A stretch of 64,000 nucleotides of DNA, taken from assembly GCF_900453105.1 (NCBI RefSeq), contig NZ_UGPW01000001.1, forward strand, positions 1 through 64,000, given 5' to 3'. A program made the translations under genes and the position numbers. The notes below the pieces were generated by a model. It did no database searches. It had not been told where the DNA came from and saw only the letters and a program-made list of their open reading frames with translations. This stretch comes from Moraxella ovis (GTDB taxonomy: Bacteria; Pseudomonadota; Gammaproteobacteria; Pseudomonadales; Moraxellaceae). Of this stretch, positions 1 through 64,000 are shown one piece after another; within the stretch, counting starts at the first letter, position 1; the number at the start of each line of letters is the position of its first letter.

Positions 1-1389
1 ATGTCACTGTTTGATGAAGATGAGTTGGTGCCCATGAGTGCGCCAAGCCCTTCTGCTGATTTTTGGCAAGAATGTTTAAAAGAACTGTCTTTTGAAGTTT
101 CAGAGGCGGACTTTTTGCGTTGGTTGTCACCTCTAGAAGCGAGTGTTGATGGCGATGTGCTGGTACTCTCTGCGATTAACCAATACTTTATTACGCACAT
201 TAAGGACAACTACATCGATAAGATTGAGCTGTTGGTAAAAAAACATGCGCCAGCAGGGATTGAAGGCGTGCGTCTTGAGACGCCCAAGGTGGTCGATGTT
301 AAGCCAAAAAGTGAAAAAACAGTCACAAAAAAAGCCAAAACCAATACTCAAATTGAAGAAAGCGAGCAACTTGAAGATAACTACACTTTTGATGCTTTTG
401 TGAAGGGTAAATCCAATGCCTTTGCTTATAATGCTTGTTACGATCTGGGTAAAAAAGGCGGTGACAGCGCTTATCCTTTGGTGTTTTTGTATGGGTCGTC
501 AGGCTTGGGTAAAACGCACCTTATGCATGCGGTGGCGCATCGCTATCAAAAAGCAGGATCAAGGTTCTGCTATATGACCAAAGATCATTTCTTTCGCATC
601 ACCAAAGACGCGTTTCGCGACAGAAAAGTTGATCAGTTGGTTAAAAAAATCTGCAAGGCGGATCTGTTAATTATTGACGATATTCATTTGATTAACGGTA
701 AAAGTGCGCCGCACATCTCTGATTTACTCTTAACGATTTTTAGTGATTTTAGCAAAAACAAAAAAAATCGCATCATCTTGGCTTCTGACAGACAGCCGGC
801 CCAGCTTAATAATTTTGATGAGCGATTTAAATCGCGTTTTTCAAGCGGTCTGAATGTATTGATTGAACCGCCTGACATTGACATGCGCGTACAGATTTTG
901 GAGAAAAAAGCGAGCGTTCTTGGCATGGATTTGCCAAAAGAATGTGCGCTGTTCATCGCGCAGAACGTTGCGCCAGATGTACGCCGTCTAGAAGGCGCGC
1001 TCAATCAGGTGCATGCTAATTTTGTCATGTCTGGAGAGCCTGTGACTCTGTCACTTGTTCGCCATGCCATCAAAGACCACATTGAAGCTCGCGCCCGTGC
1101 GGTGAACGCTGATAACATTCGTGACTTGGTGGCTCAGTATTATGGTATCTCTGCCAAAGATTTGATGGGTAAAAAACGCGCGCGTAACATCGCAAGACCG
1201 CGCCAGATGGCCATGGCGTTGATTCGCGAATTAACTCAAGACAGCTTCCCTGAGATCGGGCAGTTTTTCGGGGGTCGTGACCACACCACAGTCATGCATG
1301 CATGTAAGGCAATTGAAGAGCTAAGAGCGACAGACGTTAAGGTTGATAAGGCTTATCAAGCCTTAAAAGCAACATTGGAATTCGAGTGA
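1..1389 (+). CDS. dnaA: Chromosomal replication initiator protein DnaA
   Basis: DnaA is the AAA+ protein that binds DnaA boxes at oriC, melts the origin and helps load the replicative helicase. The 462-residue frame has the usual domain order: an N-terminal domain I (about 20-85), a variable Lys/Glu-rich linker (about 95-130), the AAA+ core with Walker A GSSGLGKT near 165-172 and Walker B LLIIDDIH at 222-229, and a C-terminal DNA-binding domain with the signature GGRDHTTVMHA near 424-434. It begins at base 1, so the chromosome numbering was probably set on this ATG. dnaN follows after 76 bp. Length and motifs are normal for the family. Confidence 0.98.
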   Translation: MSLFDEDELVPMSAPSPSADFWQECLKELSFEVSEADFLRWLSPLEASVDGDVLVLSAINQYFITHIKDNYIDKIELLVKKHAPAGIEGVRLETPKVVDVKPKSEKTVTKKAKTNTQIEESEQLEDNYTFDAFVKGKSNAFAYNACYDLGKKGGDSAYPLVFLYGSSGLGKTHLMHAVAHRYQKAGSRFCYMTKDHFFRITKDAFRDRKVDQLVKKICKADLLIIDDIHLINGKSAPHISDLLLTIFSDFSKNKKNRIILASDRQPAQLNNFDERFKSRFSSGLNVLIEPPDIDMRVQILEKKASVLGMDLPKECALFIAQNVAPDVRRLEGALNQVHANFVMSGEPVTLSLVRHAIKDHIEARARAVNADNIRDLVAQYYGISAKDLMGKKRARNIARPRQMAMALIRELTQDSFPEIGQFFGGRDHTTVMHACKAIEELRATDVKVDKAYQALKATLEFE

Positions 1390-1465
1390 TAATTTTTGAT
1401 TGAATAACTTGTGTTTGCCAAAAAAAGCAAGTACTATAAGCACATGAAATGACAGGACTATAACA

Positions 1466-2623
1466 ATGAAATTAACCATAAAACGCGATGTATTAATAAA
1501 CGCCATCAGCCTAGTTGCCAAAGCTGCTGATAAACATCACCGCATTGGACCTATCTTAGCTAATATTAAGTTTGTATTGGATCAAGATGTGCTAACCTTG
1601 GTGGCATCTGACTTAGAGGTGGAGCTGACTGCGACGATTGCACTGCCAGCAGGCGCATGCCAACAGACCGGCGAGACAACCCTGCCAGCTGAGAAATTAT
1701 TCGTTATTTGTAAAGCGCTCTCAGATGAGATGGTGTCTTTGGATGCTGATGAGATGCGCTGTTTTATTGTGAGCGGCAAAGGGCGTTATACTCTAAAGAC
1801 CCTACCTGCTAAGGATTTTCCAAGTATCGGCGCGCCAAGTGTTGCTGCAGCATTGAACATCAACCGTGGCACTTTGTATGATTTGATCGGTCATACGCGC
1901 TTTGCCATGGCAACCCAAGACGTTCGTCATTATCTAACAGGCATGTTGTTTGAGATCAATGGTGACAAGCTTACCGCCGTGGCGACCGATGGGCATCGCT
2001 TGGCAGTCGCTCATCGTGCTCTAGACGCCAGTTATGATGATCGTCGTGTGATTATCCCAGGCAAGGCCGTGGCTGAGCTTGAGCGTCTGTTAGGTGAGCT
2101 TGTTAGATCTTCAGAAGATGATGTGGTCGCGCTTGGTTTTGATGATGAATTTTTACAGTTGTCATTAGGCTTTGGCGACGAGAGTGACTATAAAGGCATG
2201 CAAGTTGGTATGGTCGCGCGCCTAATTGAAGGTAAGTTTCCTGATTATCGCCGTGTACTGCCACCAAGCTACGATAAAGCCGCGATCTTCAATAAAGATG
2301 AAGCGGTAGAAGTGCTGCGCCGCCTGTCTGTGTTAAACAGCAAAGAAGCGCCTGGCGTGTTGTTTGATTTTAAAGAATCGGACAGGGTTCAGGTCAGTGT
2401 TCGCAATCAGCGTGAGCAAGATGAGGCAGAAGAGAACTTGGCGGTAAGTTATGAAGGTGAGCCGCTTGAAGTATCGTTTAATGAAGCCTATCTGCGTGCG
2501 GTATTGCGGGTATTAAATGGTGATGTGCGTATCGAGATGACTGAGGCGGTGAAACCTGCACTCATCTACCAAGTGGGCGATGAGATGAATCATCAATACG
2601 TCGTGATGCCGATGCGTGTGTAA
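1466..2623 (+). CDS. dnaN: DNA polymerase III beta subunit (sliding clamp)
   Basis: The beta clamp is a ring-shaped homodimer that tethers DNA polymerase III to the template and recruits other repair and replication proteins. The 385-residue product starts MKLTIKRDVLINAIS and ends in the typical VVMPMRV tail. Its length fits three clamp domains, and the central part carries the LTAVATDGHRLA stretch characteristic of the family. The start lies 76 bp after dnaA. The stop codon TAA is followed directly by the recF ATG, so the two are very probably co-transcribed and translationally coupled. Confidence 0.97.
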   Translation: MKLTIKRDVLINAISLVAKAADKHHRIGPILANIKFVLDQDVLTLVASDLEVELTATIALPAGACQQTGETTLPAEKLFVICKALSDEMVSLDADEMRCFIVSGKGRYTLKTLPAKDFPSIGAPSVAAALNINRGTLYDLIGHTRFAMATQDVRHYLTGMLFEINGDKLTAVATDGHRLAVAHRALDASYDDRRVIIPGKAVAELERLLGELVRSSEDDVVALGFDDEFLQLSLGFGDESDYKGMQVGMVARLIEGKFPDYRRVLPPSYDKAAIFNKDEAVEVLRRLSVLNSKEAPGVLFDFKESDRVQVSVRNQREQDEAEENLAVSYEGEPLEVSFNEAYLRAVLRVLNGDVRIEMTEAVKPALIYQVGDEMNHQYVVMPMRV

Positions 2624-3775
2624 ATGATTCAAGAATTACGCATTCACGCCCTACGCAATATACAGCAAGCATCGTTAGAATTACAGCAGTGCAATCTGTT
2701 TATTGGTAAAAACGGCAGTGGTAAAACATCGCTTCTTGAGGCGGTGTTTTTGCTTTCTCGGGGTAAAAGCTTTCGACATCATGAACCTAAGCGTTATATC
2801 ACACATCACGCCAAGACTTGTACTGTCTGGGCAAGGACTCACGATCAGACGCTGGCTATTCAGAAACAGCTTGATGCAGCAAATTTTGCCACCACAACTT
2901 TAAAGCTCAATAACAGTACCGTCCCTAGCCAAAGCGCTCTGTCTTTCGCATTACCTACTTTATTGATCGATCCGACCAGTATGGCACTGCTGGAAGAAGG
3001 CAGCGGAGTGCGCCGTCAGCTGTTGGATTGGCTATCGTTTCACGTGGAACCTGATTTTTATCCGCAGTGGTTGGCTTATCAAAGGCTGCTAAAACAACGT
3101 AATGCACTTTTAAAATCATCATCTCTTACCTTACATGAAGTCAGCGCATGGGATCATCAGTTGGCCATTCATGCCAAGGCGTTGCATCATTATCGCTTGG
3201 TGGTGTTTAATGAGTGGCAGGTGTTGTTTGATGAGATGCTTGCGCGTCTATTGCCTGCTTATGAAGGTCAGATAACCTTGAGCTATAGTGCTGGCTTTGA
3301 TACTCAAGCAGGCTTATTTGAAGTGCTACAAAATCGCTTATCGCAGGACAAAGAGCTGGGCTATACCCGTGTTGGCGCGCATCGTGCGGATGTTGTGGTA
3401 TCCTTGAAGAATATCAATGACAACGGCGATAAGTTAAGAGAGCAGGCGGCGAACGTTCTATCACGCGGTGAGAAAAAACTACTGATTACCGCGCTTAGAC
3501 TCTCGCAGTTACAGATGATGTGCGCTAGGCTGCCTGACATCGAACCTGTGGTGTTGATTGATGACTTGGACGCTGAGCTTGATGATAGAGCGATTGATAT
3601 TTTGCTTGATGCACTTTTGGTGTTGCCATGCCAATTGTTCATCTCAAGTTTGCAGACAGATACCATTGGCAAAATACAACAAAAAATGACTGTTTTGGAT
3701 AATAATAACGATGCCTTAAAAGTGTTTCACGTGGAACAAGGAAAGGTTGCTGAACCGCTGTCATCAGCTCACTAA
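2624..3775 (+). CDS. recF: DNA replication and repair protein RecF
   Basis: RecF is an SMC-like ATPase that helps RecO and RecR load RecA on gapped DNA at stalled forks. The 383-residue protein has Walker A GKNGSGKTS at residues 28-36, the ABC-type signature LSRGEKKLL in the C-terminal half and Walker B PVVLIDDLDAELD. The ATG abuts the dnaN stop codon with no gap. Two ParB-site-like palindromes lie inside this gene, one imperfect near base 3036 and one perfect near its 3' end at 3723. gyrB follows after a 132-bp AT-rich gap holding its own promoter. Confidence 0.95.
   Translation: MIQELRIHALRNIQQASLELQQCNLFIGKNGSGKTSLLEAVFLLSRGKSFRHHEPKRYITHHAKTCTVWARTHDQTLAIQKQLDAANFATTTLKLNNSTVPSQSALSFALPTLLIDPTSMALLEEGSGVRRQLLDWLSFHVEPDFYPQWLAYQRLLKQRNALLKSSSLTLHEVSAWDHQLAIHAKALHHYRLVVFNEWQVLFDEMLARLLPAYEGQITLSYSAGFDTQAGLFEVLQNRLSQDKELGYTRVGAHRADVVVSLKNINDNGDKLREQAANVLSRGEKKLLITALRLSQLQMMCARLPDIEPVVLIDDLDAELDDRAIDILLDALLVLPCQLFISSLQTDTIGKIQQKMTVLDNNNDALKVFHVEQGKVAEPLSSAH
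3036..3051. promoter_or_regulatory. parS: parS-like ParB-binding site (imperfect), inside recF
   Basis: The 16-mer CGTTTCACGTGGAACC matches the bacterial parS consensus at 14 of 16 positions; only the outermost base on each side differs. It lies within the recF coding frame. It is the weakest of five such sites in the window, and binding here is an inference. Confidence 0.6.
3723..3738. promoter_or_regulatory. parS: parS ParB-binding site, inside recF 3' end
   Basis: The 16-mer TGTTTCACGTGGAACA is a full match to the conserved parS palindrome bound by chromosomal ParB/Spo0J. It overlaps the recF codons for residues VFHVEQ. The location near dnaA fits the origin-proximal clustering known for parS. 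Confidence 0.88.
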
Positions 3776-3811
3776 AATATTGATTTAATGGGCGTTTTCA
3801 TGTTTAAATTT

Positions 3812-3840
3812 ATGACTTTTCATAAAAAAAATGCTATAAT
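3812..3840 (+). promoter_or_regulatory. Predicted gyrB promoter (sigma70, extended -10)
   Basis: A TATAAT at 3835-3840 is preceded by TGC, giving the extended -10 form TGCTATAAT. An ATGACT hexamer lies 17 bp further upstream. The surrounding recF-gyrB gap is very AT-rich. No DnaA-box cluster was found in it, so it does not look like the replication origin. Confidence 0.6.
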
Positions 3841-3898
3841 AATGTGTAATTTAATCAATTAATTGCGCATTAAATTCTTAGTTGTGCGCAAGTTTTAA

Positions 3899-6364
<2,466 letters not shown>

Positions 6365-6366
6365 AT

Positions 6367-6399
6367 AAAAGCAGGCTTAGCCCTGCTTTAACTCTTTTT
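6367..6399 (+). terminator. Intrinsic terminator after gyrB
   Basis: The stem AAAGCAGG / CCCTGCTTT with loop cttag is followed by a T-rich tract (actctttttg). Confidence 0.8.
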
Positions 6400-6450
6400 G
6401 TTTTTGTGCTTAATTGCGTTTATTTTATTGGTTTTTTAACTGGAATAGCC

Positions 6451-8010
6451 ATGACCAACATTACCCAAGACCGTATTTTAATCCTTGATTTTGGTTCGCA
6501 GTACAGTCAGCTTATCGCGCGCCGTGTACGTGAAGCAGGCGTATATTCTGAAATGTATGCTTTTGATATGTCTGATGAAGACATTCGCGCCTTTAATCCT
6601 AAAGGTATCATCCTATCTGGCGGCCCTGAGAGCGTTCATCAAGAAGGCAGTCCACGCGCACCAAAAGCGGTATTTGAATTGGGTGTACCTGTGCTTGGTG
6701 TGTGTTATGGTTTTCAGACGATGGCAGAACAACTAGGCGGCAAAGTCGAAGCTGGTGATGTGCATGAGTTTGGTTATGCCAAAATTGACATCGTTCAGAG
6801 TGACAAACTGCTAAATGACATTGCAGATGCCAATAACCAATCACAAGTATGGATGAGCCACGGCGACAAAGTATCGCGTCTGCCTGAGGGCTTTGTGACC
6901 ACATCGAGCACGCCAAGCTGTCCATATGCTTCTGCCAGTGATGAAGCGCGTGGTTTCTATGGTGTGCAATTTCACCCAGAGGTCACCCATACAGAAAAAG
7001 GCGTTGAGTTTATTTCTAACTTTGTACATGACATCTGTGGCTGTGGCAACGCATGGAACTCTGAGAACATCATTGAGATGCGTATCGCCCAACTAAAAGA
7101 GCAGATCGGCGATGAAAAAGTACTACTAGGTCTGTCTGGTGGTGTTGACAGTTCAGTGGTGGCAGTACTACTGCACAAGGCGATTGGCGATCAGCTGACC
7201 TGTGTATTCGTGGACAATGGTCTGCTTCGTCTGAACGAAGGCGATCAAGTGATGCAAATGTTCGCTGAGAATATGGGCATTCGCGTGATTCGCGCCGACA
7301 GCGAGGATCGTTTTTTGGGTGCGCTAGCAGGTGTTACCGATCCAGAGGCTAAGCGTAAGGTCATTGGACGCGAATTCATCGAAGTGTTCTCTGAAGAAGC
7401 TCGTAAACTAGATGGTGTAAAATTCTTAGCCCAAGGCACCATCTATCCTGACGTGATCGAGTCAGCAGCAAGCAAGCAAGGCAAAGCGCACGTCATTAAG
7501 TCACACCACAATGTGGGTGGCTTGCCTGAAGATTTGGCGTTTGAATTGGTTGAGCCGCTGCGTGATTTGTTTAAGGATGAGGTACGCAAACTTGGCGTCG
7601 CGCTTGGTATCCCGCATCACATGATCTATCGTCATCCATTCCCAGGCCCAGGTCTAGGCGTGCGTATCTTGGGCGAAGTCAAGAAAGAATATGCCGATAT
7701 CTTGCGTGTGGCAGATGATATCTTCATGCAGGAGCTGCGCGCATCTGGTTGGTATGATAAGACCGCCCAAGCCTTTGCAGTGTTCCAACCTGTAAAATCA
7801 GTCGGTGTGGTGGGCGATGGTCGCCGTTATGCGTGGGTGATTGCCTTGCGTGCGGTTGAGACAGTGGACTTTATGACTGCTCGCTTTGCTCATCTACCAT
7901 ACGATCTGGTGGACAAAATCTCAACTCGCATAATGAACGAGATTCGTGACGTATCTCGTGTGGTCTATGACGTATCGAGTAAGCCACCTGCGACGATCGA
8001 ATGGGAATAA
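6451..8010 (+). CDS. guaA: GMP synthase (glutamine-hydrolysing)
   Basis: GuaA converts XMP to GMP using ATP and glutamine-derived ammonia, the last step of de novo GMP synthesis. An upstream in-frame start exists at 6406, but the conserved N-terminus [19 protein letters not shown] begins at 6451, so that ATG was chosen (519 residues). The glutamine amidotransferase domain shows the nucleophile in GVCYGFQTM (Cys85) and the FHPEVTHT His/Glu pair. The ATP pyrophosphatase domain has the P-loop [13 protein letters not shown]. The C-terminal dimerisation domain ends in KPPATIEWE as expected. It is flanked by terminators on both sides, so it is probably a single-gene unit. Confidence 0.97.
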
Positions 8011-8021
8011 TTCTACGACAT

Positions 8022-8051
8022 AAACCAAGCCTTAGCGCTTGGTTTTTTGTT
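8022..8051 (+). terminator. Intrinsic terminator after guaA
   Basis: The stem AACCAAGC / GCTTGGTT is followed by TTTTTTGT. Confidence 0.8.
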
Positions 8052-8077
8052 GTAAATTCGCCCAACATGGACGAATT

Positions 8078-8086
8078 TGCTATAAT
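8078..8086 (+). promoter_or_regulatory. Predicted avtA promoter (extended -10)
   Basis: TGCTATAAT forms an extended -10 with no good -35 box. Transcription would start near 8093 and carry the parS site at 8144 in the 5' leader of avtA. Confidence 0.5.
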
Positions 8087-8143
8087 GATAAGAGATGAAT
8101 CAGATTGCGATTCTATTTTAATAAGTGATCAAAATAATTCATA

Positions 8144-8159
8144 TGTTTCACGTGAAACA
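8144..8159. promoter_or_regulatory. parS: parS ParB-binding site upstream of avtA
   Basis: The 16-mer TGTTTCACGTGAAACA is a perfect self-complementary parS palindrome. It lies in the guaA-avtA gap, 14 bp before the chosen avtA ATG. It is the most canonical of the five sites in the window. Confidence 0.92.
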
Positions 8160-8172
8160 AGATAGGTGTGGT

Positions 8173-9450
8173 ATGAAATTTTCAAATTTTGGTGAAAAAT
8201 TTACTAAGAATAGTGGCATTCTGCAGCTCATGGATGATCTTGGCAAGGCGTTGGCAAGTGATCAGCCGATTAATATGCTTGGCGGTGGTAACCCTGCGGT
8301 GATTCCTGAGGTCAATGATGTATTCCAAGCGACTTTAAGGCAAGTTGTGGAAGATAATAATGCGCTTGATAGTGTGGCGAACTACTCAACACCTCAAGGC
8401 GATACTAAGTTCATTGATACTTTGGTGGCATTTTTTAATCGCCATTATGATTGGAATTTGACTGCAGAGAATATTGTCTTGACCAACGGCTCTCAAAATG
8501 GATTCTTCTATTTATTTAATCTATTCTCTGGCAAATTTGGCGACAGTGAAAAATCTATTCTATTGCCGCTTGCTCCTGAGTATGTCGGGTATGCCGATGC
8601 TCATGTCGAAGGCACGCACTTCGTGGCGGTACCGCCCATCATTGAAGAGGTGACGCACGAAGGTGAAGACGGGTTTTTTAAATACCGTGTTGATTTTGAT
8701 GCATTGGAGAGCTTACCTGACTTGGCAGAGGGTAAGATCGGTGCGATTTGCTGTTCGCGACCAACCAACCCGACAGGTAACGTACTCGCCGACGATGAGA
8801 TGGCACGCCTAGATAAGATTGCCAGGAAATACGACATCCCGCTCATCATTGATAACGCCTACGGCATGCCGTTTCCTAACATCATCCATGCAGACACTAC
8901 GCTAAGCTGGGATGAGCAGACGATTTTATGTTTTAGTTTGTCGAAGATTGGCTTGCCTGGTGCTAGAACGGGCATCATCGTTGCCAGTCCGCAGGTAATT
9001 CGTGCGGTAAGCGCGATGAATGCCATTGTCAATCTGTCTCCAGTACGGTTCGGGGCGACGATTGCCACGCCATTATTTGCTGATGACCGCATTATTGATC
9101 TGGCGGATAACCACATCCAACCTTTCTATAAAAAACAATCAGCACTGGCGGTAAGGCTCCTAAAAGAACAATTCGCCGATTTGCCAGTGAAGATTCATAA
9201 GCCAGAAGGTGCGATATTCTTATGGATATGGTTTGATGAATTACCCATCAGCACAACCGAGCTTTATCAAATCTTAAAAGATCAAGGTACGCTAATCATA
9301 CCCAGTGAGCATTTCTTTGTGGGTGTTAATACTGACAATTATCCGCACGCGCATCAATGCATCAGACTGTCTATCGCTCAAAATGACGAGACACTCCAAA
9401 AAGGCATTACCACAATCGGACGCATGGTGCGTGAATTGTATCAAGGCTGA
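8173..9450 (+). CDS. avtA: Valine--pyruvate aminotransferase
   Basis: AvtA is a PLP-dependent fold-type I aminotransferase that interconverts valine plus pyruvate with 2-ketoisovalerate plus alanine. The 425-residue frame from 8173 starts MKFSNFGEKFTKNSGI, matching the family N-terminus. The longer in-frame start at 8125 would translate through the parS site and is less likely. Family motifs are MLGGGNPAVIPE, SRPTNPTGNV, the PLP-lysine segment CFSLSKIGLPGARTG, and KPEGAIFLWIWF near the end. The gene stands alone, with a terminator shared with the convergent ridA. Confidence 0.92.
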   Translation: MKFSNFGEKFTKNSGILQLMDDLGKALASDQPINMLGGGNPAVIPEVNDVFQATLRQVVEDNNALDSVANYSTPQGDTKFIDTLVAFFNRHYDWNLTAENIVLTNGSQNGFFYLFNLFSGKFGDSEKSILLPLAPEYVGYADAHVEGTHFVAVPPIIEEVTHEGEDGFFKYRVDFDALESLPDLAEGKIGAICCSRPTNPTGNVLADDEMARLDKIARKYDIPLIIDNAYGMPFPNIIHADTTLSWDEQTILCFSLSKIGLPGARTGIIVASPQVIRAVSAMNAIVNLSPVRFGATIATPLFADDRIIDLADNHIQPFYKKQSALAVRLLKEQFADLPVKIHKPEGAIFLWIWFDELPISTTELYQILKDQGTLIIPSEHFFVGVNTDNYPHAHQCIRLSIAQNDETLQKGITTIGRMVRELYQG

Positions 9451-9506
9451 ACTGCCCTGATCAATTTGTCAGATAAAGTCACGACTTGATGAATTGGTTT
9501 TGTATT

Positions 9507-9541
9507 AAAAAATCCCCAGTGCCAGCGCATTGGAGATTTTG
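9507..9541. terminator. Bidirectional terminator between avtA and ridA
   Basis: The stem AATCCCCAGTGCC / GCATTGGAGATT has A/T-rich tails on both sides. It serves the convergent avtA (+) and ridA (-). Confidence 0.7.
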
Positions 9542-9553
9542 GTGTGATAAAGG

Positions 9554-9904
9554 TTAAATCGCAGCGACAACCATGATTTCAACCAGCCAGTTTGGATTAA
9601 CCAATTTGGCTTCTACGGTGGCGCGTGTAGGCGGTGTGATGTCTTTGACCCATTGATTCCATTCGCTGTTAAATGCATCAAAATTCGCCAAATCAGTGAT
9701 AAAAACCTGTGCAGATAGGATTTTTGATTTGTCAGAGCCTGCCTTGGCCAGCGCGGCATCGATGTTGGCGAATACTTCTCTAGACTGACCTTTGATGTCT
9801 AGGCTATCGCCATTGGGTACTTGACCTGCCAAATATACCACGCCATTATGGATGGCGATCTCGCTTAGGGTGTCGTTACTGTCTAGTTTGATGATGTTAG
9901 CCAT
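9554..9904 (-). CDS. RidA family reactive intermediate/imine deaminase
   Basis: RidA-type proteins hydrolyse reactive enamine/imine intermediates such as 2-aminoacrylate to the keto acid and ammonia. The 116-residue protein has the chorismate-mutase-like Rid fold length and the motifs VYLAGQVPNG and ANIDAALAKAGSDKSKIL. The C-terminal segment PTRATVEAKLVNPNWLVEI holds the conserved Arg and Glu region. It follows dadA on the same strand with a 27-bp gap, so the two are likely one operon. The D-amino acid dehydrogenase makes imino acids that this enzyme could hydrolyse. The exact Rid subfamily is not certain. Confidence 0.88.
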   Translation of the reverse strand: MANIIKLDSNDTLSEIAIHNGVVYLAGQVPNGDSLDIKGQSREVFANIDAALAKAGSDKSKILSAQVFITDLANFDAFNSEWNQWVKDITPPTRATVEAKLVNPNWLVEIMVVAAI

Positions 9905-9931
9905 GATGATTCCTTAGTGGTGCTTGGATGA

Positions 9932-11182
9932 TTAATGATACCGTGCCAACGACAACCCATCAAGGCTGATGTCTGGCGCGCGCTTGGTGATGATGTCCGC
10001 AATTAATTTCCCAGAACCGCACGCCATGGTCCAGCCGAGTGTGCCATGCCCTGTATTGATGAATAGGTTATTGAATTTGGTCTCTCCGATGATTGGTGTG
10101 CCGTCTGGTGTCATGGGGCGAAGACCCATCCAGAAAGTCGCATTCGGTAAGTCGCCACCTGTGAATAAATCACGTGTAACCATCTCAAGCGTGGCTCGGC
10201 GAGCGGGATTTAACTTTAGATTAAAACCGCTTAATTCTGCCATGCCGCCCACACGAATACGATCATCAAAACGCGTGATGGCAATCTTAAAGGTCTCATC
10301 TAACACGGTCGAGACGGGCGCATTATCAGGATCGATAATGGGCACAGTCAGAGAATAGCCTTTGACGGGATAAACAGGTAAATTAAGCGCCAAAGGCTTG
10401 GCAATGTCACGCGAATAACTGCCAAAGGCCAGCACATAATGATCAGCGGTAAGTAGCTCGCCATCAGCCAGAACACCTGTGATGGCATTACCATCATGCT
10501 GAATTTGTTGCACGGTTTTATTAAATAAGAATTTTACCCCTAGATCTTTGGCGAGTGCGGCGAGTCTTTTAGTGAATAAGTTACAATCGCCCGTTTCGTC
10601 ATTGGGCAGTCGAAGTCCGCCTACAAGTTTGTCCTTGGCGTGAGCCAGGGCAGGTTCGACTCGGGCTAGCTCATCGCGGCCAAGCAGTTCGTAAGCCACG
10701 CCACATTCTTTTAGAACTTCAATGTCACGACCCACCACATCCAGCTGAGCTTGTTTTCGGAATAATTGTAATGTGCCTTTGGTGCGGTCTTCGTATTGAA
10801 TGCCTGTCTCTTGGCGCAGATTTTGTAGGCAATCACGGCTGTATTCCGCGACACGCATCATGCGTTCTTTGTTAAGGGCGTAGCGATCGGCGTTACAGTT
10901 GGCGAACATCTTGGCTGCCCACTGCGCCTGCCAAAGGGACCCATCGGGACTGATGGCAAAGGGTGCGTGTTTTTGAAGTAGCCATTTGGCGGCTTTTAGT
11001 GGGATGCCTGGGGCTGCCCAAGGGGTTGAATAACCAGGGGAGATTTGACCCGCGTTACCAAAACTGGTCTCTTCGGCGACATCATTTTGGCGTTCGATGA
11101 CGGTGACATCTACGCCCAATTTAGCAAGATAATACGCTGACGTTACGCCAATGACGCCGCCGCCAAGTACGATTGCTTTCAT
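9932..11182 (-). CDS. dadA: D-amino acid dehydrogenase small subunit
   Basis: DadA is a membrane-associated FAD enzyme that oxidatively deaminates D-amino acids (D-alanine preferred) and passes electrons to the respiratory chain. The open frame extends to 11272, but the family N-terminus [23 protein letters not shown] begins at 11182 behind an AAGGA ribosome site, giving 416 residues. Seen are the Rossmann GxGxxG (GGGVIG), the [24 protein letters not shown] segment typical of DadA, and the C-terminal FAD contact [18 protein letters not shown]. It is co-directional with ridA. No dadX racemase is adjacent. Confidence 0.93.
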
Positions 11183-11324
11183 AACTGACTGTCCTTGAAG
11201 GTAATGATATAAACAATCGCTTATGATAACAATCGCTTGAATGAATAACAAGCGGCATTTATGAGGTATCAAAATATTTTATGACGATGTCAAAAGATGT
11301 TTTGCTTTGCCTGGATAAAAGCTG

Positions 11325-11333
11325 TGTTATAAT
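11325..11333 (+). promoter_or_regulatory. Predicted thiC promoter (extended -10)
   Basis: TGTTATAAT forms a perfect extended -10. The -35 region is weak (TTGCCT or TTGCTT at poor spacing). Transcription would start at the base of the TPP aptamer. Confidence 0.55.
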
Positions 11334-11339
11334 GTTATC

Positions 11340-11436
11340 AACTTGACGGAGTGCAACCCAAAGTTGCCGAGATTGTGGTTATGCCACAAAATCCGTTGAA
11401 CCTGATGCGGTTCGTACCGCCGTAGGAAATCAAGTT
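11340..11436 (+). ncRNA. TPP riboswitch (THI element) upstream of thiC
   Basis: Thiamine pyrophosphate binding to this leader is expected to shut off thiC expression. The P1 helix is formed by AACTTGA (11340-11346) and TCAAGTT (11430-11436). Inside are the conserved CGGAGTGC block, the GCCGAGA block, a GTGG/CCAC hairpin and the thi-box core GAACCTGATGCGG with TACCGCCGTAGGAAA. About 108 bp lie between the aptamer and the thiC start, containing an AT-rich expression platform. No strong terminator hairpin was seen there, so control may be at translation initiation. Confidence 0.95.
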
Positions 11437-11526
11437 TTCAAAATCTTAAAAATTCTGTATATTATTGATTTATATCGATAATTCTTTTTCATCATAAGAT
11501 TTTTGATGGCTTGATTTGTTTATTAG

Positions 11527-13539
<2,013 letters not shown>

Positions 13540-13547
13540 ATTCAATC

Positions 13548-13577
13548 AAAAACCGCACCCATGGTGTGGTTTTTTAT
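13548..13577 (+). terminator. Intrinsic terminator after thiC
   Basis: The stem AAACCGCACC / GGTGTGGTTT is followed by a T run. Confidence 0.8.
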
Positions 13578-13619
13578 TCTGTATCAAAAATTTACCCATC
13601 AAAAAGCACCCTCAAAATC

Positions 13620-13628
13620 TGCTATAAT
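13620..13628 (+). promoter_or_regulatory. Predicted promoter of the ABC transporter gene (extended -10)
   Basis: TGCTATAAT lies 30 bp before the chosen ATG, with no clear -35 box. Confidence 0.5.
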
Positions 13629-13658
13629 AAGCAAATTTTTATAATAATTGTGAGTAGC

Positions 13659-15509
13659 ATGTCTTTATTTTCTTATTTTGAACGCAAGATTGACCCTTAT
13701 CCAAGCAGTCCCATGCCTGTGATGACTCGTGGTAAATTGTTGTCGTTCCTGTGGGCATGCACTGAGGGTGCGCGTGGTTGGATTTTTGTCCGTATTGTGC
13801 TGTCAGTACTGCTTGGGGTGTTTGGTTCGTTGCTCTTTGCCTGGGCGGGGGACGTGGTTGATTGGCTAACCATCTACACACCAAGCACGCTTTGGCAAGA
13901 AAAAGGACAGACCATCATGATGATTTTGGGTTTGTGCGTCTTGTCGATTTTTGCAGAATTTTTTGGTAATTTGATTCGCTTTCAAGTGCTTCAAGGCGTT
14001 CTGCCAATGCGACTTCGTTGGTGGTTCCATAAGCACATGCTGGGACAGTCGATGCAGTTTTATCATGATGAGTTTTCTGGGCGTGTCTCTGCTAAGGTCA
14101 TGCAAACGGCGCTGGGTGTACGTGATACGATCATGACGATGGCGGAGATGGTGTCTTTTGTGTCGGCATATCTTATTACCAGTGGCGTGATTTTGCTTGG
14201 ACTTGATTTTTGGTTATTTGTGCCATTTGGTCTGTGGCTAATTACGGTTGTAGTGGTGATGAAATTTTTCTTACCAAGACTTAGAAAAACCGCCAGTGAT
14301 CAAGCCGATGCTCGTGCACTGATGACAGGCCGTGTGACAGATGCTTATGCTAACATCAGTGCGGTGAAGCTGTTTAGTCACTCAAACCGTGAACTTGGCT
14401 ATGCCAAATCTGCCATGAGTGAATTCATGACGACCGTGCATGCACAGATGCGCTGGGTGTCGCTGTTGGGCACGACGACCGAGACCATCTCACTCATCAT
14501 GATCGTTGGTAGTACCGCGATTGGCGTGTATCTGTGGATGGCAGGCGAGGTTACTGTGGGTGCGATCGCCATTGCCTCGGGCATCGCGCTTAGATTAAAA
14601 GGCATGATTCAATGGATCATGTGGGAGATGGCAAGTTTATTTGAGCACATCGGCACAGTCCAAGATGGCATGAGTACGCTGACCACACAGCACGCCATCG
14701 TTGATGATGCGGATGCAACTGAGCTTGTCGTGACCGAAGGCAGTATTGTCTTTGATGATGTGTCTTTTAATTATGGTAAAGCAGATTCGCCAATCAAGCT
14801 GTTAGAGCAGTTTAATTTATCCATCAAAGCAGGCGAAAAAGTTGGTCTGGTTGGTCGAAGTGGTGCGGGTAAATCTACGCTTGTGAATCTACTGCTTAGA
14901 TTTTATGATGTTGATGGCGGTAAAATCCGTATCGATGGTCAGGACATTAAGCGCATAACTCAGAACTCTCTTCGCCAAAACATCGGCATGGTCACTCAAG
15001 ATACTGCGCTGCTACATCGTACCGTGCGTGAGAACATCGCTTATGGCAAGCCGAACGCCACAGATGAAGAGATCATCGCCGCTGCCAAAGCCGCACATGC
15101 GTGGGATTTTATTCAGACATTGCAGGATAAGCATGGTAATGTGGGACTTGATACGCAGGTGGGTGAGCGTGGTGTGAAGCTCTCAGGTGGTCAGCGTCAG
15201 CGTATCGCCATCGCGCGCGTCATGCTAAAAAATGCGCCAATTCTACTGCTTGATGAGGCAACTTCTGCACTAGACAGTGAAGTGGAATTCGCCATCACCC
15301 AAAGCCTAGATGACATGATGTCTGGTAAGACGGTCATCGCCATCGCACACCGTCTATCTACCATCGCAAGTCTTGACAAGCTTGTGGTCATGGACAAAGG
15401 TCAGATCATTGAGATCGGCAGCCATGATGAGCTCATCGTCAAAGGTGGCGTGTACGCGCACCTGTGGGCGAGACAGTCTGGCGGCTTCTTAGGTGAGATG
15501 GACGAATAA
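13659..15509 (+). CDS. ABC transporter, fused permease and ATP-binding protein (exporter type)
   Basis: This is a half-size ABC exporter of the MsbA/MdlB-like type, likely acting as a dimer in the inner membrane; the substrate cannot be read from sequence. The start at 13659 (MSLFSYFERKIDPYPSSP) was chosen because the longer frame upstream runs through the promoter. The N-terminal membrane domain has about six hydrophobic segments (about 35-330). The nucleotide-binding domain shows Walker A GRSGAGKST, signature LSGGQRQRIAIARV, Walker B ILLLDEATSALD and the H-loop IAHRLSTI. The product is 616 residues. It is flanked by terminators, so it is probably monocistronic. Confidence 0.9.
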   Translation: MSLFSYFERKIDPYPSSPMPVMTRGKLLSFLWACTEGARGWIFVRIVLSVLLGVFGSLLFAWAGDVVDWLTIYTPSTLWQEKGQTIMMILGLCVLSIFAEFFGNLIRFQVLQGVLPMRLRWWFHKHMLGQSMQFYHDEFSGRVSAKVMQTALGVRDTIMTMAEMVSFVSAYLITSGVILLGLDFWLFVPFGLWLITVVVVMKFFLPRLRKTASDQADARALMTGRVTDAYANISAVKLFSHSNRELGYAKSAMSEFMTTVHAQMRWVSLLGTTTETISLIMIVGSTAIGVYLWMAGEVTVGAIAIASGIALRLKGMIQWIMWEMASLFEHIGTVQDGMSTLTTQHAIVDDADATELVVTEGSIVFDDVSFNYGKADSPIKLLEQFNLSIKAGEKVGLVGRSGAGKSTLVNLLLRFYDVDGGKIRIDGQDIKRITQNSLRQNIGMVTQDTALLHRTVRENIAYGKPNATDEEIIAAAKAAHAWDFIQTLQDKHGNVGLDTQVGERGVKLSGGQRQRIAIARVMLKNAPILLLDEATSALDSEVEFAITQSLDDMMSGKTVIAIAHRLSTIASLDKLVVMDKGQIIEIGSHDELIVKGGVYAHLWARQSGGFLGEMDE

Positions 15510-15510
15510 C

Positions 15511-15542
15511 AAAAACCCCAAGTGATGAGCTTGGGGTTTTTA
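15511..15542. terminator. Terminator between the ABC gene and def
   Basis: AAAAACCCCAAG / CTTGGGGTTTTT stem with loop tgatgag. It is symmetric and probably works for both convergent genes. Confidence 0.85.
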
Positions 15543-15553
15543 TTTGGCGTGTT

Positions 15554-16066
15554 TTAGCCTTTTTTGGCGATGACTTTGCGCACTTTATCGCGAGCGCGGT
15601 CTTGCTTGAGACGTGATAGATAATCAACGAATACGATGCCTTTTAGGTGGTCTAATTCGTGCTGAATGCACACCGCCAAAAGACCATCCGCCTCCACACT
15701 AAAATCTTCCCCATTCTCATCTTTGGCCTCGATGCGCACGCGAGCAGGACGCTCCACGGTGTCATAGACCTCAGGAATGGACAGACAGCCTTCTTGGTAG
15801 GGTGCCAGCTCTTCGGTTAGTGGTGTTACCTTAGGATTGATATATACTTTAGGCTGTGGCTCTTCACCTTCTTTGGCTAGATCCATGACCACCACCTGAA
15901 CATGTCTGTCCACCTGGGTGGCAGCCAGCCCGATGCCACGAGCGTCGTACATGGTCTCGAACATGTCTTCGATGAGCGTTTTGATGGTGTTGTCAATCAC
16001 TTCCACTTCTTTGGCGACGGTGCGCAGGCGTGGATCTGGATAATGCAAAATTGGTAAAATTGCCAT
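15554..16066 (-). CDS. def: Peptide deformylase
   Basis: Def removes the formyl group from the N-terminal methionine of nascent proteins and is an essential metalloenzyme. The 170-residue product carries the three family motifs in order: [10 protein letters not shown] (motif 1), EGCLSIP with the metal-binding Cys (motif 2) and QHELDHLKG with the two His ligands and the catalytic Glu (motif 3). The N-terminus [21 protein letters not shown] is typical. It stands alone without fmt next to it. The divergent neighbour is hisB. Confidence 0.96.
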
Positions 16067-16239
16067 AAATTTCTCATAATTTTGTTAAATTTATCACCAT
16101 TATAATTCAAAGCCCTTTTAATGGCAAAATTTATGCAAAATAGGGCGGCTTTTTGCCAAAATTTCCCCAAAAGCAACCAAATTTTGTGTAAAATGGTGTT
16201 TTTGTCTTTGAATCGCTGCGCTAAACCCAAGGAGAAGCC

Positions 16240-16836
16240 ATGACCGCCCCACGTATCGCACAGATTAGCCGAAATACTGCCGAGACACAGATTTTTGTTT
16301 CTATTAATATTGATGGCACTGGCATCAGCAAGCTTGACACAGGCGTGCCATTTTTGGATCATATGCTTGATCAGATTACACGTCATGGACTGTTCGACCT
16401 TGAGATCAAATGTACGGGCGATACGTACATTGATGATCATCACAGTGTTGAAGATGTTGGTATTGCGCTTGGTCAGGCGCTAAAGATTGCACTTGGCGAC
16501 AAAAAAGGCATCCGCCGTTATGGGCATTTTTATGCGCCGCTTGATGAGAGCCTAAGCCGTGTGGTGGTGGACATCTCAGGTCGCCCAAGCCTTCACATGG
16601 ACGTGCCATTTACGCGCGCATATGTGGGTAAGCTTGATGTGGATTTGTTCAGCGAATTCTTTTATGGACTGGTGAATAATGCTGCCATCACGCTGCACAT
16701 CGACAACCTAAAAGGCAAAAACAGCCACCATCAGATTGAGAGTGTATTTAAGGCGTTGGCGCGTGCACTGCGTATGGCGTGTGAGATCGATGAGCGCGCA
16801 GGCGGTGTGCTACCATCGACGAAGAATGTACTATAA
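16240..16836 (+). CDS. hisB: Imidazoleglycerol-phosphate dehydratase
   Basis: HisB (here a monofunctional dehydratase) converts imidazole glycerol phosphate to imidazole acetol phosphate in histidine synthesis. The 198-residue protein has the family motifs [35 protein letters not shown] and the C-terminal [21 protein letters not shown], with the His-rich metal sites. It lacks the N-terminal phosphatase domain of the bifunctional enterobacterial enzyme. hisH begins 15 bp downstream, so they form a small operon. An AAGGAGAAGCC ribosome site precedes the ATG. Confidence 0.96.
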
Positions 16837-16851
16837 GGTTTTGATTGTATT

Positions 16852-17490
16852 ATGAAAATTGCATTATTGGATTATGGCGTCGGCAATTTATATTCTGTCG
16901 CCAATGCCCTAAAAACCGTCGGTGCTGACGTCATCATCACCAATGAGCCTGATAAAGTCGCTGCTGCTGACAAGGTGCTGCTGCCAGGTGTTGGCGCGAT
17001 CGGTGATGCGATGCACCACATGAGAGCGGCAGGCGTGGATGTCGCTGTCAAGCAAGCCTTGAAGGACAAGCCTGTGATGGCAATCTGTGTTGGCATGCAG
17101 GCGATGTTCGACTATTCTACCGAAGGTGGTCGAGTAGAATGTTTGGGCGAGATTGCAGGTGGTGTAGAGCGTTTCGATGAATCTTGGGTAGATAATAATC
17201 AGCCCATCAAGATTCCGCATGTTGGTTGGAACGTGGTGAAGACTGACACCGATCATATGCTATGGCAGGGCTGCGCGAATAAGCATTTTTATTTTACCCA
17301 CAGCTATTACTGCAAGCCCGACATGACAGATGCGCGCAATGACGGCATCATCGTGGCGACGTGTGATTATGGCGTGGAGTTCTGTGCGAGCGTCATTAAG
17401 GATAATCTGTTCATCACTCAGTTCCATCCTGAAAAAAGCCATGAAGCAGGATTGCAATTACTATCTAATTTTGTCAATTGGCAAATCTAA
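16852..17490 (+). CDS. hisH: Imidazole glycerol phosphate synthase, glutaminase subunit
   Basis: HisH hydrolyses glutamine and channels ammonia to HisF, making IGP and AICAR in histidine biosynthesis. The 212-residue class I amidotransferase starts MKIALLDYGVGNLYSVANAL. It has the nucleophile loop PVMAICVGMQAMFDYS with the catalytic Cys and the C-terminal TQFHPEKSHEAGLQLL with the His-Glu pair. It is co-transcribed with hisB. hisA and hisF are not adjacent in this window. A parS site and a terminator follow directly. Confidence 0.95.
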   Translation: MKIALLDYGVGNLYSVANALKTVGADVIITNEPDKVAAADKVLLPGVGAIGDAMHHMRAAGVDVAVKQALKDKPVMAICVGMQAMFDYSTEGGRVECLGEIAGGVERFDESWVDNNQPIKIPHVGWNVVKTDTDHMLWQGCANKHFYFTHSYYCKPDMTDARNDGIIVATCDYGVEFCASVIKDNLFITQFHPEKSHEAGLQLLSNFVNWQI

Positions 17491-17508
17491 TCCATCTTTG
17501 ATGTATTA

Positions 17509-17524
17509 TGTTCCACGTGAAACA
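17509..17524. promoter_or_regulatory. parS: parS ParB-binding site after hisH
   Basis: TGTTCCACGTGAAACA is a full match to the parS consensus. It lies in the hisH-fabF gap, immediately before the shared terminator. Confidence 0.9.
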
Positions 17525-17555
17525 AAAAAGCACGCTTATCAAAGCGTGCTTTTTA
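17525..17555. terminator. Bidirectional terminator between hisH and fabF
   Basis: AAAAAGCACGCTT / AAGCGTGCTTTTT stem with a short loop. It suits both convergent genes. Confidence 0.88.
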
Positions 17556-17566
17556 ATGGGATTGGT

Positions 17567-18871
17567 TTAGTCTTGCCAACGACCAAATACCAAGCTGCCA
17601 TTCGTACCACCAAAGCCAAAGCTGTTCGAGATGGCATAATTAACATTATCCACCTTACGAGCGGTATGAGCGATGTAGTCTAGCGTGCAACGCTCATCAG
17701 GGTTGTCTAGGTTGATGGTTGGGGGCAGCGTTTGGTTCTGTAGAGCGAGCACAGTGAAGATCGCTTCGATCGCTCCCGCTGCGCCCAGTAGGTGACCTGT
17801 CATTGACTTGGTTGAGCTCACCAGAATGTCATCACCGAATAAACTCTGAATCGCACAGCTCTCGGCGACATCGCCTGCTGGTGTGCTTGTGCCATGTGCG
17901 TTGACGTAGCCGACTTGGTCGGCATCTAGACCTGCATCACGTAGCGCATTTTGTATCGCGCGGCGCGCACCTTCACCATCTTCTGGCGGGGCAGTGATGT
18001 GACTTGCGTCATCGCTCATGCCAAATCCTACCAATTCAGCCAAGATGGTTGCGCCACGAGCTTTGGCGTGAGCTAAGCTTTCAAGCACTAGAGCGCCAGC
18101 GCCATCACCCAGAACGAAGCCGTCACGATCTGTATCGAAGGGTCGGCTTGCACGTGTGGGTTCATCATTACGTGTCGATAGGGCATGCATCGCGCCAAAG
18201 CCTGACATGCCCAGCGGTGTAGACGCTTTCTCGCTACCTCCGACTAGTACCGCATCCAAGTCGCCATAAGCGATGAGTCGAGCACCAAGTCCGATGGCGT
18301 GAGTCGATGTGGTGCAGGCTGTGGCTGTGGCTAGGTTTGCGCCTTTTAAACCGTGACGGATGGCGATTAGACCTGCAGGCATGTTCACGATGGCGCCTGG
18401 GATGATGAACGGCGAGACTTTCTTTGCGCCATGGGCTTTTAGGGTGTCTCGACTGCTCTCAATGGTTCCGATGCCGCCAATGCCTGAACCCATCACCACG
18501 CCAAATCGTTCACCATCAATATTAATCGGCAAACTGTCGCCTTTGATGTCATCAATCAGACCTGCGTGATGTAGAGCTTGTGCGGCTGCCACTTGCGCAT
18601 AATGTATGAATTCATCATAGCGACGAACTTCTTTTGGGTTTAGGTAGTTTTTGGCATCGAAATCTTTAACAAGACCTGCGATTTGTGAGCGAAATTCAGC
18701 TACATCAATGTCATTACCAAAACTCTCAATCTTGGTAATGCCGCTTTTGCCATTGGTTAAATTCTCCCAAATGGTTGCAAGGTCGTTACCTACAGGTGTG
18801 ATGGCGCCCATGCCTGTAATGACAACGCGTTCATGGTCTGGTCTTTGATGGTGAATGGGTTTTTGAGTCAT
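17567..18871 (-). CDS. fabF: Beta-ketoacyl-ACP synthase II
   Basis: FabF condenses malonyl-ACP with acyl-ACP in fatty-acid chain elongation. The chosen start at 18871 gives 434 residues beginning MTQKPIHHQRPDHERVVITG; the open frame extends 10 codons further. The thiolase-fold Cys-His-His triad is visible: ATACTTSTHAIG (nucleophile Cys), NAHGTSTPAGD and SMTGHLLGAAGAIEA. The C-terminus SNSFGFGGTNGSLVFGR is characteristic. No acpP or fabG is adjacent. FabB and FabF are close relatives, but the SMTGHLLGAAG and GFGGTN text supports FabF. Confidence 0.9.
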   Translation of the reverse strand: MTQKPIHHQRPDHERVVITGMGAITPVGNDLATIWENLTNGKSGITKIESFGNDIDVAEFRSQIAGLVKDFDAKNYLNPKEVRRYDEFIHYAQVAAAQALHHAGLIDDIKGDSLPINIDGERFGVVMGSGIGGIGTIESSRDTLKAHGAKKVSPFIIPGAIVNMPAGLIAIRHGLKGANLATATACTTSTHAIGLGARLIAYGDLDAVLVGGSEKASTPLGMSGFGAMHALSTRNDEPTRASRPFDTDRDGFVLGDGAGALVLESLAHAKARGATILAELVGFGMSDDASHITAPPEDGEGARRAIQNALRDAGLDADQVGYVNAHGTSTPAGDVAESCAIQSLFGDDILVSSTKSMTGHLLGAAGAIEAIFTVLALQNQTLPPTINLDNPDERCTLDYIAHTARKVDNVNYAISNSFGFGGTNGSLVFGRWQD

Positions 18872-18902
18872 GGTATCATCCGTCAATTTGTGCGAGCGCA
18901 CA

Positions 18903-19133
18903 TTTATTTTTTGTTACAAATTAAGCTATCTTAACATGATTTTTTCAGGATGAAAAGTTCACAACTGTATTTTTCTTGATTTGTGTTGCTTTGCCTGCCA
19001 GCTATGGCGATTATGTATATTTTATAAACACAAAATATATAATTTACCACTTGCGCTTACTATGATTTTTGCTTATGATTAATTTATAACATATCATAAA
19101 TTTTTAACTTTGTTTTATTTTTGGAGATTTCCC
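18903..19133. other. Intergenic region between fabF and the MliC-like lipoprotein gene
   Basis: About 230-260 bp of AT-rich sequence between divergent genes. It should carry both promoters. Several TATAAT-like hexamers occur, but none has a convincing -35 partner. Confidence 0.4.
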
Positions 19134-19496
19134 ATGAAAATCATGATGCCAGTAATTTCAGTTATTGCTTTGGCATTGGCAGGTTGTACCACTAATAATG
19201 TCAGCGATGTTAAAGTATCGACTTCAAGCACTTATCAAGTACATTCTTCGAACTTCATCTGTGCAAATGGCATGACGCCAAAGCTGACTTATATTAATGA
19301 CAACCAAGCCCAGTTGACGTTAGAAGGCACAACCACGACGCTGACGCTAGATACTTCTGGATCAGGCGAGCGCTATGTTTCACAAAATGGCATCTTCGGC
19401 TATGGTGGTGAATGGCATCAAAAAGGCGATGTAGCGGCATTCGCTTATAAGAATATTCACGGTGTCCCTGCCGAAGTATCTTGTGAAGCTGAATAA
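19134..19496 (+). CDS. MliC-like C-type lysozyme inhibitor lipoprotein
   Basis: Proteins of this family bind C-type lysozyme in the periplasm and protect peptidoglycan. The ATG at 19134 follows TTGGAGA; an upstream start at 19110 adds eight residues and spoils the signal peptide. The 120-residue product has a lipoprotein signal with lipobox LALAGC (acylated Cys18). It then shows the MliC pattern: FICANG, a beta-rich core, the SGSGERYVS loop and the GEWHQKGDVAAFAY strand ending with a Cys near the C-terminus. Family membership is inferred from this pattern. A terminator follows. Confidence 0.82.
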   Translation: MKIMMPVISVIALALAGCTTNNVSDVKVSTSSTYQVHSSNFICANGMTPKLTYINDNQAQLTLEGTTTTLTLDTSGSGERYVSQNGIFGYGGEWHQKGDVAAFAYKNIHGVPAEVSCEAE

Positions 19497-19507
19497 TTTA
19501 TTTCAAT

Positions 19508-19538
19508 AAAAAAACCGCATTGATTTGCGGTTTTTTGT
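19508..19538. terminator. Terminator after the MliC-like gene
   Basis: AAAAAACCGCA / TGCGGTTTTTT stem between convergent genes. Confidence 0.85.
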
Positions 19539-19550
19539 GGGCGGATTTAT

Positions 19551-20759
19551 TTAAGGAAAGCACACCTGCCCTAGTACGACGGATCTATCCGCCCCTGTAA
19601 CGCTTGGTAAGTTACCTACTTGTGATAGCATGGTCTGACGAGCAAGCCAAGCAAAAGCCAAGCTCTCTACTAATGTCGGCGGGAAACCAAGTGCGTCAGT
19701 TGATTGAACTTGCCAAGCAGGCAGATGATGTGACAGACGCGTCATGAGGTAGTCATTTAACGCGCCGCCACCGCAGACGAATAATTCACCGTCATCGGCT
19801 GAGACTTGAGTTAATGCATCAGCGACGCTTACAGCAGTCAGATCGATCAGAGTCGCCTGCACATCTTGTGGTGTGTAGTCACTGCCATGCTGTGCATCGA
19901 ACTTAGCTAATTCTGCATCCAGCCATTCTAAGTTAAACTCTTCACGCCCCGTGCTTTTTGGGTAAGGTTTTTTGAAGAAAGGGTGGCTTAACAGCTGCTC
20001 TAATAAAGATGTGATGATTTTCCCAGACTTAGCCCAATCGCCATCTTTGTCAAAATCAGCACCGGTGTGGCGTTTAGTCCAGCCATCTAGCAGAAGATTA
20101 GCACAGCCTGTGTCAAAACCAATGACCTCGCGTTCGCCATCAGATAATAATGTGATGTTGGCGATACCGCCCAGATTCAGGACGGCTTTGGTGAGTTTGT
20201 CATCAAAATCATTAAAAATCGCCTCATGAAAAGCGGGGGCAAGTGGTGCACCTTGACCACCAACCGCCATGTCACGACGACGAAAATCACTGACGACAGC
20301 GATGCCGGTGCGTTCAGTCAATACGTTTGGGTCAAGCAATTGGAGGCTAAAATGCCATTTTGGGCGATGACGCACCGTTTGTCCATGACAACCAATCGCA
20401 CAGACGCTCTCGGTCTCTACTTTTGCCTTATGAAGCAGCTCCAGCACCACAGATGCCGCCAACTCACCATAAAACACACTCGCCCAGCCAAATACATCAA
20501 GCTCGCCTTCAAAAGCAAGACAATTTTTCTGAATGTAGTCGCTCACACCATTAGGTACAGTAAGAGCCAGTAGGGCGGCTTTTAGGTCGTCAGGAAAACG
20601 AACGCTATGGCTTTCAATGACCACAGGACGCTCATCATCGAATCGACACAAGACCGCATCCAAAGCATCTAAGCTTGTGCCGCTCATCATGCCGATGAAA
20701 TAAGGCTGATTGTCTATGTTTGCCCAGTCTAAGGATTTGTGTTGTAAAAACTCGTTCAT
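19551..20759 (-). CDS. anmK: Anhydro-N-acetylmuramic acid kinase
   Basis: AnmK opens and phosphorylates 1,6-anhydro-MurNAc released during cell-wall turnover, giving MurNAc-6-phosphate for recycling. The chosen start (20759, MNEFLQHKSL; MM doublet at 20762) gives 402 residues, somewhat longer than the usual 370 or so. Motifs are PYFIGMMSGTSLDALDAVL near the N-terminus, IGCHGQTVRH, GGQGAPLAPAFHEAIF, LNLGGIANITLL and FVCGGGALN. The frame remains open to 20846, so the start is uncertain. It lies between two genes for lysozyme-inhibitor-like proteins. Confidence 0.93.
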   Translation of the reverse strand: MNEFLQHKSLDWANIDNQPYFIGMMSGTSLDALDAVLCRFDDERPVVIESHSVRFPDDLKAALLALTVPNGVSDYIQKNCLAFEGELDVFGWASVFYGELAASVVLELLHKAKVETESVCAIGCHGQTVRHRPKWHFSLQLLDPNVLTERTGIAVVSDFRRRDMAVGGQGAPLAPAFHEAIFNDFDDKLTKAVLNLGGIANITLLSDGEREVIGFDTGCANLLLDGWTKRHTGADFDKDGDWAKSGKIITSLLEQLLSHPFFKKPYPKSTGREEFNLEWLDAELAKFDAQHGSDYTPQDVQATLIDLTAVSVADALTQVSADDGELFVCGGGALNDYLMTRLSHHLPAWQVQSTDALGFPPTLVESLAFAWLARQTMLSQVGNLPSVTGADRSVVLGQVCFP

Positions 20760-20991
20760 CATGATTTGCCATCGCAAAAAGTCAAAGCATAGCAAATTTT
20801 CCAAGAAATTGTAATCATCGTCGTAAAATGTAATGATTTTTTGCAAAAAAGGGATTTTTGGGGTCCAATATTGCTTGGCAGCAATAAATTTTAACCATAT
20901 TGTGCTACAAACCCTCGCTTTTTAGACCTATAATTTCATCATGGAGCAGTAAGGCTCCATATTCTGTGTATTGTCACTATAAGGAACAATA

Positions 20992-21408
20992 ATGAAAGCT
21001 CTAAAAACAATCGCCCCAGTTCTTGCCCTTGGTTTGGCTTTTGCAGGTACTGCACACGCACAAACGATGGACGCTCGTCAAGCCGATGCGACAGCAACCA
21101 AAGTTCGCCAAGTAACTTACCAATGCAACGCAGGTGGCAGAGTTACGGTTAATTTCGGCTTTAATAAGCACAATCTGCCAACTTTCGCCGAAGCTCGTTT
21201 GGGCGGTAAGACTCGATTCTTGCCAATCAATTTAGCAGAGTCAGACAGCATGGACACCAACTTTGGCGATGAGAACAGCTGGAACATCAGCACCGATGCT
21301 TTGACATTGAGCAACTACCACAAGTCTAGCTTGATGGTACAAGACTCAGACGCAAACATCGCTTATAAAAATTGCCGAGTCGTCAGCACTAAGAGAATCA
21401 AAGGCTGA
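20992..21408 (+). CDS. Adhesin complex protein (ACP)-like secreted protein
   Basis: The 138-residue product has a Sec signal peptide (MKALKTIAPVLALGLAFAGTAHA, cleavage after AHA). The mature part, VTYQCNAGGRVTVNFGFNK followed by LPINLAESDSMDTNFG, MVQDSDANIAYKNC and paired cysteines, resembles from memory the neisserial adhesin complex protein, a surface-exposed MliC-fold lysozyme inhibitor. The gene has an AAGGAAC ribosome site and a TATAAT near 20931. Function here is inferred from family resemblance only. It lies divergent from anmK, near the MliC-like lipoprotein gene. Confidence 0.75.
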   Translation: MKALKTIAPVLALGLAFAGTAHAQTMDARQADATATKVRQVTYQCNAGGRVTVNFGFNKHNLPTFAEARLGGKTRFLPINLAESDSMDTNFGDENSWNISTDALTLSNYHKSSLMVQDSDANIAYKNCRVVSTKRIKG

Positions 21409-21527
21409 CAGTCAAAAGCTGATGTTGATTCTACAAAAAACAGCCCACACCTGGGCTGTTCCCCCCTAAAAAACCCCATAAAAACCAACCACTTACAAAC
21501 TTTCTACCACATTCTTAAAAAAATCTC
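21409..21527. other. Gap between the ACP-like gene and the rRNA promoters
   Basis: It holds a hairpin AACAGCCCA / TGGGCTGTT at about 21437-21459. This is followed by C residues, not T residues, on the plus strand, so it is a weak plus-strand terminator at best. The A run on its left gives the T tail only on the minus strand. No gene is seen. Confidence 0.5.
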
Positions 21528-21555
21528 TTTACAAACCCCAAAAACAGCGTATAAT
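21528..21555 (+). promoter_or_regulatory. rRNA operon promoter P1
   Basis: TTTACA and TATAAT are separated by 16 bp. The motif ACAGCGTATAATAC is repeated in P2, showing a duplicated promoter arrangement. Confidence 0.82.
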
Positions 21556-21671
21556 ACCCACCACTCAAGCACAGCAAGTCATAAAAAACTTGTTTAAATT
21601 CAATAAGTTAAAAAATTTGAGACGAAAATTAACAAATCTCAAAAAAACTTTAAAAATTTTGAAAAAAAAGC

Positions 21672-21699
21672 TTGACACCAAGTAAAAACAGCGTATAAT
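21672..21699 (+). promoter_or_regulatory. rRNA operon promoter P2
   Basis: A perfect TTGACA and a perfect TATAAT are separated by 16 bp, about 275 bp before the 16S gene. A TTTAAAAATTTT AT-rich upstream block could act as an UP element. Confidence 0.88.
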
Positions 21700-21748
21700 A
21701 CGCACTCATTCGCTGGACGACAGACGAATACACTATTTAAAATCCAAA

Positions 21749-21764
21749 CTAAAGAACAACTTGT
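21749..21764 (+). other. 5' arm of the 16S rRNA processing stem
   Basis: The 16 bases CTAAAGAACAACTTGT are perfectly complementary to 23534-23549, downstream of 16S. The two arms should pair into the long stem that RNase III cuts to release pre-16S rRNA. Confidence 0.75.
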
Positions 21765-21973
21765 GTGGATTTTTGTCAATACAAGATAATTCAATAAATA
21801 ATATATAAATATTCATTTATTAGTTATTAAGACAAAAATACTCAAAGTTAATTCATTTACACGATGAGCTGATACTTTAATTAGTATCAAATTTTGCTAG
21901 TAATATAATAAATGAGCCAAGTCCTAACTTATCTTAGTTTACTAAGATACTTAATAGGCATCTTAAAAAGATT

Positions 21974-23503
<1,530 letters not shown>

Positions 23504-23533
23504 ACGATATTATCTGATTGGCAAGAATTCACA

Positions 23534-23549
23534 ACAAGTTGTTCTTTAG
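23534..23549 (+). other. 3' arm of the 16S processing stem, overlapping a boxA-like motif
   Basis: ACAAGTTGTTCTTTAG is the exact complement of 21749-21764. The TTGTTCTTTAGTAA text also resembles the boxA antitermination signal. Confidence 0.65.
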
Positions 23550-23564
23550 TAAGATGTTTAAAAC

Positions 23565-23641
23565 GGGTCTATAGCTCAGTTGGTTAGAGCACCGTGTTGA
23601 TAACGCGGGGGTCATAAGTTCAAGTCTTATTAGACCCACCA
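23565..23641 (+). tRNA. tRNA-Ile (anticodon GAT)
   Basis: A 77-base cloverleaf. Acceptor arms are GGGTCTA / TAGACCC, the D-loop is AGCTCAGTTGGTTAGAGC, the anticodon loop is TTGATAA (GAU), and the T-arm contains GTTCAAGTC. The CCA end is encoded. It lies in the 16S-23S spacer, as is usual. Confidence 0.97.
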
Positions 23642-23650
23642 TTAACAAAT

Positions 23651-23726
23651 GGGGTTATAGCTCAGTTGGTAGAGCGCCTGCCTTGCACGCAGGAGGTCAG
23701 GAGTTCGACTCTCCTTAACTCCACCA
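23651..23726 (+). tRNA. tRNA-Ala (anticodon TGC)
   Basis: A 76-base cloverleaf. The acceptor arms are GGGGTTA / TAACTCC, which pair with a G-U wobble. The anticodon loop is CTTGCAC (UGC), and the T-arm is GAGTTCGACTCTC. CCA is encoded. Nine bases separate it from tRNA-Ile. Confidence 0.97.
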
Positions 23727-23959
23727 TTATTAAACATCAAAAGCATACATAAGCAATTTAAATAAGATTTCTTATTTATGCTTTAACTTTATAAACTGAC
23801 GAAGTTTATATCACTATTTAACAACGTATATATGAGTCTGGGTTAATTATTTATTTCCAACAAAATAATTAACCAAAGTAAAGAGAACTGAATCAAGCGT
23901 AAACATAGGTAAATCGTTACACATTACCCTTATGACACCAAGACTACTTGGGGTTGTAT
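23727..23959. other. tRNA-Ala to 23S spacer with the 23S processing stem
   Basis: AT-rich spacer without genes. Its last bases, ACTTGGGGTTGTATGG, together with the 23S 5' end, are complementary (with one bulge) to the sequence after 23S at about 26811-26832. This forms the 23S precursor stem. Confidence 0.6.
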
Positions 23960-26816
<2,857 letters not shown>

Positions 26817-26979
26817 TACAACACCCAAGTGGTTTAGTATGAGATAAGTGTAAAGATTTTACCTAACAAGCTTGAATCAATCTTGAATAACTTAACTTAA
26901 AAAGTTAAAACTTTAAAAATTAAAATTTAAAGTAAAAAATAAAACAACAGACTCATAAATAGCGTTGTTATCCTTTTAC

Positions 26980-27092
26980 GCTGACGACAATAGCAAGATG
27001 GAACCACCTGATCCCTTCCCGAACTCAGAAGTGAAACGTCTTAGCGCCGATGGTAGTGTGGTTCGCCCATGTGAGAGTAGGTCATCGTCAGC
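26980..27092 (+). rRNA. rrf: 5S ribosomal RNA
   Basis: GCTGACGAC at the start pairs with GTCATCGTCAGC at the end. Inside are GAACCACCTGATCCC and CCGAACTCAGAAGTGAAACG, the hallmark 5S text. About 113 bases. It closes the rrn operon. Confidence 0.96.
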
Positions 27093-27102
27093 ATCTTATT
27101 TG

Positions 27103-27134
27103 AGCCCCCTTGCAGGAATGTGAGGGGGTTTTTA
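27103..27134 (+). terminator. rrn operon terminator
   Basis: The stem AGCCCCCTT / GAGGGGGTT is followed by TTTTT directly after 5S. Confidence 0.85.
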
Positions 27135-27232
27135 AGTTACAGTTCATTACTTTAAACTTACTAAAACCATACTGAATTTTGCTTAAAGATGGCTTATAAT
27201 GTACCATTAAATACTAAGGTGGTATTGTTTTT

Positions 27233-27951
27233 GGGGCTGTCCTAGATAATGACTAAAAACTCCATTTAGGTTAAAATAACCCAGTGAGAAAAAGTCGTCT
27301 AAGTCAGTACAAACAAAACAAACTCATTGAGCTGTTTGTTGCAGGTGTTACTGCAAGAACGGCAGCTCAATTAGCTAATGTAAATAAAACAACAGCTGCT
27401 TACTATTTTCACCGATTACGCCTACTCATCTATCAACACAGTCAGCACCTAGAAATGCTAGATGGCGAAGTTGAAGCTGATGAGAGCTATTTTGGCGGAA
27501 CACGCAAAGGTAAGTGTGGTCGTGGTGCAAGCGGTAAGACTGCGATATTTGGCTTATTAAAGCGAAATGGCAAGGTTTATACCGTTGCCGTACCTAATAC
27601 AAAGTCAGCCACTTTATTGCCCATTATATGAGAAAAAGTAAAGCCTGACAGCATTGTTTACACAGATTTCTACAAAAGCTATGATGTGCTTGATGTTAGT
27701 GAATTTAATCACTTTAGAATCAATCACAGTACGCACTTTGCAGAAAAACAAAATCACATTAACGGAATAGAGAATTTTTGGAATCAGGCAAAACGCCATT
27801 TACGCAAATTTAACGGTGTTCCCAAAGAACACTTTGAGCTTTATCTTAAAGAATGCGAATGGCATTTTAATAACAGTGACCTTAAATCTCAAATTTCCAT
27901 TTTAAAACAATTAGTTAAAGGCAGTTTGGGTTAGTTATCTAGGACAGCCCC
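27233..27951. mobile_element. IS1595-family (IS1016-like) insertion sequence
   Basis: A 719-bp element with perfect terminal inverted repeats GGGGCTGTCCTAGATAA / TTATCTAGGACAGCCCC (17 bp). It is flanked by an exact 8-bp target duplication TTGTTTTT at 27225-27232 and 27952-27959. It holds one transposase frame on the plus strand, broken by an in-frame TGA. It inserted between the rRNA operon and the membrane protein gene at 27989, within what was probably that gene's 5' leader. The clean duplication and ends suggest a fairly recent insertion, although this copy cannot make a full-length transposase. Confidence 0.95.
27284..27934 (+). pseudogene. IS1595-family transposase, interrupted by an in-frame stop
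   Basis: The frame begins GTG at 27284 (MRKSRLSQYKQNKLIELFVAG, a helix-turn-helix region) and continues to EVEADESYFGGTRKG, the catalytic-domain motif of ISXO2-like DDE transposases. A TGA at 27629-27631 then stops it after 115 residues. The same reading frame continues without any shift to 27934 (EKVKPDSIVYTDFYKSYD, then HINGIENFWNQAKRHLRKFNG). A single substitution, probably CGA to TGA, therefore explains the break. The restored protein would be about 216 residues, normal for IS1016-like elements. Rare readthrough is possible but speculative. Confidence 0.93.
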
Positions 27952-27988
27952 TTGTTTTTTATTCATTTTATTGTATAGGATTTTAACT

Positions 27989-29038
27989 ATGGCAATCTAC
28001 ACAACAAAAGCCAGACGCCCATCATGGCGTGGTATCCTTGCAGGACTTTTAATGGGTCTTGTGGTGTCTATGATCATGCTGGCATTGGCACTGGTGCTAA
28101 GCTCATTTTTATCGCTTGACTTGCGTGGTGCTGGTATTGCAGCAGGTATTTATGCAGCGGTAACAGCATTGTTGAGCGCTTTTGTGGCAGGTTTTTTTGC
28201 TGTCAAAGCATCAGCGCCAGAAGCATTATTTGGTGATGGTACGGACATTTTGCCAAAAGACGCCACATTGACTGGTATCTTGACAGCCGCCGCCATCGTG
28301 GTCATCACTTCCTTTTTTGCCATAAACAGCGTGTCAGGCATCGTAAGAACAGCAGGTAATGCGGTTGGCACGACAGCGAGCGCCATCGGTGGTGCTGTCA
28401 GTGCTGTAACCTCTACGGCAGCGACAGTAGCAGGTGCAGCAGCTACTAATTCTGATGGTGTCAATATTACTGACCGCGCCCAAGAGCTTTACCAAAAAGC
28501 GACTGGCAACATCAGTCGTCAAGACATCGAAGCGTGGGTGGCTAAAAATAACGACACCTTTGACCAAGCGCAAATCGGTGCAACAGTAAATGTGTTAGAA
28601 GGCATGCTTAACAAAACTAAAGCCGATTTGGTAGAGATGGATTTTACTAATCTAGACACTTGGAAAAACATTGACCAGTATGCTAAGCAGCGTGCTGACG
28701 AAGTTGAGGGTGTTTTGAAAGGTCAAGAGCTTGTTAATCGTCTACAAGCTGAAGGTCTAAGCCAAGCTCAGGCGGTTGAAGTGCAACAAGAAACTTTGGC
28801 TTCTTATCATGAATACCGTGCAGCCACCGAGCAAGCAGTTGCTGATGCACGAGTAAAAATGGAACAAGCACTACAAACTGCCGAAGAAACTGCTCGCAAA
28901 GCGGCTTTGTATTCAGGTCTGTTCTGGCTAATCAGCACGCTACTGACTTTCTTGGCGAGCATCGCTGGCGCACGCACTGCCGCTGCCAACTATCGCTTGT
29001 CTGCCGCACCAGTCGTACTGCGTGATGAGCACAAGTAA
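27989..29038 (+). CDS. Uncharacterised membrane protein with N- and C-terminal membrane segments
   Basis: Not recognised as a named family. The ATG at 27989 follows TATAGGATTTTAACT. The 349-residue product has hydrophobic segments near residues 16-40, 47-70 and 90-115. A Gly/Ala/Ser/Thr-rich stretch follows (about 118-155), then a charged, helical middle (about 160-315) rich in Gln, Glu and Ala that could form coiled coil. One more membrane segment lies near 312-335. The architecture suggests two membrane anchors holding a soluble domain. The IS element ends 37 bp upstream, so its native promoter may be displaced. A terminator follows. Confidence 0.8.
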   Translation: MAIYTTKARRPSWRGILAGLLMGLVVSMIMLALALVLSSFLSLDLRGAGIAAGIYAAVTALLSAFVAGFFAVKASAPEALFGDGTDILPKDATLTGILTAAAIVVITSFFAINSVSGIVRTAGNAVGTTASAIGGAVSAVTSTAATVAGAAATNSDGVNITDRAQELYQKATGNISRQDIEAWVAKNNDTFDQAQIGATVNVLEGMLNKTKADLVEMDFTNLDTWKNIDQYAKQRADEVEGVLKGQELVNRLQAEGLSQAQAVEVQQETLASYHEYRAATEQAVADARVKMEQALQTAEETARKAALYSGLFWLISTLLTFLASIAGARTAAANYRLSAAPVVLRDEHK

Positions 29039-29056
29039 TCAATTTTAAAATTGATC

Positions 29057-29089
29057 AAAAAACCTGCCAGCTGGCAGGTTTTTTTTTGA
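29057..29089. terminator. Terminator between the membrane protein gene and erpA
   Basis: The perfect palindrome AAAAAACCTGCCAG / CTGGCAGGTTTTTT works in both directions. Confidence 0.9.
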
Positions 29090-29111
29090 ATTTAAATACA
29101 ATGAAATTAAA

Positions 29112-29444
29112 TTAAATCGAAAAAGACGAACCGCAGCCACAAGTGGTGGTGGCGTTGGGGTTATTGACCACAAAGCGAGAGCCTTCTAGCCCTTCGACAT
29201 AGTCGATGGTTGACCCGTGCAGATATTGATAGCTTAAGCTGTCAACAACCAAGACTGCATCGCCATTTAGGAAGGTTGCGTCATCCTCCTCCATGTCTTC
29301 AGCAAAATCAAAGCCATAAGAAAATCCTGAGCATCCGCCGCCTGTCACATACACGCGCAGCATCAGCGCATCATTGCCTTCGGCGGCTTTTAGCTTGGAT
29401 AGTTTTTTGGCGGCATTATCGGTGAGAGTCATTACATTGTTCAT
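29112..29444 (-). CDS. erpA: Iron-sulfur cluster insertion protein ErpA
   Basis: ErpA is an A-type carrier that delivers Fe-S clusters to apoproteins such as IspG/IspH. The 110-residue protein contains the three conserved cysteines: one in [13 protein letters not shown] and two in the C-terminal CGCGSSFSI. The N-terminus [14 protein letters not shown] is typical; the frame starts at MNNVMTL. SufA/IscA are paralogues, but the isolated location without isc or suf genes and the [13 protein letters not shown] end favour ErpA. It is a single gene, divergent from the ABC-F gene. Confidence 0.9.
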
Positions 29445-29524
29445 TGTAGTCTCTTGATTTTATTTTGTTATTACAGTCATTATACCATAATTGGTGCAAA
29501 TTTTATTTATGCAAGGGGTAGGTC

Positions 29525-29533
29525 TGCTATAAT
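29525..29533 (+). promoter_or_regulatory. Predicted promoter of the yheS-like operon (extended -10)
   Basis: TGCTATAAT sits 30 bp before the GTG start. No clear -35 box. Confidence 0.5.
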
Positions 29534-29562
29534 ATGCAAATCTTATTCTTGGAAGATTTGTC

Positions 29563-31482
29563 GTGATTGAATTTAAAGATGTGGCGGTGCGCCGAGAAGG
29601 GCGATTGCTGTTTAGTGAAGTAAATTTGCAACTTCACAAGCCACAAAAAATTGGTTTGACGGGTAATAACGGTACGGGAAAATCCACCTTGTTCGCCACC
29701 ATCTTGGGTGAGCATCAGACGGATGTGGGTCAAATCGAAATGCCTAGTAATTGGCAAATTGCTCACATGGCGCAAGAAGTGCACGCCACGCAGATGCGCG
29801 CCATTGATTATGTATTATCTGGTGATGGCGAGTGGTATGAGCTTAATCAAAAGCTACAAAACCAAGCCGAGCTTTTCGAGAGTGAGATTGCGCCGATTTA
29901 TGGGCGTTTTGAGGAAATTGATGGTTTTCGTACGCCAACCAAGGCGGCGCAGATCTTATCTGGGCTCGGTTTTAGTGAAGATGAGCATAAGCGTGCAGTA
30001 GCGACATTCTCTGGTGGCTGGCGAATGAGGCTTAACCTGGCTCGCACACTCATGCACAGGGCCGATGTGCTGCTGCTGGATGAGCCGACCAACCACTTAG
30101 ATTTGGATGCGATCTTGTGGCTCGAAGAATGGCTGTCGAAATTCGATGGACTTATCATGCTGATCAGTCACGATCAGGAATTTTTGGATGTGGTTTGTGG
30201 GCATATTTTACACATTGAACATGGTAAGATCACACTATATGCAGGCAACTACAGTCAATTTGTCCGTACGCGCAGCGAAAGGCTAGCACAGCAGCAACAA
30301 GCCTTTGAAAAACAGCAAGCAACTCGGGCGCATTTAGAAGATTATATTCGCCGTTTTCGTGCGAAAGCAACCAAGGCAAAACAGGCTCAGAGTCGTATTA
30401 AGCAACTATCGCGTATGACTGAGCTGGCGCCTGTGATGGCGGACAGCGCATTTAGCTTCCAGTTTTATCCGCCCAGCCATATGGCAAGCCCATTGATTAG
30501 TCTTGAGAATGCATCGATTGGCTATGATAATAAAGCGCTGATTACCAAGGTTAATCTGCAGATTACCCCCGATGTTCGGCTTGGTATTCTCGGGGCGAAT
30601 GGTGCGGGCAAATCAACCCTGATTAAGGCTTTGGTGGGTGGATTGCCGCTCATAGATGGTAAGCATAAAGTATCCGAAACCTTAAAGCTTGGCTATTTTA
30701 ATCAGCATCAGATGGATTCATTAGATGATAATGCTACGCCGATGGTCATGTTAAGGCGTTTGGCAGGTGCGACTTCGGATGCAGATTTGCGCGCATTTTT
30801 GGGGAGTTTTGATTTTCGTGGTGATAAGATTGACACGGAATGCTGTCTGTTCTCAGGTGGTGAGCGTGCACGACTGACATTGGCGCTCATTGTGTGGCAG
30901 CGCCCTAATGTGTTGGTGTTTGATGAGCCGACGAACCATCTTGATTTACAAATACGAAATGCGCTGATGCTCGCCTTGCAGAACTTTGAGGGTGCGCTGA
31001 TTTTGGTATCGCATGATCGTGGATTGATTACATCGGTGTGTGATAGCTTAATCTTGGTGGCAAATGGTCGCGCTGATGAATTTACAGGCGACATGGCAGA
31101 CTATGCCGAGCATCTAAAACAAGCCCGTCTTAAAAGACAAGCGCGTAGCAACGCTGTCTCTGAGAGTAAGCCTCTCAACGATACCAAAGAGCTGTCAAAG
31201 GAAGAAAAGCGCAAGCTTGCCGCCCAATATCGCAATAAAACCGCACCGCTGCGCAAACAGATTGACAAGCTCGAAAAGCAGCTAGTAAAACACAGCGAAA
31301 ATTTGGCAAATATCGAGGCGCAATTGTCAGATCAAAGTCTGTATGACGATGCGAATAAAGATAAGCTGTTGGCGTTGTTAGCTGAGCAAACCGACGCCCA
31401 AAAACAGCTGGCAGAAGTTGAAGAGTCGTTACTTATGGCGATGGATGAGCTTGAGAATCTAGAAGCGTCTTTGGAGATCTGA
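29563..31482 (+). CDS. ABC-F family ATPase, YheS-like
   Basis: ABC-F proteins have two ATPase domains and no membrane part; they act on the ribosome and modulate translation. The GTG start at 29563 follows TTGGAAG. The 639-residue product has two Walker A motifs ([10 protein letters not shown] and GANGAGKST), two signatures ([15 protein letters not shown] and [15 protein letters not shown]), two Walker B motifs ([14 protein letters not shown] and [13 protein letters not shown]) and the linker [21 protein letters not shown] typical of YheS. A Lys-rich coiled-coil tail covers about 540-639. A J-domain gene and a YheT-like hydrolase follow closely, matching the yheS-yheT linkage known in E. coli. 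Confidence 0.9.
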
Positions 31483-32093
31483 TGTCAAGGCAGTCTGATT
31501 TGGTTGATTATTATCTGGTGCTTGGTGTCTCTAAGTCGGCAAGTCTGCCCGAGATTAAGCGTGCCTACCGTAGGCTTGCGCTCATCCATCATCCTGACAG
31601 ACAGGGTGATCCTGCCCAGATTGTGCTGATTAATGAGGCTTATGCCACCTTAAAAGACACCCAAAAACGCGCCAAATATGACGTGATTCACGCCGTGCAT
31701 TTTAGTGCAATGGGGCAGGTGACTGCCAAGGCCATGACACGCATCCGATCATCGCAGACCATCATGACTGGGCTTAGAAAATTTGAGTGTCATGCGCGAG
31801 CTTTGTCTAACTTTGCTCAAACACAACTACAAAAGAACGACGGCCAGCTCCTAAAAAATGCCAAAACCTTGCTGATGAAAATCAATCAGCTGTCCAAAAT
31901 CGCAACCAATCAGATGCCAATCATTGCCATGGATGCCAAGATTGCCAGCCAAGGTGGCGATATTTATTTTAATTATCATGGGCAGATGGTGCGTGCAAGC
32001 TTGCCGGAGGGACTGAGCGATGGTGCAAAAATTAAGCTGATGATTAAAGGTGAGCCCGTTTGGTTTGTAATTAAGATAAGAAATAATGAATAA
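31482..32093 (+). CDS. J-domain protein
   Basis: A 203-residue protein with an N-terminal J domain (about 9-66) carrying the Hsp70-stimulating HPD in [11 protein letters not shown]. It has no G/F-rich region and no zinc fingers, so it is not DnaJ itself. The remaining 130 or so residues are helical at first, then beta-like ([22 protein letters not shown]), possibly a reduced substrate-binding domain. It overlaps the upstream stop by 1-2 bases (TGATG), so it is translationally coupled to the ABC-F gene. Its partner and clients cannot be read from sequence. Confidence 0.85.
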
Positions 32094-32108
32094 AAATGAG
32101 AGAGCGTC

Positions 32109-33077
32109 ATGAAAGAGAATCAATTTTTGCCGCCGCTGTGGCTAAAAAATCCACATTTGCAGACAATTTTGCCGCGTTATCTGGTGAAATTTACGCCAAA
32201 TTATCAGCGCAAGCTATTAAAGGACTCTCTTGATGAGAGTGATGTGGCTTTTGACTTTCTGCCGATGGATGATAAACGTGGCGAAGATGGTCGATTAACC
32301 ACGCCGATTGTGGTTTTATTTCATGGCATGGAAGGCTCAAGCCAAAGCCACTACGCCAAAACACTTGCCAAAAATGTGCAGGCAACGGGGTTTCATTTCG
32401 TGGTGGCGCATTTTCGTTCCTGTGGCGGTGTGGCGGTCTCTGGCAGGGTGTTTTATAATGCAGGCGACACGGCCGAAGTGCATCATTATTTAACAAATCT
32501 AAACAAAGAATATCAAAAAATCTATGCCATCGGCGTGTCGTTGGGCGGTAATGCATTGGCCAAATACATGGGTGAATATGGTCACGACGCCATCTGCCAA
32601 CGTGCGGTCGTGGTCTCTGCGCCGGTGGATCTGGCAAGTGCATCCATCGCCATGGAGCGATTGCTTGGCAAAAGAATTTATACCCCATATTTATTAAATC
32701 CGATCATCAAAAAAGCCTTAGAGAATCGCTTGACTGATGCAGAAATTACCGCATTAAAAGCTGCCAAACGAATGGGTGATTTTGATAATGTATTCACCGC
32801 ACCAAGGCACGGATTTCATTCTAAGAATGACTACTACCGTCAAGCATCTGCATTGCCTTATCTTAGATCAATTAATAAGCCAACCTTAATTATCACCGCC
32901 AAAGATGATCCGTTTTTGGGTGTGACGGCAGAGGCGGGCGATGTGTCAGAGGATGTGAGATTGCTCGATACAGCCTATGGCGGGCACATCGGCTTTGTGG
33001 GTTATGATTATGCCACGCGCACGTTTGATTTGGATTTTGTGGCGAATCAAGCCCTAAGATTTTTTGGGGAAGGCTGA
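32109..33077 (+). CDS. Alpha/beta hydrolase, YheT family
   Basis: A 322-residue hydrolase with the family-typical N-terminus LPPLWLKNPHLQTILPRY. The oxyanion text VVLFHGMEGSSQSHYA and the nucleophile elbow GVSLGGNALAKYMGEYG follow, then an Asp in TAKDDPFLG and the final His in AYGGHIGFVG. These complete a Ser-Asp-His triad. YheT-family members are putative esterases with unknown physiological substrate. It starts 15 bp after the J-domain gene, and the phosphoesterase gene overlaps its stop, so four genes probably share one transcript. Confidence 0.88.
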   Translation: MKENQFLPPLWLKNPHLQTILPRYLVKFTPNYQRKLLKDSLDESDVAFDFLPMDDKRGEDGRLTTPIVVLFHGMEGSSQSHYAKTLAKNVQATGFHFVVAHFRSCGGVAVSGRVFYNAGDTAEVHHYLTNLNKEYQKIYAIGVSLGGNALAKYMGEYGHDAICQRAVVVSAPVDLASASIAMERLLGKRIYTPYLLNPIIKKALENRLTDAEITALKAAKRMGDFDNVFTAPRHGFHSKNDYYRQASALPYLRSINKPTLIITAKDDPFLGVTAEAGDVSEDVRLLDTAYGGHIGFVGYDYATRTFDLDFVANQALRFFGEG

Positions 33078-34189
33078 TGCGTCTTGTATTTATGTTAATC
33101 ACGGTTGCTTTGTTTCAACTGTGTGCCTTTACGGTGGGTCGTGGGATATTTTGGTTGATCCAGCCTTGGCTGCCTAATGCGCGAACGTGGGTGGTGATTG
33201 TCACCTTGGTGGTGAGCAATCTATTTTTGGCGATGTTATTCCTTGGGCAATTTCGCATTGCGCTGGGTTATTTATCGGTGCTTTGGCTTGGTGTGCTGAC
33301 CATTGTCGTGATTTGTGTGATTAATGTATTATGCCAGAAGCTAAGCCTTGCAAATGCGCAAGTTTATGATGTGGGCATTCGAGCGGCTGCGCTGTGCGGT
33401 TTTGTTGGGCTGATTGGCATGTCGCTTTATAATGCCTATACGCCGACGGTGCGCCATCTATCAATACAAATTGATAAGCCAATGGCCCATCCTGTGCGTC
33501 TGGCATTGGCGTCCGATCTGCACCTAGGAAGAATGTTCGGGGTGAATCAGCTTGAGCAGTTGGCGAATATTCTAAAGCAAGAACGTGCCGAACTACTCCT
33601 AATGCCAGGGGATATCATGGATGATGATACCCATGTGTATGAAGCGCAAAACATGCGTCCCGCCTTTGGTTCCGTGGTCTCTGCTGCCAGTAGCGGTGTG
33701 GTGGCAAGTCTTGGCAATCACGACCTGTACGATGTGTCATCTCGTCGCGCCATTGCCGAAGCAGTACGTGCCACAGGTGCGGTATTATTGGATGATCAGG
33801 TGGCTGTCATCAATGCAGGAGGTGTGCTGTTGTCCCTGATTGGTCGCTTTGATGATCATAAGACAGACAGAAAAACAACCGAGCAGCTATTGGCAGAACT
33901 ACCCCAAGAAGCCCAAGAGTATCCTGTCATCCTATTGGATCATCGCCCAAGTCAGGTTGATGAGAATGTGCAACTGCCCATCGATGTACAGGTGTCGGGA
34001 CACACGCATAATGGTCAGATTTTCCCTGCAAACTTCATCGTAAAAATGCTCAATCGAGTCAGCTACGGACATAAAGAAATTAACAATACGCACGTCATCG
34101 TATCGTCAGGCTATGGCTTTTGGGGGATTCCTTTTAGGCTTGGTTCGCAGTCGGAGGTTTGGGTAATTGAATTATCGGGTAAGAAGTAA
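33077..34189 (+). CDS. Membrane-anchored metallophosphoesterase
   Basis: The 370-residue product has about four N-terminal hydrophobic segments (residues 1-130) followed by a calcineurin-like metallophosphoesterase domain. Its ordered metal motifs are SDLHLGR, MPGDIMDDD, SLGNHDLYD, ILLDHRPS and SGHTHNGQIFPANF. This architecture resembles the YkuE/YaeI group of membrane-linked phosphoesterases, some of which act on UDP-2,3-diacylglucosamine or other lipids; the substrate here is unknown. The ATG overlaps the TGA of the hydrolase gene. A bidirectional terminator follows. Confidence 0.87.
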   Translation: MRLVFMLITVALFQLCAFTVGRGIFWLIQPWLPNARTWVVIVTLVVSNLFLAMLFLGQFRIALGYLSVLWLGVLTIVVICVINVLCQKLSLANAQVYDVGIRAAALCGFVGLIGMSLYNAYTPTVRHLSIQIDKPMAHPVRLALASDLHLGRMFGVNQLEQLANILKQERAELLLMPGDIMDDDTHVYEAQNMRPAFGSVVSAASSGVVASLGNHDLYDVSSRRAIAEAVRATGAVLLDDQVAVINAGGVLLSLIGRFDDHKTDRKTTEQLLAELPQEAQEYPVILLDHRPSQVDENVQLPIDVQVSGHTHNGQIFPANFIVKMLNRVSYGHKEINNTHVIVSSGYGFWGIPFRLGSQSEVWVIELSGKK

Positions 34190-34198
34190 TTGGAATCA

Positions 34199-34230
34199 TA
34201 AAAAAGCGTTCATCGAGAACGCTTTTTTAT
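34199..34230. terminator. Bidirectional terminator between the phosphoesterase gene and dapB
   Basis: AAAAAAGCGTT / AACGCTTTTTT stem with loop catcgag. Confidence 0.88.
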
Positions 34231-34240
34231 TTGACTTAAT

Positions 34241-35041
34241 TTAAGCCTTTAGACCTAGCACATCCTGCATGTCGTACAGTCCAGCAGGCTGACTGCTTGC
34301 CCATACGGCAGCACGGACAGCACCAGCTGCAAAGGTCATGCGGCTCATCGCCTTATGGGTGATCTCGATGATCTCGCCATTCATGATAAATTCAACCGTA
34401 TGCTCACCCACGATCTCGCCACCACGAATCGCATGTATGCCGATTTCACCTGCGGTGCGCTTAGATTCACCTTGTCTTCCGTGTACGAGCGCTGTTTTTA
34501 GGCTTTGATTGCGGGCATCGGCGACAGATTTTGCTATCATAAGGGCGGTGCCTGATGGCGCATCAATCTTGTGCTTGTGGTGATGCTCGATAATCTCAAC
34601 ATCCGCATCCATACCAAGCACCTTGGCGGTGGTAGCAAGAAGATTTAGGCTCAAATTCACGCCAGTGGAGAAGTTGCCCGCATAGACGATCGGGATGAAT
34701 TGACTGGCTTCTTTTAGCTTGGCTTCTTGATCTTCGGATAAGCCTGTTACGCCCATCACCAGCGCAACTTTATTGATGACGCATTGCGCCAGCACTTCAT
34801 CAAGCGCTTCTGGTAGACTAAAATCAATCAGCGCACCCAATTCTGCGACATCTAACGTCGATAATGCGATGCCATTTTTGTCAGTGCCGATAAATTCGCC
34901 TGCATCCACACCGATAAGGCTCGAGACACTGCGCACGAATGCGCCTTTGAGGGTGGTATGTGGATTATCCAGCGTGGCTTGTAATAGCATTCTGCCCATG
35001 CGACCTGATGCGCCCATGATACCGATGTTGATGTTGCTCAT
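34241..35041 (-). CDS. dapB: 4-hydroxy-tetrahydrodipicolinate reductase
   Basis: DapB reduces the DapA product to tetrahydrodipicolinate in lysine and meso-diaminopimelate synthesis. The 266-residue protein has the nucleotide-binding GASGRMGRML near the N-terminus. The catalytic signature EIIEHHHKHKIDAPSGTALMIA follows, and RGGEIVGEHTVEF comes later in the sequence. It lies downstream of dnaJ on the same strand, a common pairing, but a terminator at 35117-35148 separates them. Confidence 0.96.
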   Translation of the reverse strand: MSNINIGIMGASGRMGRMLLQATLDNPHTTLKGAFVRSVSSLIGVDAGEFIGTDKNGIALSTLDVAELGALIDFSLPEALDEVLAQCVINKVALVMGVTGLSEDQEAKLKEASQFIPIVYAGNFSTGVNLSLNLLATTAKVLGMDADVEIIEHHHKHKIDAPSGTALMIAKSVADARNQSLKTALVHGRQGESKRTAGEIGIHAIRGGEIVGEHTVEFIMNGEIIEITHKAMSRMTFAAGAVRAAVWASSQPAGLYDMQDVLGLKA

Positions 35042-35116
35042 GATGATCCCTTATTGCCAATTAAAAGTTTGTGAATTCACTTTGATTATACCCAAAAATT
35101 TCACAAATGAAAATGC

Positions 35117-35149
35117 AAAAAGCACGGCAATGATTTACCGTGCTTTTTG
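35117..35149 (-). terminator. Terminator after dnaJ
   Basis: AAAAAGCACGGCAA / TTTACCGTGCTTTTT stem; on the minus strand the T tail follows the dnaJ stop. Confidence 0.8.
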
Positions 35150-35160
35150 GGCGTGTTTGA

Positions 35161-36330
35161 TTAATCAAAAAGGTCTTTTACGTCGTCTTTGATTTTGTCA
35201 AAAAAGCCTTTTTTCTTGGCAGAGGCTTGATTGTCTTTACCAAGGCTGGCTTGGAATCGACGCAGTAGCTCTTTTTGTTCTTGGGTCAGGTTGGTTGGTG
35301 TCTCGACGATGATGCGACAGATCAGATCACCTTGCATTCCGCCACGAACCGTGGTCACGCCTTTGCCACGCACGCGCAGCAGTTTGCCATTTTGAGTGCC
35401 TTCAGAGACTTTGATCTTGAGGCGACCATCCAAAGTAGGTACTTCAACTTCATCGCCAATGGCAGCGGTGGCGATATCCACAGGAACATCCATGTGTAGA
35501 TCGGCACCGTTACGTGTGAAGATCTCGTGCGGTTTGACATGGATCTCTACATACAGATCGCCATTTGGCATGCCTGCATCACCCGCTTCGCCTTTGCCTG
35601 ATAGGCGCACGCGGTCGCCATCGTCCACACCGGCAGGGATGGAGACTTCTAGGGTTTGAGATTTTTGTTGTTTGCCTTCGCCGTGACAGTCTGGGCAAGG
35701 GTTTTTGATGGTCTTGCCAGTGCCATGACAGTCTGGGCAAGTCTGCTGCATGACAAAGAAGCCTTGCTGCATGCGAACCTGACCTTGCCCATGACAGGTG
35801 CTACAGGTTGTGATGTCAGCGTCTGACTTCGCGCCTTTGCCGTTGCAGGTGCCACAGCTGACTGATGAGCTAAATTGAATCTCTTTTTTGCAGCCTTTGA
35901 CAGCCTCTTTTAGGGTTAGGCTTAGGCGATAAAGTAAGTCGGCACCCTTGCTGGCACGAGCGCGTGATGAGCGAGAGCCACCAAAGAAGTCGCCAAATCC
36001 GCCACCAGCACTGCCGCCGAATGCCTGACCAAAGATGTCACCAAAGATATCGCCAAAGTCGCCATGGAAGCCACCAGCACCGCCGAATCCGCCATTATTC
36101 ATGCCTTGTTCAAAAGCATCATGCCCCATGCGATCATAGCTGGCGCGTTTTTGGGCGTCGGAGAGCACTTCATAAGCCATTGTCGCTTCTTTGAATTTCT
36201 CTTCAGCGCTTGGGTCGTCTGGATTTTTGTCAGGGTGGTACTTCATCGCCAAGCGGCGGTAGGCTTTTTTGATTTCTTTTTCGTCAGCTGACTTGTCCAC
36301 ACCCAAAACGGTATAAAAATCTCTGCTCAT
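35161..36330 (-). CDS. dnaJ: Chaperone protein DnaJ
   Basis: DnaJ is the Hsp40 co-chaperone that delivers unfolded clients to DnaK and stimulates its ATPase. The 389-residue product has the J domain with YHPDKNPDD, a Gly/Phe-rich linker (about 75-130), and four CxxCxGxG zinc-finger repeats ([32 protein letters not shown]). The C-terminal substrate-binding domain ends in a Lys-rich tail. dnaK is not adjacent in this window. No sigma32-type promoter was identified in the 137-bp upstream gap. Confidence 0.97.
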
Positions 36331-36479
36331 ATTAATTCCACAGTGTCAAAATAGTTTTGCCTTTTATGGTGGTTTTGCCTTATTTATCAAGTTAAAAGCG
36401 CTGAAAAATCGCAAATTTTTCCAAAGCTTTCACCAATTTATGGCAAAATAATGCATTCATTGTCATTTTGGATTTGTTT

Positions 36480-37061
36480 ATGAAAACTGCCCTAAAAATA
36501 AGCCTTTTTCTGCTCGTTATTGTCTTGATCATCGCGGGCGTGTCACCGTATTATCGACTTTATCAGCTCAATCAGGCTTATGAGAGAGGTGATTATCTGC
36601 CCATTGTGCAGGCGGTGGATTTTGATACTCTGCGCAGCAATCTAAAAACACAGCTTTATACCAAGGCGGATAACCTTGCTCAAGAAGTGCCAAAAGAGCT
36701 TGAATTTCTAGGAATTAATCAAGAAAAACTTAACAATCTAGCTAAGACTATAATCGATGGTAGTATTGACAATGTCATCACATACGATAATGCCATTCGT
36801 CTAAGCAAGGGCGAGATACAGGCAACTGATGCCAGCATTGCTGATTTGGCCGTATTGGGCGATGCGTGGCAGTCATTGGATAATAGCGAGCCAAACCAAG
36901 TGACAGATGTCGATCAGAATAATGATAAAAATCATCAGCTTGGCTACTGTGGAATCAACTGCTTTTCTGTAAAGACAAGCGTGCAAAGCAAGAATGTCGA
37001 TGTTCGACTGTCTCGGCATGGGCTGACGCATTGGAAGATAGATAATGTTATCTTACCTTAA
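36480..37061 (+). CDS. DUF2939-like membrane-anchored protein
   Basis: The 193-residue product starts MKTALKISLFLLVIVLIIAGVSPYYRLYQLNQAYERGDY, a single N-terminal membrane anchor followed by the text typical of DUF2939 proteins. The rest is a soluble, probably periplasmic domain with two cysteines near the C-terminus (YCGINC). An alternative TTG start at 36468 adds four residues and is less likely. The function of the family is unknown. It is divergent from dnaJ. Confidence 0.8.
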   Translation: MKTALKISLFLLVIVLIIAGVSPYYRLYQLNQAYERGDYLPIVQAVDFDTLRSNLKTQLYTKADNLAQEVPKELEFLGINQEKLNNLAKTIIDGSIDNVITYDNAIRLSKGEIQATDASIADLAVLGDAWQSLDNSEPNQVTDVDQNNDKNHQLGYCGINCFSVKTSVQSKNVDVRLSRHGLTHWKIDNVILP

Positions 37062-37073
37062 TGGCAAGTATGA

Positions 37074-37112
37074 ATGGACGGTAAATCTTGAGTAATTTAC
37101 CGTCCATTTTTT
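37074..37112. terminator. Long-stem bidirectional terminator
   Basis: A perfect 13-bp stem ATGGACGGTAAAT / ATTTACCGTCCAT with loop cttgagta and a T tail. It lies between convergent genes. Confidence 0.85.
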
Positions 37113-38084
37113 CTATTGAATATTTAGAAATTCTAAAAATTCTTCGCCATTAAAATCACCTTGGAACAGCTCGCCTTGATCGTTGAAGATGGCAGGTGTG
37201 GCAAATATCGCCAAAGACTGTGCGGCGAGCTGGTTGTGAGTAAGGTTATTCTCGTCGCCTTGGCAGGTTGCTCTGGTGCGGATGCCACGCATGGCTGCAG
37301 AGAGTAGAGAGGCGCGTTTGGTGTTGTCGCTTTCGCACCAAATTTGTCGCATCGGTTCTAGTGATTCATCATAGACAGGGTAGCCGATCGCCTTAATGGT
37401 GATGCCTTTATTATTGAACTCATTGATTTTACTATGGAAAATCTTGCAATACGGACAGTTGATGTCGGTGGCAATATATACCACGGCGCGCTCGGTGCCT
37501 TTGGCGGGGTAGATGGCTAAGGTTTCTTGATCGAGCTGACCTAGGGCATGGCGGTTCTTGGCGTATTCAAAGTCGGTGTCTAGACCTGCAAATAGACCAT
37601 CTTCGATGACTGAAATCTCCCCATTGATGAAGTAACGTCCATCACTGCTCACCAAAAATGGCGTTCCACTGGCAGAAACGCCCCACAGCAAGCCATCGAC
37701 ATTCGTGTGGTAGAAGGCGGCTTGTTGATCGATGTTTTTTAGAACGGTCATGTTGGCAAGCAGATCAGCCTTATGAGCATTCGTGATGGGTGTGCCGGCT
37801 TTGGTCTTTGGGTGGTTGCCTGTGGCTGCTTTTGGGCTTGGATTGGGCTCGATGTTGCCTTGAATGACATAGTTTAGGTCATGCGTGATGAGTAGGGGCT
37901 CTTGACCTTGCCCAAGGCTAAGCAGCAACAAGGAGCTGATCGGGCTCGGCTGTATGCTCTCAACAGGAACGCTAAGACCAGCGCCGTTAAGGGTGGTGCG
38001 AATCTGCGCTTCGTTAATGTTGGCGTGCGCTGTACCCAAAGATAGAATAACGGCTAGACTTAAAGATTTTAGTAAAGTTTTCAT
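37113..38084 (-). CDS. dsbC: DsbC-like thiol:disulfide interchange protein with an apparently duplicated N-domain
   Basis: DsbC isomerises wrong disulfides in the periplasm. The 323-residue protein has a signal peptide (cleavage after AHA, about residue 21) and a thioredoxin-like catalytic domain with active site CPYC at 210-213 in TDINCPYCKIF. E. coli DsbC is about 236 residues. The extra length comes from two similar N-terminal segments, EPLLITHDLNYVIQGNIE and TPFLVSSDGRYFINGEIS, which look like two copies of the DsbC dimerisation domain. The C-terminal part has a further Cys pair (WCES and TCQGD). Confidence 0.85.
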   Translation of the reverse strand: MKTLLKSLSLAVILSLGTAHANINEAQIRTTLNGAGLSVPVESIQPSPISSLLLLSLGQGQEPLLITHDLNYVIQGNIEPNPSPKAATGNHPKTKAGTPITNAHKADLLANMTVLKNIDQQAAFYHTNVDGLLWGVSASGTPFLVSSDGRYFINGEISVIEDGLFAGLDTDFEYAKNRHALGQLDQETLAIYPAKGTERAVVYIATDINCPYCKIFHSKINEFNNKGITIKAIGYPVYDESLEPMRQIWCESDNTKRASLLSAAMRGIRTRATCQGDENNLTHNQLAAQSLAIFATPAIFNDQGELFQGDFNGEEFLEFLNIQ

Positions 38085-38118
38085 ATTTTTGGTTCTTTAA
38101 AATTAAATGATAGCAATC

Positions 38119-38820
38119 TTAAAATTGTTCGATTTCATCAGCTGTTAAGAATCGGCTCTCACCCATATCAAGCCCATCAAGTGTAATGCTACCAATACTG
38201 GCTCGGTGGAGCTCTACGACTTTATTGCCAAAATAACCCATCATGCGCTTGACCTGATGGTATTTACCTTCGGTTAGTATCAGCACAGCATGAGTCTCAT
38301 CGATGAATGATAGCTCAGCAGGGCGCGTCTTTTCAGTATCGCCTTCTAACAATATCCCGTTGGCAACTTGTTTGATTGCGTGGGCTTGTTCGTCTGCGTT
38401 CATCGAATTGGCTAGAGTGATCTCGTAGTGCTTGGGTTGATGGCGCTTGGGGCTGGTCACACGATGCAGCCATGCACCATCATCGGACAGCAGCAATGCA
38501 CCTGTGGTATCTACGTCCAGTCGTCCTGCGATACGAAGGCTACCAATCTCTGGCACAGCGATGAGATCGGTGACGATGGGGTATTCTTTGGCTTTTAGAG
38601 TGCATTCAAAGCCATCTGGCTTATATAGTAGGATGTAGCGATTGCCCTCTGCCACGCTTAAAGGCTCTCCCGCCCACAGTACTTCATCATCGGCATGTAT
38701 GTGTACGCTACCGTCTTTGATGATCTCATCATTGACGGTGATTTCGCCTGCATGCAGGACTTTTTTGGCGTCTTTACGAGACAGTTCGGTGGCTTTGCTT
38801 AGGAATTTATCTAATCTCAT
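38119..38820 (-). CDS. rsuA: 16S rRNA pseudouridine(516) synthase RsuA
   Basis: RsuA converts U516 of 16S rRNA to pseudouridine. The 233-residue protein has an S4-like RNA-binding domain (MRLDKFLSKATELSRKDAKKVLHAGEITVN) and the catalytic domain with GRLDVDTTGALLLSDDGAWLH holding the catalytic Asp. The motif EGKYHQVKRMMGYFGNKVVELHR follows. The size and motifs match the RsuA/RluB/E/F family. RsuA is preferred because of the short N- and C-termini, but the exact target is inferred. Confidence 0.87.
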   Translation of the reverse strand: MRLDKFLSKATELSRKDAKKVLHAGEITVNDEIIKDGSVHIHADDEVLWAGEPLSVAEGNRYILLYKPDGFECTLKAKEYPIVTDLIAVPEIGSLRIAGRLDVDTTGALLLSDDGAWLHRVTSPKRHQPKHYEITLANSMNADEQAHAIKQVANGILLEGDTEKTRPAELSFIDETHAVLILTEGKYHQVKRMMGYFGNKVVELHRASIGSITLDGLDMGESRFLTADEIEQF

Positions 38821-38890
38821 GTGTTGTCTTCATTTAAAAATCATGGCGTTTAGTGTATCATATTTGGCTTATTATATGAAAAAATTTCAC

Positions 38891-39481
38891 ATGAGCTACC
38901 ATACCCTAGCCGCGCCATGCGCTGCGGTTTATGAAATCAAAAAGAGCGAATTTCTTGCTTTTGCCTATCCGATCAACATCAAAGAAGATGTGATGTTTCA
39001 CGTGGAACAATTAAAATCACGCTATCCAGACGCGCGCCATCACTGTACGGCCTACATCATTGGCGATCCACATAATACCACGCACGCAGGCTTTGATGAT
39101 GATGGCGAGCCCAATGGAACCGCAGGCAGAACGATTCTAAATGTCTTACAGCATAAGGGCATTGGCAATGCGTTGGTGGTTGTAGTTCGTTATTTTGGCG
39201 GGATTAAGCTTGGGGCAGGTGGTCTGACTCGCGCCTATGCGACGGTCACGCAGATGGTCGTGGATAAGATGGATTTGGTGGAATTTATTCCAAAATCTGT
39301 GGTGAAAGTGAGCACGGACTTTGCTAACGAAGCCCAAATACGCTATCTGGTGGGACAGGCGAGCGGTGAGATATTATCGGCAGAATACTCTGATAATGTG
39401 ACGATATCGGTGCAGCTAGACAGTGAGAAAGTTCAGGCATTCGGCGAGAGTCTAGGCATCTATGGAGAGATGAGCGAATAA
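38891..39481 (+). CDS. YigZ/IMPACT family protein
   Basis: The 196-residue frame from the ATG at 38891 (MSYHTLAAPCAAVYEIKKSEFLAFAYPI) matches the IMPACT/YigZ family, with signature motifs DARHHCTAYIIGD, DDDGEPNGTAGRTIL and VVVRYFGGIKLGAGGLTRAY. An alternative ATG at 38876 adds five residues. The family is linked to translation or RNA binding, and its biochemical role in bacteria is unclear. A parS site lies inside the coding region, where it encodes the residues MFHVEQ. A terminator follows. Confidence 0.9.
   Translation: MSYHTLAAPCAAVYEIKKSEFLAFAYPINIKEDVMFHVEQLKSRYPDARHHCTAYIIGDPHNTTHAGFDDDGEPNGTAGRTILNVLQHKGIGNALVVVVRYFGGIKLGAGGLTRAYATVTQMVVDKMDLVEFIPKSVVKVSTDFANEAQIRYLVGQASGEILSAEYSDNVTISVQLDSEKVQAFGESLGIYGEMSE
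38994..39009. promoter_or_regulatory. parS: parS ParB-binding site, inside the yigZ-like gene
   Basis: TGTTTCACGTGGAACA is a full parS match. It is the most origin-distal site seen here (39 kb from dnaA) and is embedded in coding sequence. Confidence 0.88.
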
Positions 39482-39491
39482 ACACATACGA

Positions 39492-39520
39492 TAAAGCCCT
39501 AACATCAGTTAGGGCTTTAT
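39492..39520 (+). terminator. Terminator after the yigZ-like gene
   Basis: AAAGCCCTAAC / GTTAGGGCTTT stem followed by AT. Confidence 0.8.
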
Positions 39521-39543
39521 CGTACGGGGGTTTTGCTACTTGC

Positions 39544-39644
39544 TCTATCCTTAAGTTCTATCCATAATATCAACGTTCATCCATGTTGGCATATCCATTC
39601 GCCGTATTCCTTGCTGATGGGTGTATTATGCCAAAACTCGCCTA
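39544..39644. repeat. Intergenic repeat, copy 1 (partly degenerate)
   Basis: Shares CTATCCTTAA, TTCTATCCATAA, TTCATCCATG, TTCCTTGCTG and GGGTGTATTATGCCAA with two other copies at 40.3 and 42.3 kb. The right arm (CAGGGATGAAAATACG in the others) has diverged here. It lies downstream of a terminator and overlaps the longer, rejected start of the thioesterase frame. Confidence 0.75.
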
Positions 39645-39746
39645 GTGCGAAAAGATGCTAATGTCGTAAAGTGGTGTAAGCATATGCTTACAACGTTCCC
39701 GATGGGTTATGCTACAATATCAACGACTATCAATATAAGACTTATT

Positions 39747-40187
39747 ATGAAGCCATTATCGTATTTTTTAGACCGTATTCCTGCCGCGAGTTCTCTTGAT
39801 ATTCGTGTTCTTGAGCACGATGCATCGTGTGTGCGTCTGCTGCTGCCATATCAAGGCAATACCAACCATCATCAGACAATGTTTGGCGGCAGTTTGTCAT
39901 TGGCAGCGACTTTGGCAGGTTGGGCGATCACATATGAGAATGTGCAAAAGGTGGATGGCAATATCGTCATCAAAAGCAGCCAAATGCGATATCTGGCGCC
40001 CGCACCAAGCGATGTGGAAGTGGTGGCAGAGCTCGATGACATGGATTGCCAAAGTGTCAAAGAGGCCTTCGAGAGATTTGGGCGGGCGCGTGTGAATGTG
40101 GTGTGCCGATTGTATTGCGATCAAAAAGATGTCGGACATTTTAGCGGCATATATGTCGCTATCAAGCCAAATGATACACACCAATAA
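39747..40187 (+). CDS. YiiD C-terminal-domain-like thioesterase
   Basis: The start at 39747 (MKPLSYFLDRIPAASSLDI, 146 residues) was preferred over an in-frame start at 39621 that runs through a dispersed repeat. The sequence has the hot-dog-fold pattern NHHQTMFGGSLSLAATLAGWAI with a helix after the conserved Gly-Gly. It also has IVIKSSQMRYLAPAPSDVEVVA and a C-terminal beta strand. It resembles the thioesterase domain found at the C-terminus of YiiD and as stand-alone proteins. The acyl substrate is unknown. Confidence 0.8.
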   Translation: MKPLSYFLDRIPAASSLDIRVLEHDASCVRLLLPYQGNTNHHQTMFGGSLSLAATLAGWAITYENVQKVDGNIVIKSSQMRYLAPAPSDVEVVAELDDMDCQSVKEAFERFGRARVNVVCRLYCDQKDVGHFSGIYVAIKPNDTHQ

Positions 40188-40188
40188 C

Positions 40189-40223
40189 AAATAAAGCCAC
40201 AGATTACTCTGCGGCTTTATTTA
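40189..40223 (+). terminator. Terminator after the thioesterase gene
   Basis: AAATAAAGCC / GGCTTTATTT stem with an inner CAGA/TCTG pairing. Confidence 0.75.
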
Positions 40224-40228
40224 TTTTA

Positions 40229-40390
40229 GCTCCTTTGCTCTATCCTAGTTGCTTGTGTCCATACGTTGCTTAAGATTAAGCAAGTCACAGCGTTCATCCT
40301 GCGGGCTATCCATTACCCTATCCTTGCTGCTTGGGTGTATTATGCCAAGTTCTGGCAGGGATGAAAATACGCCAACTTCTCAAATGTGTG
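40229..40390. repeat. Intergenic repeat, copy 2
   Basis: The core at about 40289-40384 matches copy 3. The right part, from GTGTATTATGCCAAGTTCT to AATACGCCAACTTCT, is identical over about 46 bases except one position. Outer arms TTCATCC..TGC and GCA.GGGATGAA can pair over the length of the unit. It occupies most of the gap before oppA. Confidence 0.8.
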
Positions 40391-40525
40391 TAAGATATTG
40401 ACTACAAACTTGTATCTATCCCACATCTATATAAAAATATTATTCCAAATAAGAATAAAGAAACCTCTATGTCCGATTCATGACAGTGTTAAAATACCCC
40501 AAAGATTAACCAACCCGAGGTTTTT

Positions 40526-42136
40526 ATGAATTTTACCAAGCACAGCACCACCGCATTGGTATTAGGTGTGATGTTAGCACTCACAGGCTGCGGTGATAAA
40601 TCCGCCACAGACACCGCCACCAAAACAGACAAAACCACGCTCACCATTAACAATGGTGCTGAGATCAGCTCCTTAGATCCGCATAAGACAGGCGGTGTAC
40701 CGGAGTCGGGTGTGGCGCGTCAGCAGTTCGTAGGGCTCACGACAACCGATGCTGATGGTAAGCTCATCGCAGGCATTGCTGAGAGCTGGGAGACTAGTGA
40801 TAATATCACGTGGACCTTCAAGCTGCGTGATGCGAAATGGTCAAATGGCGACGCCGTCACCGCCCAAGACTTTGTTTATAGTTTTCAGCGTATGGTGAAT
40901 CCAGAGACTGCTGCCAACTTCGCCAACTTCGTAGCAGATGCTAAGTTCTTAAATGCTGGCGACATCATCGAGGGTAAGCGTAAGCCTGCAGAGCTGGGTG
41001 TCAAAGCACTGGATGACAAGACCTTACAAATCAGGCTGTCTGAGGCGGTGCCATATTTACCGCAGATGCTTGCTTATACCGCAATGCGTCCTGTTCCCCA
41101 AAAAGTCGTAGAAGCGCTTGGCGATGCTTGGGCAAAACCTGAGAACATCGTGGTTAACGGTCCGTACATCATCAAAAATTGGCGCGTGGGCGAGAGAATG
41201 AATTTCGTTAAAAACCCTCATTATTACGATGCGGATAATGTCGCCATTGAGAATTTGGTGCTGTTACCGATCGACAGCGGCCCTACGGATTATGCGCGTT
41301 ATCAGGCGGGCGAGATTGATGTGACTTATACCGATGTGCCAAGCGACATTCTGGCATCTGTCAAGGGTGATGACGTGAAGACATCGCCATCGTTCTGTTC
41401 GTATTATTATGAGATGAACGTGAATAAGCCGCCATTTAACGATGTTCGTGTTCGTCGTGCCATGACCTTGGCGCTAGACCGCGAGACCATCGCCGAGAAA
41501 GTCGCCGCCCGTGGCGAGACGCCTTCTTATCAGATGACCCCAACGGTGGTGTCGAATAACCCAAATTACACCCCAGAGTGGCAAAAACTTGATAAGGAAG
41601 CGCGCATCGCAGAAGCCAAGCGTCTGTTAAATGAAGCAGGCTATAATGAGCAAAACCCGCTAAAATTCGACCTGCTGTATAACACCAGTGAGAACCATAA
41701 AAAAGTCGCCGTCGCAGCACAGTCTTTATGGCAAGAGGCGTTAGGCTTTGCCAAAATTACCCTTGTCAATCAAGAATGGAAAGCATATCTGGCCAGCCGC
41801 CGTAACCACGAACATCAGATGGCGCGTGCGGCATGGTGCGGTGATTATGACGATCCCGCAGCGTTCTTAAACGTCATGCGTACAGAGGGTTCGGGTAACT
41901 ATGGCGATTATTCTAGCCAAGAATATGACAACCTATTAAAGACGTCTTTGAGCAAGTCAGACGATGCTGAGCGTGCCAAGGTATACCATCAGCTAGAGGC
42001 GATCTTGGACAAAGATGTACCGAACATTTGGGTGTATTATCAAGTGAATGCTCGCGTGGTTAAGCCTTACGTGGCAGGCTATTCGACTAACGACGCCTTG
42101 GGCAATTGGCAAGCCAAATATTGGTCGATTAAATAA
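40526..42136 (+). CDS. oppA: Peptide ABC transporter substrate-binding lipoprotein (OppA-like)
   Basis: The 536-residue protein begins with a lipoprotein signal whose lipobox is LALTGC (acylated Cys22). It continues with an SBP family 5 fold: NGAEISSLDPHKTGG, ESWETSDNITWTFKLRDAKWSNGDAVTAQDFVYSFQR and MTLALDRETIAEKV. Such proteins bind oligopeptides in the periplasm for an Opp permease. No oppB, C, D or F genes are adjacent, so it is an orphan binding protein here. Two terminators follow. Confidence 0.92.
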   Translation: MNFTKHSTTALVLGVMLALTGCGDKSATDTATKTDKTTLTINNGAEISSLDPHKTGGVPESGVARQQFVGLTTTDADGKLIAGIAESWETSDNITWTFKLRDAKWSNGDAVTAQDFVYSFQRMVNPETAANFANFVADAKFLNAGDIIEGKRKPAELGVKALDDKTLQIRLSEAVPYLPQMLAYTAMRPVPQKVVEALGDAWAKPENIVVNGPYIIKNWRVGERMNFVKNPHYYDADNVAIENLVLLPIDSGPTDYARYQAGEIDVTYTDVPSDILASVKGDDVKTSPSFCSYYYEMNVNKPPFNDVRVRRAMTLALDRETIAEKVAARGETPSYQMTPTVVSNNPNYTPEWQKLDKEARIAEAKRLLNEAGYNEQNPLKFDLLYNTSENHKKVAVAAQSLWQEALGFAKITLVNQEWKAYLASRRNHEHQMARAAWCGDYDDPAAFLNVMRTEGSGNYGDYSSQEYDNLLKTSLSKSDDAERAKVYHQLEAILDKDVPNIWVYYQVNARVVKPYVAGYSTNDALGNWQAKYWSIK

Positions 42137-42149
42137 TCGAAAGATTCAT

Positions 42150-42182
42150 AAAAAAGACTTGGTGTGCGCCAAGTCTTTTTTA
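42150..42182 (+). terminator. Terminator after oppA
   Basis: AAAAAGACTTGG / CCAAGTCTTTTT with loop tgtgcg. Confidence 0.88.
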
Positions 42183-42212
42183 CCCGTCAGAGTAGAACTA
42201 TTGACCTCAATA

Positions 42213-42243
42213 TAAAAAGACCGCAATTAATGCGGTCTTTTTA
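42213..42243. terminator. Second terminator after oppA
   Basis: AAAAAGACCGCA / TGCGGTCTTTTT with loop attaa, 30 bp beyond the first. Confidence 0.82.
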
Positions 42244-42277
42244 GGTGGGAGGATTGTTACTACTTAACTACTTGTTG

Positions 42278-42420
42278 CGTCATCCTTAACTTCTATCCAT
42301 AAACCACAGCATTCATCCATGCTAGCGCATCCATTTGCCGTTTTCCTTGCTGCTTGAGTGTATTATGCCAAGTTCTAGCAGGGATGAAAATACGCCAACT
42401 TCTTAAAATACTGTAAGTTT
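42278..42420. repeat. Intergenic repeat, copy 3
   Basis: Closest to copy 2 in its right half and to copy 1 in its left half. Arms TTCATCCATGCTAG and CTAGCAGGGATGAA are complementary at 13 of 14 positions and enclose about 50 bases. The unit can therefore fold into one large hairpin. Confidence 0.8.
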
Positions 42421-42435
42421 TAGCTTACATGCTAT

Positions 42436-43425
42436 CTATAGCGAACGTACAACGTCAGCGAACAGCTCGTAGGAGTATTTTTGTTTGGCTTTGTCATGAA
42501 TGTAGCTGACTGCCATTAGCTCATCTGCTCGAATGCGTGATTGTAGCTCTTCGATTTGTTCTTTGGCAGTGGCAGGCGAGCCAATGATGCTGCACGCCAT
42601 CATGCTTTTTGCCATGTTTAGAATGTGAGGCGGCACATGACTTTGGATGTCTGCAACAGGTGGCTTCATGCCGGAGCGATCGCCCGTTACTACATTCAAG
42701 AAGAACTGAAGACTTGTCGTGGAGAGCAGTTCGGCTTCATCATCACTGTCTGCGATGATGGCGTTGATGCCTGCGATGACCTGCGGGGCGTCGAGCACGG
42801 CAGATGGCTTAAAGTAGTTGCGATAAATGTCCACCGCCTGAGTCAAGAATCTCGGTGCAAAGTGAGAGGCGAATGCATAAGGCAAGCCCAATTCCGCCGC
42901 CAAATAGGCGCTCTCGGTGCTTGAGCCTAGGATATAAAGCGGTACATGAAGCCCCTTGGCAGGGTAGGCGCGAACCTTTTTGCCCTGATCATCATCGCCA
43001 AAATAAAACTGAAGCTCTTTAATGTCGCTAGGAAAGCTCATCGCGAAGTCATCTTGATGGCGACGAATCGCTCGCGCTGTCTGCGGGTCTGTACCTGGTG
43101 CACGACCAAGCCCTAGATCGATACGGTTCGGGTATAGGCTTGCCAGCGTGCCGTATTGCTCTGCGACGATGAATGGCGAATGGTTGGGTAGCATGACGCC
43201 GCCCGAGCCAACTCGGATCGTGTTTGTTTTATCAAGCACGCGCTGAATCAGCAGGCTGGTCGCTGAGCTTGCCAGATAGGGCATGTTGTGATGTTCGGCG
43301 ATCCAGTAGCGTGAATAGCCCAGCTTCTCGGCGCGCTGCGCCAGATCAACCAAGTCGTCCACGGCGTCGGTAAAGGTCTCACCATCGCGAAATGGCGCTA
43401 GGTTTAGGATGGATACGTCAGTCAT
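42436..43425 (-). CDS. LLM-class (luciferase-like) flavin-dependent oxidoreductase
   Basis: A 329-residue TIM-barrel monooxygenase-like protein. Motifs are LNLAPFRDG at the start, SRYWIAEHHNMPYLASSATSLLI, RVGSGGVMLPNHSPFIVAEQYGTLASLYPNRIDLGLGRAPGTD and ILGSSTESAYLAAELGLPYAFASHFAP. This is the YhbW-like subgroup, which uses FMN but has no luciferase activity; its substrate is not known. It lies directly downstream of an ArsR-type regulator gene on the same strand. An operator-like tandem repeat occupies the gap between them. Confidence 0.88.
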   Translation of the reverse strand: MTDVSILNLAPFRDGETFTDAVDDLVDLAQRAEKLGYSRYWIAEHHNMPYLASSATSLLIQRVLDKTNTIRVGSGGVMLPNHSPFIVAEQYGTLASLYPNRIDLGLGRAPGTDPQTARAIRRHQDDFAMSFPSDIKELQFYFGDDDQGKKVRAYPAKGLHVPLYILGSSTESAYLAAELGLPYAFASHFAPRFLTQAVDIYRNYFKPSAVLDAPQVIAGINAIIADSDDEAELLSTTSLQFFLNVVTGDRSGMKPPVADIQSHVPPHILNMAKSMMACSIIGSPATAKEQIEELQSRIRADELMAVSYIHDKAKQKYSYELFADVVRSL

Positions 43426-43460
43426 AATGGTTTTCTTCTTTGTAAAATTTATAAATATCT

Positions 43461-43488
43461 ATCAATATAGATATATCAATATAGATAT
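43461..43488. promoter_or_regulatory. Tandem operator-like repeat upstream of the LLM oxidoreductase gene
   Basis: The 14-mer ATCAATATAGATAT occurs twice head-to-tail without a gap, 36 bp before the oxidoreductase start. AGATAT text recurs upstream of the ArsR gene, so both may be bound by that regulator. Confidence 0.6.
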
Positions 43489-43552
43489 GAGTGATAAAGG
43501 TTTTTTCAAGGAAATATAAGCTTTGGGTAAATTTGGCTTGGCGATACTTTTG

Positions 43553-43867
43553 TTAATTTAGCTCATGTGTGATTTGGTGGATAAAATCACGCACGCCTTG
43601 AGCGCGATATCGATAGTAGGTCCATTTGCCTAGTCGTTTGCTCTCTATCAGCCCCGCGTTCTGTAGACTGGCCAAATAGCTTGAGATGACCGACTGAGCC
43701 AGTCCTGACTTATCAGCGATCACGCCCACACAGATGCCGCCATCAAAACCTGTCTCAGCGCAGCGCAGTGCATCAGTACCGAAATGGGTCGCAGGGTCTT
43801 TTAACCATAATAGAATCTGGTAACGGCTGTCGTTGCCAAGCACCTTAAAAATCTCAGTTGATTTCAT
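43553..43867 (-). CDS. ArsR-family transcriptional regulator
   Basis: A 104-residue winged helix-turn-helix protein starting MKSTEIFKVLGNDSRYQILLWLKDP; an extra in-frame Met 15 bp upstream is possible. The recognition helix region is SGLAQSVISSYLASLQNAGLIESKRLGKWTYYRY. Two cysteines at CAETGFDGGICVG lie before it and could sense metal or redox state; this is inference. It precedes the flavin oxidoreductase gene on the same strand and probably represses it and itself. Confidence 0.85.
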   Translation of the reverse strand: MKSTEIFKVLGNDSRYQILLWLKDPATHFGTDALRCAETGFDGGICVGVIADKSGLAQSVISSYLASLQNAGLIESKRLGKWTYYRYRAQGVRDFIHQITHELN

Positions 43868-43893
43868 ATATAAAATAACCAAATCTAAACTTA

Positions 43894-43925
43894 CATATCA
43901 TTATATCTGTAATTTTAGATATGTC
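43894..43925. promoter_or_regulatory. Inverted repeat upstream of the arsR-like gene
   Basis: ACATATC and GATATGT form a perfect 7-bp inverted repeat separated by 18 bp, with TATATCTG and TTAGATAT inside. This is a possible autoregulatory operator. Confidence 0.45.
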
Positions 43926-44014
43926 AAGTTATTAGCATTAGATAAGTTCGAGACTAAGCAGACAATCATGCTACAATGCACATCCATCCTTAGCCATGAC
44001 AATTAAACCCAGCC

Positions 44015-44917
44015 ATGTCAGATTTTGTTCCGCCGATGATTGCTGGCGTATCACCAAGCACGATTTATCTTGAGAAATTAGTCAGTCCGCCTGTCGATTT
44101 ATTTACTTTCTTATGCCAAAAATTCCCCCATGTGGGCATTCCGGAATGGCGCAGACGCTTTGATGATGGGTTGGTATTTTGGGAGGATGGCGAGACTACC
44201 ACCATAGATGCGCCTTATGTACATGGGCGTTCGGTGTATTATTATCGATTTTTGGAGGATGAGGTTGTTGTGCCTTTTGCTCATGAGGTGCTTTATGAGA
44301 ACGACAGATTCATGGTGGTGGACAAGCCGCATTTTTTGGCGGTAACGCCAGGCGGTGAGTACGTTCGTCAGACGCTACTCACTCGGCTAAAGCAGCAGAC
44401 CAATAATCCTGACCTCTCGCCCGTTCATCGGCTGGATCGTGAGACGGCAGGGTTGATTCTGATCAGTAAAGATGTAAAGACTCGCGGCATCTATCAGTCG
44501 CTGTTCTCAGATAATGCCATTCATAAAATTTATCACGCCATCGCACCCTGCAATGCCGATATGGCATTTCCGATGGATGTTCACTTACATCTAACGCGCG
44601 GCGAGCCATTTTATACGATGCGTGTCGATGTCAATACGCCGCCGAACTCGCACACACTCATTCATCAGCTGGAGACCCAAGGCGACTGGGCAAAGTATGA
44701 GCTGCATCCCACGACAGGCAAGCTGCATCAGCTACGAGTACATCTAAACCATCTGGGCATGCCCATCAAGAACGACCCTTATTATCCGCAGGTTAAGCAC
44801 AAAGCGCGTGGCGAGTTCGATGCACCGCTACAGCTGCTCGCCAAATCGCTGTCATTCATCGATCCTGTCACGGGCGAGCAGATTGATTTTCATTCAAGGC
44901 GAAAGCTTGATTTTTGA
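44015..44917 (+). CDS. RluA-family pseudouridine synthase
   Basis: A 300-residue RluA-family enzyme with the catalytic segment SPVHRLDRETAGLILISKD (Asp in HRLDRE) and the RNA-binding region ELHPTTGKLHQLRVHLNHLGMPIKNDPYYP. It has no obvious S4 domain at the N-terminus. The RNA target (tRNA or 23S rRNA) is not clear from sequence. It is divergent from the ArsR gene, with a TACAAT-type -10 near 43970. Confidence 0.87.
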   Translation: MSDFVPPMIAGVSPSTIYLEKLVSPPVDLFTFLCQKFPHVGIPEWRRRFDDGLVFWEDGETTTIDAPYVHGRSVYYYRFLEDEVVVPFAHEVLYENDRFMVVDKPHFLAVTPGGEYVRQTLLTRLKQQTNNPDLSPVHRLDRETAGLILISKDVKTRGIYQSLFSDNAIHKIYHAIAPCNADMAFPMDVHLHLTRGEPFYTMRVDVNTPPNSHTLIHQLETQGDWAKYELHPTTGKLHQLRVHLNHLGMPIKNDPYYPQVKHKARGEFDAPLQLLAKSLSFIDPVTGEQIDFHSRRKLDF

Positions 44918-45033
44918 TGGCGTGCGCCAGCTTTCGCGAATTGACAAATCAGGGCGAGAATGCTATTTTTTGATGAGATTATATCCGTTAAAGCCGATTG
45001 TTAGGCTTATCATCATTGAACAAGGAGTAAAAA

Positions 45034-45534
45034 ATGAGCGAATTTGTAACCTGTGACCTGTTGGATGACAACGCGGATAAAGACATTCAGGTGGTCAGCC
45101 CAAGCATGGATGGGAAGTTTTTCCGTAGTTTTGGCGGCAAAAAAGCATTCGGCGGGCAGGCAGTTACGGTCAAGTGCTTCGAGGATAATTCACGTGTCAA
45201 AGAGCTACTTGCGACCGATGGTGCTGGCAAGGTGCTCGTCGTAGATGGCGGTGCCTCGATGCGCTGTGCACTGCTTGGTGACATGATCGCTGAGAGCGCG
45301 GTCAAATATGGTTGGGCAGGCGTGATCGTCTATGGCTGTGTGCGTGATGTCGATGCGTTGACCGAGCTGGATTTGGGTGTGCATGCGCTGGGCTGCATTC
45401 CCCAAAAATCCACCCGCAAAGGCATCGGTGAGACAGGCGTGACGCTAAATTTTGGCGGGGTTAGCATCAAAGATGGCGCATACGTCTATGCTGATAATAA
45501 TGGCATCTTGGTATCAGATGCTGCTTTGATCTGA
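45034..45534 (+). CDS. rraA: Ribonuclease E activity regulator RraA (RraA family)
   Basis: The 166-residue protein matches RraA: MSEFVTCDLLDDNADKDIQVV, FGGKKAFGGQAVTVKCFEDNSRVKELLATDG, GKVLVVDGGASMRCALLGDMIAESAVKYGWAGVIVYG, and CVRDVDALTELDLGVHALG. In E. coli RraA binds RNase E and inhibits its activity. Related proteins are aldolases of 4-hydroxy-4-methyl-2-oxoglutarate, so the annotation is by length and similarity. An AAGGAG ribosome site precedes the ATG. A terminator follows. Confidence 0.9.
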   Translation: MSEFVTCDLLDDNADKDIQVVSPSMDGKFFRSFGGKKAFGGQAVTVKCFEDNSRVKELLATDGAGKVLVVDGGASMRCALLGDMIAESAVKYGWAGVIVYGCVRDVDALTELDLGVHALGCIPQKSTRKGIGETGVTLNFGGVSIKDGAYVYADNNGILVSDAALI

Positions 45535-45549
45535 ATGCAGCTGCTATAT

Positions 45550-45578
45550 AAAAGCGTCCTTGGCGGGCGTTTTTTTGT
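45550..45578 (+). terminator. Terminator after rraA
   Basis: AAAGCGTCC / GGGCGTTTTTTT stem with loop ttggc. Confidence 0.7.
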
Positions 45579-45810
45579 GCTGATATGACTGTTGGTTTGG
45601 CTTAGGGCAGCTATTTTATATGAATTGAATGCGAGAAATAGACTATAATTAATGCAGCTTTTATGGTCTTAAAACTTACTCAGATGTAACGACTTTGTTG
45701 CTAATATTGCAAAAATGCTAGATTTATGGGCGATAAAAGTGGTATAGTAGAACGATTTTTAATTAAATTTTAAGCATTATCAATCATTATTTAACAATTT
45801 AGGAGTCTGT

Positions 45811-47022
45811 ATGCGCTCGTTGGTGAATGCATATCTTAAAGCCGGATTGGTGCCGATGATCATCGCGGCGTTGATTTTAGGTGCGATTGTGGGCGCGCTG
45901 TTGCCGTCTGTGGGTATTTCTGTTGGTATTTTGGGCGCGATTTTTGTGGGCGCGCTAAAAGCAGTTGCCCCGATTTTGGTGTTTGTGCTGGTGATTGCGG
46001 CGGTGACGTCTTATCGTGGCGGTGGCGATCTTCGCATCAAGCCAGTTTTTATTCTGTATCTATTTGGCACCTTTACCGCGGCATTGACGGCTGTGGTGGC
46101 GAGCTTTACTTTCCCAACGGAGCTTGTGCTGGTGGCAGCAGAGAACATCGAACAGACACCGCCACAGGACCTAAAAGAAGTGTTGACCACGCTGCTCATG
46201 AATCTGGTGGCGAACCCTGTTAAGTCATTGGCAGAAGCCAATTACATGGGCATCTTGACGTGGGCGGTGCTAATTGGTCTGGCGCTTCGCCATGTGAGTG
46301 AGACCACACGCCAAGTCGCAACAGACCTAAGTGCTGCCATCACCAACGTGGTGAAGTGGGTGATTGCCTTTGCACCGATTGGTATCTTTGGTCTGGTGGC
46401 GGCGACCGTCGCTGAGACTGGCCTGGATGCATTGCTGGGCTACGGTCATCTACTAATGGTGTTGGTGGGCTGTATGCTGTTCATCGCGCTCGTGGTGAAC
46501 CCTATTATCGTGCTTGCAGTTACTCGTAAAAACCCATACCCACTGGTATTGGCCTGTCTGCGTGAGTCGGGCGTGACGGCGTTCTTTACGCGTTCATCAG
46601 CAGCGAACATTCCTGTAAACATGAACCTTGCGCGTAAGCTGGGTCTGAATGAAGAGACTTATTCGGTGACCATTCCGCTGGGCGCGATGATTAACATGGC
46701 GGGTGCGGCGATCACCATTAACGTGTTGACCCTAGCAGCGGCGCATACGTTGGGTCTGGATGTATCGTTCGGTTCGGCGTTATTGCTTGCCATCATTGGT
46801 AGCTTGGCAGCGTGTGGTGCATCAGGCGTGGCAGGTGGTTCATTGCTACTGATCCCGATGGCGTGTAGCTTGTTCAGCATTCCTAATGACATCGCCATGC
46901 AGGTGGTGGCGATCGGCTTCATCATCGGTGTCGTACAAGACTCGGCGGAGACCGCGTTAAACTCATCAACTGACGTGCTATTTACCGCAGCAGTCGATCC
47001 AAAATACGCCTACAAGGGCTAA
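45811..47022 (+). CDS. sstT: Serine/threonine:sodium symporter SstT
   Basis: SstT imports serine and threonine with Na+ as a DAACS-family symporter in the inner membrane. The 403-residue protein has about eight hydrophobic segments. It has the family motifs [34 protein letters not shown] (substrate-binding serine-rich loop), [19 protein letters not shown] and [20 protein letters not shown]. An AGGAGT ribosome site precedes the ATG. A bidirectional terminator follows, which would also end the minus-strand crRNA-like transcript described upstream of cas12a. Confidence 0.95.
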
Positions 47023-47035
47023 TCTAAAAACCCTC

Positions 47036-47068
47036 AAAAACCGATTTCTTAGGAAGTCGGTTTTTTAT
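47036..47068. terminator. Bidirectional terminator between sstT and the CRISPR locus
   Basis: AAAAACCGATTTCTTAGGAA.GTCGGTTTTTT stem. It has A and T runs on both sides, so it can stop transcripts from either direction. Confidence 0.85.
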
Positions 47069-47160
47069 TGGCTGACGGTATTTGGTTGAATAATAAATAC
47101 TTTGAAGTTCGATGTTATCTATTTGGTAGCTTCAATCAAATCATTGATATTTCATGATTT

Positions 47161-47209
47161 TTGCATATTCTCAATCTACAAACAGTAGAAATTAGTGGTG
47201 TCGTTAGAC
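47161..47209 (-). ncRNA. Solitary degenerate CRISPR repeat plus short guide (candidate autoregulatory crRNA, creR-like)
   Basis: On the minus strand, 47209-47174 is a 36-base copy of the array repeat. The first 10 bases (GTCTAACGAC) and last 19 bases (ATTTCTACTGTTTGTAGAT) are identical to the array repeat; 6 of the 7 middle bases differ. The crRNA hairpin CTACT/TGTAG is intact. It is followed by TGAGAATATGCA (47173-47162), which matches exactly the minus strand of the cas12a promoter region at 47269-47258, with a TTTA PAM at 47273-47270. Base pairing ends after 12 positions, too short for efficient cleavage but enough for binding. A hairpin AAATCAT/ATGATTT follows. Known parallel: CRISPR-derived RNAs that repress cas promoters. 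Function here is inferred. Confidence 0.8.
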
Positions 47210-47216
47210 GGTTAAA

Positions 47217-47225
47217 ATTATAACA
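47217..47225 (-). promoter_or_regulatory. Predicted promoter of the crRNA-like RNA (extended -10)
   Basis: On the minus strand TGTTATAAT is a perfect extended -10. A start about 7 bases downstream falls at the first base of the degenerate repeat (47209). No good -35 box is seen. Confidence 0.6.
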
Positions 47226-47257
47226 CAACATGTCATAAAATGATATGTTTATTCTAA

Positions 47258-47273
47258 TGCATATTCTCATAAA
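47258..47273 (-). promoter_or_regulatory. Predicted target site of the crRNA-like guide, with TTTA PAM
   Basis: Read on the minus strand: TTTA (PAM, 47273-47270) then TGAGAATATGCA (47269-47258), identical to the first 12 guide bases. The PAM edge lies 6 bp from the cas12a -35 hexamer, so a bound Cas12a complex should hinder RNA polymerase. Confidence 0.75.
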
Positions 47274-47279
47274 AAATTA

Positions 47280-47308
47280 TTGACGAGACAAATCGCCTTT
47301 CATAAGAT
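47280..47308 (+). promoter_or_regulatory. Predicted cas12a promoter
   Basis: TTGACG (47280-47285) and TAAGAT (47303-47308) are separated by 17 bp, a good sigma70 promoter. Transcription would begin near 47315, about 40 bp before the cas12a ATG. A GGAGA ribosome site lies at 47345-47349. Confidence 0.75.
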
Positions 47309-47356
47309 ACAACTGTACCAAAACAGTACTTAGCCACCACCAAACGGAGATTTTTT

Positions 47357-50300
47357 ATGTTATTTCAAGACTTTACTCATCTATACCCCTTATCAAAAAC
47401 CGTGCGCTTTGAATTAAAGCCCATTGGCAAGACATTAGAGCATATCCATGCCAAAAACTTTTTGAACCAAGATGAGACCATGGCGGACATGTACCAAAAG
47501 GTGAAGGCGATACTGGACGATTATCATCGTGATTTTATCGCTGATATGATGGGCGAAGTTAAGCTAACTAAGCTGGTAGAATTTTATGATGTGTATTTAA
47601 AATTTAGAAAAAATCCCAAAGACGATGGATTGCAAAAACAGCTAAAGGACTTGCAAGCAGTTTTAAGAAAAGAGATCGTGAAGCCCATCGGTAATGGCGG
47701 AAAATACAAGGCGGATTATGACCGCTTGTTTGGGGCAAAGCTCTTTAAGGACGGCAAAGAGCTTGGTGATTTGGCGAAATTTGTCATCGCCCAAGAGGGC
47801 GAGTCATCGCCAAAGCTTGCTCACCTTGCCCATTTTGAGAAGTTTAGCACTTACTTTACTGGTTTTCATGACAACCGCAAAAACATGTACAGCGATGAGG
47901 ATAAACACACCGCCATTGCCTATCGTCTGATTCATGAAAACTTACCACGCTTTATTGATAACCTACAAATACTGGCAACCATCAAACAAAAGCACTCGGC
48001 GTTGTATGACCAGATTATAAATGAGCTGACTGCGAGTGGCTTGGATGTGTCGCTGGCAAGTCATCTGGACGGCTATCACAATCTTTTAACCCAAGAGGGT
48101 ATCACGGCTTATAATACAAGACCCTGCTTGGCGGTATCAGTGGCAAGGCAGGTTCTCGCAAGATACAAGGTATCAATGAGCTTATCAATAGTCATCACAA
48201 CCAACATTGCCACAAATCCGAACGTATCGCCAAATTACGCCCCCTACACAAACAAATCCTAAGCGACGGCATGGGTGTGTCATTTTTGCCAAGCAAATTT
48301 GCCGATGATAGCGAGATGTGCCAAGCGGTCAATGAATTTTACCGCCATTATGCTGATGTTTTTGCCAAGGTGCAAAGCTTGTTTGATGGGTTTGATGACC
48401 ATCAAAAGGACGGCATTTATGTTGAGCATAAAAATTTAAATGAACTATCCAAGCAGGCATTTGGTGATTTTGCCTTGTTGGGTCGGGTGCTGGACGGCTA
48501 TTATGTGGATGTGGTGAATCCAGAGTTTAACGATAAATTTGCCAAAGCCAAAACCGACAATACCAAAGCAAAACTGACAAAAGAAAAAGACAAATTCATC
48601 AAAGGCGTGCATTCCTTGGCAAGCCTTGAGCAGGCGATAGAGCATTATACTGCTAGGCATGATGATGAGTCTGTGCAGGCGGGCAAACTTGGACAGTATT
48701 TCAAACACGGTCTGGCAGGCGTGGATAATCCAATCCAAAAAATACACAACAACCACAGCACCATTAAGGGTTTTTTGGAGCGTGAACGTCCAGCAGGCGA
48801 GCGAGCATTGCCCAAAATTAAGTCAGACAAAAGCCCTGAAATCAGGCAACTAAAAGAGCTGCTAGACAACGCTCTAAACGTGGTGCATTTTACCAAGTTA
48901 TTAACGACCAAAACCACGCTAGACAACCAAGACGGCAATTTTTATGGTGAGTTTGGGGTGTTGTATGATGAGCTTGCCAAGACTCCCACGCTTTATAACA
49001 AAGTGCGTGATTATCTGTCGCAAAAGCCATTTAGCACCGAAAAATACAAATTAAACTTTGGCAATCCGACATTATTAAATGGGTGGGATTTGAATAAAGA
49101 AAAAGATAATTTTGGGGTTATCTTACAAAAAGACGGCTGTTATTATTTGGCGTTATTAGATAAAGCTCATAAAAAAGTATTTGATAATGCTCCAAATACA
49201 GGCAAAAATGTTTATCAAAAAATGATTTATAAATTATTGCCCGGACCTAATAAAATGCTACCCAAAGTATTTTTTGCCAAGAGTAATTTGGATTATTATA
49301 ACCCTTCTGCTGAACTACTGGATAAATATGCACAAGGCACGCACAAAAAAGGCGATAATTTTAATCTAAAAGACTGCCATGCGTTGATTGATTTTTTTAA
49401 GGCGGGTATTAATAAACATCCAGAATGGCAACATTTTGGTTTTAAATTTTCGCCAACCAGTAGCTATCAGGATTTAAGTGATTTTTATAGAGAAGTCGAA
49501 CCACAAGGTTATCAAGTAAAATTTGTGGATATCAACGCCGATTATATTGACGAGTTGGTTGAACAAGGTCAGTTGTATTTATTCCAGATTTATAATAAAG
49601 ATTTCTCGCCCAAGGCTCACGGTAAGCCCAATTTGCATACTTTGTATTTTAAGGCGTTGTTTAGCGAAGATAATCTTGCCAATCCAATTTATAAATTAAA
49701 TGGCGAGGCACAGATATTTTATCGTAAGGCGTCTTTGGATATGAATGAAACCACCATTCATTGTGCAGGTGAGGTATTAGAAAATAAAAATCCTGATAAT
49801 CCCAAAAAGCGTCAATTTGTCTATGACATCATCAAAGATAAACGCTATACCCAAGATAAGTTTATGCTACATGTGCCTATTACCATGAATTTTGGTGTAC
49901 AGGGCATGACGATTAAAGAATTTAATAAAAAAGTTAATCAAAGCATACAGCAATATGATGAGGTGAATGTCATAGGCATAGACCGTGGCGAGCGACATTT
50001 ACTATATCTGACAGTGATTAATAGCAAAGGCGAAATCTTAGAACAGCGTAGTCTCAATGACATCACTACCGCATCGGTAAATGGCACACAAATGACCACG
50101 CCTTATCATAAGATACTGGACAAGAGAGAAATAGAACGCCTAAATGCTCGTGTCGGTTGGGGTGAGATTGAGACCATAAAAGAGCTAAAATCGGGCTATC
50201 TAAGCCATGTGGTACATCAAATCAGCCAGCTTATGCTTAAATATAATGCCATTGTGGTGTTAGAGGATTTAAATTTTGGGTTTAAGCGTGGTCGCTTTAA

Positions 50301-51147
50301 GGTGGAAAAACAAATTTACCAAAACTTTGAAAATGCTCTAATCAAAAAGCTAAACCATTTGGTATTAAAAGATAAGGCAGATGATGAGATTGGTTCATAT
50401 AAAAATGCCCTGCAATTGACCAATAATTTTACTGATCTAAAAAGCATTGGCAAACAAACAGGCTTTTTATTCTATGTGCCTGCATGGAATACCAGTAAAA
50501 TAGACCCTGAAACGGGCTTTGTGGATTTGTTAAAACCACGTTATGAAAATATCGCTCAGTCGCAAGCGTTTTTTGGTAAATTTGATAAGATTTGTTATAA
50601 CGCAGATAGGGGTTATTTTGAATTTCATATTGATTATGCCAAATTTACTGACAAAGCCAAAAACTCTCGCCAAATATGGAAGATTTGCTCGCATGGCGAT
50701 AAACGCTATGTGTATGACAAAACCGCCAATCAAAATAAAGGGGCGACCATTGGTGTTAATGTCAATGATGAATTAAAATCGCTATTTACTCGCTATCACA
50801 TCAATGACAAACAGCCAAATCTGGTTATGGATATTTGCCAAAATAACGATAAAGAATTTCATAAATTGCTGATGTATCTATTAAAGACATTGCTTGCATT
50901 ACGATATAGTAACGCCAGTAGCGATGAAGATTTTATTCTATCGCCTGTGGCAAATGATGAGGGTGTGTTTTTTAATTCGGCATTGGCGGATGATACACAG
51001 CCACAAAATGCGGATGCCAATGGGGCATATCATATCGCATTAAAGGGTTTGTGGGTGCTAGAACAAATCAAAAACAGTGATGATTTGAATAAAGTCAAAC
51101 TTGCCATTGACAATCAAACATGGTTAAACTTCGCTCAAAACCGCTAA
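47357..51147 (+). pseudogene. cas12a: CRISPR effector nuclease Cas12a (Cpf1), frameshifted
   Basis: Cas12a processes its own crRNA and cuts DNA next to T-rich PAMs. The frame starting MLFQDFTHLYPLSKTVRFELKP stays correct to Thr254, then is shifted by ACAAGACC at about 48116-48123. It runs out of frame to a stop at 48262. The correct text (LLGGISGKAGSRKIQGINEL) resumes in another frame from 48124 and continues unbroken to 51147; the first ATG in that frame is 48271 (958 residues). Removing 5 bases restores 1261 residues, a normal Cas12a length. In the repaired protein, RuvC residues are intact: Asp874 in GIDRGERH, Glu in VVLEDLNFGFKRGRF (codon at 50263), Asp in NADANGAY (codon at 51013). The PAM-facing text KLLPGPNKMLPKVFF is present. 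Confidence 0.95.
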
Positions 51148-51151
51148 TTGC

Positions 51152-51181
51152 CAAAAGCTCAGTTTCGGCTGGGCTTTTTAT
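51152..51181 (+). terminator. Terminator-like hairpin between cas12a and cas4
   Basis: AAAAGC.CAG / CTG.GCTTTTT with loop tttcgg directly after the cas12a stop. It may lower expression of the adaptation genes relative to cas12a. Confidence 0.6.
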
Positions 51182-51193
51182 TTGGGAGATAGT

Positions 51194-51748
51194 ATGGAAT
51201 ATCATACGTTAAATATCAGTCAATTAAATGATTTTATTTTTTGTCCCTATTCTATTTATCTACATAACGTCTATCAGGCATTGGATGATGATACATATCA
51301 TGATACGCCACAAGTCAAAGGCAAAATCGCTCATGAGGGCGTGGATAATGGCACATACAGCACCAAAAAGACCGTTATCACTGCCATGGCGGTGCATTCG
51401 GATAAATATGGCTTGACAGGTAAAATTGACCAATATTTTGCCGATAGCAAAAAACTCATCGAACGCAAACGCACGATTAAAACGATTTATGACGGTTATA
51501 AATTGCAGCTTTATGCCCAGTATTTTTGTTTGGTAGAAATGGGGTTTGAAGTGGATTATTTGGGTTTTTATTCGATGACGGATAATAAAAGCCACGCTTT
51601 GGCGTTGCCTGATGATGAGATTATTGATTGGTTTGAAAATCATTTGTATAAAATACGTCATTATAATCCCATGACTGATGATATTTACATTAATACCAAT
51701 AAATGCACTCATTGTATTTATCAGCCTTTGTGTGATAAGACGGACTAA
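51194..51748 (+). CDS. cas4: CRISPR-associated exonuclease Cas4
   Basis: Cas4 is a Fe-S cluster RecB-like nuclease that trims prespacers and selects those with a correct PAM before integration. The ATG at 51194 follows TTGGGAGATAGT; a TTG four codons upstream is less likely. The 184-residue protein shows all four cluster cysteines: Cys17 in FIFCPYS and Cys171, Cys174, Cys180 in KCTHCIYQPLC. The nuclease motifs are GKIAHE (His47), TGKIDQYF (Asp79), LIERKR (Glu90, Lys92) and QLYAQY (105-110). Intact. It is the first of three adaptation genes. Confidence 0.93.
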   Translation: MEYHTLNISQLNDFIFCPYSIYLHNVYQALDDDTYHDTPQVKGKIAHEGVDNGTYSTKKTVITAMAVHSDKYGLTGKIDQYFADSKKLIERKRTIKTIYDGYKLQLYAQYFCLVEMGFEVDYLGFYSMTDNKSHALALPDDEIIDWFENHLYKIRHYNPMTDDIYINTNKCTHCIYQPLCDKTD

Positions 51749-51761
51749 ATAAGGACAATCT

Positions 51762-52790
51762 ATGCTTAGCATTTCGGACATCAAAGAAAAACAGATGATA
51801 TTATTAAATAACTTAGAGGGCGGCTATCATCTTTGTATCTCGCAAGGCAATATCATCATCAAAAACAAGGACAGCGATGAGACATTAACCAAAATCACCC
51901 GCCATAAAGCCATGGCTCTGATGATTATTGGGTATTGTACGCTGACCAATGTGTTGATTGAATTTTGTCAAAAATATGGCATTGCCTTGATTTTGTTAAA
52001 TTCAAGATTAAGACCGATTTTATTTGTCAGCTCTTTTGGTGAGGCAAATTATCTATTAAGACAAAAGCAATATGCCATTGGAGATAATCAAGCCTTAAAT
52101 TTTGCCAAACATTTCATAGAACAAAAAGCCAATAATTCTATCACTTTATTAAAAGGCATTCGTAAAAAAGACGATGAATTACGCCAAATGATAGAGACAT
52201 TGGCTGATTATCAAAGGCGGATTGATCAAACCAAACGTTTGGATGAATTAATGGGTATAGAGGGTAATATTGCCAAAAGTTATTTTAAATATCATTTTGG
52301 GCAATTAAAACATACCTCTTGGCAAGGCAGAAAACCACGCCTAAAAATAGACCCTGTTAATGTTGTTCTGGATATGGGCTATACGCTATTATTTAATTAT
52401 ATAGAGATAAATTTGAGATTATTTGGTTTTGATGTTTACAAAGGCATGCTTCATCAGCTTTGGTATAAAAGAAAATCTCTGGTATGTGATTTGGTTGAAC
52501 CATTTCGCTGTATCGTGGATAAGCAGGTATTAACATCATTTAATCTTGGGCAATTTAAAACAGAGCATTTTAATCAAATAAAAATGCAATACCAACTAAA
52601 AACTGAACATCAAAGAATTTATAACGCCATTTTAATGCAGGCAATCATCACCCATAAAGTGCCAATATTTTTTTATATCAGGGATTTTTATCGTGCCTAT
52701 ATGAAATATGCTGATAAAGATATGGCGTTTGACGAATTGGTTTTGATGTTGCCAAGTTTTGACATGCAAGCAAATGGAGGAGATATATGA
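51762..52790 (+). CDS. cas1: CRISPR-associated integrase Cas1 (type V-A)
   Basis: Cas1, with Cas2, integrates new spacers at the leader end of the array. The 342-residue protein has the metal-binding catalytic residues Glu167 in LMGIEGNIAKSYF, His231 in GMLHQLWYKRKSL and Glu246 in DLVEPFRCIVDK. An ATAAGGACA ribosome site precedes the ATG, 13 bp after cas4. The last codons overlap the cas2 start (ATGA). The sequence is AT-rich like the other cas genes and looks intact. Confidence 0.95.
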   Translation: MLSISDIKEKQMILLNNLEGGYHLCISQGNIIIKNKDSDETLTKITRHKAMALMIIGYCTLTNVLIEFCQKYGIALILLNSRLRPILFVSSFGEANYLLRQKQYAIGDNQALNFAKHFIEQKANNSITLLKGIRKKDDELRQMIETLADYQRRIDQTKRLDELMGIEGNIAKSYFKYHFGQLKHTSWQGRKPRLKIDPVNVVLDMGYTLLFNYIEINLRLFGFDVYKGMLHQLWYKRKSLVCDLVEPFRCIVDKQVLTSFNLGQFKTEHFNQIKMQYQLKTEHQRIYNAILMQAIITHKVPIFFYIRDFYRAYMKYADKDMAFDELVLMLPSFDMQANGGDI

Positions 52791-53056
52791 TAATCGTCAG
52801 TTATGATATCAGTGATAATAAGGTGCGTGGACGATTTGCCAAATTTTTAATGCAATATGGCGATAGATTGCAATATTCGGTGTATGAAATCCAAAACAGC
52901 GAACGCATTTTAAATATCATCATCGAAAAAATAAAAGCAGAATTTGAGCCTTTATTTACAGGGGCGGACAGTGTCATTATTTTTCGATTTACAGAACGTG
53001 AAGTATTAAGGTTTGGCCATGCCAAACATCGCAATGAGGATTTGTTGATTTTATAA
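52787..53056 (+). CDS. cas2: CRISPR-associated protein Cas2
   Basis: Cas2 forms the central dimer of the Cas1-Cas2 integration complex. The 89-residue protein begins MIIVSYDISDNKVRGRFAKFL, with the conserved Asp7 after the first beta strand, and has the ferredoxin-like length. Its ATG overlaps the cas1 stop by four bases (ATGA) behind a strong GGAGGAG ribosome site, so the two are co-translated. The CRISPR leader starts right after its stop. Confidence 0.94.
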   Translation: MIIVSYDISDNKVRGRFAKFLMQYGDRLQYSVYEIQNSERILNIIIEKIKAEFEPLFTGADSVIIFRFTEREVLRFGHAKHRNEDLLIL

Positions 53057-53237
53057 AAAGCCTTGGAAAAAATGATGAGGTTTGTTATAGTAAGAGAGCT
53101 AAAGCACGCTCAAATATTTACTTTGCAAACCTCAGTCTTAATGCGTGATTTATCATGTTTTGTCGGTAAAAATGATTATTTTTTGTGCAAAAAACTTGCT
53201 AATCTCTCAAAAAATCATTAAAAATACCCCAAAACGG
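53057..53237 (+). promoter_or_regulatory. CRISPR leader region
   Basis: 181 bp of AT-rich sequence between cas2 and the first repeat. It contains a perfect 9-bp inverted repeat TGAGGTTTG (53076) / CAAACCTCA (53126) with a 41-base loop. Closer to the array is a possible promoter, TTGCTA and TAAAAA 17 bp apart, near 53200-53230. Leader function follows from position and orientation. Confidence 0.6.
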
Positions 53238-53583
53238 GTCTAACGACCTTTTAAATTTCTACTGTTTGTAGATAGGTGTGCAAATTCTCACATCAAATTG
53301 TCTAACGACCTTTTAAATTTCTACTGTTTGTAGATAATTTTAAGTTCTTGGCTTTTATTCTGGAGTCTAACGACCTTTTAAATTTCTACTGTTTGTAGAT
53401 CTTGTGGACCTTGTGCGAAGCGTAGGGCGTCTAACGACCTTTTAAATTTCTACTGTTTGTAGATGTGTTATACGCTCTGTGACTCTCTGGTAGTCTAACG
53501 ACCTTTTAAATTTCTACTGTTTGTAGATCGCCGCCTCGCATGCTACTCTATGCTGTCTAACGACCTTTTAAATTTCTACTGTT
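53238..53583 (+). CRISPR. Type V-A CRISPR array, 6 repeats and 5 spacers
   Basis: The 36-base repeat begins GTCTAACGACC and ends AATTTCTACTGTTTGTAGAT, the Cas12a crRNA handle with stem CTACT/TGTAG... as used by Moraxella Cas12a. Repeats start at 53238, 53300, 53365, 53429, 53493 and 53555. Five are identical. The sixth is identical for 29 bases, then its last seven bases (TGTAGAT) are replaced by CTTTTAA, marking the leader-distal end. Spacers are 26, 29, 28, 28 and 26 bases. The array has the same orientation as the cas genes. No match to the spacers was noticed elsewhere in this window. Confidence 0.98.
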
Positions 53584-53738
53584 CTTTTAAGGCATGAGAA
53601 TTTAAATGGCTGCGAAGATCAAAAGGCATTATTTCATTAAAATCCCAAAATCACAGATTTATTTTTCTAGAACACTTGTATCTTACGAATTATGATTTAT
53701 AATATTAATTTATACATATATTACTAGGATTTATAATC
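53584..53738. other. Gap between the CRISPR array and the LysR gene
   Basis: About 155 bp, AT-rich, with no gene, no further repeat and no clear terminator. It should hold the promoter of the LysR gene. Confidence 0.5.
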
Positions 53739-54650
53739 GTGAGTACTACGCTGCGCCAGTTGCGCGCTTTTGTGTTGGTAGCTGAGCAGAACAGCTTCAC
53801 TAAGGCTGCTGAGACATTATGCCTGACGCAATCCGCCTTAAGCGGTCTGATCAAGGAGCTTGAGCAGAATTTAGACGTTAAGCTGTTCGATCGCACCACA
53901 CGAAAATTGCACCTATCCGATGCGGGCATGCGCTTATTGCCGCAGGCGCGCCGTGTGCTCAATGAGATGTCCGTGCTTAATGAAAAGGTCTCCAACCTAA
54001 AGTCCTTGCACCAAGGACACATTCGTCTGGCGGTCTCACAGCAGCTATCCGCATCGACGATGCCTAAGTTCATCGCTAAGTTCTGTGAACTGCATCCGCA
54101 CATTCAGGTCACGCTAACTGACTGCTCTGTGGATGATGTGGTGGAGCACATTGAGAATCTCGAGGCGGATCTGGGTGTGGCGCCTGAGCGTGTGCATTCT
54201 AATGACCTAAAGACCGATACACTATTTCGTTCACCGTTTTATCTAGTACTACCTAGCACGCACCCCTTCGCCAAAAAAGACGTGGTGCGCTGGGCGGATC
54301 TATTGAATGAACGCCTGATTACCCTGAACGGACCTTTTATTAAGTCTTTGCAAAATGAGCTGCCTGCGAACATCTCGAACCGTATCTTCCACCCTGATTT
54401 TGAGATTAATTTCTTATCGACCGCGCTTGGCATGGTGCGCATGGGTCTGGGCGTGACGGTGTGTCTGCTGTATGCGGCAGAATGGGTAGAGCAGAACGGC
54501 TTGGTCATGCGCCCGATCGCAGAGCCTGTGGTGGAGCGTAATTTTTTACTTTACACCCACAAGAATCGTTCGCTGTCGCCTGCTGCGGTGGCATTTAAAG
54601 AATTTTTGATTGAGAATGCGCACGAATTTTTGGTGAGCAACCCAAAATAG
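53739..54650 (+). CDS. LysR-family transcriptional regulator
   Basis: A 303-residue LysR regulator with a GTG start (MSTTLRQLRAFVLVAEQNSFTKAAETLCLTQSALSGLIKELEQNLDVKLFDRTTR) forming the winged helix-turn-helix. The effector-binding domain begins near residue 90 (IRLAVSQQLSASTMPKF). The co-inducer is unknown. The aminotransferase gene follows 93 bp downstream on the same strand, so it may be a target, but LysR targets are more often divergent. GC content returns to housekeeping level right after the CRISPR locus. Confidence 0.9.
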   Translation: MSTTLRQLRAFVLVAEQNSFTKAAETLCLTQSALSGLIKELEQNLDVKLFDRTTRKLHLSDAGMRLLPQARRVLNEMSVLNEKVSNLKSLHQGHIRLAVSQQLSASTMPKFIAKFCELHPHIQVTLTDCSVDDVVEHIENLEADLGVAPERVHSNDLKTDTLFRSPFYLVLPSTHPFAKKDVVRWADLLNERLITLNGPFIKSLQNELPANISNRIFHPDFEINFLSTALGMVRMGLGVTVCLLYAAEWVEQNGLVMRPIAEPVVERNFLLYTHKNRSLSPAAVAFKEFLIENAHEFLVSNPK

Positions 54651-54743
54651 ATCGCATTTGACATATTTATCTGCACAAGGTGCGGATTTTCGGCTATACT
54701 GTCTTTGTTTTTAACGGCCTTTACTAACCTAAGGAAAATTGCC

Positions 54744-55940
54744 ATGTTTAATCATGTTGAACACTATGCGGGCGACCCGATTTTAGGGTTGATGGATAAA
54801 TTTGCGAACGACCCACGCACCGACATTAAGGTGAACCTGGGTGTTGGCGTGTACTACACCGAGGATGGCAAATTGCCTGTGCTTGAGTGTGTAAAAACGG
54901 CTGAAGCTCAGATCGCCAACCCACCACGCCCACGTGGTTACCTGCCGATGGATGGTCTGGCCGGCTACAAAAAAGCATGCCAAGATCTATTGTTCGGCAA
55001 AGACAGCCAAATCGTCAAAGATGAACGTGTCGCCACCATCGCAACTTTAGGCGGCTCTGGTGCACTAAAAGTGGGTGCAGACTTCATTCATGAATGGTTC
55101 CCAAGTGCCAAATGCTACGTGTCAAACCCAACATGGGCGAACCACATCGGTATCTTTGAAGGTGCTGGCATCGAAGTGGCAAAATACCCATATTATGATG
55201 CCCAGACGATCGGTGTAAAATTCGATGAAATGTGCGAATTCTTCAAAGGTCTAAACGAAAATGACGTGGTGCTACTGCACCCATGCTGCCACAACCCAAC
55301 CGGTGTGGATCTGACCAATGATCAATGGGATGTGGTGCTTGATATTGTCAAAGACAAAAAGCTCATCGCGTTCATGGACATCGCCTATCAAGGCTTTGGC
55401 GAAGATATGGAAGGCGACGCGTACGCCATCCGCCGCGCTGTGGACATGGGCTTGCCGATCTTTGTATCAAACTCATTCTCAAAAAACCTATCGCTATACG
55501 GTGAGCGCGTTGGTGGTCTGTCGGTGGTTGCACCATCAAAAGAAGAAGCCGACCGCGTACAAGGTCAATTAAAATTCACCGTGCGCCGTATCTACTCAAG
55601 CCCACCATCACATGGCAACAACGTCGTGGACATCGTGATGAACGATGAAGCGCTGTTCGAGCAGTGGGTTGGTGAGGTGTATGAGATGCGTGACCGCATC
55701 CGTGAAATGCGCCAAAAACTACAAGATGCCCTAACCGCCAAGCTGCCAGAGCGTGACTTTAGCTACTTCACTAAGCAGCGTGGCATGTTCAGCTTCACCG
55801 GTCTGACTGCTGAGCAAGTCGTGCGTCTGCGTGATGAATTCGCGGTGTACATGGTTGAAAATGGCCGCATGTGCATCGCTGGCCTGAACAACAAGAACGT
55901 TGAATATGTTGCCAATGCAATGGCAGAAGTTCTAAAATAA
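54744..55940 (+). CDS. Aspartate/aromatic amino acid aminotransferase
   Basis: A 398-residue class I PLP aminotransferase starting at 54744 (MFNHVEHYAGDPILGLMDKF) behind AAGGAAAA; a longer start at 54705 is unlikely. Motifs are KVNLGVGVYYTEDGKLPVLE, ATLGGSGALKVGADF, HPCCHNPTGVDLTNDQW, and NSFSKNLSLYGERVGGLSV with the PLP lysine. The pattern is that of AspC/TyrB, which cannot be separated here by eye. It would transfer amino groups between aspartate or aromatic amino acids and 2-oxoglutarate. A terminator follows. Confidence 0.92.
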   Translation: MFNHVEHYAGDPILGLMDKFANDPRTDIKVNLGVGVYYTEDGKLPVLECVKTAEAQIANPPRPRGYLPMDGLAGYKKACQDLLFGKDSQIVKDERVATIATLGGSGALKVGADFIHEWFPSAKCYVSNPTWANHIGIFEGAGIEVAKYPYYDAQTIGVKFDEMCEFFKGLNENDVVLLHPCCHNPTGVDLTNDQWDVVLDIVKDKKLIAFMDIAYQGFGEDMEGDAYAIRRAVDMGLPIFVSNSFSKNLSLYGERVGGLSVVAPSKEEADRVQGQLKFTVRRIYSSPPSHGNNVVDIVMNDEALFEQWVGEVYEMRDRIREMRQKLQDALTAKLPERDFSYFTKQRGMFSFTGLTAEQVVRLRDEFAVYMVENGRMCIAGLNNKNVEYVANAMAEVLK

Positions 55941-55957
55941 GTCTAAATTAGCACAAC

Positions 55958-55991
55958 AAAAAAGCCGCTTATGATTAAGCGGCTTTTTTAT
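55958..55991 (+). terminator. Terminator after the aminotransferase gene
   Basis: AAAAAAGCCGCTTA / TAAGCGGCTTTTTT perfect stem. Confidence 0.9.
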
Positions 55992-56047
55992 CGCTCATCG
56001 TTAATTTGCCATAGCGGCAATCAGCGATTAGCTTGTCATTAAATAAA

Positions 56048-56082
56048 GAAAACACCCACATCATATGGGCGTTTTCTTTGGG
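56048..56082 (-). terminator. Terminator after pepA
   Basis: GAAAAC.CCCACAT / ATGGG.GTTTTC stem just before the pepA stop on the minus strand; the T tail on the minus strand is short. Confidence 0.6.
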
Positions 56083-56086
56083 TGGT

Positions 56087-57589
56087 TTATTGATTTTCTT
56101 GAGATTTTAGGAATTGCACCAACATTGGCACAGGGCGACCTGTTGCGCCTTTACTTGCACCGCTAAGCGACGCAGTGCCTGCGATGTCAAGGTGCGCCCA
56201 TGCTTGACCTTCTTTGATGAAGTGCTGCAAGAAGCATGCTGCAGTGATAGAGCCGCCTTCGCGCCCGCCGATGTTCTGCAGGTCGGCGAAGTTTGATTTT
56301 AGTTGGCTTGCGTATTCATCATCAAGTGGCATCTGCCACAGTAGGTCGCCTGTATGTTCGCCAGCTGATTCTAGGGCGAATAGCGTATCTTCATCGTTAC
56401 TGTACACGGCTGAACGCACGCTACCTAGGGCGATGACGCACGCGCCTGTTAGGGTTGCTGCATCCACGATGGTACGCGGCTTGTAGTTATCCTGAACATA
56501 GCACAAAGCGTCGCACAGCACCAAGCGACCTTCGGCATCGGTATTTAGGATCTCGACGCTCGTGCCATCCATCGCGGTTACGATGTCGCCTGGGCGGGTG
56601 GCTTTGCCTGATGGCATGTTCTCTGCGCAGGCGAGCACTGTTACTAGATCAATCTCAAGGCCTGCTTCGCATACTGCCTTAGTAGTGCCCAACATGGCAG
56701 CAGCGCCTCCCATGTCGAATTTCATCTCGTCCATGCCAGCGCCAGGTTTTAGCGAGATGCCACCTGTATCGAAGGTGATGCCTTTACCGACCAGAGCGAT
56801 CGGGTTGTCCAGCTTGGCTTTTTTGCTGCCTTTTTTGTTCTTGCCGTAGTATTCGATGACCACCAATTGACCTTCTGCGTCGGAGCCTTGGGATACTGAC
56901 ATGAAGCAGCCCATGCCCAGCTTGGTCATTTCTTTTTCGCCTAGGATGGTTACTTTGACTTTATCGCCGTATTCTTTGGCAAGCTTTTTGGCTTCTTTGG
57001 CAAGCGCCACTGGATTTAGATTGTTTGGTGCCTCATTTGCCAAATCACGGGCGAAGCTTTGACCTGCGAATGTGGCTTTGGTCAGATCAAGTGCTGCCCG
57101 ATAGTCGTCTTGGCTGTCTTTGTTGTTGATGAAGCTTAGGACAGCCAATTTGTCGGCATCTGCTTTTTTGGCAAAATAACGATCGAAGCGATAACTGGCT
57201 GCCAATAAAGACAGCGCAAATTGTGAGAAGTGTTTTTGGCAAATCACATCGCCCCAAACGATGGCGGCTGATTTATGGTTTTTGATGGTTTTGTAGGTTG
57301 CCGTGCCAAGCTTTTGGATGTTTTTGGCAAGTTTGTCTAATTTGCCTGCGCCAATGATAGTGATGCCTACGCCATCATCTGATAAGGCGTAATCGCTCAC
57401 CACCTCACACAGCTCACCCTTGAACCCTGATTTTTTGATAAGGTTTTCTGCGCGGGCGGTGTGTTCGCTTTGGGTGTTGCCAAGAAGCTTGCCTTCATTG
57501 TCAGCGAAGAATACCAGCTGCGGTAGAGGATTGGATTTGGTGGCTTTTTTTAGGGTGAGTTCTGAATGAACCGATAATTGAATTGACAT
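56087..57589 (-). CDS. pepA: Leucyl aminopeptidase (cytosol aminopeptidase)
   Basis: PepA is a hexameric M17 zinc aminopeptidase; in some bacteria it also binds DNA as a transcription and recombination factor. The 500-residue protein has the metal and catalytic motifs LVGKGITFDTGGISLKPG, MKFDMGGAAAMLG and the family signature NTDAEGRLVLCDAL. The N-terminal domain (about 1-170) is the variable macro-like domain. It lies divergent from lptF, the same arrangement as in many gamma-proteobacteria. Confidence 0.95.
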   Translation of the reverse strand: MSIQLSVHSELTLKKATKSNPLPQLVFFADNEGKLLGNTQSEHTARAENLIKKSGFKGELCEVVSDYALSDDGVGITIIGAGKLDKLAKNIQKLGTATYKTIKNHKSAAIVWGDVICQKHFSQFALSLLAASYRFDRYFAKKADADKLAVLSFINNKDSQDDYRAALDLTKATFAGQSFARDLANEAPNNLNPVALAKEAKKLAKEYGDKVKVTILGEKEMTKLGMGCFMSVSQGSDAEGQLVVIEYYGKNKKGSKKAKLDNPIALVGKGITFDTGGISLKPGAGMDEMKFDMGGAAAMLGTTKAVCEAGLEIDLVTVLACAENMPSGKATRPGDIVTAMDGTSVEILNTDAEGRLVLCDALCYVQDNYKPRTIVDAATLTGACVIALGSVRSAVYSNDEDTLFALESAGEHTGDLLWQMPLDDEYASQLKSNFADLQNIGGREGGSITAACFLQHFIKEGQAWAHLDIAGTASLSGASKGATGRPVPMLVQFLKSQENQ

Positions 57590-57843
57590 GATCTTTCCTT
57601 GTGAGTTTTGTTGATGAATAAATAATGGTGTAAGCGGGCTTACGACAAGATTAGTTTAGCATATTTGCCATGCTTAATACATAGTGCGCAATGACAAAAA
57701 AGCGAGCCAAAACTACCAAAATCGCCTAAACATTTTGTTTAAAAATTTATTCAAAAAAGCTCAAAATCCTCGCATCATCGCTAATCTTCGCCATGCTTTT
57801 TTGATATAATGAGAGGTTAATTTTCCTGGTTTTGGATGACGTC
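57590..57843. promoter_or_regulatory. Divergent pepA / lptF promoter region
   Basis: A 254-bp gap. TGATATAAT (57802-57810), an extended -10, points to lptF, about 34 bp before its start. The pepA side has an AT-rich stretch with AAATTTATT text and no clear hexamer pair. Confidence 0.5.
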
Positions 57844-59070
57844 TTGATTTTACGCCGCTATATGATACGCGAGGTTGCTACGACCACAGCCCTGGTACTT
57901 GGGTTCTTGGTGGTGATGCTGCTTGGCGGGCGTTTGATTCGCTATTTTGGCGTGGCGGCAGAGGGTGGGCTGGATGTGGGCGTGCTATTTACGCTCATCG
58001 GCTATAACCTGCCTTATTTTTTGGAGCTGATTTTTCCGCTGTCGTTTTTTATTGGGTTGATGCTTGTTTTTGGTCGGCTGTATGCTGATCATGAGATGGC
58101 GGTACTAAACGCCAGCGGTATCAGTCGTGGGCGCGTGTCTCGGCTGCTCATACCGCTTGTGTTGGTGGCTTTTTTGGCTCAAGGATTCATCACGCTCGTC
58201 GCTAAACCATGGGGCGTGGCGAAGGCAGCGAACATCTGGCAGGAGCAATCAGTTCTCGAGATCTTTGACGTCATTACCCCAAGAAAATTCATCAGCAGTG
58301 GCGAATACCACCTCTATGTCGGTGAGATTGGCGAGAACCGCGAGTATCTACAGGATGTCATCGTCATCCAAATGGCGAAAAACCCTGACCCTAGAAATGC
58401 CGCCAGCATGAGCGATATCGCCCATCAAGATGACCAAGCGGACAATGCCCAAAAAGCACAAGAAATCGCCACCAGAATCCCCCAAGAACTCATCTCTGAA
58501 AAAGACACCATCATCTTTGCTAAGTCTGCGACCCAAGTGGACAGTGATGATGGGGTAATACGGCTCGATCTGCATCAGGGGCGGCGCTATGAAGTTGATG
58601 CCACCAGTAAGAAATACAGCCAGATTGGATTTGAGCGATATCGCATCAGTCTGGCAGCCAGCAGCAACGAAGACCTAAAACCCTTAAAGATCGAAGGTTG
58701 GCGGACTCAGGATTTGTTTGCAAACATGAATACGACCAATCAAACTCCAAGTTCCCAAGAGATTCATGCCGAGCTTGGTTATCGATTCAGCTTGCCATGG
58801 CTGATCTTGATTGCGGCGATTTTGGCAGCACCATTGGCCCAAGTGAAGCCGCGCCAAGGCAGATGGTTAAAGCTTATCCCTGCGTTATTTATCTTCGTGG
58901 CGAATGTGCTGATTTTGATTTCCCTGAAGGAAAGCATCGCTAAGGGCAGGGTTGGAGATTGGGCGTATCCTGTGGTTCTTGCGGTACTGTTTGCGGTGGC
59001 GATATACATCAATTATCATGAACGCATGATGGCAAAACGGCGTCTAAATCGTCAAGGAGGCGCGGCATGA
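57844..59070 (+). CDS. lptF: LPS export ABC transporter permease LptF
   Basis: LptF, with LptG and the ATPase LptB, extracts lipopolysaccharide or lipooligosaccharide from the inner membrane for transport by the Lpt bridge. The start is not ATG. TTG at 57844 gives MILRRYMIREV, matching the family; TTG at 57832 adds four residues. The 408-residue protein has three N-terminal membrane helices (to about residue 120), a periplasmic beta-jellyroll domain of about 170 residues, and three C-terminal helices. lptG overlaps its stop by four bases (ATGA). Confidence 0.92.
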   Translation: MILRRYMIREVATTTALVLGFLVVMLLGGRLIRYFGVAAEGGLDVGVLFTLIGYNLPYFLELIFPLSFFIGLMLVFGRLYADHEMAVLNASGISRGRVSRLLIPLVLVAFLAQGFITLVAKPWGVAKAANIWQEQSVLEIFDVITPRKFISSGEYHLYVGEIGENREYLQDVIVIQMAKNPDPRNAASMSDIAHQDDQADNAQKAQEIATRIPQELISEKDTIIFAKSATQVDSDDGVIRLDLHQGRRYEVDATSKKYSQIGFERYRISLAASSNEDLKPLKIEGWRTQDLFANMNTTNQTPSSQEIHAELGYRFSLPWLILIAAILAAPLAQVKPRQGRWLKLIPALFIFVANVLILISLKESIAKGRVGDWAYPVVLAVLFAVAIYINYHERMMAKRRLNRQGGAA

Positions 59071-60158
59071 AGTCACATATTTTAGCCAAATATGTCATCC
59101 GAGCGGCATTCTTGGCGATGCTTGGTGCGGTGCTTGGGTTATGGTTGTTGCAGCTGATTTTTGCTTATTTAAATGAGCTTGAGGATCTAAACGACACTTA
59201 TACGGTGATGGATGCGCTCAAATTCATCCTGTATCGTTCGCCGTATTTCTTGGTGCAGTTCATTCCAACCGGCGCGCTGCTTGGTGCGGTGGTAGGCTTG
59301 GGATTATTGGCGGGCAACAGCGAGCTGGTGAGTATGCAAGCGTCGGGCGTGAGCAAATACCGCATCATCAGCTGGGCGATGATCCCCGCCAGCTTGTTCG
59401 TGGTGTTGTCGCTTGCGGTGAATCAATACGTACTACCCATCACCAACCAAAAAGCTGAAGCCATTAATACGCGCACCCCTGAGACCAAGCTCGTGTCCGT
59501 GAATGGCTACTGGTCGGTGAATGAGCATGATGGTGGGCAAGACATCGTCCATATCAGCTATGCCGACAGCGATGGAGTGCTTGGCGAGACCAAGCGTTAT
59601 ACGCTAGATCAAAGCAGCAACCTAACAGGGGCGATGCGCGCATCGTCAGGCGTGTATGATGCCAAGAGCAGTGATGATCGCTATTCGTGGCAGCTGTCAG
59701 ACATCGATGTGGTAAATATTAATGCATCAGGCGTAAGCCGTACCCATGAGAATGCCAAGATTCTGACACTACCCATTGCGCCTACCGATGTGCATCTATT
59801 GACCCGTGAGCCTGAGGACATGTCGCTGACTGACCTGTATGCCCATGGCCAGCTCATGAATCATCAAGGTTCATCATCAGCACGTCATGAGTTAAAATTC
59901 TGGCAAAAGCTGCTATCACCTTTTGCGGTGCTGTCCTTGGTATTGGTGGCATCGTCATTCGTATTTGGATCGCTGCGCTCCCAAGGTCTGGGGCTTCGCA
60001 TTGTGTTGGCGTTATTGACAGGGCTTTTGTTTAGTTATCTGACTGATCTGACCGGCTTTATTGCCTTGGCTGCTAATTGGTCGCCATTTGTCATGGCGCT
60101 GTTACCCATCATCATCAGTGCGCTGGCAGGCGTCTATCTACTACAAAAACGGCAATAA
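59067..60158 (+). CDS. lptG: LPS export ABC transporter permease LptG
   Basis: LptG is the partner permease of LptF. The 363-residue product starts MKSHILAKYVIRAAFLAMLGAVLGLWLLQLIFAYLNELEDL. It has three N-terminal helices, a periplasmic domain (about 125-270), and three C-terminal helices after FWQKLLSPFAVLSLVLVASSFVFG. It overlaps lptF (ATGA) behind a GGAGGCGC ribosome site, so the two permeases are made together. A bidirectional terminator separates it from the convergent ompR. Confidence 0.94.
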   Translation: MKSHILAKYVIRAAFLAMLGAVLGLWLLQLIFAYLNELEDLNDTYTVMDALKFILYRSPYFLVQFIPTGALLGAVVGLGLLAGNSELVSMQASGVSKYRIISWAMIPASLFVVLSLAVNQYVLPITNQKAEAINTRTPETKLVSVNGYWSVNEHDGGQDIVHISYADSDGVLGETKRYTLDQSSNLTGAMRASSGVYDAKSSDDRYSWQLSDIDVVNINASGVSRTHENAKILTLPIAPTDVHLLTREPEDMSLTDLYAHGQLMNHQGSSSARHELKFWQKLLSPFAVLSLVLVASSFVFGSLRSQGLGLRIVLALLTGLLFSYLTDLTGFIALAANWSPFVMALLPIIISALAGVYLLQKRQ

Positions 60159-60168
60159 TAGAATAAAT

Positions 60169-60197
60169 AAAAAGCAGGTAATAACCTGCTTTTTTAT
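60169..60197. terminator. Bidirectional terminator between lptG and ompR
   Basis: AAAAGCAGGT / ACCTGCTTTTTT stem with a short loop between convergent genes. Confidence 0.87.
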
Positions 60198-60211
60198 GTG
60201 AAGCCGATTAA

Positions 60212-60946
60212 TTAGCTCTCCGCACCGTCTGGAACGAACACATAGCCCACGCCCCATACGGTTTGGATGTAGCGTGCTTGAGATGGGTTATCTTCAATCA
60301 GGCGGCGCAGGCGAGAGACCTGCACATCAATCGAGCGCTCCATCGCACCCCATTCACGACCGCGGGCCAGATTCATGAGCTTGTCGCGAGTTAGCGGCTC
60401 TCTTGGGTGCTGTACTAATGCTTTTAATACGCTAAATTCGCCAGTGGTTAGCGTGACGACATTACCGTCGCGTTTCAAGGTGCGCGTTGATAGATCAAGT
60501 GTCCAAGGCCCAAATTCAACCACTTCCATCTGCTGTGATGGGGCGCCTGGAAGCTCACGGTTTTGGCGGCGTAGGACTGCTTTAATACGAGCCAACAGCT
60601 CTTTTGGGTTAAATGGCTTAGGCAGATAGTCATCCGCTCCTGCTTCTAGGCCTGCGATGCGGTCAGCATCAGAACCTTTGGCGGTCAGCATGATGATAGG
60701 AATGTCAGAATTTTCGGTGCGTAGGCGCTTGCAGATGCTGATGCCATCTTCGTCAGGCAGCATCAAATCAAGCACGATCAAAGAGAAGATCTCGCGCGCA
60801 ATCAGCTTATCCATCTGCTTGCCATCATGCGCCACTCGCACGACGAAGCCATCATCTTCTAGGAATCTTTGTAATAAGGTGCGCAGACGTACGTCATCGT
60901 CCACAACCAAAATGCGATGGGCAATATTTTCGTTAGTTTCTGTCAT
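60212..60946 (-). CDS. ompR: OmpR-like two-component response regulator
   Basis: The 244-residue protein has a receiver domain with the acidic pocket VVDDD (16-18), phospho-acceptor Asp60 in IVLDLMLPDEDG and Lys in PKPFNPKEL. A C-terminal winged-helix DNA-binding domain follows, with RGREWGAMERSIDVQVSRLRRLIE and the final VWGVGYVFVPDG, all typical of OmpR. In relatives OmpR responds to the kinase EnvZ and controls porins and envelope genes. No histidine kinase gene is adjacent: downstream on its strand is the convergent lptG, and upstream is the divergent tex. Confidence 0.92.
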   Translation of the reverse strand: MTETNENIAHRILVVDDDVRLRTLLQRFLEDDGFVVRVAHDGKQMDKLIAREIFSLIVLDLMLPDEDGISICKRLRTENSDIPIIMLTAKGSDADRIAGLEAGADDYLPKPFNPKELLARIKAVLRRQNRELPGAPSQQMEVVEFGPWTLDLSTRTLKRDGNVVTLTTGEFSVLKALVQHPREPLTRDKLMNLARGREWGAMERSIDVQVSRLRRLIEDNPSQARYIQTVWGVGYVFVPDGAES

Positions 60947-60958
60947 GGTTTATCCTTA

Positions 60959-61221
60959 GGTGATTACCACTGATTATTATTGTTAGTGTACAACATTGCA
61001 CAAAAAAATGTAACAAATTTTTGGCAACTTTGCAAAATTTTTCAACCTCTCACCCTTATCATACCATGCCCGCGCCATGAATAAAGCAAAATTTGCAAAC
61101 GATAACAAATTTTAACTCAATTTCGCCGCTGGGATGAATTTTGCGGTTTTTATGGCTTGGCGACTATGATAAAATGATGACTATTTTAAGTTCCCATTTT
61201 GGATTTTTAAAGAACAAGCCT
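60959..61221. promoter_or_regulatory. Divergent ompR / tex intergenic region
   Basis: About 270 bp. TGATAAAAT near 61167-61175 is an extended -10 for tex. The ompR side is AT-rich with no clear hexamer pair. No gene is seen. Confidence 0.45.
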
Positions 61222-63597
61222 ATGACAGACATCGTCCAAACCCCGATCGATCATGCCGCCATCTATGACAAACTTGCCAAAGAGCACGGTGTAAAGCCAA
61301 GTCAAGTGGCGGCATTTGCTGAGTTATTTGATGAGGGTGCGAGCGTGCCATTCATCGCTCGTTACCGTAAGGAGCAGACAGGCGGTCTGGATGATGCCTT
61401 GCTGCGCGCATTGGAAAAAGGCCTGGTGCTACAGCGTGATTTGGCAGCCAGACGCATTAAGGTTATTGAGCTTTTGACCGCTCAGAATGCACTGACTGAT
61501 GAGCTCGTTACTCGCATTGAGGCAGCGAATACTAAGCTTGAATTAGAAGAGATCTATCAGCCTTATCGTCCGCGTCGTCGTTCGGTGGCTGCCCGCGCCA
61601 GACTGGCAGGACTTGAACCTATTGCACAAGACATCCTGGTGGGTGCAACACCTAGCGAGGCTTTGGAAGGATTTAGCTGCCCTGAGACTCTGACTGATGA
61701 GACCGGCGAGACCTTTGAAGCTGACTTTAAAGACTTTGATAAGCAGTTGGCAGGCGTACAGGCGATTATCTTAGATACTTGGGCGCAGTCTTTGGATCTG
61801 CTTGATGAAGTGCGACTTGGTTTTAATAAGACGGCCAGCATTCGCTCGGAGCTTGTCGGTGAAGAAAAGCGAGAGGCAGGCGAGAAATTTAAAGATTATT
61901 TTGAGCACAGCGAACCATTTGCCAAGCTGTCGAACCATCGTCTGCTTGCCATGCTGCGCGGTCGTCAGCAGAATGTGCTGGTGCTACACGTTGATGGCGA
62001 AGATGAGCCATTTGTCCAAAAAATCAAAAGCCACTTCGGTGTTGATCAGTCAGCGGTCAACGGCGCATTTTTGGCAGATACGGCCGATAAGCTTTGGCAT
62101 GCCAAGTGGCGCAGCCAAATCGAGCACCGCCTATTAACCGAGCGCCGTGTGGCCGCAGAGACCGATGCGATTGGTGTGTTCGCCGAGAATCTAAAGCATC
62201 TACTGATGACAGCGCCAGCAGGGCGTAAGGTGATTTTGGGCGTGGATCCAGGCATCCGTCACGGTGTGAAGATGGCGGTGATCGATGCCACAGGCGATGT
62301 GCTCGCCACCGACACAGCTTATCCATTCGAACCTTATAATAAAGTCGATGAAGCGCGCAAGATGATCGCAGGTCTGATCAGATCGCATGGCGTGGAGCTG
62401 GTCGCCATTGGCAACGGCACTGCAAGCCGCGAGAGCGAAAGTCTGATAAAATCCATCATCGATGATGAGAAACTGTCCGTCAAAGCGTTGGTTATCTCTG
62501 AGGCAGGTGCGTCTGTATATTCGGCAAGCCAGATTGCCAGCAATGAACTGCCTGACCTTGATGTGTCCGTTCGCGGCGCCGTATCGATCGCTCGCCGTCT
62601 TCAAGATCCGCTGTCTGAGTTGGTAAAAGTTGAGCCAAAGGCGATCGGTGTTGGGCAATATCAGCATGACGTCAACCAAACCGAACTAGAATCTAGCCTT
62701 GATAAGGTAACCGAAGACTGCGTGAACGCTGTGGGCGTGGATGTGAACACAGCAAGTCCTGCCATTTTGGCGCACATCGCAGGTCTAAATAAAAATGTTG
62801 CACAGCAGATTGTTGATTATCGTCGTACCAATGGCGCCTTCAAAAACCGTGAAGAGCTAAAAGCCGTACCGCGTCTGGGTGTGAAGACCTTTGAACAGGC
62901 GGCAGGTTTCTTGCGCATCAAGGATGGCACGGAGCCATTGGATGCTACCGGCGTCCACCCAGAGAGTTATGGACTGGTGTATGAGATTTTACGTAAAGCG
63001 GATAAATCATTAACAGACGTACTAGGTAATGAGGCGGTCGCTAAATCGCTCAATGACAGCGCTGATAATTTTAGCCAACTTGCAACCGTCGTCGCTGAGC
63101 TTGCCAAGCCTGCACACGATCCACGCGGAGAATTTAAGACGGCGAAGTTCCGCGATGATGTCAATTCTATCAAGGATCTGACGGTGGGCATGGTGCTAGA
63201 AGGCGTGGTGACGAACGTGACTGCCTTTGGCTGCTTTGTCGATGTTGGCGTACATCAAGACGGCCTAGTTCATATCTCAGAGCTGTCCGATGGCTTCGTG
63301 GACAATCCTGCGGCTGTCGTTAAGCCTCAGGACATCGTCTCGGTGCGAGTAATCTCAGTTGATGAGGCTCGTGGCCGTATAGGTTTTAGTATGAAATCAG
63401 AAGTTGCCAAGGCGGACAAAAAAGCCGATAAGCCAAAAGAAAAAGAAGATCGTAAGCCTCGCACATCAGACAAAAAAGCGGATAAGACCAAAGATCGGCG
63501 CAGCGAGCGTCGCCGTTCTGATAAATCAGACAAACCAAAAGCTCAAGACAATAAAGTCGGCAGCTTAGGCGCATTATTAAAGCAAGCAGGTCTATAA
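61222..63597 (+). CDS. tex: Tex family RNA-binding transcription accessory protein
   Basis: Tex is a conserved nucleic-acid-binding protein related to Spt6, linked to transcription and stress tolerance. The ATG at 61222 (MTDIVQTPIDHAAIYDKL) was chosen over 61141. The 791-residue protein has the N-terminal helical part with SVPFIARYRKEQTGGLDD, a YqgF/RuvC-like domain (VILGVDPGIRHGVKMAVID), helix-hairpin-helix repeats (VDVNTASPAILAHIAGL) and a C-terminal S1 RNA-binding domain (GMVLEGVVTNVTAFGCFVDVGVHQDGLVHISELS). The last 60 or so residues are a Lys/Asp/Arg-rich disordered tail. Confidence 0.95.
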   Translation: MTDIVQTPIDHAAIYDKLAKEHGVKPSQVAAFAELFDEGASVPFIARYRKEQTGGLDDALLRALEKGLVLQRDLAARRIKVIELLTAQNALTDELVTRIEAANTKLELEEIYQPYRPRRRSVAARARLAGLEPIAQDILVGATPSEALEGFSCPETLTDETGETFEADFKDFDKQLAGVQAIILDTWAQSLDLLDEVRLGFNKTASIRSELVGEEKREAGEKFKDYFEHSEPFAKLSNHRLLAMLRGRQQNVLVLHVDGEDEPFVQKIKSHFGVDQSAVNGAFLADTADKLWHAKWRSQIEHRLLTERRVAAETDAIGVFAENLKHLLMTAPAGRKVILGVDPGIRHGVKMAVIDATGDVLATDTAYPFEPYNKVDEARKMIAGLIRSHGVELVAIGNGTASRESESLIKSIIDDEKLSVKALVISEAGASVYSASQIASNELPDLDVSVRGAVSIARRLQDPLSELVKVEPKAIGVGQYQHDVNQTELESSLDKVTEDCVNAVGVDVNTASPAILAHIAGLNKNVAQQIVDYRRTNGAFKNREELKAVPRLGVKTFEQAAGFLRIKDGTEPLDATGVHPESYGLVYEILRKADKSLTDVLGNEAVAKSLNDSADNFSQLATVVAELAKPAHDPRGEFKTAKFRDDVNSIKDLTVGMVLEGVVTNVTAFGCFVDVGVHQDGLVHISELSDGFVDNPAAVVKPQDIVSVRVISVDEARGRIGFSMKSEVAKADKKADKPKEKEDRKPRTSDKKADKTKDRRSERRRSDKSDKPKAQDNKVGSLGALLKQAGL

Positions 63598-63616
63598 CTG
63601 ATAAGATAAAACCACA

Positions 63617-63651
63617 ATAAGCCATCAGACGATTCCGGTGGCTTATTTTAT
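63617..63651 (+). terminator. Terminator after tex
   Basis: AATAAGCCA / TGGCTTATT stem followed by TT. Confidence 0.7.
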
Positions 63652-63738
63652 AGGTCTTTAAAATTGATACTGGTGCCATCTGCAAGCGGGCTTAACCAGA
63701 GTAGATATTTGGTGTTGCCGACTTGAATTGACAAATCA

Positions 63739-63772
63739 AAAAAAATCCCCCCGAATTTCGGAGGATTTTTAG
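63739..63772 (-). terminator. Terminator after gltA
   Basis: AAAAATCC.CCGAA / TTCGG.GGATTTTT stem, 12 bp beyond the gltA stop on the minus strand. Confidence 0.8.
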
Positions 63773-63783
63773 TAGATGGAAGA

Positions 63784-64000
63784 TTATTTACGATCTTCGA
63801 TCTTAACGAATTCACGATGCTTCTCACCAATGTAACGCTGACGAGGACGACCAATTTTGAATGCTTCTGAGTGCATTTCAGTCCAGTGTGCAATCCAGCC
63901 AGCAGTACGCGCTAGTGCGAAGATTACTGTGAACATAGACGTTGGGATACCGATGGCTTTTAGGATGATGCCAGAGTAGAAGTCTACGTTTGGATATAGC
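63784..64000 (-). CDS. gltA: Citrate synthase, C-terminal part (gene runs off the window)
   Basis: Only the last 72 codons are inside the window. On the minus strand they read [18 protein letters not shown], then [20 protein letters not shown], then [20 protein letters not shown] ending in IEDRK. This is the C-terminus of type II citrate synthase, including the catalytic Asp in NVDFYSG and the substrate-binding RTAGWIAHW. The enzyme makes citrate from oxaloacetate and acetyl-CoA. The gene continues beyond base 64000. Confidence 0.95.

Follow-up and report, generated by a model that had tools for sequence, protein, structure and literature searches.

CreRs, the cas-regulating RNAs of CRISPR-Cas types I-B, I-E and V-A (Liu et al., 2023, as covered in the reviews PMC13131331, PMC12737573 and PMC12948488), offer the closest comparison for a small unit that we find upstream of cas12a in Moraxella. 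One of the reviews places CreR together with Cas12a in type V-A and describes its release by anti-CRISPRs (PMC12737573), and another presents CreR as a mini-CRISPR regulatory RNA responding to crRNA abundance as well as to anti-CRISPRs, type V-A not being named in the parts of that text that deal with it (PMC12948488). As far as these descriptions go, CreR and the Moraxella unit have in common a crRNA-like RNA derived from a mini-CRISPR (predicted in the case of Moraxella), partial complementarity to a cas promoter, the general lack of an adjacent toxin, occurrence in type V-A and a proposed release through anti-CRISPRs. No difference in kind is seen against the review descriptions; the cas12a gene of the window, by which we mean the whole stretch of 64,000 nucleotides of Moraxella ovis that was analysed, is frame-shifted. 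The Moraxella unit is not new in kind, since a type V-A CreR was published in 2023; what is new here is the comparative support. The initial annotation of the locus had taken CRISPR-derived RNAs that repress cas genes to be known as a concept, and this is borne out to the extent that the reviews already include a CreR of type V-A. Among the papers listed by a literature search, in which subscription papers lay mostly outside the coverage, there was no description of a Moraxella CreR.

Two further systems invite comparison. CreTA, an RNA toxin-antitoxin system that guards CRISPR-Cas, is alike in that, in the descriptions consulted, its CreA is a CRISPR-like RNA of partial complementarity with which the Cas effector represses a promoter. 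It differs in that CreA silences a toxin gene, whereas the guide of the Moraxella unit is not aimed at the promoter of such a gene, its only site in the genome with a TTTV PAM and a 10-nt seed being the promoter of cas12a. The self-repression of Cas9 in type II-A is carried out by a long form of the tracrRNA. It therefore differs from the Moraxella unit in its effector, in drawing its RNA from the tracrRNA and in having no repeat-spacer unit. In both, a Cas effector would be directed against its own expression, a repression that anti-CRISPRs relieve in the review account of SpyCas9.

The lone repeat and its match in the cas12a promoter

The features of the locus are collected in Table 1. Upstream of cas12a, at a distance of 147 bp, lies a degenerate lone CRISPR repeat that has 30 of 36 bases in common with the repeat of the array, all six mismatches forming one block (positions 11-16); its final 20 bases agree with the array repeat throughout (20/20), leaving the Cas12a handle intact. 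The handle pattern is present in six copies in the whole 2.32 Mb genome, five of them in the array and the sixth in the lone repeat, and when the array was used as a query against the genome as a check for self-targeting, the matches were the array itself and the lone repeat only. As is typical of CreR, the locus combines a degenerate mini-CRISPR beside cas genes with a limited complementarity to a cas promoter next to a proper PAM, in this case 12 nt beside TTTA. At position 13 the guide has A and the target T, so that pairing ends at 12 bases. The two 12-base copies differ on both flanks; the repeat comes before the guide copy and the PAM before the target copy.

In these respects our comparison agrees with the initial annotation, which had reported the lone minus-strand repeat with its intact handle, the recurrence of the 12 guide bases next to TTTA and the mismatch at position 13. 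The cas12a promoter that it had named (TTGACG, 17 bp, TAAGAT) was also picked by our promoter scan. Its distance of 6 bp to the -35 box is correct if counted from the PAM, but the target itself ends 10 bp from that box.

The ends of the predicted RNA are less clear-cut. The extended -10 TGTTATAAT, from which the RNA had been proposed to start, is present, and judged by sequence only it would place the start at about 47210-47209, but it was left unlisted by the promoter scan, which requires a -35 as well. Folding of 60 nt of the predicted RNA yields the handle hairpin, and the 60 nt as a whole are no more stable than their shuffles (z -0.57). The suggestion that the sstT terminator ends the RNA is the weaker part of the proposal: at this site the terminator scanner gave a plus-strand candidate and no minus-strand candidate, and the left neighbour is a different one in three of the four close relatives.

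The target sits between the divergent promoters of cas12a and of the predicted RNA, with some 36 bp separating it from the -10 of the latter, a position that lends itself to the idea that the RNA represses more than cas12a, such as the promoter from which it would itself be transcribed, or another gene in a different place. We regard this as unlikely, because the combination of TTTV and the first ten guide bases has one site in the 2.32 Mb genome, which is the cas12a promoter, and because a 12-nt R-loop would end before the promoter of the RNA is reached.

The gene for the cognate effector is present in the window but frame-shifted. It is split into two frames (47357-51147), with the frame shift near 48118, and each fragment matches its own part of the Cas12a family; the frames are unbroken in the relatives G001, G002, G016 and G018 (named below). 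The initial annotation, which had predicted a regulatory loop from the layout, overlooked this shift, and while the class of mechanism stands, the loop is probably not running here. Given the frame shift, the brake is probably idle in the window strain, or a relic of recent loss, and it has nothing to act with unless the shift is an assembly fault. The genes cas4, cas1 and cas2 and the array look intact although cas12a is frame-shifted. The sixth repeat of the array (53554-53583) is partial and resembles a decayed terminal repeat.

Table 1. Features of the Moraxella ovis window around the lone repeat and the type V-A genes, with coordinates, strand and the basis of each assignment
Feature	Coordinates	Strand	Basis
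Degenerate lone CRISPR repeat (creR handle)	47174..47209	-	Comparison with array repeat
Guide seed TGAGAATATGCA of predicted RNA	47162..47173 (47173-47162)	-	Sequence; co-varies with target in G001
Extended -10 TGTTATAAT	47217..47225 (47225-47217)	-	Sequence; kept in four close relatives
Target copy of the 12 guide bases, cas12a promoter region	47258..47269	-	Sequence, genome search
PAM TTTA	47270..47273	-	Sequence; TTTA in 12/12 units found
cas12a promoter TTGACG-17-TAAGAT	47280..47308	+	Consensus match only, 9-of-12, picked by scan
cas12a, first fragment, 301 aa, out of frame near its end	47357..48262	+	Family match
cas12a, second fragment, 958 aa, 97% to intact M. bovoculi Cas12a	48271..51147	+	Family match
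cas4 (type V)	51182..51748	+	Family match above cut-off
cas1 (type V)	51762..52790	+	Family match above cut-off
cas2	52787..53056	+	Family match above cut-off
Type V-A CRISPR array, five full repeats and a partial sixth	53238..53583	+	Repeat search

Co-variation of guide and promoter within Moraxella

Cas12a was detected in nine of 22 genomes of the genus. A layout of unit, promoter and cas12a is common to five of them: the window strain (G000), G001, which fits Moraxella sp. K1664, M. lacunata (G002), M. bovoculi 237 (G016) and M. caprae (G018), where uninterrupted pairing extends over 12, 13, 11, 10 and 11 nt, respectively. Relatives in which guide and promoter no longer match, which the initial annotation had named as evidence against its reading, were looked for, and in all four close relatives 10-13 nt still match. 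The alignment across Moraxella that it had proposed reveals the co-variation directly: in G001 guide and target both read TAAGAATATGTA, positions 2 and 11 being changed identically in both. Pairing is in this way kept among relatives, as would be looked for in a CreR. The left flank of the unit is the end of sstT in G000 and G016 and another sequence in G001, G002 and G018, and the block of creR, promoter and cas12a is conserved despite this differing neighbour.

A sixth genome, G017 (L045 in the survey below), carries a different guide, TGGTTGTATTG..., with a nine-base match next to a plus-strand TTTA in the promoter of its own cas12a. When each of these six Moraxella genomes was searched with the PAM and its own seed (10 nt, or 9 nt for G017), one site was returned in each, always the cas12a promoter; two extra rows in the search of the five layout genomes (in G000 and G016) stem from the position 2 variant of the other species. 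No such unit was found upstream of cas12a in M. haemolytica (G013), G015 and M. oculi (G020). The type V-A array of G015 (L027:5500-9500) has more than 60 repeats, and there is no lone unit upstream of its cas12a.

Units in other phyla and controls for chance

The wider survey covered 83 distinct cas12a loci, made up of 79 of 80 named loci together with the window, G001, G013 and G015, and creR-like units are evident in 12 of them, a proportion that should not be read as a family rate because the named loci are the best 80 of 350 relatives. Two of the 85 entries scanned were dropped, L042 as a synthetic-looking tagged Cas12a and G020 as the same locus as L044 (M. oculi). More than 500 upstream bases were available for 76 of the 85 entries, and 200 or fewer for L071 and L101. 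In the Paracoccus salsus assembly, the Cas12a on contig L042 (L042:1-4197), viewed by eye, lies behind an NLS-like stretch and a glycine-serine linker, which gives it the look of a synthetic construct that has entered a public genome as a contaminant.

A perfect lone handle in a TTTCTAC context occurs in 12 loci, and all 12 have a TTTA-adjacent guide match near the start of cas12a. Six of these loci lie outside Moraxella, namely L049, L094 and L098 in Bacteroidales (one of them in Paludibacteraceae), L083 in Chryseobacterium, and L081 and L082 in Campylobacteraceae; the units are thus also found in Bacteroidota and Campylobacterota. The match is 15 nt long in L098, 11 in L049, 9 in L081, 8 in L094 and 7 in L083, and L082 has nine bases with one mismatch. 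Grouped by guide, the 12 units represent seven unrelated guide/target pairs, all with TTTA, and, with L082 set aside, their uninterrupted pairing is 7-15 nt long. L081 and L082 differ from each other at guide positions 5 and 8, and the targets differ in the same way; L082 has one uncompensated mismatch, at position 6, and its match was found by eye, having been missed by the unit scan. In L094 (about 594 and 129 bases upstream of cas12a) inspection by eye shows eight matching bases, a one-base bulge and seven more, a pattern such as would result from the copying of guide to target, or the reverse, followed by a shift.

The remaining 71 of the 83 loci, including three from Moraxella (G013, G015 and M. 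oculi), were without such a unit in this search. Handles with one mismatch, seen in nine loci (L041, L043, L073, L079, L085, L088, L092, L104 and L118), were not counted, nor was a perfect handle outside the TTTCTAC context in L111. The sole match of seven or more bases among these uncounted handles is one of 7 bases beside GTTC in L041, and L085, with its one-mismatch handle in the TTTCTAC context, has no target. Some matches of 8-10 bases that came from a looser scan (e.g., L055, L110, L120, L093) have no real preceding handle and were taken as chance. Searching 398 genomes from the phylum for Cas12a added one genome; its locus, L135, duplicates L072 and lacks an upstream handle.

Upstream regions of 1500 bases were used for the unit scan, 1200 for the looser scan, 500 for the control with array spacers and 400 for shuffles. 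For the window promoter, none of 4000 dinucleotide shuffles equalled the length of the real match beside a PAM, and the window is one of eight among the 12 loci with a count of 0/4000. The real length was reached once per 4000 shuffles in L081, three times in L094, 10 times in L083 and 75 times in L082, and chance may account for any of these weaker cases taken on its own. Array spacers served as a natural control: 917 of them, from 56 arrays at 50 loci, were compared with their own cas12a promoter (-500 to +60, any TTN); none reached 9 bases and two reached 8. TTTA makes up 110 of the 205 TTTV sites in the promoters of loci with units.

These results bear on the view of the unit as a neutral relic, in which the guide of an old repeat-spacer stub would have its 12 bases in common with the promoter through local duplication or chance. 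The broken cas12a of the window strain, the AT richness of the region and the degeneration of the repeat in one block would all suit such an origin. It is nevertheless very improbable in light of the shuffle and spacer controls, the parallel two-base change in guide and target of G001, the differing flanks of the two copies, and the other guides, in G017 and in other phyla, that match their own cas12a promoters beside TTTA. That the unit is an ordinary lone crRNA gene directed mainly at a phage or plasmid, its likeness to the promoter being incidental, is hardly credible despite the intact handle and a guide tail that has no explanation past position 12, because four of the five species have identical first ten guide bases, and those of the fifth changed in step with its promoter, unlike spacer turnover.

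A predicted brake on cas12a transcription

We consider it highly probable that the lone unit is a type V-A creR, the RNA of which would make Cas12a bind, and not cut, its own promoter and so lower the transcription of cas12a. In the mechanism that we propose, the one-unit, decayed CRISPR would be transcribed away from cas12a, and since the RNA retains the handle, Cas12a could take it up like a crRNA. The guide would then pair over 12 bases beside TTTA, enough to hold Cas12a and too few to cut, and the complex, sitting immediately upstream of the -35 box, would reduce cas12a transcription. The brake would be lifted once Cas12a is drawn away from this site by ordinary crRNAs or by anti-CRISPR proteins that disable it. 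That the RNA is loaded, that it represses and that anti-CRISPRs relieve the repression we infer by analogy with the CreRs already published.

For elements of this kind, autorepression of cas12a by binding without cutting appears to be the best-supported function, because guide and target co-vary, each of several guides matches the cas12a promoter of its own locus, all 12 units found have TTTA as PAM and uninterrupted pairing stays at or below 15 nt. The initial annotation had put forward an RNA that guides Cas12a to its own promoter without cutting, and at the level of the kind this comparative pattern argues for it. In one study, E. coli were killed through a perfect target with a 16-base guide and not with a 15-base guide (PMC12171280; LbCas12a according to the discussion of that paper). 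From this limit, pairing over 12 bases would thus be expected to allow binding without cutting, an analogy drawn from another ortholog and from truncated guides as opposed to long guides with a mismatched tail.

More tentatively, with the balance tilting slightly against it, type V-A creRs may arise repeatedly with unrelated guides under one rule, consisting of a TTTA PAM and an uninterrupted pairing no longer than 15 bases, slightly short of the 16 needed for cutting. If this rule is true, selection would have tuned pairing to stay below the cutting threshold of Cas12a.

The units offer natural comparative evidence that hosts may use Cas12a as a programmable repressor of its own gene. With guides and promoters that co-vary, unrelated guides elsewhere and an apparent ceiling on pairing, the threshold for cutting by Cas12a becomes testable from natural sequences. 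Moraxella bovoculi is, according to a review, a source of AcrVA anti-CRISPRs and of a Cas12a studied with them; as the locus of M. bovoculi 237 is among the units, release of the brake by anti-CRISPRs could be tested with known pieces.
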